From: Burkholderiales bacterium
GTDB lineage: Bacteria; Pseudomonadota; Gammaproteobacteria; Burkholderiales; JAEUOS01
Assembly (NCBI GenBank): GCA_947473125.1
Contig: CANJDH010000023.1
Span: 1 to 52,835 of the forward strand
DNA: 52,835 nt
Direction of reading: 5' to 3'
The position numbers were made by a program, and so were the translations under genes. The notes under the pieces are model-generated. The model searched no databases, was not told the origin of the DNA, and saw only the letters and a list, made by a program, of their open reading frames with translations. This document shows, one piece after another, positions 1 through 52,835 of this stretch. Within the stretch, counting starts at the first letter, position 1; each line of letters begins with the position of its first letter.

Positions 1-1
1 C

Positions 2-1399
2 AACGGCGGCGACGCCCTCGAAGCCGCGCTGCACCTGCGCGCCTGGGGCTACGAGGTCATCGTGTGTTTTGCGGCCGACGCCGAACGGCTGCCGCCAGAT
101 GCCGCCGCCGCCCATGCGAAGTGGCGCGCTGCAGGCGGGGTGTGCGGCAACACGCTGCCCGTGCTGGCCCATCTGGACCTGGTCATCGACGGCCTGTTCG
201 GCATTGGCCTCACCCGCGCGATCGAAGCGCCCTACAGCGGCTGGATCGAGGCCCTCAACACCGCGCACCTTGCGGTGCTGGCGCTTGATGTGCCCTCCGG
301 GCTCAATGCCGATACCGGCGACACCACAGGCCCGTGCGTATACGCCGCAAGCACTCTCACGTTTATCGCCGACAAGCCCGGCCTGCACACCCTCGACGGC
401 CCGGACCACGCTGGGGAAATCGAGGTTGCGCCACTCGACCTGCGCGTTGATCTGCCCCCCGATCACGACCAGTTTGTCGGCCACCTCACCGGCCAAGGGG
501 ATTTTGCTGCCCTCTTGGCGCCACGCGCGAAAAACTCGCACAAGGGCAGTTTCGGCAGCCTCGGCATCATCGGCGGCGCTGCCGGCATGGGTGGCGCCGC
601 CCTGCTCGCCGGGCGCGCCGCGCTCAAACTCGGGGCCGGCAAGGTGTTTGTCGGCATGCTCCATGAGGGCGACCCGGCGGTCGACCAACTGCAGCCCGAG
701 TTGATGCTGCGCATTGCCGCCGAAATGGATATCGCCCAGTGCTCGGCCCTGGTGTTCGGCCCGGGTCTGGGCACCAGCGCCGCGGCACGCGCCATGGTGG
801 TAGCCGGGATCGGCAGCGCAGTGCCGCTGGTGCTCGATGCCGATGCGCTTAACCTGCTCGGCGGCGACGCCGCGCTGACGCACGCGATCGCGCAGCGCGC
901 TGCGCCGACGCTGCTGACCCCGCATCCGCAGGAAGCGGCGCGCCTGCTCGGCTGCACCACCTTCGAAGTACAGGCGGACCGGATTGCCGCAGCCTGCAAG
1001 CTCGCGCAACGCTTCAGGGCGCACGTAGTGCTCAAGGGCGCAGGCAGCGTGATTGCGGCGCCGCCGGCATCGTCGGCGGCGGCTCGCTGGTCGATCAACC
1101 CGACCGGCAACCCCGGCATGGCCAGTGCCGGCATGGGCGACGCTCTGTCGGGCATTGCCGGGGCATTCCTGGCCCAGTTTGCATCGAAGCGTCTGGTTGA
1201 AACCGTTGGTGCAGGCGGTTCGCAGGCCGATGCCGCCCTGCAGTCCTTGGTGGGAGCGGTTTTCCTGCATGGGGCTGCTGCTGATTTTCTCGTGGCGCAA
1301 GGCACCGGCCCGGTCGGGCTCACCGCTTCCGACATCATCGACGCCGCGCGCGACCTGTGGAACCGCTGGAGCGCCGAAGCGCGCCCAGCCACCCGCTGA
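2..1399 (+). CDS. nnr: Bifunctional NAD(P)H-hydrate epimerase / ADP-dependent dehydratase, 5' end cut by the window
   Basis: This enzyme repairs hydrated NADH and NADPH in the cytosol. The N-terminal YjeF domain epimerises NAD(P)HX and the C-terminal ribokinase-like domain dehydrates it using ADP. The open frame runs to the left edge, so the true start lies outside; 465 codons are visible. The first residues read NGGDALEAALHL, matching the start of the epimerase domain. The dehydratase domain begins near visible residue 175 (KNSHKGSFGSLGIIGGAAGMGG) and contains the conserved loop NPGMASAGMGDALSG. The cytochrome P450 gene starts five bases after the stop, so the two are probably co-transcribed. 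The fusion is the usual bacterial form. The identification is firm. Confidence 0.93.
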   Translation, partial: NGGDALEAALHLRAWGYEVIVCFAADAERLPPDAAAAHAKWRAAGGVCGNTLPVLAHLDLVIDGLFGIGLTRAIEAPYSGWIEALNTAHLAVLALDVPSGLNADTGDTTGPCVYAASTLTFIADKPGLHTLDGPDHAGEIEVAPLDLRVDLPPDHDQFVGHLTGQGDFAALLAPRAKNSHKGSFGSLGIIGGAAGMGGAALLAGRAALKLGAGKVFVGMLHEGDPAVDQLQPELMLRIAAEMDIAQCSALVFGPGLGTSAAARAMVVAGIGSAVPLVLDADALNLLGGDAALTHAIAQRAAPTLLTPHPQEAARLLGCTTFEVQADRIAAACKLAQRFRAHVVLKGAGSVIAAPPASSAAARWSINPTGNPGMASAGMGDALSGIAGAFLAQFASKRLVETVGAGGSQADAALQSLVGAVFLHGAAADFLVAQGTGPVGLTASDIIDAARDLWNRWSAEARPATR

Positions 1400-1404
1400 C
1401 AAGT

Positions 1405-2655
1405 ATGACAACCGATCAAACCCTGGCGACCAGCTTCGAGTTGTCGCAATTGCCGGCAGCGTTTTACGAAAACCCCTACCCCACCTACGCGGCGCTGCGC
1501 GACCACGACCCGGTACGCACGCTCGACAACGGCAGCGTGTTCGTGACGCGTTACGCCGACGTGGTCGAGTTGTACCGCAACCCGGCAGCGAGTTCCGACA
1601 AAAAGGTCGAGTTCAAGCCCAAATTCGGCGACACGCCGCTCTACGAGCACCACACCACCAGCCTGGTGTTCAACGACCCGCCGCTGCACACGCGGGTGCG
1701 CCGCATCATCATGGGCGCCGTCAACCAGCGCGCCGTGACCCGCATGGAGCAAGGCATCGTAGATCTGGTCGATGGACTGATCGATGCACTCGCCGCCAAG
1801 GCCGCGAACACCGGCAGCGTTGACCTGATCGACGACTTCGCCGCCGCGATCCCGGTCGAAGTCATCGGCAACCTGCTCGGCGTGCCGCGCGCAGAGCGCG
1901 CGCCGCTGCGCGGCTGGTCCCTCGCGATCCTCGCGGCCCTCGAACCCACGCTCACGCCGGCGATGCACGACCAGGGCAATCGCGCCGTCACCGAATTTAC
2001 CGCTTACCTCAAGGGCTTGATCGCGGAGCGCACCGCGCACCCGCTCAACCCGGACGAAGACGTGCTCACGCGCCTGATTCAGGGCGAACGCAGCGGCCCC
2101 GCCGTTGCAACAAGCGCAGGCGAAAAGCTCACCGAAGCGGAACTCCTGCAAAACTGCATCTTCATGCTCAACGCCGGGCATGAAACCACGTCCAACACCA
2201 TCGGCAACGGCCTGTATGCGTTGATGCATCGCCCCGAAGAAGCCCAGCGCCTGCGTGACGACCCTTTGCTGATCAACACTGCCGTCGAGGAGATCCTGCG
2301 CTTCGACAGCCCCCTGCAGTTCAACAACCGCCGCCTGATCGCCGACACCACGATTGCCGGCCAGCCCTACCCGGCCGGAACGCTGGTGACCATGTGCATC
2401 GGCAGCGCGAATCGCGACGAACGCCAGTTCCCCGACCCTACCCGTTTCGACGTCGCGCGCAAACCCAACCTGCACCTCGCCTTCGGGCACTCGGCGCATG
2501 CGTGCGTCGGCATGAACGTGGCGCGGCTTGAGGTGCGCATCGCGGTCGGGCGCTTGCTGGCGCGATTCAAGACTCTTGAACCGACGGAGGCGCCGGATCG
2601 TGATTTGCGCGCGCGCTTTCGCGGGTTCCGGCACCTGCCGGCCCGATTGGCCTGA
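1405..2655 (+). CDS. Cytochrome P450
   Basis: A 416-residue soluble bacterial P450, that is, a haem-thiolate monooxygenase. The I-helix oxygen-activation motif reads LNAGHETTSN, the K-helix ExxR motif is EEILR, and the haem loop FGHSAHACVGMNVARLE places the axial cysteine at about residue 367. The ATG at 1405 is preferred over an in-frame ATG at 1357 because it lies after the nnr stop and gives a normal CYP N-terminus (FYENPYPTYAALR). No ferredoxin or ferredoxin reductase gene is nearby, so redox partners must be encoded elsewhere. The substrate cannot be read from the sequence. The gene converges on the di-haem protein gene, with a perfect hairpin at the junction. Confidence 0.92.
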   Translation: MTTDQTLATSFELSQLPAAFYENPYPTYAALRDHDPVRTLDNGSVFVTRYADVVELYRNPAASSDKKVEFKPKFGDTPLYEHHTTSLVFNDPPLHTRVRRIIMGAVNQRAVTRMEQGIVDLVDGLIDALAAKAANTGSVDLIDDFAAAIPVEVIGNLLGVPRAERAPLRGWSLAILAALEPTLTPAMHDQGNRAVTEFTAYLKGLIAERTAHPLNPDEDVLTRLIQGERSGPAVATSAGEKLTEAELLQNCIFMLNAGHETTSNTIGNGLYALMHRPEEAQRLRDDPLLINTAVEEILRFDSPLQFNNRRLIADTTIAGQPYPAGTLVTMCIGSANRDERQFPDPTRFDVARKPNLHLAFGHSAHACVGMNVARLEVRIAVGRLLARFKTLEPTEAPDRDLRARFRGFRHLPARLA

Positions 2656-2675
2656 TCCTTCGTCCCTTCGATACC

Positions 2676-2702
2676 GCCTACTTGCGCGGTTCGCAAGTAG
2701 GC
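2676..2702. repeat. Perfect 11-bp inverted repeat between convergent genes
   Basis: GCCTACTTGCG, a 5-base loop CGGTT, then CGCAAGTAGGC. It sits between the P450 stop (2655) and the di-haem gene stop (2678) and includes that stop codon. There is no T-run on either side, so it is not a classical intrinsic terminator, but it could protect or end both convergent transcripts. Confidence 0.6.
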
Positions 2703-3889
2703 TTGAGCGGCGGCGCCACCGCAGGAAACTGCCTGCTGGTCAATGTGCGCAAGAACGCCACCAGATCATCGGCCTCGGCATCGGTCAACCTGAGCGGTTT
2801 GAGCAAGGCTTCGCCATCCTGATGCAAACGATCTTCGGACAACTCCGAGTAATGGTGCACCACGTCGCGCAGCGTGGCGAGCTTGCCGTTGTGCATGTAC
2901 GGCGCGGTCAACTCGACGTTGCGCAGGCTCGGCACCTTGAACTGGCCGAAATTCGCGTGGTTCTCGGTGACATGGCGCGTGCGGCTCCCCGAGGCGCGTG
3001 AGGCGTCGTCACTGAACGCACCGAGCAGGTTGAATTTGTCGGCGCGCACCGCCTTGATGCCGCCCTGGCGCCCGGCATCGACGCGTCCGGCACCAAGCAG
3101 GTAGGGAATGCCGATTTCGTGGAACTCGCCGTTTGAAAAATTCGGCCCGAAATGGCACACCGCGCAGTTGCCGCGCCCGGCAAAAATGCGCAGGCCGCGC
3201 CGCGCATCCGCCGGATACTGCGCTACCGCGGCCGCATCGCCGCGCGCCAGTACGTCGTGGAGTTCGTCAAACGGGCTCTTGCCCGAGTTGAGCGTTTCCA
3301 TGAAGGCGGCCAGAGCCTTGGCGGCATCGACCATCATTTGATCGTCGGAAGCCTTGGTAGCCGCGGCTTTGCCAAACGCATTCCGACGCAGGCAGGCGTA
3401 GGCAGGGTCGCCGCCCAGCACCTTTGCGACATGCGCAGGCGTTGCGCCCAGTTCGAGCGAGTTCAGGATCGGTCGCAGCGCGAAGCTCCACAGGCTGTCG
3501 GCCGCACCATCCCACCCGAACCAGTGCGCAAGACCGACATTCCACAAGCCCGGCGTGTTGCGATCCAGGCGCTCACGGCCTTGCGCGCGATCACGACCGT
3601 CGGCGAGCCCGCGTGCCGGCTGGTGGCAAGTTGCGCAGGCCATGTCGCCCTTGACCGAGAGGCGCGCATCGAAGAACAGCGCACGTCCGAGGGCAATCGC
3701 ATCAGCATTGCCTGACCCGCGATTGCTCGGGTCGCGCAACACCGGTTGCGGCCAGGGACCGTGGCGGGCGATCGCCTGTTTTTCTGCGGACGAGAAGGCG
3801 CTGTCGTCAGCAGCGACCCCAGCCATCCACGCAAACAGTAGCGCTGCAATCGCGCCAAAAACATGTCGCACCCGCACCGCTACTCTCAA
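2678..3889 (-). CDS. Di-haem cytochrome c peroxidase / MauG family protein
   Basis: A 403-residue exported di-haem protein. The N-terminus has a hydrophobic signal (about residues 8-27, ending near VAADDS). Two c-type haem motifs are visible: CATCH at residues 85-89 and CAVCH at 242-246, the spacing of bacterial cytochrome c peroxidases and MauG-like enzymes. These act in the periplasm, either reducing peroxide or oxidising a partner protein. The start is taken as TTG at 3889, which overlaps the stop of the upstream gene as TTGA; downstream GTG codons are alternatives. Its companions encode a YtkA-like protein and an exported amidohydrolase. No methylamine dehydrogenase genes are present, so a Mau function is not implied. 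Confidence 0.88.
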   Translation of the reverse strand: MRVAVRVRHVFGAIAALLFAWMAGVAADDSAFSSAEKQAIARHGPWPQPVLRDPSNRGSGNADAIALGRALFFDARLSVKGDMACATCHQPARGLADGRDRAQGRERLDRNTPGLWNVGLAHWFGWDGAADSLWSFALRPILNSLELGATPAHVAKVLGGDPAYACLRRNAFGKAAATKASDDQMMVDAAKALAAFMETLNSGKSPFDELHDVLARGDAAAVAQYPADARRGLRIFAGRGNCAVCHFGPNFSNGEFHEIGIPYLLGAGRVDAGRQGGIKAVRADKFNLLGAFSDDASRASGSRTRHVTENHANFGQFKVPSLRNVELTAPYMHNGKLATLRDVVHHYSELSEDRLHQDGEALLKPLRLTDAEADDLVAFLRTLTSRQFPAVAPPLKPTCEPRK

Positions 3890-4299
3890 TCGACGGCGAC
3901 GGTATCGAGCAGGCGCTCGCGCCCTGCCGTGCTATCGACCTCAAAGGCGAACTGCCAACGCCCCGGCATGTGAAACATCATGCCGGTGGCGGTAAAGCCC
4001 TCGGTGGCGTTTTTCTTCACGGTCGGCTTGTAATTCATGCCGTGCTTGTGCTCGGGCATCGACGCATCCACAGCAACGCCTTTCACCGTGCCCTTTTTCG
4101 GGCAGACCGTCACATCCACGGCAAACAGTTCGCCAACCTTGATCTTGGCGGGCCGGGTCTTAAAGGCCAGCACCACGTCGCGCCCTTCGACACGGCGGGC
4201 GCCGGCGGTCGCCTCACAATCGGCCCACGCCAGTCCACTGCCGGCAAGAATCGGCAGCGCGGCTACGACCAAGGCTTGATTCAGATGAGGACGTTTCAT
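3886..4299 (-). CDS. Exported YtkA/FixH-like domain protein
   Basis: A 137-residue protein with a signal peptide (residues 1 to about 26, cleaved near GLAWA-DC) followed by a single beta-sandwich of the YtkA-like type. Conserved elements are MPEHKHGMNYKP and GMMFHMPGRWQF; both contain His and Met residues that might bind copper, which is inference. The ATG at 4299 is chosen because it overlaps the upstream stop as ATGA and gives the signal peptide. In-frame sequence upstream of it does not look like protein. It sits between the di-haem peroxidase and the amidohydrolase genes, overlapping both. The molecular role of this family is unproven. Confidence 0.75.
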   Translation of the reverse strand: MKRPHLNQALVVAALPILAGSGLAWADCEATAGARRVEGRDVVLAFKTRPAKIKVGELFAVDVTVCPKKGTVKGVAVDASMPEHKHGMNYKPTVKKNATEGFTATGMMFHMPGRWQFAFEVDSTAGRERLLDTVAVD

Positions 4300-5120
4300 C
4301 GTTCCATCATGTTGCCGAAAATCGCCTCGCCGTTCTTGTAGGCGAGTTTCTCCGCCACCGTGCGCGGCAAATCGGCGAGCCAGGCGCGTGACCAGTTGGC
4401 GTGCTCGATGATGTAGTGCCAGCGCTCCGGCGTGTAGGTATCGGTGCCGACCATGAAACGGTCGGGAAACTCCATGAAAGCCGCGCGCCACTCGGGGTTA
4501 ACCTTGCCGCCGCTGCCGTGGTCACTTCGAAATGCCAGGTCGGCCCAGAGGTTCTTGTGCTTGCGCAGCATCTCGCGCACCTTGCCCGGCTGGTCAAACC
4601 CGGAGTGCGCCCACAAAATGCGCGCGTTCGGATCCTGCTTGAACATGCGTTCAATCGCATCGGCATCCGAATGCGCATGCAGGAACAGCTTGTACTCCTT
4701 CGCCAGCTGCACCATGCGCCGCGGCACCGGCAGGTCGGCGTCGGCGCCATACAGATGGAACTCGCCAATGGCCACGTACTTGTAGCGCTTCAGCCGGTCT
4801 TCGAGATGCGCGACCATGGTGTCGCTGCGAAACCAGGTGCCGACCTCCCCACGGGTGCGGTAGGGGCGCAGCTCGGGAATGATCAGGTCCGGCGCTTCAG
4901 CATAGAGCTTTTGCGTGCCGTCGTCGTTGGAGCTCGACACCATCACGCGTTTGAGGCCCGCCTTGCGCAGGATTGCCACGGCTTCCTTGGGAGGCACCAT
5001 CTCCCAGGCATCGTGGCTGTAGTGCACGTGGGCATCGAAAATCGGCAGCGGATCCGCCGCAAGGGCGGTGTGGGCGGTTGCGGCCCAGAGCAACAGGGGA
5101 AACAGCGTGCGCATCGGCAT
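4296..5120 (-). CDS. Exported amidohydrolase-2 family metal-dependent hydrolase
   Basis: A 274-residue TIM-barrel hydrolase with a signal peptide (residues 1 to about 21, TALAAD). The metal-binding HVH motif is at residues 31-33. Further candidate ligands are the His in LFLHAHSDAD, the His in ILWAHSGFD and the Asp in FMVGTDTYTPERW, which is the usual order for the family. The fold fits hydrolysis or decarboxylation of a small carboxylate or lactone, but the substrate is unknown. It is the first gene of a three-gene overlapping set with the YtkA-like and di-haem genes, so all three probably act in the periplasm on a common problem. An ATG two codons downstream (5114) is an equally possible start. 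Confidence 0.82.
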   Translation of the reverse strand: MPMRTLFPLLLWAATAHTALAADPLPIFDAHVHYSHDAWEMVPPKEAVAILRKAGLKRVMVSSSNDDGTQKLYAEAPDLIIPELRPYRTRGEVGTWFRSDTMVAHLEDRLKRYKYVAIGEFHLYGADADLPVPRRMVQLAKEYKLFLHAHSDADAIERMFKQDPNARILWAHSGFDQPGKVREMLRKHKNLWADLAFRSDHGSGGKVNPEWRAAFMEFPDRFMVGTDTYTPERWHYIIEHANWSRAWLADLPRTVAEKLAYKNGEAIFGNMMER

Positions 5121-5149
5121 GGCTTTCCGGAATCGGGGGAGCCGCTACT

Positions 5150-6859
5150 CTACACCGGCATCTGCGCCTCCGGTGCAGGCAAGCTGAAGAAAAATGTCGT
5201 GCCGCCATCCAGGGCAGACTCTACCCAGATTTTCCCGCCGTGACGCTCAACAATGCGTTGCGCGATGGCCAGCCCCACACCCAGCCCATCGTAGCTGGCG
5301 GGGCCATGCAGGCGCTCAAACAGGCCCCAGATCTTGTGCACATATTCGACGTCGATGCCGATGCCGTTGTCGCGCACGTACCAGGCTGCATGTTCGACAT
5401 CCCAGCCTACCCGCACGGTTGGGGTTTCGCGCTTTGACGAAAACTTCAGGGCATTGTCGATCAACTGGCGCATCAGCTCGCTGATCAGTGCGCGGTCAGC
5501 GCAAGCCGCAGGCATGTTGCCCACGCTAACCGGCACCGACTGATAGTGCTCCCGCGCACAGGCTTCGGCCACCCCGGAAGCCAACTGTTTCATGTCCAGC
5601 GTTTCCTTCCGGAGGTCGACACGCAATACCCGGATCAACCCTACCAACGCGTCAACCATGAGCCCCATGCGCGCGGCGTTGTCGCCGATGTGGTCCAGCC
5701 AGTTCGCCGCATCTGCAGGCATCCCGGCTTGCTCGGTCTTCATCAGGGAGGCATAGCCGTGGATGGCGCGCAACGGGGTACGCATGTCGTGCGACACCGA
5801 ATATGAAATCGATTCAAGCTCCTTTATAGCCGCCTCAAGCTCCGTGGTTCGCGCCGACACGCGCGTCTCAAGCTGCACCGTGAGCTCTTCGATCTGGCGC
5901 TCGTGGCGCTTGCGCTCGTCGATGTCGACGGTGACGCCGACGAGACGCAGCGGCTTGCCCTGGGCGTCGCGAAACGCACGCCCGCGCCCGTGCAGCCAGC
6001 GCACTTCGCCGTCGGTGCGCACGATGCGAAAGTCGCGTTCGTAAACATCGCCGCTGGCCGCAAATTCGCGGCTTTGCGCCTTGTAACGCTCCCGATCGTC
6101 CGGATGCACCATGTCGCGAAACGGCGGGTAGCGGCCGCCCGAGGGCCGCGGCCCGAGCAGGGGATGTGCGGGCGTCAGCCAGGTCAGTCGGTCGCTTTGC
6201 ACGTCCCATTCCCAGACATAGGAGCGCGCGGCGGAAGCGGCGAGCTTCAAGCCCTGATTGGCGGCTGATTCTTCGGAATGCGCCTGCGCCAGCAGGCGGT
6301 GGGCGCGCGACACCATGTATTCGAATACCGTCGCGAGAATCAGCGTGACGAGGCAGGCGGCCGTAACACCGATGGTGAAATTGAAGTTGGTGGTGCGTTC
6401 GAGGAAGACGCTGATGCCCGGGAGGCGCCCGGTTTCTTCCGCCCACCACAAGCTCCACAACACGACAATCGTGGCCCCTGTGTGCAGCACCGCCAACGAC
6501 CAGCTGCTCACTAACGCAGTGAACAAAATTGCCGGCAGGTAGAGAAACAATACCGAGCTGTGCAAGCCCAGCCCGGTCACCACCACAAACATGGAGATCC
6601 CGACCCATACCACCGAGCCCAGCACCACCCTGGCGGTACGCAGGAACCCGAAATACGCCAACGCCAGTGCCGCATTGGCGCTAAAAATAAACGCGCTTAG
6701 CAATACAAAACGGGCCTGGTCGACGAGGTTGCCGCCGACCGGCTTGGAGGTCCACAGCACCAGCGCTGAACCGAGGGCCAGCAGTGCCATGGCGCAATAA
6801 AGCAGCAAATCGCTATGCGGCGACTCTTCGGGAGGCGTAGAGAACGACTGGTCGGTCAT
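5150..6859 (-). CDS. Membrane PAS-domain sensor histidine kinase
   Basis: A 569-residue inner-membrane kinase. About six hydrophobic segments lie between residues 17 and 185. A PAS/PAC module follows (about 205-315, with WEWDV and the PAC end VGVTVDIDERKRHE), then a coiled linker, a HisKA domain with the phospho-acceptor His at residue 357 in YSVSHDMRTPLRAIHGY, and an ATPase domain with N-box LIDNALKFSS, G1 DNGIGID and G2 GLGVGLAIAQRIVERHGG. There is no receiver domain and no response regulator nearby, so it is an orphan. The ATG at 6859 is chosen; longer in-frame starts run into the tRNA-Ser gene. The H-box sequence resembles phytochrome-type kinases, but no chromophore domain is present. 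Confidence 0.92.
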   Translation of the reverse strand: MTDQSFSTPPEESPHSDLLLYCAMALLALGSALVLWTSKPVGGNLVDQARFVLLSAFIFSANAALALAYFGFLRTARVVLGSVVWVGISMFVVVTGLGLHSSVLFLYLPAILFTALVSSWSLAVLHTGATIVVLWSLWWAEETGRLPGISVFLERTTNFNFTIGVTAACLVTLILATVFEYMVSRAHRLLAQAHSEESAANQGLKLAASAARSYVWEWDVQSDRLTWLTPAHPLLGPRPSGGRYPPFRDMVHPDDRERYKAQSREFAASGDVYERDFRIVRTDGEVRWLHGRGRAFRDAQGKPLRLVGVTVDIDERKRHERQIEELTVQLETRVSARTTELEAAIKELESISYSVSHDMRTPLRAIHGYASLMKTEQAGMPADAANWLDHIGDNAARMGLMVDALVGLIRVLRVDLRKETLDMKQLASGVAEACAREHYQSVPVSVGNMPAACADRALISELMRQLIDNALKFSSKRETPTVRVGWDVEHAAWYVRDNGIGIDVEYVHKIWGLFERLHGPASYDGLGVGLAIAQRIVERHGGKIWVESALDGGTTFFFSLPAPEAQMPV

Positions 6860-6956
6860 GTCGGTATAACGGCTGCGCCGGCTATTTCCTGAGGCGTCGC
6901 GCACAAATCGGGCCGGCTGCGGCCGCCCCGGCATATCAGCGCTAAAATGACCATAA

Positions 6957-7046
6957 GGATGGGTGGCAGAGCGGTTGAATGCACCGGTCTTGAAAACCGG
7001 CAAGGGGGCAACTCCTTCGTGGGTTCAAATCCCACCCCATCCGCCA
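6957..7046 (+). tRNA. tRNA-Ser (anticodon TGA)
   Basis: A 90-base class II tRNA. The acceptor stem GGATGGG pairs perfectly with CCCATCC, the anticodon stem-loop is CCGGT-CTTGAAA-ACCGG with anticodon TGA, a long variable arm of the serine type follows, then the T-arm GTGGG-TTCAAAT-CCCAC, discriminator G and an encoded CCA. A TAAAAT hexamer at 6943-6948 is a candidate -10 element. Its 3' half from the anticodon loop onward is repeated at 8761-8818, marking it as an integration site. Confidence 0.97.
6989..7046 (+). repeat. attL-like repeat: tRNA-Ser 3' half
   Basis: Bases 6989-7041 (53 bp) are identical to 8761-8813. Including one mismatch, the match extends over 58 bp to the end of CCA. The repeat begins at the first base of the anticodon loop, a known crossover position for tyrosine recombinases that use tRNA genes. 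This copy restores the working tRNA. Confidence 0.88.
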
Positions 7047-7079
7047 GAACAAGTCCTTCCAACTCGCTCAGTCGGGTTG

Positions 7080-7313
7080 TTAGGCGCTCAGAGCCCCGCA
7101 CCACGCGAGGCTTTTTGCTAGGGCGTTCTCGAGCTCCAATTCTTTCATCCGGCTGATCATCGAAGTGTCCATCCCGCAGTACTTGACGCGCCACTTGTAA
7201 AAAGTAGCTGAACTGATCCCCAACTCCCGGCATATCTCCGGTACGGCCAGACCAGCCTCAACCCGCTTGAGCGCTTCCATGACCTGGCTATCCGTGAACT
7301 TCGACTTCGTCAA
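7080..7313 (-). pseudogene. Truncated IS3-family transposase OrfA
   Basis: The first 55 or so residues match the helix-turn-helix part of an IS3-family OrfA (motifs FTDSQVMEALKRVEAG, ICRELGISSATFYKWR and MISRMKELELEN). After ELELENA the sequence departs from the family (LAKSLAWCGALSA) and stops, so the leucine zipper end and the whole of OrfB are missing. The breakpoint is near 7130. It lies inside the tRNA-Ser-bounded remnant, beside the tRNA end. It cannot transpose by itself. Confidence 0.8.
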
Positions 7314-7396
7314 GCAGAACCTCCTCTTTACGAGAAAATTCTACTTTCAATCACCCCTTTTTATCGGGGGGATTAACGTTGGGATTAAGTATTGAA

Positions 7397-7425
7397 TTGA
7401 CAAAAATAAAATCTGTTTTTACTAT
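7397..7425 (+). promoter_or_regulatory. Near-consensus sigma-70 promoter of the AAA/DUF4143 gene
   Basis: TTGACA (7397-7402), exactly 17 bases, then TACTAT (7420-7425), in an AT-rich stretch. The expected start of transcription is about base 7432, the A of the ATG, so the mRNA would have almost no leader. No ribosome-binding sequence is visible before the ATG. Confidence 0.75.
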
Positions 7426-7431
7426 TGGCGA

Positions 7432-8661
7432 ATGTATCAACAACGCCAGCTTGCGCCTGCATTACATAAAGCCCTTGCCGGGTTTCCGGCAATCTTATTG
7501 ACGGGACCCCGGCAGTCCGGCAAAACAACCTTTCTCCGGCATGAGACCGGAGAGCAGGTCGATTACATCAGTTTTGACGATCCGCTCGAGCGCGACTTTG
7601 CGGCTGCTGACCCCGCAGGCTTTCTTGGGCGTTTCACTAATCGTCCCGTGATTCTCGACGAGATCCAGTACGTGCCGTCCCTGCTATCACATTTGAAGCT
7701 GCGTATCGACAATGCGCCTGGCCAATGTGGCCGATGGCTACTGACTGGATCGCAACAATTCGGTCTGATGCGTAATGTCAGCGAATCACTCGCCGGTCGG
7801 GTAGCTATTCTGGAACTACCGCCCTTCTCGCAAGCAGAGTTCGCCCGGCCTGGTCTGGAAGATGTGTTGTGGAATGGCGGTTATCCCATTCCGGCGATGC
7901 ATCCGGATCGGCGCGACCTCTGGCTACGCAGCTATGTTTCCACCTATATCGAGCGTGACGTCCGGCAAATTCGGAATATCCCGGACCTGCGCGTATTCAA
8001 TCAATTTCTCAATTTAGCGGCGGCTCGCCATAGCCAGGAATTTCATCCTGCTGACCTGTCGCGCGAGCTGGGTATCACGCAGCCAACGGTGAAGTCTTGG
8101 GGGGGCGTGCTCGAGGCGTCTTATGTCGCTCATTTCCTGCCGCCATGGTTTCGCAACTATGGCAAACGGGTGGTGAAAACGCCAAAGTTCTATTTCTACG
8201 ATGCGGCACTGGTCAACTTGCTGACACGTCAGCCGGATGCGGCCTCGGCACTCGCCGGCCCGATGGGCGGGCCACTGTTGGAAGGCTGGGTCGTCACTGA
8301 AGCCGTGAAGGCCTTCATGTCGCTAGGGCGGAAACCCGAATTGTATTTCTGGCGATCCCACGACGGGCTCGAAGTGGATTTGCTCATCGTGATCGATGGC
8401 AAGTTACAACCGGTGGAAATCAAGCTGACCTCGACCCCCGGCGCAGGCCATGTTGAACCGATGAATCGATTTCTTGCTGTTGCTGGCAATGAGGCAAGTA
8501 AGCAAGGGATACTGGTTTGCCGAACGGAAACTGAGAGAGCATTGCCGAATGGTCATATTGCCATGCCATGGCAATCATTCCCGGATTGGCTACGCATGCG
8601 CTTATCCAAGGCGGTTGCTGATGGCGCATTAACGATCGGAAAACTGTCTCCGCATCACTAA
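7432..8661 (+). CDS. AAA ATPase with C-terminal DUF4143
   Basis: A 409-residue protein. The N-terminal AAA_14 domain has Walker A GPRQSGKT at residues 25-32 and Walker B PVILDEIQYVP starting near residue 72. The C-terminal half (about 175-345) is DUF4143, with a nuclease-like stretch DGLEVDLLIVIDGKLQPVEIK (D, then E/K spacing as in PD-(D/E)XK folds). That nuclease reading is inference. These ATPases are widespread in genomic islands and their function is not established. This is the only intact gene in the remnant bounded by the tRNA-Ser repeats. It is visibly richer in AT than its neighbours, consistent with transfer. Translation seems to start at the ATG at 7432 on a leaderless message. Confidence 0.9.
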   Translation: MYQQRQLAPALHKALAGFPAILLTGPRQSGKTTFLRHETGEQVDYISFDDPLERDFAAADPAGFLGRFTNRPVILDEIQYVPSLLSHLKLRIDNAPGQCGRWLLTGSQQFGLMRNVSESLAGRVAILELPPFSQAEFARPGLEDVLWNGGYPIPAMHPDRRDLWLRSYVSTYIERDVRQIRNIPDLRVFNQFLNLAAARHSQEFHPADLSRELGITQPTVKSWGGVLEASYVAHFLPPWFRNYGKRVVKTPKFYFYDAALVNLLTRQPDAASALAGPMGGPLLEGWVVTEAVKAFMSLGRKPELYFWRSHDGLEVDLLIVIDGKLQPVEIKLTSTPGAGHVEPMNRFLAVAGNEASKQGILVCRTETERALPNGHIAMPWQSFPDWLRMRLSKAVADGALTIGKLSPHH

Positions 8662-8760
8662 GCAGAGAAATGGACACCTGCAACAGAAGCGTATCGGGGA
8701 ATACACGGCACTGAGACAGGCCGCATCAATCGCCTTGTCGTTTCTATAAAGTGCGTCGAA

Positions 8761-8818
8761 CTTGAAAACCGGCAAGGGGGCAACTCCTTCGTGGGTTCAA
8801 ATCCCACCCCATCGGCCA
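8761..8818 (+). repeat. attR-like repeat: displaced tRNA-Ser 3' half
   Basis: A copy of the tRNA-Ser 3' half (anticodon loop to CCA), identical to 6989-7041 over 53 bp. It then has one change (G instead of C at 8814, acceptor position 72), followed by GCCA. It has no 5' half and cannot be a tRNA. It is best read as the original 3' end displaced by an integration event. Confidence 0.88.
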
Positions 8819-8842
8819 CTCACCGCCCTCGAGTTGCTGTCC

Positions 8843-9802
8843 CTACTCCGCCTTTAAGTTGAGGGATTTGATCAGCCGGGCCTTTTCATCATAGTCGTTG
8901 CGCAGGCGCCGGTCAAAGTCGCGCCGCCCCAGATAGGCTACGCGCTGGTGCAGGCGCCCTGCCGAAGTGCGAAATCCCTCCGACGCGGTGGCATCGGCAC
9001 AGGCCTTTTCGAGAACCACCAGCACCGGCTCCGGCGTGCCGCGTGGAGCGAACACGCCGTTGAGACCGGGCACACCGGGCGGGAACCCGAGTTCGACCAG
9101 CGTCGGCACATCCGGAAAGGCAGCGTGGCGCTGCTCGGAAAATACCGCCAGCGGCCGCACGCCCTTGCCGACCATGCCCGACACCGAGGCCGCAGCGAAG
9201 GTGATTTCGTTGGCCAGCAACTGCTGCAATATTTGCGGCTCGCCACGGAACGGCACATGTGTCGCTTCCAGTTTGGCCGACTGCATCAGTGCGGCGCCGG
9301 ACAAATGCGGCACCGAGCCGATGCCGGTGGTGGCCCAGTTCACCTTGCCCGGGTCGGCCTGCGCCGCGGCCAGCAGTTCCTTGAGCGTTTTGTGCGGCGA
9401 GCCCGGGCCGACAAACACCGCCATCACGTTCTCGAAGCTCTGGCACACCGGGATGAAGGCCTCGTAGGTATACGTCACGCTCTTGAGCAGATGCGGCGCC
9501 ACCGTCAGCGGCGTATTCGGTGAAATCGAAATGGTATAGCCATCAGGTTTCGAGCTGGCCAGCGCCGCAAAGCCAATGGTCGCCGCCGCACCCTCCCGGT
9601 TCACCACCGGAAACGCCTGCCCGGTGACGCGTGCAAGCTCGACGGCCAGGGCGCGCGCCATGACATCGACGCCCTGACCGGCCTGGAACGGCACGATCAC
9701 CGTCACCGCCTTGGACGGAAAGGCCTCTTGCGCCATTGCGGTGCCAGCCAGTGCCAGCCCCAATGCCGCTGTTAACAAGGTTTGCATCGGTGAAGTTTGC
9801 AT
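8843..9802 (-). CDS. Bug (TctC) family tripartite tricarboxylate-type substrate-binding protein
   Basis: A 319-residue periplasmic binding protein with a signal peptide (cleaved near GTAMA-QEAFP). Family signatures are FPSKAVTVIVPFQAGQGVD at the start, NREGAAATIGFAALA, and a late FPDVPTLVELGFP block. Bug proteins bind small carboxylates and related molecules. No TctA/TctB membrane genes are near, so it is an orphan receptor. The C-terminal region (SAGRLHQRVAYLGRRDFDRRLRNDYDEKARL) fits the family end. The gene ends 25 bases from the tRNA-Ser repeat and diverges from rng. Confidence 0.9.
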   Translation of the reverse strand: MQTSPMQTLLTAALGLALAGTAMAQEAFPSKAVTVIVPFQAGQGVDVMARALAVELARVTGQAFPVVNREGAAATIGFAALASSKPDGYTISISPNTPLTVAPHLLKSVTYTYEAFIPVCQSFENVMAVFVGPGSPHKTLKELLAAAQADPGKVNWATTGIGSVPHLSGAALMQSAKLEATHVPFRGEPQILQQLLANEITFAAASVSGMVGKGVRPLAVFSEQRHAAFPDVPTLVELGFPPGVPGLNGVFAPRGTPEPVLVVLEKACADATASEGFRTSAGRLHQRVAYLGRRDFDRRLRNDYDEKARLIKSLNLKAE

Positions 9803-9921
9803 CGTATCGATCCTCGTGTTGCGCCCATGAAGTGGCGAACATTATCAGGTAAGCTTGCCGTACTGCGACAGGCAATTTTCGGCGCGCCCGCGCGCCCGCC
9901 AGCATCCCCCTCAATATCACG

Positions 9922-9946
9922 GAAACCGTTGTGCACCAACGGTTTC
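9922..9946 (+). promoter_or_regulatory. Perfect 10-bp inverted repeat just before rng
   Basis: GAAACCGTTG, a loop TGCAC, then CAACGGTTTC, ending 13 bases before the rng start codon. It would fold into a stable hairpin in the rng leader, or could be a protein-binding site. The 13 bases between it and the ATG contain no clear ribosome-binding sequence. Confidence 0.7.
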
Positions 9947-9959
9947 AGACCCCATACCG

Positions 9960-11444
9960 ATGAGTGAAGACATTCTGATCAACGTCACCCCGCAGGAAAC
10001 GCGGGTGGCCCTGATGTCGCAAGGGGTGGTGCAGGAGATCCACATCGAACGCGCCTCGAGCCGCGGCCTGGTCGGCAACGTACATCTGGGCAAGGTGGCG
10101 AGGGTGCTGCCGGGCATGCAGTCGGCATTCATCGACATCGGTCTCGAGCGCGCGGCGTTTTTGCACGTGGCCGACATCTGGGAAGTGCGCCACGCCAGCC
10201 ACAATGGCGGTGCCAGCACAGCCAAAACGGCCCCGGCCAAGCCGATCGAACACATCCTGCATGAAGGCCAGACCGTGCTGGTGCAGGTCATCAAGGACCC
10301 GATCGGCACCAAGGGCGCGCGCCTGTCGACGCAAATCAGCATCGCCGGGCGCATGCTGGTGTACCTGCCGCAGGAAGCCCACATCGGCATTTCGCAACGC
10401 ATCGAAAGCGAAGCCGAGCGCGAGGTGCTGCGCACCAAGCTGACCCAGCTGATTCCAGAGAACGAGACCGGCGGCTACATCATCCGCACCATGGCCGAAA
10501 CCGCCTCCGATGCCGACCTCGGCAACGATGTGACTTATCTGCGCAAGCTCTGGCACGACATTCGCGAAGCGACGCAGAAGGTGCAGGCGCCGGCCTGCCT
10601 GTACCAGGACTTGTCGCTGGCGCAGCGCGTGCTGCGCGACCTGGTGCACGACGACACGACGCGTATCCAGATCGACTCGCGTGAGAATTTCGTCAAGCTC
10701 CAGCAGTTCTCGCGCGACTACACCCCGAATGTGTTCGAGCGCCTGCTGCACTACACCGGAGAGCGCCCGCTGTTCGACCTGTACGGCGTTGAAGGCGAAA
10801 TCGAAAAAGCCCTGGCGCGGCGCGTCGACCTCAAATCTGGCGGCTACCTGATCATCGACCAGACCGAAGCCATGACCACGGTCGATGTCAACACCGGCGG
10901 CTTTGTCGGGGTGCGCAATTTCGACGACACCATTTTCAAGACCAACCTCGAGGCCGCGCAGGCGATTGCGCGCCAGCTGCGCCTGCGCAACCTGGGCGGC
11001 ATCATCATCGCCGACTTCATCGATATGAGCGGCGAGGAACACAAGGCCGCAGTGCTCGCCGAACTCAACAAGATCCTGTCGCGCGACCGCACCAAGATCA
11101 GCGCCAGCGGTTTCACCGGCCTCGGGCTGGTCGAGATCACGCGCAAGCGCACCCGTGAATCACTGGCCCACGTGCTCTGCGAACCCTGCCCGACCTGCGA
11201 AGGGCGCGGCGAGATCAAGACCGCGCGCACCATCTGCTACGACATCTTGCGCGAGGTGATGCGCGAGGCCAAACAGTTCAGCCCCAAGGAATTTCGCATC
11301 CTGGCGAGCCAGACCGTGATCGACCTGTTCCTCGAAGAAGAATCCCAGTCGCTGGCGATGCTCTCCGACTTCATCGGCAAGCCTGTTTCACTTGCCGTCG
11401 AAACGGTGCACAACCAGGAGCAGTACGACATCATCCTGATGTAG
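9960..11444 (+). CDS. rng: Ribonuclease G
   Basis: A 494-residue endoribonuclease of the RNase E/G family, close to the usual length of about 490. It matures the 5' end of 16S rRNA and degrades some mRNAs in the cytosol. The S1-like domain occupies roughly residues 35-125. The catalytic aspartates are visible as D309 (TTVDVNTGG) and D352 (IADFIDM). The zinc-link cysteines are in CEPCPTC at 407-413. The ATG at 9960 gives the conserved N-terminus MSEDILINVTPQETRVA; in-frame sequence upstream is not family-like. A perfect hairpin lies directly upstream, suggesting control at translation or by self-cleavage, though that is inference. Confidence 0.96.
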   Translation: MSEDILINVTPQETRVALMSQGVVQEIHIERASSRGLVGNVHLGKVARVLPGMQSAFIDIGLERAAFLHVADIWEVRHASHNGGASTAKTAPAKPIEHILHEGQTVLVQVIKDPIGTKGARLSTQISIAGRMLVYLPQEAHIGISQRIESEAEREVLRTKLTQLIPENETGGYIIRTMAETASDADLGNDVTYLRKLWHDIREATQKVQAPACLYQDLSLAQRVLRDLVHDDTTRIQIDSRENFVKLQQFSRDYTPNVFERLLHYTGERPLFDLYGVEGEIEKALARRVDLKSGGYLIIDQTEAMTTVDVNTGGFVGVRNFDDTIFKTNLEAAQAIARQLRLRNLGGIIIADFIDMSGEEHKAAVLAELNKILSRDRTKISASGFTGLGLVEITRKRTRESLAHVLCEPCPTCEGRGEIKTARTICYDILREVMREAKQFSPKEFRILASQTVIDLFLEEESQSLAMLSDFIGKPVSLAVETVHNQEQYDIILM

Positions 11445-11482
11445 TCCGGCCCATCCCCTCACCTCGCCTTACCTCACCCCGC

Positions 11483-11851
11483 ATGACTCGCTCCATCATC
11501 CTGTTTGCCCATGGGGCCCGCGACCCGGAATGGGCGCGGCCGTTCGAACGCTTGCGCGCCAGCCTGGTGGCGCGCAGCCCGTCCACACCGGTGGCCCTGG
11601 CCTACCTGGAATTCATGCAACCCGACCTGGCCGGCGCCGTGACGGCGCAGGCCGCGGCCGGCGCCACCAGCATCGACATCGTTCCTGTGTTCATGGCGCA
11701 GGGGGCGCACCTGAAGCGTGATCTGCCGAAACTGCTCGAGGGGCTTGGCGCCAGCCATCCCGCCGTCACCTTTCGACTCCAGCCGCCGGTGGGCGAAGCA
11801 CAGGCCGTGCTTGACGCGATTGCCAGCCACATCGAGGCGACGCTGGCATAG
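11483..11851 (+). CDS. cbiX: Short CbiX-type sirohydrochlorin chelatase-like protein
   Basis: A 122-residue protein of the small CbiX (class II chelatase) type. The N-terminal metal-site motif is FAHGARDPEW and a second element is DIVPVFMAQGAHLKRDLP, which carries the second conserved His. Family members insert cobalt or nickel into sirohydrochlorin or, in some bacteria, iron for sirohaem. Which metal applies here cannot be told. It lies 38 bases after rng on the same strand and may be co-transcribed. No other cobalamin genes are in the window. Confidence 0.85.
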   Translation: MTRSIILFAHGARDPEWARPFERLRASLVARSPSTPVALAYLEFMQPDLAGAVTAQAAAGATSIDIVPVFMAQGAHLKRDLPKLLEGLGASHPAVTFRLQPPVGEAQAVLDAIASHIEATLA

Positions 11852-11871
11852 GCGACGCGCATGGCCCGGAT

Positions 11872-11903
11872 GCGGGCGGTTTGATCCTGATCAAACCGCC
11901 CGC
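11872..11903. repeat. 32-bp palindrome with 15-bp perfect arms around an FNR box
   Basis: The left arm 11872-11886 is the exact reverse complement of 11889-11903, with CT between. The centre holds the FNR-type box. The outer GC-rich arms extend the symmetry well beyond what FNR needs. No T-run follows, so it is not a simple terminator for cbiX. Confidence 0.85.
11881..11894 (+). promoter_or_regulatory. FNR/Anr-type box, class II arrangement before the DUF465 gene
   Basis: TTGATCCTGATCAA is a perfect match to the FNR consensus TTGAT-N4-ATCAA. A -10-like TAGGAT lies at 11916-11921. With transcription starting at 11928-11929, the box centre falls at -40.5 to -41.5, the standard activating position for FNR. 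A GGAGG ribosome-binding sequence (11939-11943) precedes the ATG at 11948. Confidence 0.8.
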
Positions 11904-11947
11904 GCAATGCACGCTTAGGATGGAGCCATTCCCACCACGGAGGCGCC

Positions 11948-12187
11948 ATGCAAGTCGAACATCACCCCCTGATCACCGAATTCCCCGAGCTTCGCGAAAA
12001 AATTCACACGCTCAAAGGCAGCAATGACCACTTCGCACGCCTGGCCGAGCGCTATGAAGTGCTCGACAAGCAGATCGTGCGCGCCGAAGACGGCATCGAG
12101 CCCTGCGCCGACGCGTTGCTGGAGAATCTCAAAAAGCAGCGCCTGGCCCTGAAAGACGACTTGTACGGCCTGCTCACGCGCGCATGA
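11948..12187 (+). CDS. YdcH/DUF465 family small protein
   Basis: A 79-residue, highly charged and largely helical protein typical of DUF465 (HHPLITEFPELREKIHTLK at the start, LKKQRLALKDDLYGLL at the end). A coiled coil is likely across residues 15-75. The family function is unknown. A GGAGG sequence is placed four bases before the ATG. Upstream lies a perfect FNR-type box at the right spacing for activation, so expression is probably raised when oxygen is low; this is inference from the site. It is followed by tRNA-Ala on the same strand. Confidence 0.9.
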   Translation: MQVEHHPLITEFPELREKIHTLKGSNDHFARLAERYEVLDKQIVRAEDGIEPCADALLENLKKQRLALKDDLYGLLTRA

Positions 12188-12200
12188 CTGCACGAACCGG

Positions 12201-12228
12201 AAGACACCCCGCTGATTTTTGCTAGAAT
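12201..12228 (+). promoter_or_regulatory. Candidate promoter of tRNA-Ala
   Basis: AAGACA (12201-12206), 16 bases, TAGAAT (12223-12228), ending 12 bases before the tRNA. The -35 matches four of six consensus bases. Confidence 0.5.
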
Positions 12229-12240
12229 CGCTGCAGATTC

Positions 12241-12316
12241 GGGGAAGTAGCTCAGCTGGGAGAGCGTCGCGTTCGCAATGCGGAGGTCGAGGGTTCGATC
12301 CCCTTCTTCTCCACCA
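12241..12316 (+). tRNA. tRNA-Ala (anticodon CGC)
   Basis: A 76-base tRNA with acceptor GGGGAAG/CTTCTCC. It contains the G3-U70 wobble pair that defines alanine tRNAs. The anticodon loop is TTCGCAA (CGC, reading GCG), the T-arm is GAGGG-TTCGATC-CCCTT, followed by A73 and an encoded CCA. A strong terminator follows six bases later. Confidence 0.96.
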
Positions 12317-12321
12317 AATCC

Positions 12322-12350
12322 AAAAGGCGCCCTGCGGGGCGCCTTTTTTT
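12322..12350 (+). terminator. Rho-independent terminator of tRNA-Ala
   Basis: AAAAGGCGCCC, loop TGCG, GGGCGCCTTTT, extending into a run of seven T. It has an 11-bp stem and a clear U-tract, so it is a textbook intrinsic terminator. Confidence 0.92.
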
Positions 12351-12420
12351 GCCTTGCCCGACAGTCTCGGCCACCGTCCAAGCGCAGGCCGCGCTGGACT
12401 GCGTCACGCCTGAAGGCGCG

Positions 12421-13401
12421 CTATTCCGCCCGTACGTTTGCGTCGCGTACTACCTTGCCCCATTTGCCAACTTCGGCGGCAAGAAAAGTAGCAAACTCCT
12501 CCGGCGTGCTCGTTTTGGGATCAAGGCCGCGTTTTTTCAGGCTGTCGCGCAGGTCATCTTTCGACATGACCTTGACCAGGTCGGCATGGAGGCGCCGCAC
12601 GATCGCCGGTGGGGTGCCGAACCGGACCAGGAAGCCATACCAGGGCGTGACGTCATACCCCGGCAGGCCCGACTCGGCAACGGTCGGCGTTTGCGGCAGC
12701 GCCGCCGAGCGCTGCGGCGTGGTCACCGCAAGCAAGCGCAGGCGACCGGCCTCTACCAGCGGCATCGCAGGTAAGGGACTCGCAAATTCCATCTGTACCT
12801 GACCTGCCACGACATCGGCCAGCGCCGGGCCTGCCCCTTTGTAAGGCACATGCTGCATTTGCAGGTTGGCCGACAACTTGAACAGCTCGCCAGCCAGATG
12901 GTCCGGCCCGCCGGTACCGGCAGAGGCAAAATTGAGCGTGCCCGGCTTGCTGCGGGCAAGCGCGATCAGGTCAGCCACCGTCTTGACCGGCAAATTGTTG
13001 TTCACCACCAGGACGTAAGGCGTGGTGGCCACCAAAGTGACGGGCGTGAAATCCTTGATGGGGTCAAATGCCACCTTGCTCTGGACCACCGGCACGATCG
13101 CCAGCGGCCCGGTTGCGCCGAAAAACAGGGTGTAGCCGTCAGCCGGCGAACGTGCCACGTCCACCGCCGCCAGCGCGCCTCCAGCGCCCCCCTTGTTCTC
13201 GACAATCACGTTCTGGCCCGTCAGCTCGCTCAGTTCCTTGGCAATCGCGCGACCCATGATGTCGACGGCGCCGCCCACGGCGTAGGGGATCACCATGCGG
13301 ATCGGCTTTGACGGGTAGTCCGCCTGGGCCCCGGCCAGCCCGGACAAGGCCAGCAGCGCCGTCGCCAACAGCAGTTCACGCCTCATGTTCCCTTTGCCCA
13401 T
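12421..13401 (-). CDS. Bug (TctC) family substrate-binding protein
   Basis: A 326-residue periplasmic receptor. The signal peptide is cleaved near LAGAQA-DYPSK. Family blocks are YPSKPIRMVIPYAVGGAVD, ENKGGAGGALAAVDVA, GTLNFASAGTGGPDHLAGE and a late TVAESGLPGYDV. The ATG at 13401 has GGAAGG six bases upstream; an ATG at 13386 is a second choice. It is the last gene of a long minus-strand catabolic array. It is strikingly similar in many blocks to the Bug protein at 16464-17459 of the same array (for example ATTPYVLVVN, HVPYKGAGP against HIPYKGAGP), so the pair looks like a duplication. The ligand is probably the acid consumed by the operon. Confidence 0.9.
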   Translation of the reverse strand: MGKGNMRRELLLATALLALSGLAGAQADYPSKPIRMVIPYAVGGAVDIMGRAIAKELSELTGQNVIVENKGGAGGALAAVDVARSPADGYTLFFGATGPLAIVPVVQSKVAFDPIKDFTPVTLVATTPYVLVVNNNLPVKTVADLIALARSKPGTLNFASAGTGGPDHLAGELFKLSANLQMQHVPYKGAGPALADVVAGQVQMEFASPLPAMPLVEAGRLRLLAVTTPQRSAALPQTPTVAESGLPGYDVTPWYGFLVRFGTPPAIVRRLHADLVKVMSKDDLRDSLKKRGLDPKTSTPEEFATFLAAEVGKWGKVVRDANVRAE

Positions 13402-13462
13402 AGATCGCCTTCCAGTTGTTGACGGTTTCGTCGTTGATGGTCCAATTCGTGGCAGCCAGCGA

Positions 13463-14857
13463 TCACCCGTCGCGATGACGCAACGCGGCTCGCGCATGTT
13501 CGAAAGCCTGCAGTACCGGTTGCGCGTCGCCGCTCGGCAAACCGTAGGCAAACGATTCGAGTGCGTCCATGCAGCCGGCGGGAATCGCTGATTCGGCCGC
13601 CAGGCGCCCGAGCTGTTTCTGTACTTCGTCGCGCGTGAGGCTGTAGTCTTGGAACCTGCGCATTTCCGTCAAGGTAAAACGCTCGCCAGACTGCGTCACC
13701 ACATCCGCCGCTGCCGAAGGAAACGGTAGTGCCGCATCCAGCTCGACACGGGTTCGGGCAATCAGGCCGGCGATCGCCGGATCGCCATAGGCGGCCAGCG
13801 ACGTCATCGTCACGCTGCCATGCACCAGCGCCGATGCCACACAAAAATAGGTGCTCATGAGCGTCTCTGCAACACGCGTGAACGGGCCGCGCTCAAGCAT
13901 GCCCGGAACCACATAGGGGTTGATGCGGATGCACAGGCTGGATATCTGCTCCGGCTGCAACCGTGCAGACAAGGCCACGCCGAGCGCCGCCGGGGTTTGG
14001 TTGTGCGCGCACACCGGGTAGGGCTTGAAGGTGACAGCGGGCAAATTCCAGTGCGTTCCCAGTTCCAGTTCGGCCGGTTCGAACGCACGCCGCGCGAACG
14101 ACCTTGCCAGCCCTTGCGCACCCTCGAGGCCGTAGCGCGTCGATTGCGAGCCGGCGCGCGCCAACAGCGCCGCTTGCAGGCCGTTGCGCGTCGCCACTCC
14201 GACCTGATAGCGCCATTCATCCGAGCCCTCCGGGATCGATTGCAGCGTACCGCCGGTAAAAGCCGCGGCATTGCCGAGGGCCGCACCAATACGTTCGGCC
14301 GGCAGTCCGAGCAGCCGTGCTGCGGTGGCTGCGGCAGCGATGGTTCCATACAGCGGCGATGCGCGAAAGCCCGCCTTCATGCTGTCCTGACCAAGCAGGC
14401 GCTCGAGCGCACCGCCGACTTCGTATCCGGCAATCACCGCTTCAAGCATCCGGTCGGGGCGACCCAGGCCGGCTTCGATCAAGGCCAGCGCGCTCGCCAG
14501 AATCGACACGCCAAGATGAGCCGTACCGGAGGTATCTTCCTGGCAACGCGCATGCAATAACACCGCGTTGGCAAAGGCGGCGGCACTGGGCGCCAGCCGT
14601 TGACCATTCACCAGGGCGGTCGCGCCCGCCGTACCCGCCGCGCCGTCGAGCGCCTGCGCCGCTTCGGCGGCTACTGCCGCCGTGACTTCCGGCAGGCAGA
14701 CGACGCCGATGCCGAAGCCGTAAAAAATACACAGTCGGGCTTTGTCGACAATCGCGGCCGGTACGCTTGCCACATCCAGGGTTGCGCAAAACACACCGGC
14801 CTGATGCGTGAGTGGCACCAAGGATTCGACGGCATCGCTCTTTGGCACTGCACTCAT
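13463..14857 (-). CDS. MmgE/PrpD family protein
   Basis: A 464-residue member of the MmgE/PrpD (2-methylcitrate dehydratase-like) family, which includes dehydratases and isomerases of small di- and tricarboxylates such as cis-aconitate decarboxylase. Visible family features are VLLHARCQEDTSGTAHLG near residues 95-115, the helical all-alpha N-terminal domain, and FKPYPVCAHNQTPA at the start of the C-terminal domain. The ATG at 14857 has AAGGAGG eight bases upstream and overlaps the DUF35 stop as ATGA. The exact substrate is not predictable. The context, with thiolase-like, ligase and two Bug genes, suggests a step in carboxylic acid breakdown. Confidence 0.88.
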   Translation of the reverse strand: MSAVPKSDAVESLVPLTHQAGVFCATLDVASVPAAIVDKARLCIFYGFGIGVVCLPEVTAAVAAEAAQALDGAAGTAGATALVNGQRLAPSAAAFANAVLLHARCQEDTSGTAHLGVSILASALALIEAGLGRPDRMLEAVIAGYEVGGALERLLGQDSMKAGFRASPLYGTIAAAATAARLLGLPAERIGAALGNAAAFTGGTLQSIPEGSDEWRYQVGVATRNGLQAALLARAGSQSTRYGLEGAQGLARSFARRAFEPAELELGTHWNLPAVTFKPYPVCAHNQTPAALGVALSARLQPEQISSLCIRINPYVVPGMLERGPFTRVAETLMSTYFCVASALVHGSVTMTSLAAYGDPAIAGLIARTRVELDAALPFPSAAADVVTQSGERFTLTEMRRFQDYSLTRDEVQKQLGRLAAESAIPAGCMDALESFAYGLPSGDAQPVLQAFEHARAALRHRDG

Positions 14858-15282
14858 GTAGGGGCCTCCTTGCGAAACCGAGGCAGCCATTGGCCGCCGT
14901 CACCCTCTTCCCAGAGCAGCGTCAGGCGGTCACCGATCGCCAGTTGCCCCGGGCTGACATTCACGACGTTGCTCACCAGGCGTACACCCGCCAGCGCCGG
15001 AAATTCCACCAGCACCACGTTGTACGGCAGCGCCGCGACGACCGAATCATGCGCCGCGGTGTGAACCCAGACAAACGAAAACACCAGCGCCGTGTACGGC
15101 GCCTCACGCCACTGCCGCTCGACCGACTGGCAGCGCGGACACACCGGCAGCGGCGGATGGATCAAATGGGAGCAGCCGGCGCATTGTTGAAATGTCAATC
15201 GTTGCGCCCGGCAATGCTCCCAGAATGGCGCGTTGACATCGTCGATCTTCGGGCCGGGTACGCTGGTTGGAAGGTACGGCAT
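14854..15282 (-). CDS. DUF35 zinc-ribbon/OB-fold protein
   Basis: A 142-residue acyl-CoA-associated protein. The N-terminal zinc ribbon has CAGC and CPRC separated by about 13 residues; an OB-fold follows. DUF35 proteins pair with thiolase-like proteins and hold the CoA part of the substrate. In steroid side-chain breakdown such pairs (Ltp2 with a DUF35 domain) act as retro-aldolases. The thiolase-like gene ends one base upstream of this start, so the two proteins are almost certainly partners. The downstream MmgE/PrpD gene overlaps it by 4 bp. Confidence 0.92.
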   Translation of the reverse strand: MPYLPTSVPGPKIDDVNAPFWEHCRAQRLTFQQCAGCSHLIHPPLPVCPRCQSVERQWREAPYTALVFSFVWVHTAAHDSVVAALPYNVVLVEFPALAGVRLVSNVVNVSPGQLAIGDRLTLLWEEGDGGQWLPRFRKEAPT

Positions 15283-15283
15283 G

Positions 15284-16462
15284 TCAGACTCCGAGAATCG
15301 CCGCGCTCGACGGGCTGATCACCGACCCGCCCGTCACCAGGCAGGTTCTGGCGCCGGCCACCTGGCAGGTCGATTCGCCGCGCAGCTGCCGGACGCCCTC
15401 AAGTACGTGGTTGAGGCCGTGCACGTAAGCCTCCGAGAGGCTACCGCCGTGGGTATTGATCGGCGTATTCCCGTCCGGCCAGGCAGCATGCCCCGCCTCG
15501 ACATAGGCCGGGGCCTCACCGCGCGCGCAAAAACCGAAGTCTTCCAGGGTCATGTACAGCATCGCGCTGAAATGGTCGTAGACCTGCATGACGTCGATAT
15601 CTGCAGGCGTCAGCTGCGCGGTCTCGAACAAACGTTTGGCCAACTGGCGCTGACCGCCGCTGGTATAGCTGTCGCCCGGCATATTGTGCGAACCCATCGC
15701 GCCGGTACCCCAATCGGCATCGCTGCCCTGCAGGGCAGCGATGATCTCTACCGGCTTCCTGGGCAGGTCGCGCGCTCGCTCGCGGGTGGTGACAATCATC
15801 GCGCAGGCGCCGTCTGTTTCGAGGCAGCAGTCGTAGACCCGGAACGGATCAACGACCCATTTTGAAGCGAGATACTTTTCCAGCGTCAGCGGCCGCCCGT
15901 AAGTGACGGCACGCGGGTTGCGCTGCGCGTTGGCACGAAACATCAACGGGATTGCCGCCAGTTGCGCATCGGTGAAGCCGTAGTCATGGCGATAGCGTTG
16001 CGCTACCATCGCCAAGCCCTGGGCCGCAGAAAACAGGCCATACGGCCCGACCATGTCGCTGTGCATGCGCTGCGGGTAGAACTTGCCGTAGCGACGGCTC
16101 TGCCCCTGGCACAGACTGCGAAACACGGCCACGTGGCGCGCCTGTCCGGATTCAACTGCGCTTGCCGCGAGCGACAAGGCGCCGCATGGTCCGCCACCGC
16201 GCCCGCCCCATACCGAGGCCGACACCTTGAGCTCGGGAATGCCCAGGGCAAGCTGCATCAATGACGCATCAATCGACGTATCGGCAAAACAGGACAGCCC
16301 GTCAATCTGGTCAAGGCGCAAGCCGGCGTCGCGCGCCGCACTGGCAATCGCCTCGCAGGCCAGCTGGAATTCGTTGCGGTCGGAAAAGCCGCCCCAGCGC
16401 CGATATTCGGTTTGGCCAATACCGGCGATGCAGGCGCGCGCGCGCGCTGGAGCGGCCGCCAT
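15284..16462 (-). CDS. Thiolase-like / lipid-transfer (SCP2-thiolase) protein
   Basis: A 392-residue thiolase-fold protein of the group annotated as lipid-transfer protein or acetyl-CoA acetyltransferase. The N-terminus IAGIGQTEYRRW and the C-terminal NTHGGSLSEAYVHGLNHV are typical. The active-site cysteine of true thiolases (CxSGLxA) is not at its usual place: the segment reads GGRGGGPCGALSLAASAV, with the Cys displaced. Cysteine-poor members of this group paired with DUF35 can be aldolases using tyrosines, so a retro-aldolase role is more likely than thiolysis; this is inference. The ATG at 16462 lies one base after the Bug gene stop. The start could also be further upstream in frame, but that part overlaps the Bug gene. 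Confidence 0.85.
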   Translation of the reverse strand: MAAAPARARACIAGIGQTEYRRWGGFSDRNEFQLACEAIASAARDAGLRLDQIDGLSCFADTSIDASLMQLALGIPELKVSASVWGGRGGGPCGALSLAASAVESGQARHVAVFRSLCQGQSRRYGKFYPQRMHSDMVGPYGLFSAAQGLAMVAQRYRHDYGFTDAQLAAIPLMFRANAQRNPRAVTYGRPLTLEKYLASKWVVDPFRVYDCCLETDGACAMIVTTRERARDLPRKPVEIIAALQGSDADWGTGAMGSHNMPGDSYTSGGQRQLAKRLFETAQLTPADIDVMQVYDHFSAMLYMTLEDFGFCARGEAPAYVEAGHAAWPDGNTPINTHGGSLSEAYVHGLNHVLEGVRQLRGESTCQVAGARTCLVTGGSVISPSSAAILGV

Positions 16463-16463
16463 C

Positions 16464-17459
16464 CTAATCAAGGGTGACGCCGATACTGCGCGCGTATTCG
16501 GACCATTTCTTGATTTCGGCGCCGACAAACTGTCCGAATTCGGCCGGCGTCAGGGTACCCGGCGCGAGCCCCTGGGCCAACAGCCAGGCTTCGTTGTCCT
16601 TGTCGGCAAGCGCCTTGACGGCAGATGCATGAATCCGCGCCACGATATCCGGCGGCGTGCGTGCAGGCGCGAGATAGCCGTACCACGCCAGAATGTTGTA
16701 ACCCATGGTGCCCTGCTCAGCGATGGTCGGTACATCCTTCAACCAGGGCGCAGGTGAACGCTGCCCCGTAGTGACGGCAAGCATCCGCACCTGGCCAGCT
16801 TCCACAAAGGGCTTGATCGGAATCGGGCTGATGATGGCGACATCGATCCGGCCCGACACCAGATCGGGCAAATAGGGGCCGGCGCCCTTGTAGGGAATGT
16901 GCGTCATCTTGAAGCCCGCCATTTTTTGCAGCACTTCACCGGCAATGTGGTCGGCACCACCCGTACCTGAGCTCGCGAAATTGAGCTTGCCGGGGTTGGC
17001 TTTGGCGTGCTCGATGAGTTCGCGCATGTTCCTGAATGGCAATTTGGCATTGACCACCAGCACATAAGGGGTGGTCGCGATCAGGGTAATCGCCTGAAAG
17101 TCGGTTGCCGGATTGAAACGCACCGACTTCATCACCGCCGGCGCAACCGCCAGAGCGCCCGTCGCTCCCATGAACAGCGTGTAACCATCCGGCGCGGCGC
17201 GCGCAGCCGCTTCTGCCGCAATCGTCCCGCCGGCCCCGCCGCGATGATCAGACACCAGGGGCTGGCCGAGGTCTCGTGCGATTTCACGGCCCACCCGCTC
17301 CGACAAGGCCTGCGTAGCACCACCCGTCGCAAACGGAATCAGTACCGTGATCGGACGCTCGGGGTAGCCGGCGGCAAGCGCCGTCCCGGCACTACACAGC
17401 ATGCCACCTGCGAGCACCGCCGCAACACACCACCGCATGAGCTGACTGGCCACGTTCAT
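16464..17459 (-). CDS. Bug (TctC) family substrate-binding protein
   Basis: A 331-residue periplasmic receptor. Its signal peptide is cleaved near ALA-AGYPERP. Family blocks are YPERPITVLIPFATGGATQ, HRGGAGGTIAAEAAAR, GKLNFASSGTGGADHIAGE and WYGYLAPARTPPD. The start is uncertain: at ATG 17459 a GGGAGG touches the start codon, which is too close, and the ATG at 17438 has no ribosome-binding sequence. It lies inside the catabolic operon between the TauD and thiolase-like genes and closely resembles the terminal Bug gene, 12421-13401. No membrane partners are encoded here. Confidence 0.88.
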   Translation of the reverse strand: MNVASQLMRWCVAAVLAGGMLCSAGTALAAGYPERPITVLIPFATGGATQALSERVGREIARDLGQPLVSDHRGGAGGTIAAEAAARAAPDGYTLFMGATGALAVAPAVMKSVRFNPATDFQAITLIATTPYVLVVNAKLPFRNMRELIEHAKANPGKLNFASSGTGGADHIAGEVLQKMAGFKMTHIPYKGAGPYLPDLVSGRIDVAIISPIPIKPFVEAGQVRMLAVTTGQRSPAPWLKDVPTIAEQGTMGYNILAWYGYLAPARTPPDIVARIHASAVKALADKDNEAWLLAQGLAPGTLTPAEFGQFVGAEIKKWSEYARSIGVTLD

Positions 17460-17470
17460 CCTCCCGGAAA

Positions 17471-18322
17471 TCAGGCCGCCGCGGCCATGTGTTGCAAGGG
17501 AAAGCCCTTGATCGTGGTGCGCCACATCAACCGGTGCTGGTGCGGGCCGTAGTCACCTACGGCATTGTGGATGGTGCTGTAGTTGTCCCACATCAGGACA
17601 TCGCCCACCCGCCACTTGTGGCGGTAGACAAATTCGGGACGCGCCGCATGCTCGTAGAGACGTTTGAGCAAGGCTTCGCTTTCGGCGGCGCTGATACCGA
17701 GCACATGACTGGTAAAGCCGGCGTTGACATACAGGATGCGCGCGCCGCTGACCGGATGACGCAGGATCAGCGGATGTGCCACACCAGGCAGGCTGTCGTT
17801 CGGTTTGGTAAAGCGAAATACATACTCATGCCAGACCGACAGTTTCTCCAGTCGTTCCTGCTCTTCTGCAGGCAAGGCAGCCAGTGCCGCAATCATGGAA
17901 GAAAACAGGGTGTCGCCAAGCGGCTGGCCCTGTTCGTCGTGCGGGATCTTGCGTGAATAGAGCATCGAAGACCAGGCCGGCTGCTTCACGTAAGAGCGGT
18001 CGGTATGCCAGTACTGGCCGGCATCCTGCACGCCGAGGCGCTTGCCGTTCTCGACCATGTTGGAGAGCGAAATGATCTCGGGATGGCCCGGCATCAAAAA
18101 CTCGCTCAGCGTCGAGCCGTAAGATTCATCCGGGCCAAAGCAGCGCGCAAAGCGGATGAACTGGTCCGGGGTCAATTCCTGCCCGCGCACGATCAGCACG
18201 CCGTGATCCGTGAACGCCTGCTTGATGGTCTCGATGTGCGCCGCACTCATCGGTTGCGTGAGATCCAGTCCTTCCGCTTCCGCTCCCAGCACAGGCGTCA
18301 ATTGACGAATTTTCATGTCCAT
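17471..18322 (-). CDS. TauD/TfdA family Fe(II)/2-oxoglutarate dioxygenase
   Basis: A 283-residue non-haem iron oxygenase. It couples decarboxylation of 2-oxoglutarate to hydroxylation of a substrate. The iron ligands are visible: the HxD motif as H106/D108 (YWHTDRSY) and the distal His at about 252 (IHNAVGDYG), with the 2-oxoglutarate-binding Arg shortly after (HRLMWRTT). TfdA-type members cleave ether bonds and TauD-type members release sulfite, so cleavage of a substituent from the substrate is plausible. GGAGGG precedes two closely spaced ATGs (18322 and 18316) and either may be used. It lies downstream of the acyl-CoA ligase gene. Confidence 0.92.
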   Translation of the reverse strand: MDMKIRQLTPVLGAEAEGLDLTQPMSAAHIETIKQAFTDHGVLIVRGQELTPDQFIRFARCFGPDESYGSTLSEFLMPGHPEIISLSNMVENGKRLGVQDAGQYWHTDRSYVKQPAWSSMLYSRKIPHDEQGQPLGDTLFSSMIAALAALPAEEQERLEKLSVWHEYVFRFTKPNDSLPGVAHPLILRHPVSGARILYVNAGFTSHVLGISAAESEALLKRLYEHAARPEFVYRHKWRVGDVLMWDNYSTIHNAVGDYGPHQHRLMWRTTIKGFPLQHMAAAA

Positions 18323-18410
18323 GTCCCTCCGGTTTGTCGCTGCACCAAGCCTTGCGTCCCGTACGCCTGCCGCTCCGCGCGCCCACTTTGTGTCCTGATC
18401 AAGACACAAA

Positions 18411-19961
18411 CTATACCCTGCGCTCTTGATCCTTCCAATAGCGCTCGCGGATTTCGCGCTTGAGCACCTTGCCGACCGAGCTACGCGGCAGGCTGTCCCA
18501 GGACTCGATGCTCTTGGGAGTCTTGAGGCCGCCTAGCGCGCTGCGGCAATGCTCCTTGAGCTCTTCTTCAGAAGCCGCCTGCCCGGGCTTGAACTCCACA
18601 ACGGCCTTGACCGCCTCCCCCCACTTGGCATCTGGCACGCCGACGACCGCACAATCAAGTACCGCCGGGTGGCGCCACAACACCTGTTCGATTTCGCTCG
18701 GGTAAATATTGAAACCCCCGCTGATGATCATGTCTTTTTTGCGGTCCACGATGTAAAAAAACCCCTGCTCGTCGCGATAGCCGACGTCGCCGGTATGGTG
18801 CCAGCCAAAGCGCGTCACCGCTTCGTTTTCCTCGGGCCGCAGGTAGTAGCCCTTCATGACCAGGTTGCCGCGCACCACCAGTTCGCCGTTCTGGTGCGGT
18901 GGCAGCAGGTTGCCGTCGTCGTCCATCACCTCGACGCGGGTCAAAGGGCTCGGGCGTCCACAACTCTTGAGGCGCTGCTGCCTTACTTCCGGATCGGCCG
19001 CATCGTAGTCGGCGGGGCCCATGAAGGTACAAATCAATGGCGCCTCGGTCTGGCCCCAGGCCTGCGTCATGACGGGCCCGAATACCTCGAAGGCCTCGGC
19101 CAGCTTTTGCGCCGACATCGGCGCGGCAGCGTAGATGAAATAGCGCAGCGACGAAAAATCGCGCGCGCGCACGCCGGGCGTGGCCAGCAGGTTGTAGATC
19201 ACCGTGGGGGGCAGGAACATCGTGGTGATCCGGTACTTCTCGATCGCCGCAAATATGCGCAACGGATCAGCGCGATCCAGCAGCACCGTGGTGCCACCCG
19301 AGAACAGCACCGACAGCGCGATGTTGCCGGCCCCATGCGTAACCGGCACCGCTGCCAGATTGACATGCGGTTCGGGCAGCGGCATGCACAGGTTGAAATT
19401 GGCAAACAGCGCCTCGGCATTGCGATGGCAAATCATGACGCTCTTGGGCCTGCCGGTGGTACCGCCAGTTCCCTTAATCCATGCGATGTCTTCCGCGCCG
19501 TGCAGGTCGTCAGGAAAACGTGTCTCGAAGCGCTCCACCCAGGCATCAAAGGCTGGCGCGCCTTGTGCCGGCGCATCGAAGCAGACCATGCCCTTCAGGC
19601 TTGGCACCTGATCGCGCAGCGTGGCCGCGTCAGCCGCCACGCTGCTGTGAAAGAACACGAACTCGCACTCGTTTTCAACCAGAAACTCGATGTTCTCGCG
19701 CAGCGGATTGCGTGTCTGCACCGGCAGCCACACCGCGCCGGCGCGCAACAGGCCGATCATCGCCACCAGCGCCAGCGCCACATTGGGGCTGTACAGCGCG
19801 ACGCGAGCCCCGCGCCGCAAACCCGCTGCGTGCAAGCCGTTGGCGATGCGGTGCGACAGCACCAGCACTTCGGCGTGGGTCAGGGACGTTTCATCGTCAA
19901 TCACGCAGGGCCGCCCGGGCACGCGCGCCATGCCGTTTTCAAGCAGATCAATGACTCTCAT
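18411..19961 (-). CDS. AMP-forming acyl-CoA synthetase
   Basis: A 516-residue ANL-family ligase. It activates a carboxylic acid to its CoA thioester in the cytosol with ATP. The adenylate P-loop is GTGGTTGRPKS at about 164-174. The A5 region is AWGQTEAP and the hinge is VDRKKDMIISGGFNIYPSEIE. The catalytic Lys is in LPRSSVGKVLKRE near the C-terminus. It is full length. The enzyme fits the start of a CoA-dependent branch that ends in the thiolase-like/DUF35 pair of the same operon. The acid substrate is unknown. A 111-base gap separates it from the upstream hydrolase. Confidence 0.93.
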   Translation of the reverse strand: MRVIDLLENGMARVPGRPCVIDDETSLTHAEVLVLSHRIANGLHAAGLRRGARVALYSPNVALALVAMIGLLRAGAVWLPVQTRNPLRENIEFLVENECEFVFFHSSVAADAATLRDQVPSLKGMVCFDAPAQGAPAFDAWVERFETRFPDDLHGAEDIAWIKGTGGTTGRPKSVMICHRNAEALFANFNLCMPLPEPHVNLAAVPVTHGAGNIALSVLFSGGTTVLLDRADPLRIFAAIEKYRITTMFLPPTVIYNLLATPGVRARDFSSLRYFIYAAAPMSAQKLAEAFEVFGPVMTQAWGQTEAPLICTFMGPADYDAADPEVRQQRLKSCGRPSPLTRVEVMDDDGNLLPPHQNGELVVRGNLVMKGYYLRPEENEAVTRFGWHHTGDVGYRDEQGFFYIVDRKKDMIISGGFNIYPSEIEQVLWRHPAVLDCAVVGVPDAKWGEAVKAVVEFKPGQAASEEELKEHCRSALGGLKTPKSIESWDSLPRSSVGKVLKREIRERYWKDQERRV

Positions 19962-20072
19962 GGGAAACGCCTAGCCAACATGGAAATGAACCTCGCTGCG
20001 AGTGTAAGGGCAATCCGGTGCGCAACACCGCGCCATCGGACCGTATCGGGAATTTGATCGTCAAGACGAGTC

Positions 20073-21023
20073 TCAGGGTACGTCCTTGAGATCGCCGGTC
20101 GGACCCTCGTGATGCGGTTGCAGGGCACGCGGCGGCTGTCGCGGCGTGCCGCCAACCGGAAGGGCCTGGGCCAGAAAGGCAATCACTGCAGTGCCGAACA
20201 CATCGTTGCGATCGCCGGCCACCATGTGCCCGGCACCGGTCACGTTGACGTACTGCGCATGCGGGCACAGTTGCAGAAACTCCTGCGCCCCCTCTTCACT
20301 GAGTACATCCGACAAGCCGCCACGTACGAGCAAGGTCGGCAAACCCAGGCGGCGCGAGCAGGCCTCGAGCCGCTCGTGGCGCTTTTGCAGGTCGTGCCGG
20401 CTTGGTCGAAACCGCGGATCCCAGTGCCAGTGGTACAGGCCATCCGTGCCCAGTCGCACGTTTTTCGCCAACCCGTCGAGCGAGGCCGGGCGCGGCCGTT
20501 GCGGCTGGTACGTGGCAATCGCGTCGGCCACCTCGTCAAGCGAGCGGAACCCCTCGGGCTTGAGACTCATGAAGGCTTGAATGTTGTCGATGCCCTCCGC
20601 CTCAACGCGCGGACCAATGTCGACCATGACCAGCGCGGTGGCGTCGATATGATCCTCGCCCACCGCCACCAGGCTGGTGCCTCCGCCCATCGATGCGCCC
20701 ACCAGGGCGGGGCGCCGGCCGCCAAGCGCGGCGACTACGCAGCGCAGGTCATCGACCATCGCATCCTGGCCGTAAGCGCCCTCTGCTGCCCAATCGGAAT
20801 CGCCATGCCCGCGTGCATCAAAAGCGACAGCGTAATACCCTGCAGCCCCCAGCGTCCGCCCCGCGCCTTTCCAGGCGTGGCGCGTTTGTCCGCCGCCATG
20901 CTGCAGCAGTACCAGCGGTCCGCACGGATTACCCCAGGAGTCCCCCGCAAGGAGCACGCCGCCGGCTCCGGGCCAATAATGCATGGGCATCGGAGTGCCG
21001 GGAAGCCTAGCGCCTGCGCTCAT
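20073..21023 (-). CDS. Alpha/beta hydrolase
   Basis: A 316-residue alpha/beta-fold hydrolase. The oxyanion motif is LLQHGGGQTRHAW. The nucleophile Ser111 lies in GASMGG, FDARGHGDSDW is the conserved strand 4 region, the acid is probably in the LLVRGGLSDVLS block, and the His is in GAGHMVAGD. The last 25 residues (RQPPRALQPHHEGPTG) are proline-rich and outside the fold. It could open a lactone or cleave an ester ahead of the acyl-CoA ligase; this is inference from position. The start might also be an internal ATG 11 codons later; neither has a clear ribosome-binding sequence. Confidence 0.85.
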   Translation of the reverse strand: MSAGARLPGTPMPMHYWPGAGGVLLAGDSWGNPCGPLVLLQHGGGQTRHAWKGAGRTLGAAGYYAVAFDARGHGDSDWAAEGAYGQDAMVDDLRCVVAALGGRRPALVGASMGGGTSLVAVGEDHIDATALVMVDIGPRVEAEGIDNIQAFMSLKPEGFRSLDEVADAIATYQPQRPRPASLDGLAKNVRLGTDGLYHWHWDPRFRPSRHDLQKRHERLEACSRRLGLPTLLVRGGLSDVLSEEGAQEFLQLCPHAQYVNVTGAGHMVAGDRNDVFGTAVIAFLAQALPVGGTPRQPPRALQPHHEGPTGDLKDVP

Positions 21024-21154
21024 GGCGGGAATCCCGTTCGAAGTCGATGCATAAGGCGGATGAATACTTTCGAGGATGCCGTCAACTGTCTACCTCATGG
21101 ATGGCGCTGAAGCATCAATATAAACATCAGCCGATTGATCTGGCGGCACTGGTT

Positions 21155-21212
21155 GCGAGGTTTTTCGGTAGCCGACCAGCCTTTTGAGTCGGCGAAAACC
21201 CGCCAGCCTCGC
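21155..21212. repeat. Imperfect long hairpin in an intergenic gap
   Basis: In the 213-base gap between the hydrolase and the FMN oxidase genes, GCGAGG pairs with CCTCGC (21207-21212) and GCCGAC (21171-21176) pairs with GTCGGC (21188-21193). TTTT and AAAA segments lie between. No U-tract follows on the minus strand. Nothing else was recognised in the gap. Confidence 0.4.
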
Positions 21213-21236
21213 CATCGGACTCCAGCTCGCCGGCAA

Positions 21237-22412
21237 TCAATCATCGATATGGGGCAAAGCGTTTGCCGGGGCGTCGTATTCGTCGAGCAGCGGAAACGCG
21301 CTCAATACGCTTGGTTCAAACACGGCCGGTGCCTGCGTGACATGGCGCGGCGTGAGTTCGGCAAACGAGGTCACGCCGAGCAGTCCGAGGCAAATCCGGA
21401 TTTCTTCTTCGAGCAATTCAAATGCCCGCACCAGCCCGGGCACGCCTGCCGCTCCGAGCGCCATACAGGTGAAACGCCCCAGCCCCACCATGGTGGCGCC
21501 CAGTGCAATCGCCTTGACAATGTCCGAGCCGCGCATGAAACCGCCATCAACCCACACGTCGGCGCGGCCCTTGACCGCCGCGACGATCTCGGGCAACACC
21601 GCCGCGCTGCCCAGGCCGTGGTCAAGCTGGCGCCCGCCGTGGTTCGACACATAGATCACGTCTACCCCGTGTTGCACCGCCAGTTCGGCGTCTTCCGCGG
21701 TGGCAATGCCCTTGAGGATCAGCGGCATCCCGCAGGTTGCCTTGACGTGGTCGACGGTGCGCCACGACAGAGCCGCCTGATGGGCCACGCCCGCCGCGTC
21801 GGCAGGGCGCCATGGCTTGACCATGCGTGTGACGATGTCGCGTTCGCGCCGGCTGTAGTAGGCGCTGTCCACCGTCAGGCAAAACGCGCGAAAACCGCTA
21901 TCGCGCGCGCGCCGGACCCAGTCGTCCACCCAGGCCTGGTCGCCGCGCACATAAAGCTGAAACACGCGCAAGGTCGCGGCGGCGGCGGCGGTGGCCTCCA
22001 GCCCGGGCTGGCACACTGACGAGAGCATTTGCGGGATGCCGAATTGCGCCGCGCCGAGAGCCGCGTCGGCTGCGCCGCCGGGTGAAAACGATTCCATGCC
22101 GCCGACCGGCGCCAGCATTACCGGCAGACGCACCGGCTGGCCGAGGAACGTGGATCCGCTGTCAATCCGGCTGACGTCGTTGAGCACGCGGGGGCGAAAC
22201 GCAATCGAATCGAGCGCGTGGCGATTGCGCCGCATGGTGGTTTCGGTCTCGGTCGCGCCCGAGAGATAAATCCAGGCCGCCGGCGGCAAGTTGCGTCGCG
22301 CCGCCGACACGACCTCCTGCAGGGTGAGGAACGAGGCGGCCAGGGTTTCGGCACTGCCCTGTGCGCTGGTCGCCGTTGTCGGTGCGGGCTGGGAGGAAGT
22401 TGTGGGTTGCAT
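21237..22412 (-). CDS. FMN-dependent alpha-hydroxy acid oxidase/dehydrogenase
   Basis: A 391-residue member of the lactate/glycolate/mandelate oxidase family. It oxidises an L-2-hydroxy acid to the 2-oxo acid using FMN. Visible signatures are the LAPVGGM strand, QLYVRGD, the catalytic His in YVSNHGGRQLDHG, and the phosphate loop VDGGFMRGSDIVKAIALGA. The N-terminal 25 residues are rich in Ser, Thr and Ala and look unstructured. It is probably the first gene of the minus-strand catabolic array, with a divergent promoter region of 166 bases before the DUF1993 gene. The substrate is unknown. Confidence 0.92.
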   Translation of the reverse strand: MQPTTSSQPAPTTATSAQGSAETLAASFLTLQEVVSAARRNLPPAAWIYLSGATETETTMRRNRHALDSIAFRPRVLNDVSRIDSGSTFLGQPVRLPVMLAPVGGMESFSPGGAADAALGAAQFGIPQMLSSVCQPGLEATAAAAATLRVFQLYVRGDQAWVDDWVRRARDSGFRAFCLTVDSAYYSRRERDIVTRMVKPWRPADAAGVAHQAALSWRTVDHVKATCGMPLILKGIATAEDAELAVQHGVDVIYVSNHGGRQLDHGLGSAAVLPEIVAAVKGRADVWVDGGFMRGSDIVKAIALGATMVGLGRFTCMALGAAGVPGLVRAFELLEEEIRICLGLLGVTSFAELTPRHVTQAPAVFEPSVLSAFPLLDEYDAPANALPHIDD

Positions 22413-22578
22413 GGTCGGATTCAGAGTACGGGAAAAAGAAGATGCGGCAATGATGACAGGCCCGAGACTACCATTGACCCATCCGGTTCGGGCGGGCCGC
22501 GCGGGGCCCGGCAGCCAAGCCCGCGGCCGCGCAACAGTGCTATAACTGCGCGCCCTTCCCTATTTACTCAGGATTCTC

Positions 22579-23085
22579 ATGACCATCTCCATGTACCAGG
22601 CCAGCGTGCCGCGTTTTGTCAATGTGCTCGGCAACCTTTCCGGCATCCTCGACAAGGCGCAGGCCCATGTCGACGCCAAAAAGCTCGACGCCGCCGTGTT
22701 GACCGGCTATCGCCTGTTCCCCGACATGCTGCCGCTGGTCAAGCAGGTGCAGATTGCCTGCGATACCGCCAAGGGCCTGGTGGCTCGCCTGGCCGGCATG
22801 GAAATCCCGGCGTACGAAGACAACGAAGTAAGCCTGGCCGACCTGAAGGCGCGCATTGCCAAGACGATCGCGTTCATCCAGAGCGTACCTGCCGACAAGA
22901 TCGACGGCACCGAAGACAAGGACATCGTCACCAAGCGTGGCGACAAGGAAACCCATTACAAGGGCATGCAGTTCCTGCTCGGCCATGCCGTGCCGAATGT
23001 CTATTTTCACGTCACCACCGCCTACAACATCCTGCGCCACAACGGCGTCGAGATCGGCAAACGCGACTACCTCGGCAACCCCTGA
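22579..23085 (+). CDS. DUF1993 family protein
   Basis: A 168-residue protein belonging to DUF1993, a four-helix bundle related to DinB-like proteins. Family features are the start MYQASVPRFVNVLGNLSGIL, LFPDMLPLVKQVQIA and the end HVTTAYNILRHNGVEIGKRDYLG. The His residues in FLLGHAVPNVYFHVTTAY could form a metal site, as in DinB-like bundles, although this is inference. The function of the family is not known. It stands alone after a divergent promoter region and 71 bases before a hydrolase gene. Confidence 0.9.
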   Translation: MTISMYQASVPRFVNVLGNLSGILDKAQAHVDAKKLDAAVLTGYRLFPDMLPLVKQVQIACDTAKGLVARLAGMEIPAYEDNEVSLADLKARIAKTIAFIQSVPADKIDGTEDKDIVTKRGDKETHYKGMQFLLGHAVPNVYFHVTTAYNILRHNGVEIGKRDYLGNP

Positions 23086-23156
23086 AGCGGCCTGCGGGCG
23101 GCGCGCCACAGCGGCGCCCGCGCTAGAATGTCCTCTGTATCAGGAGACGATAAAAC

Positions 23157-24020
23157 ATGGAACATCAGGTTTCGTTCACATCCGACGGGCTGACGCTCAC
23201 CGGCGTGCTGCATGTACCGGACAACCTGCAAGCCGGCGAAGCGCGCCCGGCTATCGCGGTATTGCACGGGTTCGGCGGCAACAAGAACGGCGGCATTCCG
23301 GTTGTCGCGGCCAACCTGTTCGAGCAGCTCGGCTACGTCACATTGCGCTTCGACATGCGCGGCTGCGGCAACAGCCAGGGCGTACGCGGCAAGGTGATTT
23401 GCCTGGAGCAGGTCGAAGACACCAAAAACGCGATCACCTTCCTGGCGAGCCGCCCGGAAGTGCGCGCCGACAAGATTGCGGTGATGGGTTTCAGCTTTGG
23501 CGCCGCCGTATCGGTCTATACCGCCGGAGTTGACCCGCGCGTGGCCGCCTGCATCTCGGTCGGCGGCTGGGGCGATGGCGAGAAGAAATTCCGCAAGCAG
23601 CACGCCTCGCCCGAAGCATGGAAAAAGTTCAGCGACATGCTCGCCGAGGGTCGCAAGCAGCTCGCGCAAGGGATCTCGATGATCGTGCCGCGCTTCGACA
23701 TCGTGCCGATCCGCCCCGGCATCCGCAACAATCTGGCGCCGGGCTCGCTGCTCGAGTTCCCGTTTGAAGTCGTCGAGAGCATGTACACGTTTCGCGCCAA
23801 CGAGGTGGTCGGCAAGATCGCGCCGCGTCCCTTGCTGCTGATGCATCCGTCCGACGACAGCGTCACGCCCACCGAGCAGTCAATCGACCTGTTTGCGCAC
23901 GCCGGGCAACCGACCGACCTGCACCTGGTGGCCGAGGTGGATCATTTCATGCTCGCCGAAGACAACCCGATCGCGCCGGCGGTATTGCGCAACTGGCTGG
24001 CGAAGTACCTGCCGCTGTAA
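23157..24020 (+). CDS. Alpha/beta hydrolase, dienelactone-hydrolase/acyl-peptidase-like
   Basis: A 287-residue alpha/beta hydrolase. The oxyanion motif is VLHGFGGNKNGG and the nucleophile Ser113 lies in GFSFGAA. The acid is in LLMHPSDDSVTP and the His in VAEVDHFMLAED. The extra helical cap spans about residues 135-200. AGGAG precedes the ATG with about nine bases between. It lies 13 bases upstream of a Bug gene and is probably in one operon with it and with an Ldh-type dehydrogenase. The substrate is unknown. Confidence 0.88.
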   Translation: MEHQVSFTSDGLTLTGVLHVPDNLQAGEARPAIAVLHGFGGNKNGGIPVVAANLFEQLGYVTLRFDMRGCGNSQGVRGKVICLEQVEDTKNAITFLASRPEVRADKIAVMGFSFGAAVSVYTAGVDPRVAACISVGGWGDGEKKFRKQHASPEAWKKFSDMLAEGRKQLAQGISMIVPRFDIVPIRPGIRNNLAPGSLLEFPFEVVESMYTFRANEVVGKIAPRPLLLMHPSDDSVTPTEQSIDLFAHAGQPTDLHLVAEVDHFMLAEDNPIAPAVLRNWLAKYLPL

Positions 24021-24033
24021 ACCGGACCATGGC

Positions 24034-25017
24034 ATGAACGCAGTCCGAAAAATCCTGTGCATGGTCGCCCTTGCAGCCGGTCCGCTGCTGGGCGCATGGC
24101 CCGGCGCGGCGGCCTGGGCACAAGGCTATCCGACGCGCTCCGTCACCCTGGTGTGCCCGTTTCCCCCGGGCGGCTCGGCGGACATCATGGCGCGGCTGGT
24201 GGCGCAAAAACTGGCGGAGTCGCTCGGCGTACCGGTGGTCGTCGAAAACAAGGCGGGTGCCGGCAGTGCGGTCGGCTCCACCTATGTGGCCAAGGCCAAA
24301 CCGGACGGTCACACCTTGCTGCTGATCACCGGGGCCTACCCGGCGCAAGCCGCCCTGACCCTGAACCCGCAATTTGATGCCCTGCGCGACATTTCCATGG
24401 TGTCGATGGTGACGGCTTATCCGTTTTTCATCAACGTGGCCAATGAATCGCGCTACCGCAGCGTCGCCGATCTGATCGCAGATGCCAGGGCCAATCCGGG
24501 CAAGCTCAATTATTCGACCGCAGGCGTGGGCTCGATCCACCATCTCGCCTCTGAATTGTTCAACGCCATGGCGGGCACCGAGATTGTCCACATCCCGACC
24601 AAGGGTGGCAACCAGGCGCTCACCGAGTTGATGGCGGGCCGCATCGACCTGTTGTTTGAAGCCCCGACCCTGTCGCTGCCGTTCATCAGGAGCGGCAAGC
24701 TGCGCGCCCTCGCGGTAACCTCGCCCGCGCGCGGCAAGGGCCTGCCCGACGTTCCGGCACTGGCCGAGACCCTGCCCGGCTACGAGGTCAGCTCTTTCAT
24801 CGGCGTCGGCGTGACCGCCGGGACGCCAGCGCCGATCATTGCCCAATTGAACCGTGAAATCCGCAAGATCATCGAGCAGCCTGACACGGTCCGACGCCTG
24901 ACCGAGCTTGGCGGCGAACCGCAGTCGAGCTCCGCAGAAGAGATGCAGCGCTATGTCGAACAGGTGTTGCGCAAATGGCGCGGCGTGATCGAGGCGCGCA
25001 AGATCGAACGCCAATGA
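24034..25017 (+). CDS. Bug (TctC) family substrate-binding protein
   Basis: A 327-residue periplasmic receptor. The signal peptide is cleaved near AAWA-QGYPTRS. Family blocks are YPTRSVTLVCPFPPGGSAD, ENKAGAGSAVGSTYVA, GKLNYSTAGVGSIHHLASE and LPGYEVSSFIGVGV. The ATG at 24034 starts just after the hydrolase gene. Its stop overlaps the start of an Ldh-type dehydrogenase as ATGA, so receptor and enzyme are translationally coupled. A 2-hydroxy acid is therefore a reasonable guess for the ligand, although the pairing is only suggestive. No TctA/TctB genes accompany it. Confidence 0.9.
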   Translation: MNAVRKILCMVALAAGPLLGAWPGAAAWAQGYPTRSVTLVCPFPPGGSADIMARLVAQKLAESLGVPVVVENKAGAGSAVGSTYVAKAKPDGHTLLLITGAYPAQAALTLNPQFDALRDISMVSMVTAYPFFINVANESRYRSVADLIADARANPGKLNYSTAGVGSIHHLASELFNAMAGTEIVHIPTKGGNQALTELMAGRIDLLFEAPTLSLPFIRSGKLRALAVTSPARGKGLPDVPALAETLPGYEVSSFIGVGVTAGTPAPIIAQLNREIRKIIEQPDTVRRLTELGGEPQSSSAEEMQRYVEQVLRKWRGVIEARKIERQ

Positions 25018-26099
25018 GCCAGCCGGGTCAGGCGGCGCCGGCAGTGCCACTGCGTGTCGCGCCAGCCGCGCTGCAACAATTCATCGCAACATTGTTTGAA
25101 CGGGCCGGCATGTCGGCAGCCCACGCGACCACGGTGGCCGACGCATTGGTCTGGGCCAACTTGCGCGGCGTCGATACCCACGGCGTAGCGCGCGTCCCGC
25201 GCTACCTCGAATTTGTCGAAACCGGCATCATCAATCCGCGCCCCGACCTGCGCGCGGTTTCCGACAGCCCGGCGGTGCAGGTCCTCGAAGCCGACCGGGC
25301 TGCGGGCGCCATCGCCATGTCGCAGGCGGGCGAAACGGCCATCGCCAAGGCCCGGTTCGCCGGTATCGGCCTGGTGCTGGTGCGCGGCACCACCCATACC
25401 GGCTCGCTCGGCTACTACACCGAGTCGATCGCCCGACGCGGCCTGACAGCCCTGGCATTGACGGCATCTACGCCCAACATGGCGTATCACGGTGCGCGCG
25501 CCGCCGGCGTATCGACCGCGCCCATTTCGATTGCGATACCGGGTGCCGGCAGCGCGCAAACCGACGATCCGATCGTGCTAGACATGGCCGCCGGCATCGT
25601 CTCGCTGGGGCGCCTGGTGCAGGCCAAGCGACTCAAGGAGACGCTGGCGCCGGGCCTCGCCCTCGATGCGGCCGGCAACCCGACCACGAATGCCCAGACC
25701 GCGCACATTCCCCTGCCGCTTGGCGGCGCCAAGGGCTCGGGCCTGGCGCTGATGATCGAAATGCTCACCAGCCTCGCCGTCGGCAACCCGCTGATTGCGA
25801 CGTTTTTTTCCGACGCAACGGGGGCCAAGCGTCACCGCCAGAATGCCCTGGTGCTGGCGATTGATGTATTCCGGTTTTGCCCCGAAGACGTGTTTCGCCG
25901 CGATGTGGCCCTCACCGTGGCGGCCCTGAAGGCCCTGCCTCCCGACCCCGCCGCCGGCGGCATCCTGATGCCGGGTGAGCGCGGCTACAGCGAGGCGCGG
26001 CGCCGTCGGCAAGACGGCATCCCGCTGCCCGGCGGCATCGCCGCCGAGCTGGCCGGGGCCGCAGCCAAATATGGGCTCGCGCTGCCCTGGGCGCCCTGA
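25014..26099 (+). CDS. Ldh family malate/lactate/ureidoglycolate-type dehydrogenase
   Basis: A 361-residue NAD(P)-dependent oxidoreductase of the type II malate/L-lactate dehydrogenase family, which also contains ureidoglycolate and sulfolactate dehydrogenases. Conserved elements are ANLRGVDTHGVARVPRYLE (with the catalytic His), RGTTHTGSLGYY, LDMAAGIVSLGRL, and LGGAKGSGLALMIEMLTS. It acts on a small 2-hydroxy acid. It overlaps the Bug gene by 4 bp. The specific substrate cannot be assigned from the sequence. Confidence 0.92.
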   Translation: MSQPGQAAPAVPLRVAPAALQQFIATLFERAGMSAAHATTVADALVWANLRGVDTHGVARVPRYLEFVETGIINPRPDLRAVSDSPAVQVLEADRAAGAIAMSQAGETAIAKARFAGIGLVLVRGTTHTGSLGYYTESIARRGLTALALTASTPNMAYHGARAAGVSTAPISIAIPGAGSAQTDDPIVLDMAAGIVSLGRLVQAKRLKETLAPGLALDAAGNPTTNAQTAHIPLPLGGAKGSGLALMIEMLTSLAVGNPLIATFFSDATGAKRHRQNALVLAIDVFRFCPEDVFRRDVALTVAALKALPPDPAAGGILMPGERGYSEARRRRQDGIPLPGGIAAELAGAAAKYGLALPWAP

Positions 26100-26385
26100 A
26101 GCGTCCCTGCCGAACCCGCCAGCACGGCGCGGAGAAAGCCCTGTATGCGTTGGTGGAAGCGGGTTTCCAGCCGTTTGTCGAATATCAAGCGGCACTTGCG
26201 CCGCCGACCGGACCGGGGCAGGCCGCCGACCGCTATCCGCGATTCATTTGTTCTGCATCAAATGCGCAGGACGGGCCATGCCTAGACTGTCGGTGGTGTA
26301 TCGAGGCCGCAACACGGACACCGCGCGGGTACTGCGCCAACGCTGTTTACGGTCTTGATGACGAGTCAACATTGGAGGGAGCCGC
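26100..26385. other. 286-base gap with no recognised gene
   Basis: Short open frames cross this stretch but none has a convincing start or family signature. No PhoB-type box (two CTGTCAT-like direct repeats) was found before the phosphate genes. GGAGGGAGC just upstream of 26386 is the ribosome-binding sequence of the DUF47 gene. Confidence 0.5.
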
Positions 26386-27024
26386 ATGTTCAGCAGCCTG
26401 ATGCCGCAACGCAAGGAGTTTTTTGAATTGCTCGCGGCGCATTCGGACCGGGTGGTGGCCGGCGCCAACGCGGTATTGCGGCTGGTCAACAGCCTGGGTG
26501 AGCAGAACGGCGACATACCCGCCCTCGCCGCCGAGGTCGACACGCATGAAAAAAGTGCCGACAAGATCAAGGCGGAATTAATCGTGCTGTTGCACAAGTC
26601 TTTCACCACGCCGATCAACCGCGACCAGATCCACGCGTTGACGATCGAACTCGACAACGTGATCAACGCCTTGCAGGATGTGGCCCATGTAGTAGGCATG
26701 TACAACATCAAGGAGTCGACCGTCGAAGGGCGCGAGATGGCGTCCCTCGGGGCGGACGCCTGCATGCGCCTGAACCGCGCCGTGACGGCGCTGCCCGACA
26801 AGCATCGCACCCAGGAGATCATCGACCTGTGCAAGGAGATCGACGAGATCGAGTCGAAAGGCGACCGCCTCGAACGCCAGGCCGTGACCAAGCTGTTCGA
26901 AAACGGCGGCAGCCCCTGGATTGCCATGAAGATGCGCGAGTTCTACCTGCAGCAGGAAAATGTCCTCGACCGCTGCCACGACGCGGCAAAAACGCTTGAA
27001 GAAATCCTGATCGAAAATTCCTGA
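26386..27024 (+). CDS. DUF47 (PhoU-like) protein, first copy
   Basis: A 212-residue all-helical protein of the DUF47/TIGR00153 group, related to PhoU. Such proteins are encoded beside PiT phosphate transporters and are thought to control them. Typical blocks are FFELLAAHSDRVVAGANAV, KSFTTPINRDQIHALTIELDNVI and LCKEIDEIESKGDRLERQAVTKLFE. The acidic Asp/Glu-rich motifs may bind metal ions as in PhoU. It is 11 bases before the PiT gene. A second DUF47 gene follows the transporter, and the two proteins share long blocks, so they are paralogues. Confidence 0.93.
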   Translation: MFSSLMPQRKEFFELLAAHSDRVVAGANAVLRLVNSLGEQNGDIPALAAEVDTHEKSADKIKAELIVLLHKSFTTPINRDQIHALTIELDNVINALQDVAHVVGMYNIKESTVEGREMASLGADACMRLNRAVTALPDKHRTQEIIDLCKEIDEIESKGDRLERQAVTKLFENGGSPWIAMKMREFYLQQENVLDRCHDAAKTLEEILIENS

Positions 27025-27035
27025 GGGGCGGCACC

Positions 27036-28049
27036 ATGACAGGATTGACCATCAGCATCTGGGCGTTGGCCCTGCTTGTCGTCGTGGCGCTGGCCTTCGA
27101 TTTCATGAACGGCTTTCATGACGGCGCCAACTCGATCTCGACGATCGTGGCGACCGGCGCGTTAACCCCCAAGCAGGCGGTGCTGTTCGCCGCCTTCTTC
27201 AACTTCGCGGCGCTCTGGATCTTTCAGCTCAAGGTCGCAGCCACCATCGGCAAGGGCACGGTTGACCCGGCCTTTGTCGACCATTACGTGATATTCGGCG
27301 CACTGGTCGGGGCGTTGGCCTGGAACGTCATCACCTGGTATTACGGCATCCCGTCTTCGTCGTCCCATGCCCTGATCGGCGGTCTGGTGGGCGCGACCAC
27401 GGCCAACGCCGGCTCTGCCGCGCCGATCATCTGGAACGGGTTCGGCAAGACCCTGGCATTCATCGTGATTTCACCGTTTGTCGGGTTCATGCTGGGCGGC
27501 CTCTTGATGGTACTGGCCGCCTGGGTGTTCAAGAACCGATCGCCGCACCAGGCCGGCAGGTGGTTCAATCACGCGCAACTGGCGGCGGCTGCCGCTTATA
27601 GCCTCGGCCACGGCGGCAATGACGCGCAAAAAACCATCGGTATCATCTGGTTGCTGTTGATCTCGGCGGGCGCCGCCACCACCGACGTCGCCAGCCTGCC
27701 CAACTGGGTGATTTATTCCTGCTATGGCGCCATTGCCTGGGGTACCTATCTGGGCGGCTGGCGCATCGTCAAGACGATGGGCAGCAAGATCACCAAGCTC
27801 ACGTCGGTGAGCGGCTCGTGCGCCTCGATGGGCGGCGCCATCAGTCTTGGCCTGGCCACCCTGGGCGGCGTGCCCGTTTCAACCACCCACACCATCACCG
27901 GGGCGATTGTCGGCGTCGGCACGGCACAGGATGTCAAGGCGGTACGCTGGGGGATCACCTTCAACCTGGTGGTAGCCTGGATCCTGACGATTCCGGCATC
28001 GGGCCTGATCGCGGCCCTGTTCTGGTACCTAGGGCGCGGCTTTCTCTAG
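27036..28049 (+). CDS. pit: PiT-family inorganic phosphate transporter
   Basis: A 337-residue inner-membrane transporter for phosphate (often as metal-phosphate). The duplicated PiT signatures are visible: FMNGFHDGANSISTIVATGAL near the N-terminus and SLGHGGNDAQKTIGI in the second half. STTHTITGAIVGVG is the matching late motif. About ten hydrophobic segments span the length, without the large cytoplasmic loop of the longer Pit proteins. It lies between two DUF47 genes on the same strand. This low-affinity carrier is usually driven by the proton gradient. Confidence 0.94.
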   Translation: MTGLTISIWALALLVVVALAFDFMNGFHDGANSISTIVATGALTPKQAVLFAAFFNFAALWIFQLKVAATIGKGTVDPAFVDHYVIFGALVGALAWNVITWYYGIPSSSSHALIGGLVGATTANAGSAAPIIWNGFGKTLAFIVISPFVGFMLGGLLMVLAAWVFKNRSPHQAGRWFNHAQLAAAAAYSLGHGGNDAQKTIGIIWLLLISAGAATTDVASLPNWVIYSCYGAIAWGTYLGGWRIVKTMGSKITKLTSVSGSCASMGGAISLGLATLGGVPVSTTHTITGAIVGVGTAQDVKAVRWGITFNLVVAWILTIPASGLIAALFWYLGRGFL

Positions 28050-28141
28050 TCCGCCTCATCCTCTCCGCACTCGAAGCTTCGTCCACACACAACGCTCGCC
28101 ATGAAGCGCCCACCCATCCACCATCGGTAGACGAGGTTGCC

Positions 28142-28789
28142 ATGCTCAGCAATGTCATGCCCAAACGCAGCCTGTACTTCGAGCTGCTCGCAGCGCACAC
28201 CGACCGCGTCGTGGCCGGTGCCAATGCCACGTTGCGGCTGATTTCGGGTCTTGGCCAGCAAAACGCCGCGACGGCGCAATTGATTGAGGAGGTATATGCC
28301 AACGAAACCAGTGCCGACAAGATCAAGGCAGACCTGATCAAGTTGCTGTTCGAGTCGTTCACGACGCCGATCAACCGCGACCAGCTGCACACCCTGACAA
28401 TCGATCTGGACCGCGTGCTCGACGACCTGCAGCATGTCGCCAATGCAGTGGCGGCCTACAGCATCGGTGAGGCCACCAGCGAAGCGCGCGCCATGGCATC
28501 GCTGAGTGCCGATGCCTGCACGCGCCTGAACCGCGCGGTGGTCGCGCTGGCCGACAAGGGCCGCGACCAGGAGACGGTCGACCTGTGCAACAAGATCGAC
28601 CGGATCGAAGCCGAAGCAAGCAAGCTCAAGCGCAAGGCGATCAAGAAGCTGTTCGAAGACGAAGGTGACGATGCCGCCGTCTGGAAAGCCATCAAGATGC
28701 GCGAACTGTATGCGCTACTCGAAACGGTGCTCGATTCGTGCAAGCGCGCTGCCAAGACGATCGAGGAAATCCTGATCGAAAACGCCTGA
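28142..28789 (+). CDS. DUF47 (PhoU-like) protein, second copy
   Basis: A 215-residue paralogue of the DUF47 protein at 26386-27024. Shared blocks include FELLAAHTDRVVAGANAT, ESFTTPINRDQLHTLTIDLDRVLDDLQHVA and the C-terminal AAKTIEEILIEN. The ATG at 28142 is chosen because it aligns with the start of the first copy; a longer frame upstream overlaps the PiT gene in another frame and is not family-like. It lies 92 bases after the PiT stop. Having two copies around one transporter suggests hetero-oligomers or separate control, which is inference. Confidence 0.93.
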   Translation: MLSNVMPKRSLYFELLAAHTDRVVAGANATLRLISGLGQQNAATAQLIEEVYANETSADKIKADLIKLLFESFTTPINRDQLHTLTIDLDRVLDDLQHVANAVAAYSIGEATSEARAMASLSADACTRLNRAVVALADKGRDQETVDLCNKIDRIEAEASKLKRKAIKKLFEDEGDDAAVWKAIKMRELYALLETVLDSCKRAAKTIEEILIENA

Positions 28790-28808
28790 GCGGCGCTTCG
28801 GGCCGCTC

Positions 28809-30530
28809 TCAGGCCGATTCGGCAAACAGCTTGTCGTAGGCCGCCAGCAGGGTCTGGTGCATCGCGCTGCCCTGCATGTCGGGGCCCAGCGTGTCGAGCC
28901 CGATAAAGCGTTCGCTGCGATCGAGCAGGGCCTCGGCCTGGCGCACGGTTTCCGCGCCATACAGCAGGACCAGCGCGCGGCGAAAACCATCGACCTGCTC
29001 CAGGTTCATCAGGCTTTCGATGCAGCGGTACACCAGTCGGCGTGCCGGCTGGATATGCTGGAACTGGCGAATCCAGTCGCAACCCTCACGCGTCGCCTCC
29101 TCATCGCCGATCGCCAGCGCCAGCAGGGTCTTGAGTTCACCGACACGCAACTCCTTCCAGACGGTGCCCAACGGAATCGCCAGGCCGAGGATTTCCCAAA
29201 GCGGCCGTTCATCGTTGAGGTTGGAGGTCTGCAGATCGGTCAGCAGTTCGGCACACTCGGCCTCATCGAGGTCGTGCAACTTCACCAGCGCCGGGCGCAG
29301 CCGGTTGCCGACGCTGTTGTTCTCCCATTCCAGGTCTTCGACCGGGTAGATCTCGGACATGCCCGGTACCAGGATGCGGCAGCTGTAGGCGCCCTGCTCG
29401 CTGAAATCGGCGACGTAAATCTCCTTGCCTTCACCGGCGACGCAGGCGCACAACCAGGCATAGTCTTCGGCGGTGGTGTTGCTGAAATTCCAGTCGGCAA
29501 ACTCAAAGTCCGGTGCATCGCCAAGAAAGTTCCAGCTGATCACGCCGGACGAATCGACAAAATGGATTTCCAGGTTGGCGGCGGCGGTGATTTCTTCCAT
29601 GTCGAAGCCCGCTTCGGGAAATCCCTCCAGCGATTCTAGAGCGCGACCCTGCAACAGTTCGGTAAGCGCGCGCTCCAGTGCCACCTCGAAGCGCGGGTGC
29701 GCACCGAAGCTCGCAAACACGCCCTGGTCTTTCGGGTGCAGCAGCGTCACGTTCATCACCGGGTAGCGCCCGCCCAGTGACGCGTCGCGCACCAGAATGC
29801 CGAAGCCCGCCTCGCGCAAACCCTTGATGCCGGCCGCGATGCCCGGATAGCGCGCAATCACGGCGTCGGGTACTTCAGGCAGGCACAGGCCTTCGCTGAT
29901 GATGCGGTTCTTGATGTGGCGCTCGAAAATTTCCGACAGGGCCTGGCTACGCGCCTCCATCAGCGTGTTGCCGGCAGCCATGCCGTTGCTGACATACAGG
30001 TTGCCGATGATGTTGACCGGAAACCAGGTTTTTGCGTCGTCGGAAAGGCGCGTGTAGGGCAAGGTGCAGATGCCGCGCGCCACGTTGCCGGAGTTGAGAT
30101 CGACCAGCACTTCGCCGTCGATCTCGCCGTCCGGGTTGTAGAAGGCATGCAGTTCGGGGTTGAGCATCTCGGCCGGCCAGGTGCCATCGTCGGTCGGCGC
30201 GAACCAGCGCTCCTGCGGGTAGTGCACGAACGGGCGGTTGGCGCGCGTCACGCCGAGGTTGAAGTGGGTCCAGAAATAGTGCGTGTTGAGGCGCTCGAAA
30301 AATTCACCGAGGGCGCTGGCGCGTGCCGCCAGCTTGGTCGCGCCCTTGCCGTTGGCAAACAGCATCGGGCATTCGTGGTCGCGCACATGCACCGACCAGA
30401 TCGACTCGACCGGGTTGAGCCAGGACGACTCGTTGAGCACAAAGCCGCGCGCCGCGAGCTTTTGCTGCATGGTCTGGATGGTCGATTCGAGCGACGCGTC
30501 TTTGCCGGGGATGAAGCTTTCGGTTCGCAT
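28809..30530 (-). CDS. ycaO: YcaO-domain protein, ribosomal protein S12 methylthiotransferase accessory type
   Basis: A 573-residue protein with an N-terminal YcaO domain and a C-terminal extension of about 170 residues, the architecture and near length (586) of E. coli YcaO. That protein aids RimO in beta-methylthiolation of ribosomal protein S12. YcaO domains bind ATP and activate amide bonds. Visible are KGATKLAARASALGEFFERLN, GNTLMEARSQALSEIFERHI (ATP-binding glutamates) and ALERALTELLQGRALES. The ATG at 30530 gives the family start MRTESFIPGKDASLESTI. No precursor peptide or thiazole/oxazole cluster genes are near, so a RiPP role is unlikely. rimO is not in the window. Confidence 0.92.
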   Translation of the reverse strand: MRTESFIPGKDASLESTIQTMQQKLAARGFVLNESSWLNPVESIWSVHVRDHECPMLFANGKGATKLAARASALGEFFERLNTHYFWTHFNLGVTRANRPFVHYPQERWFAPTDDGTWPAEMLNPELHAFYNPDGEIDGEVLVDLNSGNVARGICTLPYTRLSDDAKTWFPVNIIGNLYVSNGMAAGNTLMEARSQALSEIFERHIKNRIISEGLCLPEVPDAVIARYPGIAAGIKGLREAGFGILVRDASLGGRYPVMNVTLLHPKDQGVFASFGAHPRFEVALERALTELLQGRALESLEGFPEAGFDMEEITAAANLEIHFVDSSGVISWNFLGDAPDFEFADWNFSNTTAEDYAWLCACVAGEGKEIYVADFSEQGAYSCRILVPGMSEIYPVEDLEWENNSVGNRLRPALVKLHDLDEAECAELLTDLQTSNLNDERPLWEILGLAIPLGTVWKELRVGELKTLLALAIGDEEATREGCDWIRQFQHIQPARRLVYRCIESLMNLEQVDGFRRALVLLYGAETVRQAEALLDRSERFIGLDTLGPDMQGSAMHQTLLAAYDKLFAESA

Positions 30531-30689
30531 GGGGATGGACTCAGTCAAGGTACAGCCGATTGTCGCAATCGGACTGGCGCGCCGGTGCAGGTGCGCGAAA
30601 GAAAAAGGTGTGCAGGGCGGCATTGTAGTCAGTCTTGACGATGTCAAATCGCGGCATGGGCGCGCCGGGATGGATACACTGACAGACTT

Positions 30690-31511
30690 ATGCTTACCGA
30701 TTCGGTTATTCGAGATTCAGCCAGCACCGCAAATCCCATTGCCTGCGCGAAAGCAATGTGGGCTGCGGTCGCGCTGTTGCTGGTGATGCTGCCCGCATTC
30801 GCGATTGAAGATCGTGCCGACATCGAACCGAATGCGCCGGTCAGCGCGGAGCGCGGCATCGCATGGAAGCTCACCCCAAGTGCATACCGCGAGACCGCGG
30901 GCCGCTCGGCACTGGACCTCAACCTGCGCGGCAATCGCGAGAACGAGGTCTTCTGGATCGGCCAATACCGGCGCGGCACCGAATTCCAGCAATTGCGTGC
31001 CGGCTATGAACAGCAGTTTCCCATGCCATTCGGACGGCTGATTGCGTCGGGACAATTGGCATCCCGCGGGTTCCAGGGTGCCAGCGTGACGGTCGAATTG
31101 AGCGATGAAAAGAAGACCCCGTTTTTCGCCCTTCTCGGCCTGGGCAGAACCAATGTCAAACCTTACTACAACCTCAATTTCGACCCAAACGACTCGACCC
31201 TGATCGGTGCCGGCTGGCGTCCGGATGAGGCCAGCATGGCCAGCCTGTACCAGGTACGCGATGATCGCCTCGGCACCGGCCAGCGCGTCACGCACCTGGT
31301 ATGGCGCACCAAAACCGGCGAGCGCTCCCGCCTGACTTTGGACCTGTTTCGGCGCGTCGGCCGGGCCGATGCGGATGCCGAGTTGTTCCGCGCGACCGGC
31401 ATCACGATGACCTACGACCGGGATCCGTGGTTCGTGCGCCTGGCCTGGGATCCCAAGGCCAACTTCACCGCAAGCGACATGACGCGCCTCGCAATCGGCA
31501 TCCGCTTTTGA
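30690..31511 (+). CDS. Exported protein, possible small outer-membrane beta-barrel
   Basis: A 273-residue protein with an N-terminal hydrophobic segment (about residues 22-38, ALLLVMLPAFA) that looks like a signal peptide. The rest has alternating polar and apolar strands (for example GIAWKLTPSAYRE, HLVWRTKTGERSRLTLDLF) and ends in phenylalanine (AIGIRF), as many outer-membrane barrels do. I do not recognise the family. The start could be ATG 30690 or ATG 30756; neither has a good ribosome-binding sequence. It diverges from ycaO and precedes a Tat-exported hydrolase gene by 96 bases. Confidence 0.6.
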   Translation: MLTDSVIRDSASTANPIACAKAMWAAVALLLVMLPAFAIEDRADIEPNAPVSAERGIAWKLTPSAYRETAGRSALDLNLRGNRENEVFWIGQYRRGTEFQQLRAGYEQQFPMPFGRLIASGQLASRGFQGASVTVELSDEKKTPFFALLGLGRTNVKPYYNLNFDPNDSTLIGAGWRPDEASMASLYQVRDDRLGTGQRVTHLVWRTKTGERSRLTLDLFRRVGRADADAELFRATGITMTYDRDPWFVRLAWDPKANFTASDMTRLAIGIRF

Positions 31512-31607
31512 TCCCTGCCTTCCGCAAGCGGCGGCTCGCCGCCGCCGATACCGCGTAGAATGGCTCCCAGAGCGCTTTTCAGGCCGATGTATTACTGGAG
31601 GAACAAA

Positions 31608-32666
31608 ATGACCAACCGCATCACCGGCTCACGCCGGGAATTTTTTGCAAGCGCGGCCGCAGCAACCCTCGTCGCGACCACCCTGCCGCCGGCGACTGCC
31701 ACGGCCCAAACCGGAAACCCGCGAAGCGCCGCCGACGTGGTCGGCACCGAACATTGGGCCATCAAGCGCGTCGGCAGCGACAGCGTGAAACTGTTCTTGT
31801 GGAACAAGAAACTGCGCAACCCGGCCGGCGCGACCGGCGGCCCCAAGGCGCGCGGCACCATCCTGTTCGTGCACGGCTCCTCAGTGTCCTCCACCCCGGT
31901 GTTCGACCTGCAGATTCCCGGCAGGCCCACATCCTCGACCATGGACTGGTTCGCGCGCCTCGGGTTCGACACCTGGTGTTTCGACTGCGAGGGCTACGGC
32001 CGGTCAGACAAGATGCGCTCGATGAATGCCAACATTGCCGACGGCGCCGACGACCTCGCCGTGGTCAGCGAGGCCATCATGAAGCTCAACGGCGGGCAAA
32101 AGCTGTTGACCTATGGCTCGTCCTCGGGAGCCCTGCGCGCGGCCCTGTTTGCGCAGCGCCATCCGGAGCGCGTCAAGCGCCTTGCGCTCGACGCGATGGT
32201 CTGGACCGGTGAAGGCAGCCCGACCCTGGCCGAGCGCAAGAAGCGCCTGGCCGCCTACCAGGCCAGCAACCGCCGTCCGATCGACCGCAACATGATCCGC
32301 AGTATTTTCACGCGCGACCACCCCGGCACCAGCGACCAGACCATCGTCGAAGCGTTTGCCGATGCGGTTCTGGCGCTCGATACCTCGGTGCCGACCGGCA
32401 CCTACATCGACATGTCGGCCAACCTGCCGGTGTGCGATCCCGAAAAGATCACCGTGCCAACGCTGATCATGCGCGGCCAATACGACGGCATCGCAAGTTT
32501 CCGCGACCTGGCCACTTTTTTCGAAAAACTCGCCAACCCGGACAAGCAATTTGTCGTCATGCCGGGCATCGCCCACACCAGCACGCGTTCCAAGAATTTC
32601 GCTCTGGTGTACCACCTGCTGGAAGGCTATTTCAGCCAGCCCGACCCGGTCTATACCGGCGCCTGA
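31608..32666 (+). CDS. Tat-exported alpha/beta hydrolase
   Basis: A 352-residue hydrolase with a twin-arginine signal (SRREFFASAAAATL at residues 8-21, cleaved near ATAQ), so it is exported folded. The oxyanion motif is LFVHGSS, the nucleophile is Ser172 in YGSSSGA, the acid is in LIMRGQYDGI, and the His is in MPGIAHTSTRS. The ATG at 31608 follows GGAGGAAC and gives the signal. Its substrate is unknown; an ester in the periplasm is likely. A putative outer-membrane protein gene lies upstream on the same strand. Confidence 0.87.
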   Translation: MTNRITGSRREFFASAAAATLVATTLPPATATAQTGNPRSAADVVGTEHWAIKRVGSDSVKLFLWNKKLRNPAGATGGPKARGTILFVHGSSVSSTPVFDLQIPGRPTSSTMDWFARLGFDTWCFDCEGYGRSDKMRSMNANIADGADDLAVVSEAIMKLNGGQKLLTYGSSSGALRAALFAQRHPERVKRLALDAMVWTGEGSPTLAERKKRLAAYQASNRRPIDRNMIRSIFTRDHPGTSDQTIVEAFADAVLALDTSVPTGTYIDMSANLPVCDPEKITVPTLIMRGQYDGIASFRDLATFFEKLANPDKQFVVMPGIAHTSTRSKNFALVYHLLEGYFSQPDPVYTGA

Positions 32667-32717
32667 CCACGGCAGGCCGCTGCCAGGCGTCCTGTGCCGT
32701 GGCGCGGCGTTGCATGG

Positions 32718-33491
32718 CTAGTACTTGGCCAACAGCATCCCGAAGCCGTCAATCCGGTCCGTGATGCCGATACGCCGCAGCGCCTGCCAGTAGGTAGCCA
32801 CGTTGACCCCGATCAGCGGCTTGCCGTGCGCGGCTTCGATGTCGCCGGTGATCGCCGATACCGGCAGGTTGGTGCCGACGTGGATCAGCGCTTCGGCGCG
32901 TGGATCATCTGCCTGACGGAAGCCTTCGCGAATCTGGTCTAGCGTGATCTGCGCCACCGCCGTCGGGCCGACCGCCTTCAAGCCGTGCGCGCGCACCACT
33001 TCATAACCGCAAGCGGTAAAGAATTCCGAAATCAGGGTATCGGCCGGCGGCCAGTACGGTGTGAGCAAGGCAATCCGCTTCGGGTTGCCGATCGCCTCGA
33101 GGCCGGCCAGCACGGCCATCGACGGCGTGATGAACGGCACGCCGCACAGTGCCTCTAGCGTGGACTGCTCGCCCGTGGCGCGCACCCGGTCACCGCGAAA
33201 CGAATGGATCGAGTGTCCATGCGCCACTACGTGCGGCTCGCACGGCAGCACCAGGCGCAGCGCTTCGTCAAGATTGCCCTCTTCGGTCTCCAGCGCCTTG
33301 CGGTACACCTCGAGGTCGTCGTAGGGGCGTGGCGGCAGGTACATGCGCGTCACATGGTTGGTCACGCCCGGCGGACACATTGCCTCGAATTCAGGCTGCA
33401 CCACGGTGTTGGTGGCCGGCACCACCACGGCGATCTTGCCGCGCGTGGCGAGAGTATCGGTAGTCGGCTTGCGATGGCTGATGGCAGACAT
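32718..33491 (-). CDS. Asp/Glu racemase-fold protein (maleate isomerase / arylmalonate decarboxylase group) lacking both catalytic cysteines
   Basis: A 257-residue protein of the Asp/Glu racemase superfamily. VVVPATNTVVQPEFEAM near the start and the two-lobed layout place it with maleate isomerases and arylmalonate decarboxylases. In those enzymes cysteines sit in the segments matching residues 88-98 (VVAHGHSIHSF) and 203-210 (IHVGTNLP). Here both positions are glycine (about 92 and 206). The second segment otherwise keeps the TNL of maleate isomerase. The usual cysteine chemistry is therefore impossible, so it may catalyse something else or only bind. It is the last gene of the 13-gene minus-strand array, 7 bases after a Bug gene. 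Confidence 0.8.
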   Translation of the reverse strand: MSAISHRKPTTDTLATRGKIAVVVPATNTVVQPEFEAMCPPGVTNHVTRMYLPPRPYDDLEVYRKALETEEGNLDEALRLVLPCEPHVVAHGHSIHSFRGDRVRATGEQSTLEALCGVPFITPSMAVLAGLEAIGNPKRIALLTPYWPPADTLISEFFTACGYEVVRAHGLKAVGPTAVAQITLDQIREGFRQADDPRAEALIHVGTNLPVSAITGDIEAAHGKPLIGVNVATYWQALRRIGITDRIDGFGMLLAKY

Positions 33492-33498
33492 GGAGGCT

Positions 33499-34470
33499 CT
33501 ATTCGATTTTCAGGTTGGCGGCCTTGACCGCTTCGGCCCAGATGGCGATGTCGCTGCGCATGGTGTCGGCAAACTCCGCCGGCGTGCTGCACAAAGGGTC
33601 CACCCCAAGCTGCGAGAGGCGTTGCTGGGCATTCTGGTTGGTGCAAATCGCGGCGACCTCCTGTGCGATGCGCGCGACGACGGCAGGCGGCGTGCCGGCC
33701 GGCGCCACCAGGCCGTTCCAGGTCAGGGTGCGAAACCCCGGAAAACCGGATTCGGCGATCGTCGGCACATCGGGCAACTGGGCGGCACGCCGCCCGCTCG
33801 AGACACCGATGATGCGGATGCGCCCCGCCTGCGCATGCGGTGCGAGTTCGGACAGGTTGCCAAAATACATCTGCACCTGGCCACCGAGCAGATCGGCCAC
33901 CGCCGGGGCGCCACCCTTGTAGCTGACGTGGGTCATCTCCAGCCCGGCACGCTTGACGAACAACGCTGCCGACAGGTGCGACACGCTCCCCGCCCCCCCC
34001 GACGCGTAGTTAAGCTTGCCGGGATTCGCCTTCACGTAATCGACGAACTCGCGCACGCTGCGCGCCGGTACTGCCGCATTCACCCCGAGCACAAAAGGAT
34101 TGCTGCCGATGTTGCTGATCGCCACGAAATCCTTGAGCGGGTCGTACGGCGTTTTCGTCACCACCGGCAAAACCGCCACCAGCGGCATCGGCGCCATCAA
34201 CAGCGTGTAGCCGTCGGCAGCCGCCTTGGCCGCCAGTTCCGCCGCGATGGCGCCATTCGCACCGGGTTTGTTGTCGACCAACACTTGCTGGCCGAGGCCC
34301 TGCGAGAGCCGCTCGGCAGCCAGGCGCGCGATGTTGTCGGTATTGCCCCCGGCGGCGAACGGCACCAGGATCCGAATTGGCTTGGCCGGCCACTGGGCAT
34401 GGCCCGAGCCGCAGAGGCCGAGCATCAGGGTGCCGGAAATGATCAGGTTGAGGCTGCGTGTGAAAGTCAT
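33499..34470 (-). CDS. Bug (TctC) family substrate-binding protein
   Basis: A 323-residue periplasmic receptor. The signal peptide is cleaved near SGHA-QWPAKP. Family blocks are WPAKPIRILVPFAAGGNTD, DNKPGANGAIAAELAAK, GKLNYASGGAGSVSHLSAA and WNGLVAPAGTPP. It sits between the flavin hydroxylase and the racemase-fold gene. The same array also carries a complete Dpp-type ABC transporter with its own binding protein, so this operon has two unrelated receptors. The Bug protein might sense or deliver a second substrate, but no membrane partner is present. Confidence 0.9.
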   Translation of the reverse strand: MTFTRSLNLIISGTLMLGLCGSGHAQWPAKPIRILVPFAAGGNTDNIARLAAERLSQGLGQQVLVDNKPGANGAIAAELAAKAAADGYTLLMAPMPLVAVLPVVTKTPYDPLKDFVAISNIGSNPFVLGVNAAVPARSVREFVDYVKANPGKLNYASGGAGSVSHLSAALFVKRAGLEMTHVSYKGGAPAVADLLGGQVQMYFGNLSELAPHAQAGRIRIIGVSSGRRAAQLPDVPTIAESGFPGFRTLTWNGLVAPAGTPPAVVARIAQEVAAICTNQNAQQRLSQLGVDPLCSTPAEFADTMRSDIAIWAEAVKAANLKIE

Positions 34471-34530
34471 GGCTTGGTGTCGGTTTCCATCATGGGTTGG
34501 TAAGGCTTGCCTGGCGCGCCCGGCGCGGCG

Positions 34531-35739
34531 TCACGCAATCTGCTGCGCCTTGCGCACGCTCTCGATCAGCGAGGCACGCAACAGGAACTGCTTGTGCGCC
34601 AACGGGTCATCCGCGCTGCGCCGCAGGTCGTCCAGGTGGGCGCGGCGAATTTGCGGGTCGCGTTCTTCAAGGCGGCGCTTGTTGAGGACGGTGTCACGTT
34701 GCACCACCTCGATATTGAGTTCGCGCCGGCGCCGCTGGTAACGGTCCAGCAGGGTTTCGTCGATGCCGTGGCGCGCGATGTGCGCGAGGATCCGGGTCAG
34801 CTCCATGCCGTCATGGATGCCGCTGTTCATGCCCATGCCACCGGCGGGATTGTTGACGTGTGCCGCATCGCCGGCGATGAATACCCGCCCCTTGCGGAAC
34901 GATGCGGCCACGCGCTGGTGGAATCGATACACGCCGCGATAGCGGATCTCGAATGCCGCTTCGCGCGGAAAAAAGTGCTGCAGGCGCTGCTGCAACGCCG
35001 CCTCCGACAACACCACATCATCGCTCTCGTCGCTGGTGGCCGGCGAAATCACGCGCCAGATGCCGCGCATGTCGTTATCGGCCACCTTGAACAGCGCCAC
35101 CCAGCGATCCGGATCGGCGAAGTAACTCCGGTTCGCATACCCGTAGTGCTGCTCAAAATCAAACGGTGTCGTCATGCCGATAAAGCGCTCGGGGAAGGTA
35201 TAGCCTTCAAATTCCGACCCGATCGACTTGCGCACCACGCTGCGCGCACCGTCCGTGCCGACCACGAAATCGGCCAGGATGGTGGTTTCGCCTTCCGGTG
35301 TCATGCACCGCACCTCGACGCGCTTGCCCAGCTGGTCGATGGCGGTCACTTCATGCTGGCGCAACAAGCGCGCATTCGGCTGGCGCGCCAGCCGTTCGAG
35401 CGCAATGTTGACCAGCTTGTGCGATTCGCATTGCAACGCATACGGGTACGGCGTCTCGTCAGCCAGGCGCGTGTAGTCGAACTCGGCCACCAGCTCGCCG
35501 CTGACACGGTCCCAGTGCTGGAAGCGCGGCGACACCAGTCCCTGGCGCAGCACCTCGTCGATGATCCCCAGCTCGGCGAGCATTTCCAGTGTGGACGCAT
35601 GGGTGGTGGCGGCACGCGGCTTTTCGTCGTAGTGCGTGTCCGCCTCCAGCAAGGTCACCTCGAGGCCCTGCTGCGCCATGGCAAGGGCGGTCACGGCGCC
35701 CACCGGACCGGCCCCGACAATCACGATGCGGCTGTTCAT
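34531..35739 (-). CDS. FAD-dependent aromatic hydroxylase-type monooxygenase
   Basis: A 402-residue single-component flavoprotein monooxygenase of the PHBH/MhpA type. It uses NAD(P)H and O2 to hydroxylate an aromatic or heteroaromatic ring. The FAD-binding GxGxxG is VIVGAGPVGAVTALAMA at the N-terminus. The DG motif is VVGTDGARSVVRKS and the second FAD motif is FIAGDAAHVNNPAGGMGMNSG. There is no C-terminal thioredoxin-like domain of the longer MhpA and PheA enzymes. Position between the regulator and Bug genes in the ureide-type array suggests that it modifies a ring or precursor that later yields an N-carboxy amide. That role is inference. Confidence 0.9.
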   Translation of the reverse strand: MNSRIVIVGAGPVGAVTALAMAQQGLEVTLLEADTHYDEKPRAATTHASTLEMLAELGIIDEVLRQGLVSPRFQHWDRVSGELVAEFDYTRLADETPYPYALQCESHKLVNIALERLARQPNARLLRQHEVTAIDQLGKRVEVRCMTPEGETTILADFVVGTDGARSVVRKSIGSEFEGYTFPERFIGMTTPFDFEQHYGYANRSYFADPDRWVALFKVADNDMRGIWRVISPATSDESDDVVLSEAALQQRLQHFFPREAAFEIRYRGVYRFHQRVAASFRKGRVFIAGDAAHVNNPAGGMGMNSGIHDGMELTRILAHIARHGIDETLLDRYQRRRRELNIEVVQRDTVLNKRRLEERDPQIRRAHLDDLRRSADDPLAHKQFLLRASLIESVRKAQQIA

Positions 35740-35804
35740 GAAGTCACTTTAACGGAAAGCTGGCGCACTGTTGAATCCGGTTATCGGAAAATCAACCTGC
35801 GTTG

Positions 35805-35830
35805 GGTACGCACATCCGGTACGCACATCC
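35805..35830. repeat. Two tandem copies of a 13-bp sequence
   Basis: GGTACGCACATCC occurs at 35805-35817 and again directly at 35818-35830. It lies in the 100-base gap between the GntR gene and the flavin hydroxylase gene, 66-91 bases upstream of the latter's start. It could be a binding site for the adjacent regulator or chance slippage. Confidence 0.6.
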
Positions 35831-35839
35831 GGCTGGTTC

Positions 35840-36535
35840 CTAGGCCATCATGTCCGGGCGCGCCGTATGCAGCATGTGCAGCGTGATCTTGCGCACCTCG
35901 GCCTTGCTCGCTTCAATGTGGCTCTTGATCAGGAATTGAGCCTGGTCACTCTTGCGCTGCAGCACGGCGCGCAGGATCTTGGCGTGTTCCTGGTAGGTGG
36001 CGTCGATCCGCTCGACCTGGGTGAAGTCGAGGCGGCGGATGATGCGAATGCGCTCGGTGATGTCATGGTGAATCCGCGCCATCTCGGCATTTCCGGTGGC
36101 GGCCACCAGCGCCGCGTGGAAACGCTCATCGTATTGGCCCACGCTGCGCCCGTCCGCGAGGCGCTCGGCGGCAGGTACCAGCCAGATTTCCTTGAGCTCG
36201 TCCAGTGACGGGCGCTCCGGCATCTCGCACAGCCGGCGCAGCGCCGCCGTCTCGAGGATGACGCGCACGTCGTACAGGTTCTCGAACAGGCCGAAATCGA
36301 AAGGTTTGACGCGCCAGCCGCTGCGGAACATCACGTCGAGATAGCCTTCGCGCTCCAGGCGATACAGGGCTTCGCGCACCGGCGTGCGGCTCACCTGCAT
36401 GCGCCCGGCCACTTCACTCTCGGTAAAACGGTCGCCCGGCATCAGGTGGAAATCGAACAGCTCCGCCTTGAGACGCTGATAGACGCGCTGCGACAGGTTG
36501 TCGCCTTGCGACGCCTTGATCGGGCTCGAAATCAA
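35840..36535 (-). CDS. GntR-family transcriptional regulator, FCD type
   Basis: A 231-residue regulator. The winged helix-turn-helix occupies about residues 12-75 (RMQVSRTPVREALYRLEREGYL) and a helical FCD ligand-binding domain follows (about 85-220). Candidate metal ligands are in DERFHAAL, HHDITERI and HIEASK. FCD regulators usually repress catabolic operons until an acid effector, often bound through a metal, is present. The best start is TTG at 36535, 21 bases after the ABC ATPase stop, making it part of the operon. A TGTATACA palindrome before the first gene of the array (46117-46132) is a candidate operator. Confidence 0.9.
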   Translation of the reverse strand: MISSPIKASQGDNLSQRVYQRLKAELFDFHLMPGDRFTESEVAGRMQVSRTPVREALYRLEREGYLDVMFRSGWRVKPFDFGLFENLYDVRVILETAALRRLCEMPERPSLDELKEIWLVPAAERLADGRSVGQYDERFHAALVAATGNAEMARIHHDITERIRIIRRLDFTQVERIDATYQEHAKILRAVLQRKSDQAQFLIKSHIEASKAEVRKITLHMLHTARPDMMA

Positions 36536-36556
36536 GCGACGGGCTTTCCGGCGATG

Positions 36557-37534
36557 TCAGTCAAAGTGGCAGGCCACGCTGTGCGCCGGGCCAACCTCGC
36601 GCAGCAGCGGCATGGCCGTCACGCAGCGCTCTCCCTGCCCCTGCGGACACCGCCCGTAAAAGCGGCACACCGTCGGTGAAGGGTTGATCGGGCTGCGTAC
36701 TTCACCTTGCAGGCGAATCCGCTCGACCGCCGCCCCGTCAACCGTCGCGCCGGGAATGGCGGAGAGCAAGGCCTTGGTATACGGGTGGCGCGGGTTGGTG
36801 AACAGCGCCTCGGCCGGGCCGCTTTCAATCACGCGGCCCAGGTACATCACCACCACCTTGTCGCACAGCAGGCGCACCACATTAAGGTCGTGCGAGACAA
36901 ACAGGTACGACAAGCCGCGCTCGCGGCGCAGCCGCGCCAGCAGTTGCAGGATGATTGCCTGCACCGATACGTCGAGCGCCGAAGTTGGCTCATCGAGAAT
37001 CAGCAGTTCGGGCTCGGGTGCCAGCGCACGGGCAATGCCGACGCGCGCCTTCTGACCGCCCGACAACTGGTGCGGAAAGCGCGACAGCAGTTCGGGCGGC
37101 AAACCGACGCTGTCGGCCAGCTCGGCGACGCGCCGGGCCAGCGCCTCGCCGGTGTTGTTTTTGTCGGTCAGCAAACGCACCGGCTCGGCGATGCAGTCGA
37201 AAGCGGTATAGCGCGGGTTCAGGCTGTCGGTGGGATCCTGGAACACCATCTGGATTTTGGCACGCTCGGGGCGCCGGGCGAATTGTTTGGCAGCGATGCC
37301 GCCGATGTCGCGCTCGTTGAAAACGATGGCACCCTCCGATGCATCGAGCAGGCGCGTCACCAGGCGCACCAGGGTCGATTTGCCGCAACCCGATTCGCCG
37401 ACCATACCGACCGATTCACCGCGTTCGATGCGGATCGATACGTCGTCGACCGCATGCAGGTACGGACCCTTGGTTGTCTTGCCCACCAGGAAACGTTTGT
37501 GCAAGCCGATGGTTTCGAGCAGTACCGGGTTCAT
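36557..37534 (-). CDS. Dipeptide/oligopeptide-type ABC transporter ATPase (DppF/OppF-like)
   Basis: A 325-residue ABC ATPase of the peptide/nickel family. Walker A is GESGCGKST, the signature is LSGGQKARVGIARAL and Walker B is LLILDEPTSALD. The C-terminal oligopeptide extension carries the family cysteines (CRFYGRCPQGQGERC). Its start overlaps the stop of the DppD-like gene by 4 bp. Together with the other ATPase, two permeases and the binding protein encoded upstream it forms a complete importer. Confidence 0.94.
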   Translation of the reverse strand: MNPVLLETIGLHKRFLVGKTTKGPYLHAVDDVSIRIERGESVGMVGESGCGKSTLVRLVTRLLDASEGAIVFNERDIGGIAAKQFARRPERAKIQMVFQDPTDSLNPRYTAFDCIAEPVRLLTDKNNTGEALARRVAELADSVGLPPELLSRFPHQLSGGQKARVGIARALAPEPELLILDEPTSALDVSVQAIILQLLARLRRERGLSYLFVSHDLNVVRLLCDKVVVMYLGRVIESGPAEALFTNPRHPYTKALLSAIPGATVDGAAVERIRLQGEVRSPINPSPTVCRFYGRCPQGQGERCVTAMPLLREVGPAHSVACHFD

Positions 37535-38568
37535 GCGCCCGCCTCTGGGATGGCGGATTCGACCTGCGCCTTGGCCACAGGCTGCGCTTCACCCGCCAGC
37601 AGCGGGTGCCAGCAGGCCACCGCATGGGTCGCGTCAGCATCGATGCGCGGCAGGGATTCACAGCATTGCGCGGTGACATTCAGGCAGCGTTCCGAAAAGC
37701 GGCACGGCGGCAGATCTTCGCGCCGCAGATCCGGCAGATTGCCGGGAATCGAACTCAAGGCGCCGAGCAACGAGTCACGCGCCGGCGTGGCCCGGATCAA
37801 TTGCGCGGTATAGGGGTGGCGCGGCGCGGCGAACAACTGCGCCACCGGCGCCGATTCGACCACATGGCCCGCATGCATCACGACAATCCGGTCGCAGTAG
37901 TCTGCCGCAAGGCCCAGGTCGTGGGTGATGAACAGGGTCGCCATCTGGTGCGCCGCGGCCAGCCCCTTGATCAAGTCCATGATGCCGGCCTGCGTGGTGA
38001 CGTCAAGGCCGGTGGTCGGCTCATCCGCCACCAGCAAGGCCGGCTTGCAGGCCAGGGCCAGCGCAATCATCACGCGCTGGCACATGCCGCCGGACAGTTC
38101 GAACGGATATGCATGGTAGCGGCGCTCCGGGTCGGGAATGTTGACCTCGCGCAACGCCTCGATGGCGCGCGACTTGAGTGCGATGCCGGGTACTGCGGCA
38201 TGGCGTTTGAGCACATCCTCGATCTGCCTGCCGATCTTGCGGATCGGGTTGAGCGCAGTGCGCGGATTCTGGAAAATCATCGACACTTCGCGGCCACGAA
38301 TGTCGGCCAGTTCGCTTTCCCTGGCCTGGAGCAGGTCGAGCCCGCCAAATACCGCCGTGCCGCCGGTGACCCTGGCGGCGCGATCCGAGATGCCGAGGAT
38401 CGCGTAGGAGAGCACCGACTTGCCCGATCCGCTCTCCCCCACCAGGCCGACCGTCTCGCCCTTGTGAATCGCGAGGTTGATGTCGGCCAGGGCGTGCACC
38501 GTACCCGAGCGGGTGCGAAATTCGAGGCCGAAGTCGCGCACCTCAAGGAGCGGGATCGGCGCGTTCAT
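37531..38568 (-). CDS. Dipeptide/oligopeptide-type ABC transporter ATPase (DppD/OppD-like)
   Basis: A 345-residue ABC ATPase. Walker A is GESGSGKSV, the signature is LSGGMCQRVMIALAL and Walker B is LLVADEPTTGLD. The C-terminal block has the cysteines CRFSERCLNVTAQCC. It follows the DppC-like permease gene by 19 bases and overlaps the second ATPase gene. It powers import by the same system. The last 30 residues after the cysteine block are variable. Confidence 0.94.
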   Translation of the reverse strand: MNAPIPLLEVRDFGLEFRTRSGTVHALADINLAIHKGETVGLVGESGSGKSVLSYAILGISDRAARVTGGTAVFGGLDLLQARESELADIRGREVSMIFQNPRTALNPIRKIGRQIEDVLKRHAAVPGIALKSRAIEALREVNIPDPERRYHAYPFELSGGMCQRVMIALALACKPALLVADEPTTGLDVTTQAGIMDLIKGLAAAHQMATLFITHDLGLAADYCDRIVVMHAGHVVESAPVAQLFAAPRHPYTAQLIRATPARDSLLGALSSIPGNLPDLRREDLPPCRFSERCLNVTAQCCESLPRIDADATHAVACWHPLLAGEAQPVAKAQVESAIPEAGA

Positions 38569-38587
38569 GAAACTCTCCGCGCCCGCC

Positions 38588-39436
38588 TCACGTGCGCCTC
38601 CGCGGGTCGATCATGTCGCGCAGGCCGTCACCGAGCAGGTTGAAGCAGAACACCGCCAGCATCAGCACCATGCCGGGAAAGAACGCCACCCACCATGCTC
38701 CGGAGACGATGTAGGTGGCACCCTCGGCGACCATGATGCCCCACTCCGGAATCGGCGGGCGCACGCCGAGGCCGATGAACGACAACCCGGCTGCGTTGAG
38801 GATCGCCCAGCCCATGTTGAGCGATACCTGCACCATCACCGGCGGCAGGATGTTCGGAAACACGTGGTGCGACAGGATGCGCCAGTCGCTGTTGCCGGTG
38901 AGTCGCGCCGCCTCGACGAAGCCGGCATCACGGCGGATGTTCGCCTCGGCGCGCGCCACGCGGATGTAGAACGGCAGGTTGATGATGGCAGTGGCATAGA
39001 CGATGTTGGCCACCGAATTGCCGAGGGCTGCGACGATGCCCATCGCCAGCACAAATAGGGGAAACGCCATGATGGTGTCGGCGAGGCGGCTGATGATGCG
39101 GTCCCACCAGCCGCCGAAGAAGCCGGCGGCCAGGCCCAGCGCAATGCCGAACACGAACGACAGCGCCACGGCCGAGATGGCGATGCCGAAGTCAAGGCGC
39201 GTCGCCACGATCACGCGCGACAGGATGTCGCGCCCCACCGCGTCGGTGCCGAACCAGTGGGCGGCCGAGGGCGCCTGCATCGCCCGCGCCGTGTCGGTGA
39301 CCAGCGGGTCGTAGGGCGCAATCCACGGGCCGACCAGCGCAAACAGCACGAAGACGGTGAACAGGACGAATGCAAACAGGGTGACCGGGTTCTCGCCGAG
39401 CACGTACTTGATGTGTTTGAAGGTGGCGGCATCCAT
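38588..39436 (-). CDS. ABC transporter permease (DppC-like)
   Basis: A 282-residue inner-membrane permease with about six membrane segments. The cytoplasmic EAA loop reads EAARLTGNSDWRILSHHVFPN. The N-terminal FGTDAVGRDILSRVI block is typical of DppC/OppC proteins. It pairs with the DppB-like permease encoded 13 bases upstream. It ends in a short charged tail, DMIDPRRRT. Confidence 0.94.
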   Translation of the reverse strand: MDAATFKHIKYVLGENPVTLFAFVLFTVFVLFALVGPWIAPYDPLVTDTARAMQAPSAAHWFGTDAVGRDILSRVIVATRLDFGIAISAVALSFVFGIALGLAAGFFGGWWDRIISRLADTIMAFPLFVLAMGIVAALGNSVANIVYATAIINLPFYIRVARAEANIRRDAGFVEAARLTGNSDWRILSHHVFPNILPPVMVQVSLNMGWAILNAAGLSFIGLGVRPPIPEWGIMVAEGATYIVSGAWWVAFFPGMVLMLAVFCFNLLGDGLRDMIDPRRRT

Positions 39437-39449
39437 GGGCGCTCCTTGC

Positions 39450-40463
39450 CTAGGCCTCGAGGCCGACGCGCGGGTCGATCAGGGCGTAGGCCAGATCAAT
39501 CAACAGGTTGAGGAGCACATAGAGCACCCCCATGGTGAGCACGAAACCCTGGATCGGCGCGTAGTCCGACGCGGTGAGCGATTCGATCGCGTACGAGCCG
39601 ATGCCGGGCCACGCGAACACTTTCTCGACCAGCACGTTGGAACCGAGCAGGAACGAGAACACCATGCCCAGCGTGGTGACCACCGGCAGCAGCGCGTTAC
39701 GGAACGCGTAGGTGTACAGGATCGTCGATCCCTTCAGGCCCGACGCACGTGCGGTGCGAATGAAGTCCGACGAGAGCACACCGAGCATCGAGGCGCGCGT
39801 CATGCGCGCCAGCGGCGCCAGCACGAACAGGCCCATCGTGATGGCCGGCAAAATCAGTTGTTTGAACGCGGCCCAGAACAGTCCCCCCTCCCCGGTCAGC
39901 AGGCTGTCGATCAGGTACATGCCGGTAATCGCCCTGGGCGACATGAATACGGGGTCCAGGCGGCCAAGAGGCGACGGCGCGATGCCGAGCAAAAAATAGA
40001 ATACGTAGGACAGGAGCAGCCCGGTAAAAAACGTTGGCAGTGATACGCCGGCGGTGGTGATGATGCGGCACAGCTGGTCGATCCACGAACCGGGGCGCGT
40101 CGCCGCCAGCACGCCGAGCGGCAAGGCGATCGCCACCGCGAACAGCAAGCCGGCAAACGTCAGCTCGATCGACGCCGGCAGGCGCTGGATGATTTCGGTC
40201 GCCACCGGCTGGCCGGTGGACAGCGACAGGCCGAAATCGCCGCGCGCGAGATCCTTCAGGTAAACAATGAACTGCTCGGGCAGGGTCTTGTTGAGGCCGA
40301 GCTTTTCGCGAATCTGCTCCACCGCCTCGACTGTCGCCGCCTGCCCGGCAAAAAATGCCGCCGGGTCGCCCGGCAAGGCGCGCGTGAGCAGGAAGGTGAT
40401 GACCACCACCCCGATCAGGTTCGGAATCGCCCCGATCAGGCGCCACAGGATGACCTTCAACAT
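39450..40463 (-). CDS. ABC transporter permease (DppB-like)
   Basis: A 337-residue inner-membrane permease with about six membrane segments. It has the DppB/OppB start LWRLIGAIPNLIGVVVITFL and LPGDPAAFF. The EAA-type loop is RTARASGLKGSTILYTYAFRNALLP. The C-terminal YALIDPRVGLE is family-typical. It follows the AtzH-like gene by 81 bases, and the permease and ATPase genes that follow are packed tightly. The combination of this transporter with amide hydrolases suggests that it imports a small amide or ureide rather than a peptide, which is inference. Confidence 0.94.
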   Translation of the reverse strand: MLKVILWRLIGAIPNLIGVVVITFLLTRALPGDPAAFFAGQAATVEAVEQIREKLGLNKTLPEQFIVYLKDLARGDFGLSLSTGQPVATEIIQRLPASIELTFAGLLFAVAIALPLGVLAATRPGSWIDQLCRIITTAGVSLPTFFTGLLLSYVFYFLLGIAPSPLGRLDPVFMSPRAITGMYLIDSLLTGEGGLFWAAFKQLILPAITMGLFVLAPLARMTRASMLGVLSSDFIRTARASGLKGSTILYTYAFRNALLPVVTTLGMVFSFLLGSNVLVEKVFAWPGIGSYAIESLTASDYAPIQGFVLTMGVLYVLLNLLIDLAYALIDPRVGLEA

Positions 40464-40544
40464 GGCTTTTTTTCAACAACCATACGGCCGCAAGCCTTGT
40501 CCACCAACGATTTCAGGCCGCATGGCATCGCGGAATGGCTCCCC

Positions 40545-40943
40545 TCAAGGCTTTGCGACCGGGGCATCAATCAAGCTGACATGGGCGGCCACCACTTTCC
40601 ACCCCTCCGGCGTGCGCAGCCAGGTCTGGCTCTGGCGGCCGATCTTGCCGGCTGCCGAGTCACGCTGGAACAGCGTCATGGCGGTGGCAAAGTCGCGCCC
40701 GTAGGTGGTGATCACGGTACGGCTGATGTTGCGCTTCAGTCCCAGCGCCGAGCGCCCCGAGCGAAACCCGCTGATCTCGGCCTTGCCGTACAGGTTCTCG
40801 GCAATGCCGTAGCGAATTGTCACCGGCGAATCCCAGAACAATTCGTCCAGCACTGTCAGGTCATTTTCATTCAGCGCTTTCTCGTAGCGCATGAATTGCG
40901 CTTCCACTTCGGCCTTGATTTCGGGGATGTTCAGTTCTTGCAT
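40545..40943 (-). CDS. atzH: AtzH/HpxZ-like protein (DUF3225, SnoaL-type fold)
   Basis: A 132-residue protein of the DUF3225 family. Characteristic blocks are [41 protein letters not shown], and a C-terminal [21 protein letters not shown]. In the cyanurate pathway AtzH acts on 1,3-dicarboxyurea to give allophanate; in other bacteria the relative HpxZ sits in oxalurate gene sets. The neighbouring atzG- and atzE-like genes, and an allophanate hydrolase gene instead of hpxW, favour the AtzH role. The gene lies 19 bases after atzE. Confidence 0.87.
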
Positions 40944-40962
40944 GGCAGTGTTCTCTCTCGGT

Positions 40963-42354
40963 TTAGGTCAGGGAAGGCATCAGGCTTTTTGCCAGGCCGC
41001 TACGTTCAAGCTCGGCAGCCACGCGCATGGCATCGGCCTCGCGCCACGGCGCTGCGATGATCTGCAGCCCAAGCGGCATCTTACCGGCACGAAAGATGGG
41101 CACTGTGACCACCGGCAGCCCGATGAAGGAGATAGGCTGGGTCAACAGGCCCATTGAGGGGCGCGACGGTACCTGCGCCCCATTGAGATCAAACGTATTG
41201 GCGCCGATCGGTGTCGCGCTGATCGGCGTGGCGGCCGCCAGGATGATGTCGGTGTGGGCAAATACCTTCATCACCTCGGCATGAAACCAGCGGCGAAAGC
41301 GCTGGGCTTGCAGGTACCACGCCGCCGGCGTAAGGGCGTTGGCCATGAAGCGGTCACGAATCAGCGGGTCAAAATCATCCGGGCGCTTGCGCAGGTCGGC
41401 CAGGTGCAGCTGGCTGCCCTCGGTTGCGGTAATCACGAACGCCGCACCACGCGCGCGCGCGGCCTCCGGCAGCAACACCTCTGTCTGCACACCCAGCGCG
41501 CGTGCAGCCAGCGCTACCACTTCCAGTGCATCCGGGCTGGCGTGCTGCTTGAAATAGCCCCCCGCCACCGCAATGCGCAAACCTGCCACGCCTGCTGAAA
41601 GCTGCGCCGACACCATTTCCACAGGCTTGTTGGCTTGCGCCGGATCGGCTGCATCATGCCCCTGCAGCGCATCGTAGGTCGCCACCAGATCAGCCGCACT
41701 GCGGGCGAAGGGCCCGACATGGTCCAGGCTGTGCACAAACGGATAAGTACCGACGCGTGACAAGCGCCCATACGTGGGCTTGAGGCCAAAGATGCCGTTG
41801 AGCGAAGAAGGCACCCGAATCGAACCGTTGGTATCGGTACCCAGCGTCAACGGCACCATGCCGGCCGCTACCGCCGCAGCAGAGCCTCCGGAAGAGCCGC
41901 CGGCGATGCAATTGAGGTCATGCGGGTTGCGGGTCGGGCCATAGTGGGTGTTTTCGGTCGTGAACCCGAACGCATACTCATCCATGTTGAGAGCCCCGAC
42001 CAGCACCGCACCGGCTGCGTGCATGCGCTCGATCAAGTAGCAATCACTGGCGGCGGCGGGCAGATCGCGGTTGATCTTCGACCCCGCAAGGGTGACCACG
42101 CCCTCAATGTCGAACAGGTTCTTGACCGCGTAAGGTACCCCGGCGAGCGGCGGCAGCGCCTCACCCCTGGCGCGGCGCGCATCGATCGCAGCGGCCTCTT
42201 TCAGGGCCCGCTCCCGTGTCACTTCGGTAAACGCATTGATCTTGCCGTCCACGGCGGCAATGCGCGCCAGCGACGCTTCGGCGGCTGCAGTCGCCATCAG
42301 CTTACCGGCGCGAATGGCGGCAGCAATCTCCAGGGCAGAGTCGAATGCCGCCAT
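40963..42354 (-). CDS. atzE: AtzE-like amidase (1-carboxybiuret hydrolase catalytic subunit)
   Basis: A 463-residue amidase-signature hydrolase. The Ser-cisSer-Lys triad is visible as K78 ([11 protein letters not shown]), S154 ([11 protein letters not shown]) and nucleophile S178 ([11 protein letters not shown]). AtzE hydrolyses 1-carboxybiuret and needs the small partner AtzG, the gene of which ends one base before this start. The related HpxY acts in oxalurate use, so substrate assignment relies on the neighbouring allophanate hydrolase gene. The ATG at 42354 gives [17 protein letters not shown]; in-frame codons upstream overlap atzG. Confidence 0.9.
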
Positions 42355-42355
42355 C

Positions 42356-42538
42356 CTAAGGCTCCCAGCGCGGACCGGGTTCATCTTCCGGCCCGAGGTC
42401 AAACGCGTTCACCTGCGCTGCAATGGCGGCGAGGCGCCCGAAGTCGACCAGCACCCCGGGCAGGTGCGCCGGGGCAAGCGGTAATTCCAGTGCGGCCGCT
42501 GCGGCCTTCACATATTGCTCGATTTCAGTCTGTGTCAT
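42356..42538 (-). CDS. atzG: AtzG-like small subunit (DUF4089)
   Basis: A 60-residue helical protein matching the AtzG/HpxX group (TQTEIEQYVKAAAAALELPL and a C-terminal NAFDLGPEDEPGP). AtzG is a GatC-like partner that stabilises AtzE. The ATG at 42538 is chosen for the family start MTQTEIE. One base separates its stop from the atzE start. It follows a 98-base gap with two hairpins after the binding-protein gene. Confidence 0.88.
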   Translation of the reverse strand: MTQTEIEQYVKAAAAALELPLAPAHLPGVLVDFGRLAAIAAQVNAFDLGPEDEPGPRWEP

Positions 42539-42568
42539 GAGTCGCCCGAGATGGAGAGCGTCCAAGTT

Positions 42569-42594
42569 GAGCGCCGCGCCTCAGCGCGGCACTC
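42569..42594. repeat. Stem-loop between the binding-protein gene and atzG
   Basis: GCCGCGC, loop CTCA, GCGCGGC (42573-42590), extended past one mismatch by GAG/CTC. It is the second of two hairpins read by minus-strand transcripts leaving the binding-protein gene. No U-tract follows. Confidence 0.6.
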
Positions 42595-42605
42595 GAACGC
42601 GGACA

Positions 42606-42638
42606 GATATTCCGGTTGCGCCAGAAGTCCGGAATATC
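42606..42638. repeat. Stem-loop at the end of the binding-protein gene
   Basis: GATATTCCGG and CCGGAATATC form a perfect 10-bp inverted repeat around a 13-base loop, overlapping the stop codon of the binding-protein gene. It may protect the 3' end of that part of the message or reduce read-through. Confidence 0.7.
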
Positions 42639-44244
42639 AGGATTTGTAGAGTTGGCGATAGTCAGGCTCCAGGTGGAACCAGTACATGTAGCCCATGACG
42701 TTCTTCTGCATCGCGACGTCCTGCAAAGGCTGGAACAGCGGAATGCGCGGCACTTCCTCGTACGCCAGCCTGAGCATCGCCTTGACCTCGCCGTCATAAA
42801 TCGCCTTGCTCTCGGCAAATCTGGCGTTGGTGATCATCTTGTCGAGCTTGTCGTTCTGGTAGCTCATGGTGTTGAACACCGCGTTCTGGCCGTGGTAGCA
42901 CCAGAAGAAGAAATACTCGGGGAAGTTGAGCCAGCCGCCGAAGCGGTTGATCACCATCGGCATGTCTTTCTTCAGGAGCGCCGCACGCCAGTTGGCGCCC
43001 GGTACCTTGTTGATGGTGGCCTTGATGCCGATACTGGCCAGAGACTCCTGGATCAGAATCGCCATCGGCTCGGAAACCGTAGCGTTACCCAAATCGAACG
43101 AAAGCGTGGTCTCGAAGCCGTTGGCCATGCCCGCTTCGGCCATCAAGGCCTTGGCCTTGGCAATGTCGTTCTTGTAGGCCGTCGGCTGCGGCCAGGCGAT
43201 CGTCTTCACATCGTTGGTGGCGGCACCGTACATCTTGGCGCCGCGCCCATACAGCGCCGAATCGTAGAGCTTGTCATATGGCACGGCATAGGCAACTGCC
43301 TGGCGCACTTTCGGGTTGTTGAACGGCGCCTTGTTCGACAGCATGCCCAGATACCAGAGTGCGTTCTCGATCGGCAACGAATTGACCTTGACGTTGCCCC
43401 CCTCCTTTGCCACTTCCGAAAAATCCTTGGGCGGCAAGGTGTAGGTGATGTCAATGTCGCCCTTGACCAGCAGCGCGCGGCGGTTGCCGGCATTCGGAAT
43501 GTCGCGCTGGATCACGCGCTTGAGTTTGGGCAAGGGGCCGTTCTTCCAGTCGTCATTGCGCACGTAAATGATCTCCTGGCCCGGCTTCCACGATTCGACC
43601 TTGAAGGCGCCGCCACCGGCCACGTTGTTGCGCGTCCAGTTAAGGCCCCACGGATCCTGCGCTGTGGCATTTTTCTTCACCAACTCGGAGTTGAACACCG
43701 ATGCCACGGGCACCGCCATGTCGTTCATCGACAGCTTGTCGCGGCGCAGGAAGTCGACGCGGAAGGTGTGGTCGTCAACCACGACAAACTGCTTCGGATC
43801 TTCGAGCGAGCCGGCTTTCATCTGGAAGCTCGGGAAGCCGCCCACCGTCACGGCACGGTCGAACGACCACTTGACGTCTTTCGCGGTGATCGGCGTGCCG
43901 TCGTGGAACTTGGCGTTCTTGCGCAGTTTGAAGGTGACTGAATTGCCGTCCTTGGCGACGGCCCATGACTCGGCCAGTTCCGGTTCAAGCTTGGTGTAGT
44001 CATACATCACCTGGCCATCGGGCAGCGTCTTCTTGCCGAAGGTCATGAGGCGGTCGTAGCACATCCACGATACCGCATAGCTCGGGCGGTTGGCGCCGAC
44101 CGTGTGGATATCGAGGGAATTGGGACCGAATTCGTTGGCTGCGACCAGCACGTCCTTGGGGCGTGTCTGGGCAAAGACTTCAAGCGGCAGCGTGGCCGCG
44201 ACGGCTGCCGCGCTACCGGTTTGCAGAAAATCACGACGTTTCAT
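42637..44244 (-). CDS. Tat-exported ABC transporter substrate-binding protein, family 5 (DppA-like)
   Basis: A 535-residue periplasmic binding protein of the peptide/nickel family. The twin-arginine signal is [20 protein letters not shown], cleaved near VFAQ. Typical blocks are PELAESWAVAKDGNSVTFKLR, FHDGTPITAKDVKWSFDRAV and NNPKVRQAVAYAVPYDKLYD. It supplies the ligand to the DppBCDF-type transporter encoded downstream. GGAGGTCAGC precedes the ATG. Two hairpins follow the gene, which may keep its expression higher than that of the rest. The ligand is probably the ureide or amide used by the AtzE/AtzF enzymes. Confidence 0.93.
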   Translation of the reverse strand: MKRRDFLQTGSAAAVAATLPLEVFAQTRPKDVLVAANEFGPNSLDIHTVGANRPSYAVSWMCYDRLMTFGKKTLPDGQVMYDYTKLEPELAESWAVAKDGNSVTFKLRKNAKFHDGTPITAKDVKWSFDRAVTVGGFPSFQMKAGSLEDPKQFVVVDDHTFRVDFLRRDKLSMNDMAVPVASVFNSELVKKNATAQDPWGLNWTRNNVAGGGAFKVESWKPGQEIIYVRNDDWKNGPLPKLKRVIQRDIPNAGNRRALLVKGDIDITYTLPPKDFSEVAKEGGNVKVNSLPIENALWYLGMLSNKAPFNNPKVRQAVAYAVPYDKLYDSALYGRGAKMYGAATNDVKTIAWPQPTAYKNDIAKAKALMAEAGMANGFETTLSFDLGNATVSEPMAILIQESLASIGIKATINKVPGANWRAALLKKDMPMVINRFGGWLNFPEYFFFWCYHGQNAVFNTMSYQNDKLDKMITNARFAESKAIYDGEVKAMLRLAYEEVPRIPLFQPLQDVAMQKNVMGYMYWFHLEPDYRQLYKS

Positions 44245-44271
44245 GCTGACCTCCGTTGAGAATGAAATGTT

Positions 44272-46095
44272 TCAACCACGCAGGCTGGAAAGATAGCTGC
44301 GCCAGCCTCCGAAACCCGAAATATCGCGCGCGCCATCAATGCCGCACGGCTCGCAAATAAACCCCTTGACCCACGCGCCCGAATCGAGCTCGACACTGCC
44401 GATACCCAGCGGCGCCGGGATCTCGGCGACAAACTCGCCAAAGCGGCTGACGGGCATGTCCCACAGCTCGAGCGCAATCGAGGTACCGCCTTGCGCAACG
44501 CGCGCCAGCCCGGGTTTGGGCGGAGTGGTATTGGCCAAGGCATAAAGCTTGTAGTCGGCGGCGGAACGCGCATCCGTCACAAGGCGCGCACCGCGCGTCG
44601 TCAACTGGTGGTTAAGCGGCATGCCCGACAGGTGCGCCCCCACTACCGCGACCCGCACGCATCCCGGAGCAACAGCCTGAGAATGGCTCCTGGAGACATT
44701 CTCCACGGCATCGCCGATAGTCAGTGCGGTGGCCCCCAATGCCAGACCGGTGTCGTGCTGCCAGCGTGCGCCAAGCGCGCACAAGGCGTGGTCGCTCCAG
44801 GCCGGCGCGATAAAGGTCACACCGCAGGGCAGGCCGTCGTCGCGCATCGCGGCGGGCAGTGCGATCGCAGACAGGTCGAGCAGGTTCACAAAGTTGGTGT
44901 AGAAGCCGAAATCGCTGTTTTTCTTTACCGGATCGGCCAGCATCGCTTCGATGGTGTAAATCGTCGGCGCGGTCGGCACCAGCATGGCGTCGATGCCGTT
45001 CCACAAAGGCGCGGTGGCGCGGCGCAGTTCCTCCAGGCGATAGGCGGCCTTGAACGTGGCCACCGCATCGAAATTGCGCGCCTTGGCAATCACCGCGCGT
45101 ACCACCGGGTGGATCACCTCGGCCCGCGCCTCGAACAAGGTGTCGATCGCGGCATAGCGCTCCGCAACCCAGGGGCCGTCATAGAGCAAGGCAGCCGCCT
45201 CGAGGAAAGGATCAAGATCAAAACGCGTGATGCTGGCGCCGAGGCGCAACGCACGCTGCATTGCTTCGGAGAAAGCCTTCTCGGAAGCGCTATCCCCGAA
45301 GAATTCAAGCCGCGCCGGCACCCCGATGCGCAATGGCGCCGGCAGCGCTGTGCACTGGGCACCGGCGGCGCGTGAATAGATGTCGCCGGCATCGAAGCCG
45401 GCTGCAGCGCCGTACACGGCATCCGCATCTGCGGCAGTCAAGGCGAAGATCGACACGCAATCGAGCGAGCGGCACGCCGGCACCACCCCCTGGGTGCTGA
45501 GCGCACCCTTGGTCGGTTTGAGCCCGACGATGTTGTTGAAGCCGGCCGGCACGCGCCCCGAGCCCGCAGTGTCGGTACCGAGGGAAAAGCTCACCAGCCC
45601 GCGTGCCACCGTCGACGCCGAGCCGGAACTCGAGCCGCCCGAAACGTAGGCCGGATCAAATGCGTTCGGCACCGTCCCATACGGTGAGCGCGTACCGTTC
45701 AGGCCGGTGGCAAACTGGTCCAGGTTGGTCTTGCCCAGGCAAATGGCACCCGCATCGAGCAGGCGTTGCACCACGTGCGCGTGCTGCTTGGGCACATAGG
45801 CAAATTCCGGGCAGGCGGCGGTGGTCGGCTGCCCCGCAAAGTCAATGTTGTCCTTGATCGCAAACGGAATGCCGTACAGGGGAAAGCGCGACCAATCGCG
45901 CCCTGCCGCGGCAAACCGCTCTGCCAACGCCACGAGTTGCGCATCGATGGTGGTTTCGTCGAAGCGCAGTATCCACGCGGTATCTTGCGGCGTTGCCGCG
46001 ATGCGCGCCGCGACATCAATCATGACCTCGACGGGAACGACCCGACCGGCACGGTATTGCGACAACAAATGCGGAATAAGCAGGTTCACAGGCAA
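44272..46095 (-). CDS. atzF: Allophanate hydrolase (AtzF type)
   Basis: A 607-residue enzyme that splits allophanate into ammonia and CO2, the last step of urea-carboxylase and s-triazine/biuret routes. The amidase domain has K81 (PFAIKDNIDF), S155 (SGGSSSGSA) and nucleophile S179 (DTAGSGRVPA), the same spacing as known AtzF. The C-terminal domain starts near residue 475 (VRVAVVGAHLSGMPLNHQL). The frame opens at TTG 46095; GTG at 46089 is a good alternative. Neither has a clear ribosome-binding sequence. No urea carboxylase gene is present. It is the first gene of the array, behind a palindromic candidate operator. Confidence 0.92.
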   Translation of the reverse strand: MPVNLLIPHLLSQYRAGRVVPVEVMIDVAARIAATPQDTAWILRFDETTIDAQLVALAERFAAAGRDWSRFPLYGIPFAIKDNIDFAGQPTTAACPEFAYVPKQHAHVVQRLLDAGAICLGKTNLDQFATGLNGTRSPYGTVPNAFDPAYVSGGSSSGSASTVARGLVSFSLGTDTAGSGRVPAGFNNIVGLKPTKGALSTQGVVPACRSLDCVSIFALTAADADAVYGAAAGFDAGDIYSRAAGAQCTALPAPLRIGVPARLEFFGDSASEKAFSEAMQRALRLGASITRFDLDPFLEAAALLYDGPWVAERYAAIDTLFEARAEVIHPVVRAVIAKARNFDAVATFKAAYRLEELRRATAPLWNGIDAMLVPTAPTIYTIEAMLADPVKKNSDFGFYTNFVNLLDLSAIALPAAMRDDGLPCGVTFIAPAWSDHALCALGARWQHDTGLALGATALTIGDAVENVSRSHSQAVAPGCVRVAVVGAHLSGMPLNHQLTTRGARLVTDARSAADYKLYALANTTPPKPGLARVAQGGTSIALELWDMPVSRFGEFVAEIPAPLGIGSVELDSGAWVKGFICEPCGIDGARDISGFGGWRSYLSSLRG

Positions 46096-46116
46096 GTCAC
46101 AGTCACTGGGCGCACC

Positions 46117-46132
46117 AACATGTATACAAGTT
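46117..46132 (-). promoter_or_regulatory. Candidate operator for the FCD-type GntR regulator
   Basis: AACATGTATACAAGTT is a 16-bp palindrome with one mismatched pair, built on a perfect TGTATACA core (46121-46128). Similar TGTATACA-type sites are bound by several FCD regulators. It overlaps the -10 and expected start of the promoter described below, the layout of a repressor site. Confidence 0.65.
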
Positions 46133-46156
46133 AGTGTTCAGCAAGCTGTATGCCAA
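46128..46156 (-). promoter_or_regulatory. Candidate promoter of the atzF-led array
   Basis: On the minus strand, TTGGCA (46156-46151), 17 bases, TAACTT (46133-46128). Transcription would start near 46121, giving a leader of about 26-32 bases. The -35 matches five of six consensus bases; the -10 is weak. Confidence 0.5.
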
Positions 46157-46316
46157 CCGTTTGCGCTGCCGGGAATATCCCTTAACTCATTGAAACCATG
46201 AAAATAAAGGAGGCATCCTCGGGACGTGCCGCGACCCGATGCGTGACCACCGAATGCACCGGCGCAGTGCGCCGGTAGCGCGCGTGCCCTGCTTCAGCCC
46301 GCGCGTCACTACCGCC

Positions 46317-46667
46317 CTAAAGCACCCGGCGCAAGGTATGGCGCCGGTTTCGCGTATACGGCCTCACCTGCGCCGGCCAGCGCCCTTCCTCGATGGCCTT
46401 GGCCCAGGCATCACTGCACAGCACGTCGGCGCTGTCGAGCTCGTACATCGCGGTGTATTTGGGCTCGCCCTCGGCGACGATGCTCTTGATCTCGCCGCCC
46501 ATGCTGATCTTCAACGGCGCGAGCATGTGCCGGTACACGGCAAGCACGCCCGGCACCTTGAGCAGTTGCGGCACGTGCTCGGTGTCGTAGACCTCGTTGA
46601 ACAGGGCCTCCTTCTCGGGGTCGATGTCCATCGCAGCGGTGAAAAGATACTTGGTATTCGGGTGCAT
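46317..46667 (-). CDS. DUF4286-like small protein (dimeric alpha/beta barrel)
   Basis: A 116-residue protein that looks like a ferredoxin-like dimeric alpha/beta barrel of the DUF4286/EthD-like kind. Blocks are FTAAMDIDPEKEALFNEVYDTEHVPQLLKVPGVLAVYRH and YTAMYELDSADVLCSDAW. GGAG precedes the ATG by seven bases. It is the last gene of the acyl-CoA-type operon. The function is unknown. Related small proteins often accompany catabolic genes and may act on quinones or simply bind small molecules. Confidence 0.72.
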   Translation of the reverse strand: MHPNTKYLFTAAMDIDPEKEALFNEVYDTEHVPQLLKVPGVLAVYRHMLAPLKISMGGEIKSIVAEGEPKYTAMYELDSADVLCSDAWAKAIEEGRWPAQVRPYTRNRRHTLRRVL

Positions 46668-46713
46668 GGCGGTCTCCGTGGGAACTTCTTCAACAAATGG
46701 ATGGCAAGCCGCT

Positions 46714-47595
46714 TCAGCCGATGAAGCGCCGCATCAAGCGATTGACGCGTTCGGGCTGCTCGTGGATCACCCAGTGGGTGCCTTCATCAATGCGCTCGAT
46801 GGTGAGGTCGGGAATGTAGTCCTCCAGGCCGTCGAGCAGCGGTGGCAACAAGGCCTGATCGCGCATGCCCCAAATCACCAGTGTCGGCACGCGTACCGTC
46901 ACCATCTCTTTGGGGAAGTGCACGGCGCCTGCGCCCGGCTCGGAGTCGGTCGCGGGAAACAGCGGCGACGCACGATACAAATTGAGGCCGCCTGAGAGGC
47001 CGCGACGCCAGCAGGCACGATAGGCCTGTTCAACCTCGGGCGTGAACCAATCGACGCCTTGGCCGATGCCTGCAATGAACTTGGGCATGCGCGCGTAATC
47101 GTTCTCGGACAGGATGCGCTCGGCATCGGGCCGGCGCAGCATGTTCATGTAGGCGCTGGCCTCGATCTGCGCCCGGCTGTGGGTAAGGTCGCGCGCAAAC
47201 AGTGCCGGGTGCGGCGAGTTGATGATGACGAGCTTCTCGATCATCCCGGGATATTGCGCGGCGAAGTTCCAGGCAATCGCCCCGCCCCAGTCATGCGCCA
47301 CCAGGATGCAGCGCGAATGGCCGAGATGCCCGATCAACAGGCGCAGGTCTTCGACCAGGTGCTTGGCGCGATATTTCTCGACCTCGGGTGGCTTATCCGA
47401 GAGGTTGAAGCCGCGCAGGTCCGGAGCGACGGCGTAGTGGTCGCGGCCGAATTCTTCAAGCTGCTGATGCCACTCGTACCAGAACTCGGGAAAGCCGTGA
47501 ATGAACAGGATCAGCTTGTCGGCGACCGCACCTGCCGACGCCACATGCAGGCGCATGCCGTTGGAGAGCAGCGCGTCGGCATGCCGGATCGTCAT
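46714..47595 (-). CDS. Alpha/beta hydrolase, epoxide hydrolase/haloalkane dehalogenase-like
   Basis: A 293-residue hydrolase. The oxyanion motif is HGFPEFWYEW, the nucleophile is Asp102 in VAHDWGGAI, and the His lies in DEGTHWVIHEQPE near residue 274. HGFPE and an Asp nucleophile are typical of epoxide hydrolases and fluoroacetate dehalogenases. The cap domain covers about 130-215. The start lies five bases after the SDR stop. It could hydrolyse an epoxide or an ester-like intermediate in the pathway. Confidence 0.88.
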   Translation of the reverse strand: MTIRHADALLSNGMRLHVASAGAVADKLILFIHGFPEFWYEWHQQLEEFGRDHYAVAPDLRGFNLSDKPPEVEKYRAKHLVEDLRLLIGHLGHSRCILVAHDWGGAIAWNFAAQYPGMIEKLVIINSPHPALFARDLTHSRAQIEASAYMNMLRRPDAERILSENDYARMPKFIAGIGQGVDWFTPEVEQAYRACWRRGLSGGLNLYRASPLFPATDSEPGAGAVHFPKEMVTVRVPTLVIWGMRDQALLPPLLDGLEDYIPDLTIERIDEGTHWVIHEQPERVNRLMRRFIG

Positions 47596-47600
47596 GCGCG

Positions 47601-48509
47601 TCAGGCGCTGCGCAACTGCGCGCGCAGGCTTTCACCGATATCCGGCCGTGCAGCAAACGGGTCGGGTGGATTGCGCATCTCGACAATCGCCTTCATGCGC
47701 GTCTCGACGTTGCCGAGCGCATGCGGATGTGAGTAGATGTAGAACTGCTTGGCCGCCACCGCTTCAAACACGGCTTCGGCCACTTGCGAGGCCGACACCT
47801 TGCCTTTGGTCACGGCCTTTTCCGATTGTGCGCGTGCGATCTGCTGTGAAGCGGTTAGCGGCGCGGCATCGGCCAGTTCGGCCGGACGGTTGCGGTCCGA
47901 TTTGTGGATGCCGGTTGGGACGAAATACGGGCACAGCACCGAGCAACTCACCTGGTCGGTAACCAGGCTCAGATCCTGGTAAAGGGTCTCGGTCAATGCC
48001 ACGACGGCGTGCTTGGAGACGTTGTAAATACCCATGTTGGGTGCCGTCAACAAGCCGGCCATCGAGGCGGTGTTGACGATATGCGCCTCGAACCCCGGAT
48101 CTTGTTTCGCGGCGGCGAGCATCAGCGGCGTAAAGATGCGCACACCGTGCACCACGCCCCAGACGTTCACGCCGAGCACCCACTCCCAGTCACGCGCGGT
48201 GCTCTCCCACACCAGGCCGCCGGTGCCGCCGACGCCCGCATTGTTGAATACCAGGCTGGGTGTGCCAAATCGCTGCATCGTCGCGTCCGCCAGCACCTGC
48301 ACCGCTTCTGCCTTCGACACATCAGTCTTGAGGGCCAGCACCTCGGCCCCAAGCGCCTCGAGCTCGGCGCGGGTCTTGTCAAGCGCATCTTGCTGCACAT
48401 CGGCGATCACCACGTTCATGCCAAGTCGATGGGCGATAAGCGCGAATTCGCGGCCGAAGCCGCTCGCGCCGCCGGTGATCACGGCGGTCCGGCCTTTGAA
48501 TGTCTTCAT
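47601..48509 (-). CDS. Short-chain dehydrogenase/reductase (SDR)
   Basis: A 302-residue classical-type SDR with an extended C-terminus. The cofactor motif is VITGGASGFGREF, the NNAG motif is present as NNAGVGG, and the catalytic Tyr and Lys are in YNVSKHAVVA. It converts an alcohol and a carbonyl using NAD(P). Its start overlaps the stop of a 28-codon relic that encodes a similar N-terminus. Confidence 0.92.
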   Translation of the reverse strand: MKTFKGRTAVITGGASGFGREFALIAHRLGMNVVIADVQQDALDKTRAELEALGAEVLALKTDVSKAEAVQVLADATMQRFGTPSLVFNNAGVGGTGGLVWESTARDWEWVLGVNVWGVVHGVRIFTPLMLAAAKQDPGFEAHIVNTASMAGLLTAPNMGIYNVSKHAVVALTETLYQDLSLVTDQVSCSVLCPYFVPTGIHKSDRNRPAELADAAPLTASQQIARAQSEKAVTKGKVSASQVAEAVFEAVAAKQFYIYSHPHALGNVETRMKAIVEMRNPPDPFAARPDIGESLRAQLRSA

Positions 48510-48592
48510 GAACCTGCCTTTACAGAATGTGGCGCAAACCTGAAATCGTCGCCGCCGGCAATGACGGCGGTCCTGCCTTGAAAGGTTTTCAT
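48506..48592 (-). pseudogene. Relic of a second SDR gene (28 codons)
   Basis: Reading from ATG 48592 gives MKTFQGRTAVIAGG and then unrelated residues to a stop at 48506. The first 14 codons match the N-terminus of the adjacent SDR (MKTFKGRTAVITGG) but differ at many third positions, so it is not a fresh duplication. The stop overlaps the SDR start codon as ATGA. It is most simply the leftover start of a former SDR gene, possibly still translated and coupled to the SDR. Confidence 0.75.
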
Positions 48593-48594
48593 GG

Positions 48595-49449
48595 TCAGTT
48601 CAGGAAGCTGTCGTTCTCGGCGAGCAATTTTTCATAGAGCAAATTGAACTGGAACCAGCCCGCATACGGCACGCCGATCGCGCTGAGGGCCTGCTTGCAG
48701 GCTTCTTCGGGCACCAGGCGCAGGGGCTGGCCATGCGCGGCTGCCTCGGCCAGCAACTGCACCTGGCAGGAGCGCTCCATGGTGATGTACCACCAGGCGG
48801 CTTCATCGACGCTGGTACCGGCAGTGAGCAGGCCGTGGTTGCGCAGGATCACCGCTTTGTTGCTGCCCAGGGCTTTTGCGATGCGTGCGCCTTCGTCGAG
48901 TTCGAAGGCCACGCCGCCATACTCGTCATAGATGCCGTGGTCGTTGTAAAACGCAGTGACGTCCTGGTTGATCATCGCCAGCGGCTTGCCTAGCGCAGAA
49001 AAGGCGCGCCCGTAGATGCCGTGGGTGTGCGCCGCAGCGACAGCGTCGGGCCGCGCCTCGTGCACGCGCGAGTGGATCGCGAATGCGGCGCGGTTGACTT
49101 CGTAATCTCCTTCCACCACTTTGCCTTCGTGGTCACAGCGAATCAGGTTCGACACCTTGATTTGCGAGAAGTGAATGCCGAAGGGATTGAGCCAGAACGT
49201 GTCGGGAAATTCCGGATCGCGCACCGTGATGTGACCGGCCGCGCCTTCGCCCAATCCCCATTGGGCAAAGATGCGAAAAGCAGCTGCCAGGCGCTGCTTG
49301 CGGTGCAAGCGCTCTTCGGCGTGCGAGTTGAAGGTCGGCGGCTGCGGCAAGCGCGTGTAGTACTGCGCCACCTCGGGCGGCATCGTCGCCGCTGCGCTTG
49401 AATCGGGCCTTTGAGCGGCCATCGGTGCGATCTTCTCGGGTGCGTTCAT
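48595..49449 (-). CDS. Class II aldolase/adducin family protein
   Basis: A 284-residue class II aldolase-type protein. The zinc-binding histidines appear as AAAHTHGIYG and the later ILRNHGLLTAG. The N-terminal AFRIFAQWGLGEGAAGHITVRDPE is typical of the adducin-like subgroup found in catabolic operons. AGGAGAATCGC precedes the ATG. It could cleave or form a carbon-carbon bond; members with this sequence are often of unknown substrate. Confidence 0.9.
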   Translation of the reverse strand: MNAPEKIAPMAAQRPDSSAAATMPPEVAQYYTRLPQPPTFNSHAEERLHRKQRLAAAFRIFAQWGLGEGAAGHITVRDPEFPDTFWLNPFGIHFSQIKVSNLIRCDHEGKVVEGDYEVNRAAFAIHSRVHEARPDAVAAAHTHGIYGRAFSALGKPLAMINQDVTAFYNDHGIYDEYGGVAFELDEGARIAKALGSNKAVILRNHGLLTAGTSVDEAAWWYITMERSCQVQLLAEAAAHGQPLRLVPEEACKQALSAIGVPYAGWFQFNLLYEKLLAENDSFLN

Positions 49450-49458
49450 GCGATTCTC

Positions 49459-50460
49459 CTAGAGTTTGACAACCTGCTTGCCAAAATTTTCACCTCTGAG
49501 CAAGCCGAGGAATGCCTTGGGGGCGTTCTCCACGCCCTCGGTGATCGACTCGCGGTATTTGAGTTTGCCGGCCACCACCAGGTCGGCTAGTTCCTTGTGC
49601 GCCTGGGCCCACAACTCCAGATGGTCGGAAATGATGAAGCCCTGCACCATCAGCTTGTTGGTCAGGATCGAGCGCACGTTGTTGAGGGGCAACGCCTTGC
49701 CGTTGTAGCCCGAGATCAGGCCACACACCGCGATGCGGCCAAACGCGTTCATGCGCCCGAGGATGGCGTCGAAAATCTCACCGCCGACGTTTTCAAACAC
49801 CCGGTCGATGCCGTTCGGCGTCGCCGCCTTGAGGGCTTCTTTCCAGTCGGCCGCCTTGTAGTCGACGCAGGCGTCAAAGCCCAGTTCCCTGACGGCGTAA
49901 TCGCACTTTGCGGCGCCACCGGCTATGCCGACCACGCGCGCACCCTTTGATTTGGCGAGCTGCCCGACCACGCCGCCAACCGCGCCGGTCGCGGCAGTGA
50001 CCACCAGGGTCTGCCCGGCCTGCGGATCGAGAATTTTGGTGGTGCCGTACCACGCGGTCGCACCGGGCATGCCGAGCAGCCCGACGTAATACGACAGCGG
50101 CACGCGCGATACATCGACCTTGCGGATCGCCTTGGCATCGACCGTCGCGTGGGTCTGCCAACCGAGCCCGAAGTTGCCGGCGATCTTGTCGCCCGGCTTG
50201 AAGCCGGGATGGTTCGAGGCGATCACCTCGCCGGCCGTCGCGCCCTGAAACACGGCGTTGAGGGCCTGCGGCTGGGCATAGGATTTGGCATCGTCCATGC
50301 GGCCGCGCATGTACGGATCGAGAGAAAGGAATTCATTCTTCACCTGCACCTGCCCGGGGAGCGGCTCTGCGAGCGGCTCCTGGACCAGCGCGAAGCAGTC
50401 GAGTGTGGGTTCGCCCGAGGGGCGTTTGACGAGGTGGATTTGCTTGTTGGTGATGGTCAT
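49459..50460 (-). CDS. Medium-chain (CurA-type) NADP-dependent quinone/alkenal oxidoreductase
   Basis: A 333-residue zinc-free medium-chain reductase. The nucleotide-binding loop is TAATGAVGGVVGQLAKSKG, with LDPYMRGRM near the N-terminus and LLRGENFGKQVVKL at the end, as in CurA and leukotriene B4 dehydrogenase-like enzymes. They reduce activated double bonds with NADPH. The ATG at 50460 overlaps the upstream thioesterase stop as ATGA. Confidence 0.92.
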   Translation of the reverse strand: MTITNKQIHLVKRPSGEPTLDCFALVQEPLAEPLPGQVQVKNEFLSLDPYMRGRMDDAKSYAQPQALNAVFQGATAGEVIASNHPGFKPGDKIAGNFGLGWQTHATVDAKAIRKVDVSRVPLSYYVGLLGMPGATAWYGTTKILDPQAGQTLVVTAATGAVGGVVGQLAKSKGARVVGIAGGAAKCDYAVRELGFDACVDYKAADWKEALKAATPNGIDRVFENVGGEIFDAILGRMNAFGRIAVCGLISGYNGKALPLNNVRSILTNKLMVQGFIISDHLELWAQAHKELADLVVAGKLKYRESITEGVENAPKAFLGLLRGENFGKQVVKL

Positions 50461-50921
50461 GCGTCGCCTACCGGTCTTTTTGAACTGTTGGACAAGTTTT
50501 TGAACTTGAAGGTGCCGATGGCGCGAGCCACCAGCGCGTGGTTTGAAGCGTTGTGAATCTCGGCCTCGCAGCGCCACAGCGAGGTAGATTGCGCCACCAC
50601 CCGGCCGGTGGCAATCTGCTTGCCCTTGCCCGGCGAGATGAAGCTGCTGCTCATGTCTACCGTGACGCCCGACAAGTTGACCGGATCAAAGGAGCGCCCG
50701 GCGATCGCCATCGCAATGTCGAGCAGGGTCATGATGACTCCGCCATGCACGCCGCCCCAGGAATTGTAATGCTCGGGTTTTGGGTCAAGCGAAAGAATCG
50801 CCTTGCCCGGCTCCATGTGGTCGACCACCACCCCCAGGTGATGCACAAAGGGGACATGCTTGAGGGATTTCGGGTCGTGCGCCATCTCGGCGTGGTGGGT
50901 TTGCTTGAGCTTGTCTTCCAT
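50457..50921 (-). CDS. PaaI-type hotdog thioesterase
   Basis: A 154-residue hotdog-fold thioesterase. The active-site region is HYNSWGGVHGGVIMTLLDIAMA, with the conserved HGG and an Asp on the following helix. It hydrolyses an acyl- or aryl-CoA thioester. The ATG at 50921 is used because in-frame codons before it lie within the upstream SDR gene's end. It overlaps the reductase gene by 4 bp. Confidence 0.9.
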   Translation of the reverse strand: MEDKLKQTHHAEMAHDPKSLKHVPFVHHLGVVVDHMEPGKAILSLDPKPEHYNSWGGVHGGVIMTLLDIAMAIAGRSFDPVNLSGVTVDMSSSFISPGKGKQIATGRVVAQSTSLWRCEAEIHNASNHALVARAIGTFKFKNLSNSSKRPVGDA

Positions 50922-50929
50922 GCTGGTTC

Positions 50930-51706
50930 CTAGACGACGATGGCGCCGCCGTCGACCACCAGACACTGCCCGGTGATGTGCCCCCCGGCGTCGGAGGCGA
51001 ACAGAAGCGCCGGCCCTTTCATGTCCTCCGGGCCGCCCAGCTTGCCCAAGGGCGTGAGATCGATGAAAAACTGGCTATGCACGTCGAGCGTCGCCTTGGT
51101 CATTTTCGACGGGAAGAAGCCCGGGCAGATCGCATTCACCGTAATGTTGAACTTGCCCCACTCTGCCGCCAGCTGGCGCGTGAAGTTGACCAGTCCGCCT
51201 TTGGTGGTGTTGTAGGCAATCGTACCTTCCATCTGCGGCGGGCTTGCGCCCAACCCCGCCACCGAGGCAATGTTGACAATGCGCCCGTACTTGCGCGGAA
51301 TCATCGATGCACGGCCGACTGCCTGGCACAGCAGGAAATTGGCCGTGAGGTTGAGGTTGATCAGCTTCATCCAGGCATCGAGCGGATGGTCTTCCGCCGC
51401 GGCGCCCCAGGTGGCGCCGGCGTTGTTGATCAGGATATCGATCTGGCCGTGCTTGCGCATCACCATGTCGGTGATCATCTGCGGCGTCTCGGGTTTGCCG
51501 AGGTCCGACGGGATCGTCATGACGTCGATACCGAGCGCGGTCAGGTGCGCATGCGCTTCGTCGAGCTCGTTGGCCTTGCGCGCGGTGATCGCAAGCTTGG
51601 CCCCCATCTCGCCCAGTGCTTCGGCCATCTGCAGGCCGAGGCCGCGCGAACCGCCGGGGATGATCGCGGTCTTGCCGTCCAGGTCCATCAGTTTCTTGAG
51701 ACTCAA
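50930..51706 (-). CDS. Short-chain dehydrogenase/reductase (SDR)
   Basis: A 258-residue classical SDR. The glycine motif is IIPGGSRGLGLQMA, with Pro in place of the usual Thr before GG. NNAGATWG and the catalytic YNTTKGGLVNF follow. The C-terminal GGAIVV is typical. It lies 12 bases after the acyl-CoA dehydrogenase stop. It may act on a 3-hydroxyacyl-CoA or a free alcohol in the same pathway. Confidence 0.93.
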   Translation of the reverse strand: MSLKKLMDLDGKTAIIPGGSRGLGLQMAEALGEMGAKLAITARKANELDEAHAHLTALGIDVMTIPSDLGKPETPQMITDMVMRKHGQIDILINNAGATWGAAAEDHPLDAWMKLINLNLTANFLLCQAVGRASMIPRKYGRIVNIASVAGLGASPPQMEGTIAYNTTKGGLVNFTRQLAAEWGKFNITVNAICPGFFPSKMTKATLDVHSQFFIDLTPLGKLGGPEDMKGPALLFASDAGGHITGQCLVVDGGAIVV

Positions 51707-51718
51707 GGCATTCTCCTG

Positions 51719-52835
51719 TTAAAACCACGCGTCCTGCATGTCGAGCGTGGTGGTATCGATCGATTCGAGCAGGTCGCACCAGGTGGCGCACTTGGGCAAT
51801 TCCCACTGGTAAAAGAACTGCGCCGCCTGCAATTTCCCGCGATAGAACGCCTCTTCCGGCGCCTGCAGCTTGCCGGCCTGCAAGGCGCGCGCGGCCACCG
51901 CTGCGGCCTTGAGCCAGATCCAGGCAATCACGATATGGCCGAACATCTCGAGGTACACCGAGGCATTGGCGAGGGTCTTGTCAAGGTCGTTCGCGGCGAA
52001 CAGCCGCTTGGTGGTCTGCAAGGCACGCGACGCGGCGCGGCCCAGCGCGTCGGCCTGGGCCTGCAAGCCGTCGAGTGCGGCAGCCTCGCGGCAGGTGCTT
52101 TCGATTTCGCGCCCGAACAGTTTGAGCAGCAGGCCGTCCTTCATGAGCACCTTGCGCCCGAGCAGATCGAGCCCCTGGATGCCGTGCGTGCCTTCGTGGA
52201 TCGGATTGAGGCGATTGTCGCGATAAAACTGCTCGACCGGATAGTCGCGCGTATAGCCGTAGCCGCCGTGGATCTGGATCGCATGGCTCAGCGACTCCTG
52301 GCTCCACTGCGACGGCCACGACTTGGCGATCGGCGTGAGCAGGTCGAGCAGCAGTTCCGCTTCGCTGCGTGCCGCCTCGGTTTCGCCGGTCTTTTGTTCG
52401 TCGACCAGGCGCGCGCAGTACAGGTTCAGGGCCAGAGCTCCTTCGACATAGCTCTTCTGTGCCAGCAGCATGCGTTTGATGTCGGCATGCTCGATCAGCG
52501 GCACCTGCGGCGCCTGCGGATTCTTGTTGGCCGGATGCCGCCCCTGCGGCCGATTCCGCGCGTAGTCGAGCGAATGCAGGTAGCCCGTGTAGCCGAGCAT
52601 CACCGCACCGAGGCCAACGCCGATGCGCGCCTCGTTCATCATGTGGAACATGCCCGCCAGGCCGCGGTTGGCCTCGCCGACCAGGTAACCCACCGCCCCC
52701 GCCTGCCCACCCGGCGCAAATTTGCCCTCGCCGAAATTGAGCAAGGTGTTGACGGTGCCGCGATAACCCATCTTGTGGTTAAGGCCTGCCAGCGCCACGT
52801 CGTTGCGCTCACCCAGAGAGCCATCGGCTTGCACC
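51719..52835 (-). CDS. Acyl-CoA dehydrogenase, 5' end cut by the window
   Basis: The C-terminal 371 residues of a large FAD-dependent acyl-CoA dehydrogenase. Visible are GFGEGKFAPGGQ-like residues (FGEGKFAPGGQAGAVG), the FAD-domain IQIHGGYGYTRDYPVEQFYRD and the catalytic Glu region NPIHEGTHGIQGLDLLGRK. The additional C-terminal helical domain (about 120 residues) marks the long subgroup found in many betaproteobacteria. The frame is open at the right edge, so the start lies outside. It introduces a double bond alpha to the thioester and is the first gene seen of this operon. Confidence 0.93.
   Translation of the reverse strand, partial: VQADGSLGERNDVALAGLNHKMGYRGTVNTLLNFGEGKFAPGGQAGAVGYLVGEANRGLAGMFHMMNEARIGVGLGAVMLGYTGYLHSLDYARNRPQGRHPANKNPQAPQVPLIEHADIKRMLLAQKSYVEGALALNLYCARLVDEQKTGETEAARSEAELLLDLLTPIAKSWPSQWSQESLSHAIQIHGGYGYTRDYPVEQFYRDNRLNPIHEGTHGIQGLDLLGRKVLMKDGLLLKLFGREIESTCREAAALDGLQAQADALGRAASRALQTTKRLFAANDLDKTLANASVYLEMFGHIVIAWIWLKAAAVAARALQAGKLQAPEEAFYRGKLQAAQFFYQWELPKCATWCDLLESIDTTTLDMQDAWF

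Follow-up and report, generated by a model that had tools for sequence, protein, structure and literature searches.

How is the gene of a small DUF465 protein controlled when its upstream region carries a perfect FNR-type box that is itself embedded in a 32-bp palindrome? This question was raised by a locus in the window, the term used here for the whole analysed stretch of 52,835 nt from a Burkholderiales genome. An earlier note on this DNA had proposed that the DUF465 gene is controlled by an FNR-type promoter of class II. Comparison supported this claim well: the box recurs upstream of related genes, its distance to the -10 sequence is constant, no fixed gene neighbourhood accompanies it, and the genome encodes a canonical FNR with targets of the low-oxygen type.

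Layout of the palindrome, the promoter and the DUF465 gene

An unstranded inverted repeat of 32 bp with perfect arms of 15 bp and a centre of 2 nt is located at 11872-11903 (GCGGGCGGTTTGATC-CT-GATCAAACCGCCCGC). It contains the 14-bp box TTGATCCTGATCAA on the plus strand at 11881-11894, which is flanked by the left outer arm GCGGGCGGT (11872-11880) and the right outer arm ACCGCCCGC (11895-11903), both without strand. The earlier description of a perfect TTGAT-N4-ATCAA box with outer arms that extend the symmetry to 32 bp was thus confirmed. An exact genome search found the inverted repeat as a single copy in the 4.88 Mb assembly, and the window harbors no other perfect inverted repeat with arms longer than 13 bp and a loop of up to 8 nt. 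The box is also the sole perfect TTGAT-N4-ATCAA in the window. When one mismatch was allowed, the window showed two matches compared to a mean of 0.72 in shuffled sequence; since 15 of 100 shuffles also reached two matches, the number of boxes in the window is unremarkable by itself.

The hexamer TAGGAT (11916-11921, plus strand) matches TATAAT in four of six positions and lies 21 nt past the box, which is the spacing of class II promoters. The predicted transcription start is an A at 11928 on the plus strand, 7 nt past the -10 sequence. With this start, as inferred from the sequence, the box would be centered at about -40.5, in line with the position of -40.5 to -41.5 previously claimed for a box combined with a TAGGAT -10 sequence. 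A likely ribosome binding site, GGAGG, follows at 11939-11943 (plus strand, from sequence).

The gene starts with an ATG at 11948, extends to 12187 on the plus strand and encodes 79 aa. Its product matches DUF465 (PF04325) with 58.6 bits at a family cut-off of 25 and is of the full-length type, with the N-terminus MQVEHHPL..EFPE. It fails the YdcH equivalog (NF008505, PRK11415), with a score of 38 against a curated cut-off of 91. AlphaFold predicted an all-helical protein with long helices at residues 27-47 and 55-78 (mean pLDDT 88). Among solved structures, HP1242 of Helicobacter pylori (PDB 1zhc) was the sole relative that is credible by sequence (E 1.2e-8) and also the best fold match (TM 0.60), the fold match being weak alone (E 0.08). 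A complex of RNA polymerase with Gfh1 was rejected as a structural relative of DUF465 (rank 37, E 6.8, not significant). A second DUF465 match of the same genome (L235, 1409-2254, minus strand) is located toward the C-terminus of a longer open frame, which is of dissimilar sequence (MLTAEDIEAIQQ...) and has a putative start.

Recurrence of the box upstream of DUF465 relatives

The box was searched in three sets of loci, namely 13 named Oxalobacteraceae loci, 109 places with relatives from the order and 89 from the class (Gammaproteobacteria in the GTDB scheme). The assignment of the order to Burkholderiales agrees with G238, a genome placed in the order of the window, whose DUF465 locus is identical to the one in a named record of Undibacterium aquatile. 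The order search sampled 399 genomes, of which 116 matched, and the class search sampled 369, of which 124 matched, the window's own genome being included in both numbers of matches. After removal of one duplicate and one locus with a short upstream region, 210 loci were counted, including the window. A locus was called boxed when a box with at most one mismatch was present at -140 to -40.

Ten of the 13 Oxalobacteraceae loci were boxed. The order set differed strongly by protein type, with boxes at 19/58 loci of the full-length type (window included) and at 2/51 loci of the short type, and in the class set only 15/88 loci had a box directly upstream. When the sets were pooled, 44/159 loci of the full-length type (window included) were boxed at -140 to -40, compared to 3/159 in the next control window further upstream, 4/158 in the one after it and 13/158 at -440 to -340. 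Four of these last 13 boxes (L169, L198, L212, L217) precede a dksA-like first gene, seven share the motif NTGATGA(G/A)CATCAA in loci of families f14 and f43, which we take to sit in a neighbouring gene, and two are unexplained. Both types together had boxes at 45 of 203 loci, while dinucleotide shuffles gave an expectation of 0.92; five alternative spacer lengths resulted in zero or one boxed locus among the 203.

The position of the -10-like hexamer, defined by A at position 2, T at position 6 and at least four of six matches, played no part in choosing the boxes. Such a hexamer started 21-22 nt past the box at 32/46 boxed loci (Oxalobacteraceae 10/10, order 14/21, class 8/15), and other two-base offsets scored 0-4. 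We regard this constant -10 position as the best evidence for the predicted class II architecture.

The neighbourhood of the gene did not show such constancy. The boxed full-length loci of the order set span nine families (f1, f7, f13, f15, f20, f21, f22, f32 and f51), and their flanking ORFs, which are unannotated, vary between families. By BLAST, rng or cbiX was found in 0/116 relative loci, many of the stretches reaching just 700 nt past the match, which rules out a conserved rng-cbiX-DUF465 neighbourhood at this scope. From the differing flanks and the lack of rng and cbiX in these loci, we concluded that the box moves together with DUF465.

Seventeen perfect TTGAT-N4-ATCAA sites are present genome-wide, an excess over the six obtained when the spacer is shortened to N3. 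These six control matches and the location of at least one perfect box (L010) inside a long ORF are nevertheless what would be expected if the match upstream of DUF465 had arisen by chance and had no role. We consider this extremely unlikely in view of the recurrence, the spacing and the changing neighbourhoods across families.

The distribution of the box among relatives was uneven. The earlier note had made conservation of the box in related genomes a check on the promoter. This held for the nearest relatives, as boxes were present in 15 of the 17 relatives that scored best in the order search (a cut chosen after looking) and in 18 of the best 29. It did not hold for the full-length order-set loci at large: 39/58 are boxless, and 27 of these 39 come from genomes in which an FNR-like match was found. 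Families f14, f18, f29, f38, f39, f41, f43 and f48 have no box, and family f20 has one at 1/10 loci, even though most of these, f41 and f43 aside, do contain an FNR-like match. The 19 boxed loci all belong to genomes with such a match (none without), while the unboxed loci comprise 27 with and 12 without; the Fisher p value of 0.005 is inflated by kinship, with f41 and f43 accounting for 10 of the 12 negatives. FNR-type control of DUF465, as predicted from these boxes, is common near the lineage of the window and sporadic further out. Relatives on plasmids were found in 18 records, all with less than 60% identity and with no near source among them.

The outer arms and the rng-cbiX setting

The box is accompanied by nine contiguous outer symmetric pairs in the window, compared to at most three in the 45 other boxed loci and at most five at the 16 other perfect sites of the own genome. 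On these numbers, we rejected the idea that the outer arms belong to the conserved elements of the FNR promoter. Being seen in this genome only, they appear to be unneeded by FNR, as judged from the sequence comparison. The next longest arms of the genome are the symmetric GGGGC/GCCCC (5 bp) around a perfect box at about 1501 of L004 (contig C10).

Template switching during replication can correct imperfect palindromes. We see about an even chance that the outer arms were produced in this way and are functionless. Arms of this kind were found in none of the boxed relatives examined, and nine consecutive matches are improbable by independent substitution: if bases are taken as independent, nine outer pairs are expected with a probability of about 1e-5 per site and 1-2e-4 over the 17 sites. 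Against this origin stands the failure to find a close ancestor whose palindrome is imperfect.

The cbiX gene (11483-11851, plus strand) follows a gene of the RNase E/G family and is a neighbour outside the DUF465 unit. Downstream of DUF465, a tRNA-Ala (CGC) is encoded at 12241-12316 on the plus strand. The symmetry had been suggested to fold at the end of the rng-cbiX message, and the energy allows this: as RNA, the palindrome folds with -27.2 kcal/mol (z -5.2, no shuffle being as good), and the G+C-rich hairpin begins 20 nt past the cbiX stop codon. With these properties, the 15-bp-arm hairpin might chiefly be an RNA element, acting as a 3'-end stabiliser or remaining from a terminator of rng-cbiX, which overlaps the box accidentally. 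In the genomes G002 and G003, in which a different ORF follows cbiX, short G+C-rich repeats with arms of 6-7 bp occur within 25 nt of the stop codon; they are the sole hint toward an ancestral rng-cbiX terminator. However, no U-tract follows the hairpin on either strand (the sequence past 11903 is GCAATGCACGC), and a terminator scan reported none. The same-family genomes G004 and G001 have tRNA-Ala(CGC) directly behind rng-cbiX, at distances of 69 and 55 nt, respectively, from the cbiX stop, and neither DUF465 nor an inverted repeat of at least 6 bp is present in between, so that the suggested hairpin has no counterpart there. Arms near 15 bp were found after cbiX in none of G001-G004, and the outer symmetry of at most 3 bp in the 45 other boxed loci also argues against an RNA element. 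We consider a chief role as an RNA element quite unlikely, and the idea that the outer arms represent an ancestral terminator of rng-cbiX was rejected on the synteny of G001 and G004 together with the lack of a U-tract.

Since transcription is predicted to start downstream of the palindrome, the hairpin would be present in read-through transcripts only. Most likely, the outer arms are neutral or a minor read-through element. No known RNA family matched the palindrome up to E 0.1; the sole matches in the surroundings were the tRNA and, below threshold, isrK at 12269-12349.

As cbiX and tRNA-Ala are adjacent in G001 and G004, the palindrome and DUF465 form an extra unit in the window genome. No match to the window DUF465 protein was found in G001-G004, which are 84-92% complete. 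Comparison of positions 11852-12240 of the window with the corresponding loci L236 and L239 shows the DUF465 unit between cbiX and tRNA-Ala(CGC) as either a gain here or a loss there.

FNR, DksA-like genes and comparison with known systems

The genome of the window encodes an FNR (L018, 922-1677) that reaches a score of 247.7 for the NCBIfam Fnr family, with a cut-off of 228. Alignment to solved regulators of the FNR type revealed an N-terminal C-x2-C-x5-C, a later cysteine in VC-IP and an ETxSR helix. We take the cysteines to be the ligands and the E..SR helix to make the recognition contacts. Other perfect boxes of this genome are located at a Usp gene, at a gene for cytochrome oxidase subunit I, which we read as ccoN, in the hemN/fnr intergenic region and at a heavy-metal ATPase gene. 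At the Usp and oxidase subunit I genes, a -10-like hexamer likewise lies 21 nt from the box. At 10/17 perfect sites, no such hexamer is present at 20-23 nt on either strand, and at least one box (L010) lies inside a long ORF; only some of the sites resemble class II promoters.

Very probably, FNR becomes active under oxygen limitation and turns on class II transcription of DUF465 from the box at about -41. From the box, its spacing, its recurrence in relatives and the FNR protein, all found by computation, we infer binding, start site and low-oxygen induction as follows. On falling oxygen, the four-cysteine FNR would dimerise, and the dimer would bind to TTGATCCTGATCAA. The bound FNR would recruit RNA polymerase to the TAGGAT -10 sequence, and the one-gene DUF465 unit with its small helical product would be turned on.

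The genome encodes at least four proteins of the CRP/FNR type. One of them (L015) adjoins two perfect boxes, and its best NCBIfam match is FtrB, with a score of 93 at a cut-off of 211. The site could thus be bound mainly by another member of this family with TTGAT specificity (Dnr, FixK or FtrB-like, for example the L015 protein), with NO, heme stress or another cue as the signal. Excerpts of PMC5934665 describe paralogous Fnr proteins of Herbaspirillum that act on closely similar sites. Such control by another regulator is unlikely: a canonical four-cysteine FNR is present, perfect boxes lie at the Usp and oxidase subunit I genes and at hemN/fnr, and all boxed full-length loci of the order set (19/19) come from genomes having an FNR-like match. 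The set of boxed genes in the window genome resembles the targets that these excerpts give for the Herbaspirillum Fnr proteins. FNR itself remains our preferred regulator of the DUF465 promoter.

A link to DksA-like genes was observed in the class set. At 18 loci, DUF465 has a same-strand neighbour that is DksA-like or a short relative of such a gene; at a nineteenth (L173), this neighbour is encoded on the other strand. A C4 zinc-finger protein is the product of 15 of the 18 same-strand neighbours. These 15 compact two-gene units, which occur in either gene order and outside the order of the window (L146, L151, L152, L165, L166, L168, L169, L175, L185, L188, L194, L198, L200, L212 and L217), are preceded by an FNR box in 11 cases, namely in five of the six units with DUF465 as the first gene and in six of the nine with the dksA-like gene first. 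The 15 units span 10 genera and the 11 boxed units eight, so not all of them are independent. At the remaining loci (L160, L186 and L224), all three of which are boxed, DUF465 has a neighbour of about 70 residues. These neighbours are alike among each other, and their kinship to DksA is uncertain because the C4 motif is absent in the stretch read. At L186, the short protein and DUF465 share one ORF of 156 residues, possibly a natural fusion. An adjacent DksA-like gene was present at 8/15 boxed loci of the class set compared to 11/73 unboxed loci (Fisher p 0.003), and six loci that were counted as unboxed have a box upstream of the dksA-like gene instead. In the order set, a dksA-like gene next to DUF465 was not detected by BLAST within the stretches covered. 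In the window genome, another locus (L240, 710-1641, contig C2) comprises a perfect box and, 21 nt from it, a -10-like hexamer, followed by uspA and by a zf-dksA_traR gene that begins 9 nt after uspA.

Published data link genes of this type to FNR proteins elsewhere. According to excerpts of PMC5934665, Fnr1 of Herbaspirillum directly regulates the dksA-phaC2-fabI operon, and the available parts of PMC8575079 and PMC8087004 list PA4577, a TraR-type gene of Pseudomonas aeruginosa, among the genes tied to Anr. Tentatively, and with a somewhat less than even chance of being right, we propose that full-length-type DUF465 belongs to a low-oxygen module with DksA/TraR-like proteins, and that this pair is split in the window genome into two boxed units, uspA-dksA-like and DUF465. 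DUF465 might assist or temper a stress response directed at RNA polymerase or ribosomes when respiration is limited. The association with DksA-like genes is a lead to the function of DUF465.

The family has no assigned function, yet the window protein as the sole query matched 116/399 sampled genomes of the order and 124/369 of the class (window's own included). The recurring promoter of the oxygen type and the units shared with DksA-like genes would make DUF465 a testable part of the low-oxygen response. The promoter predicts the condition under which a DUF465 knockout should show a phenotype, and the DksA-like gene is a candidate partner.

A text search of the open literature, supplementary tables lying outside it, found no paper on DUF465 together with FNR or on PF04325. 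FNR control of the ydcH gene was not reported in those literature passages that pair YdcH with FNR. FNR control of DUF465 was thus not found reported; the promoter type itself is already known.

YdcH of Escherichia coli is presumably a DUF465 protein of the short type. It is in the same Pfam family as the window protein (NCBIfam PRK11415 for YdcH), whereas the latter has an additional N-terminal EHH..EFPE segment, and genes of the short type were boxed in just 2/51 loci of the order set. Excerpts of two papers mention ydcH, one in a table on pH and oxygen limitation (PMC1626474) and one as linked to H2O2 and OxyR on transcriptome evidence (PMC4207228). HP1242 (1zhc), related to the window DUF465 by sequence and fold, was deposited as a hypothetical protein. 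The Anr-linked PA4577 of P. aeruginosa, as far as the excerpts show, is similar in that a DksA/TraR-type gene is tied to an FNR orthologue, as in the class units and the uspA unit of the window genome; in contrast, DUF465 in the window stands alone without a DksA-like neighbour.

The closest parallel to the layout of the promoter comes from class II promoters activated by FNR. In E. coli, FNR activates such promoters from a TTGAT-N4-ATCAA box near -41. The window shares with them the box near -41, the distance to the -10-like sequence and a canonical FNR encoded in the genome. For the fnr1 promoter of H. seropedicae, the available part of PMC5934665 gives a box centered at -42. The window promoter differs from these known class II promoters in its target, DUF465, and in the position of its box inside additional symmetric arms of 9 bp.
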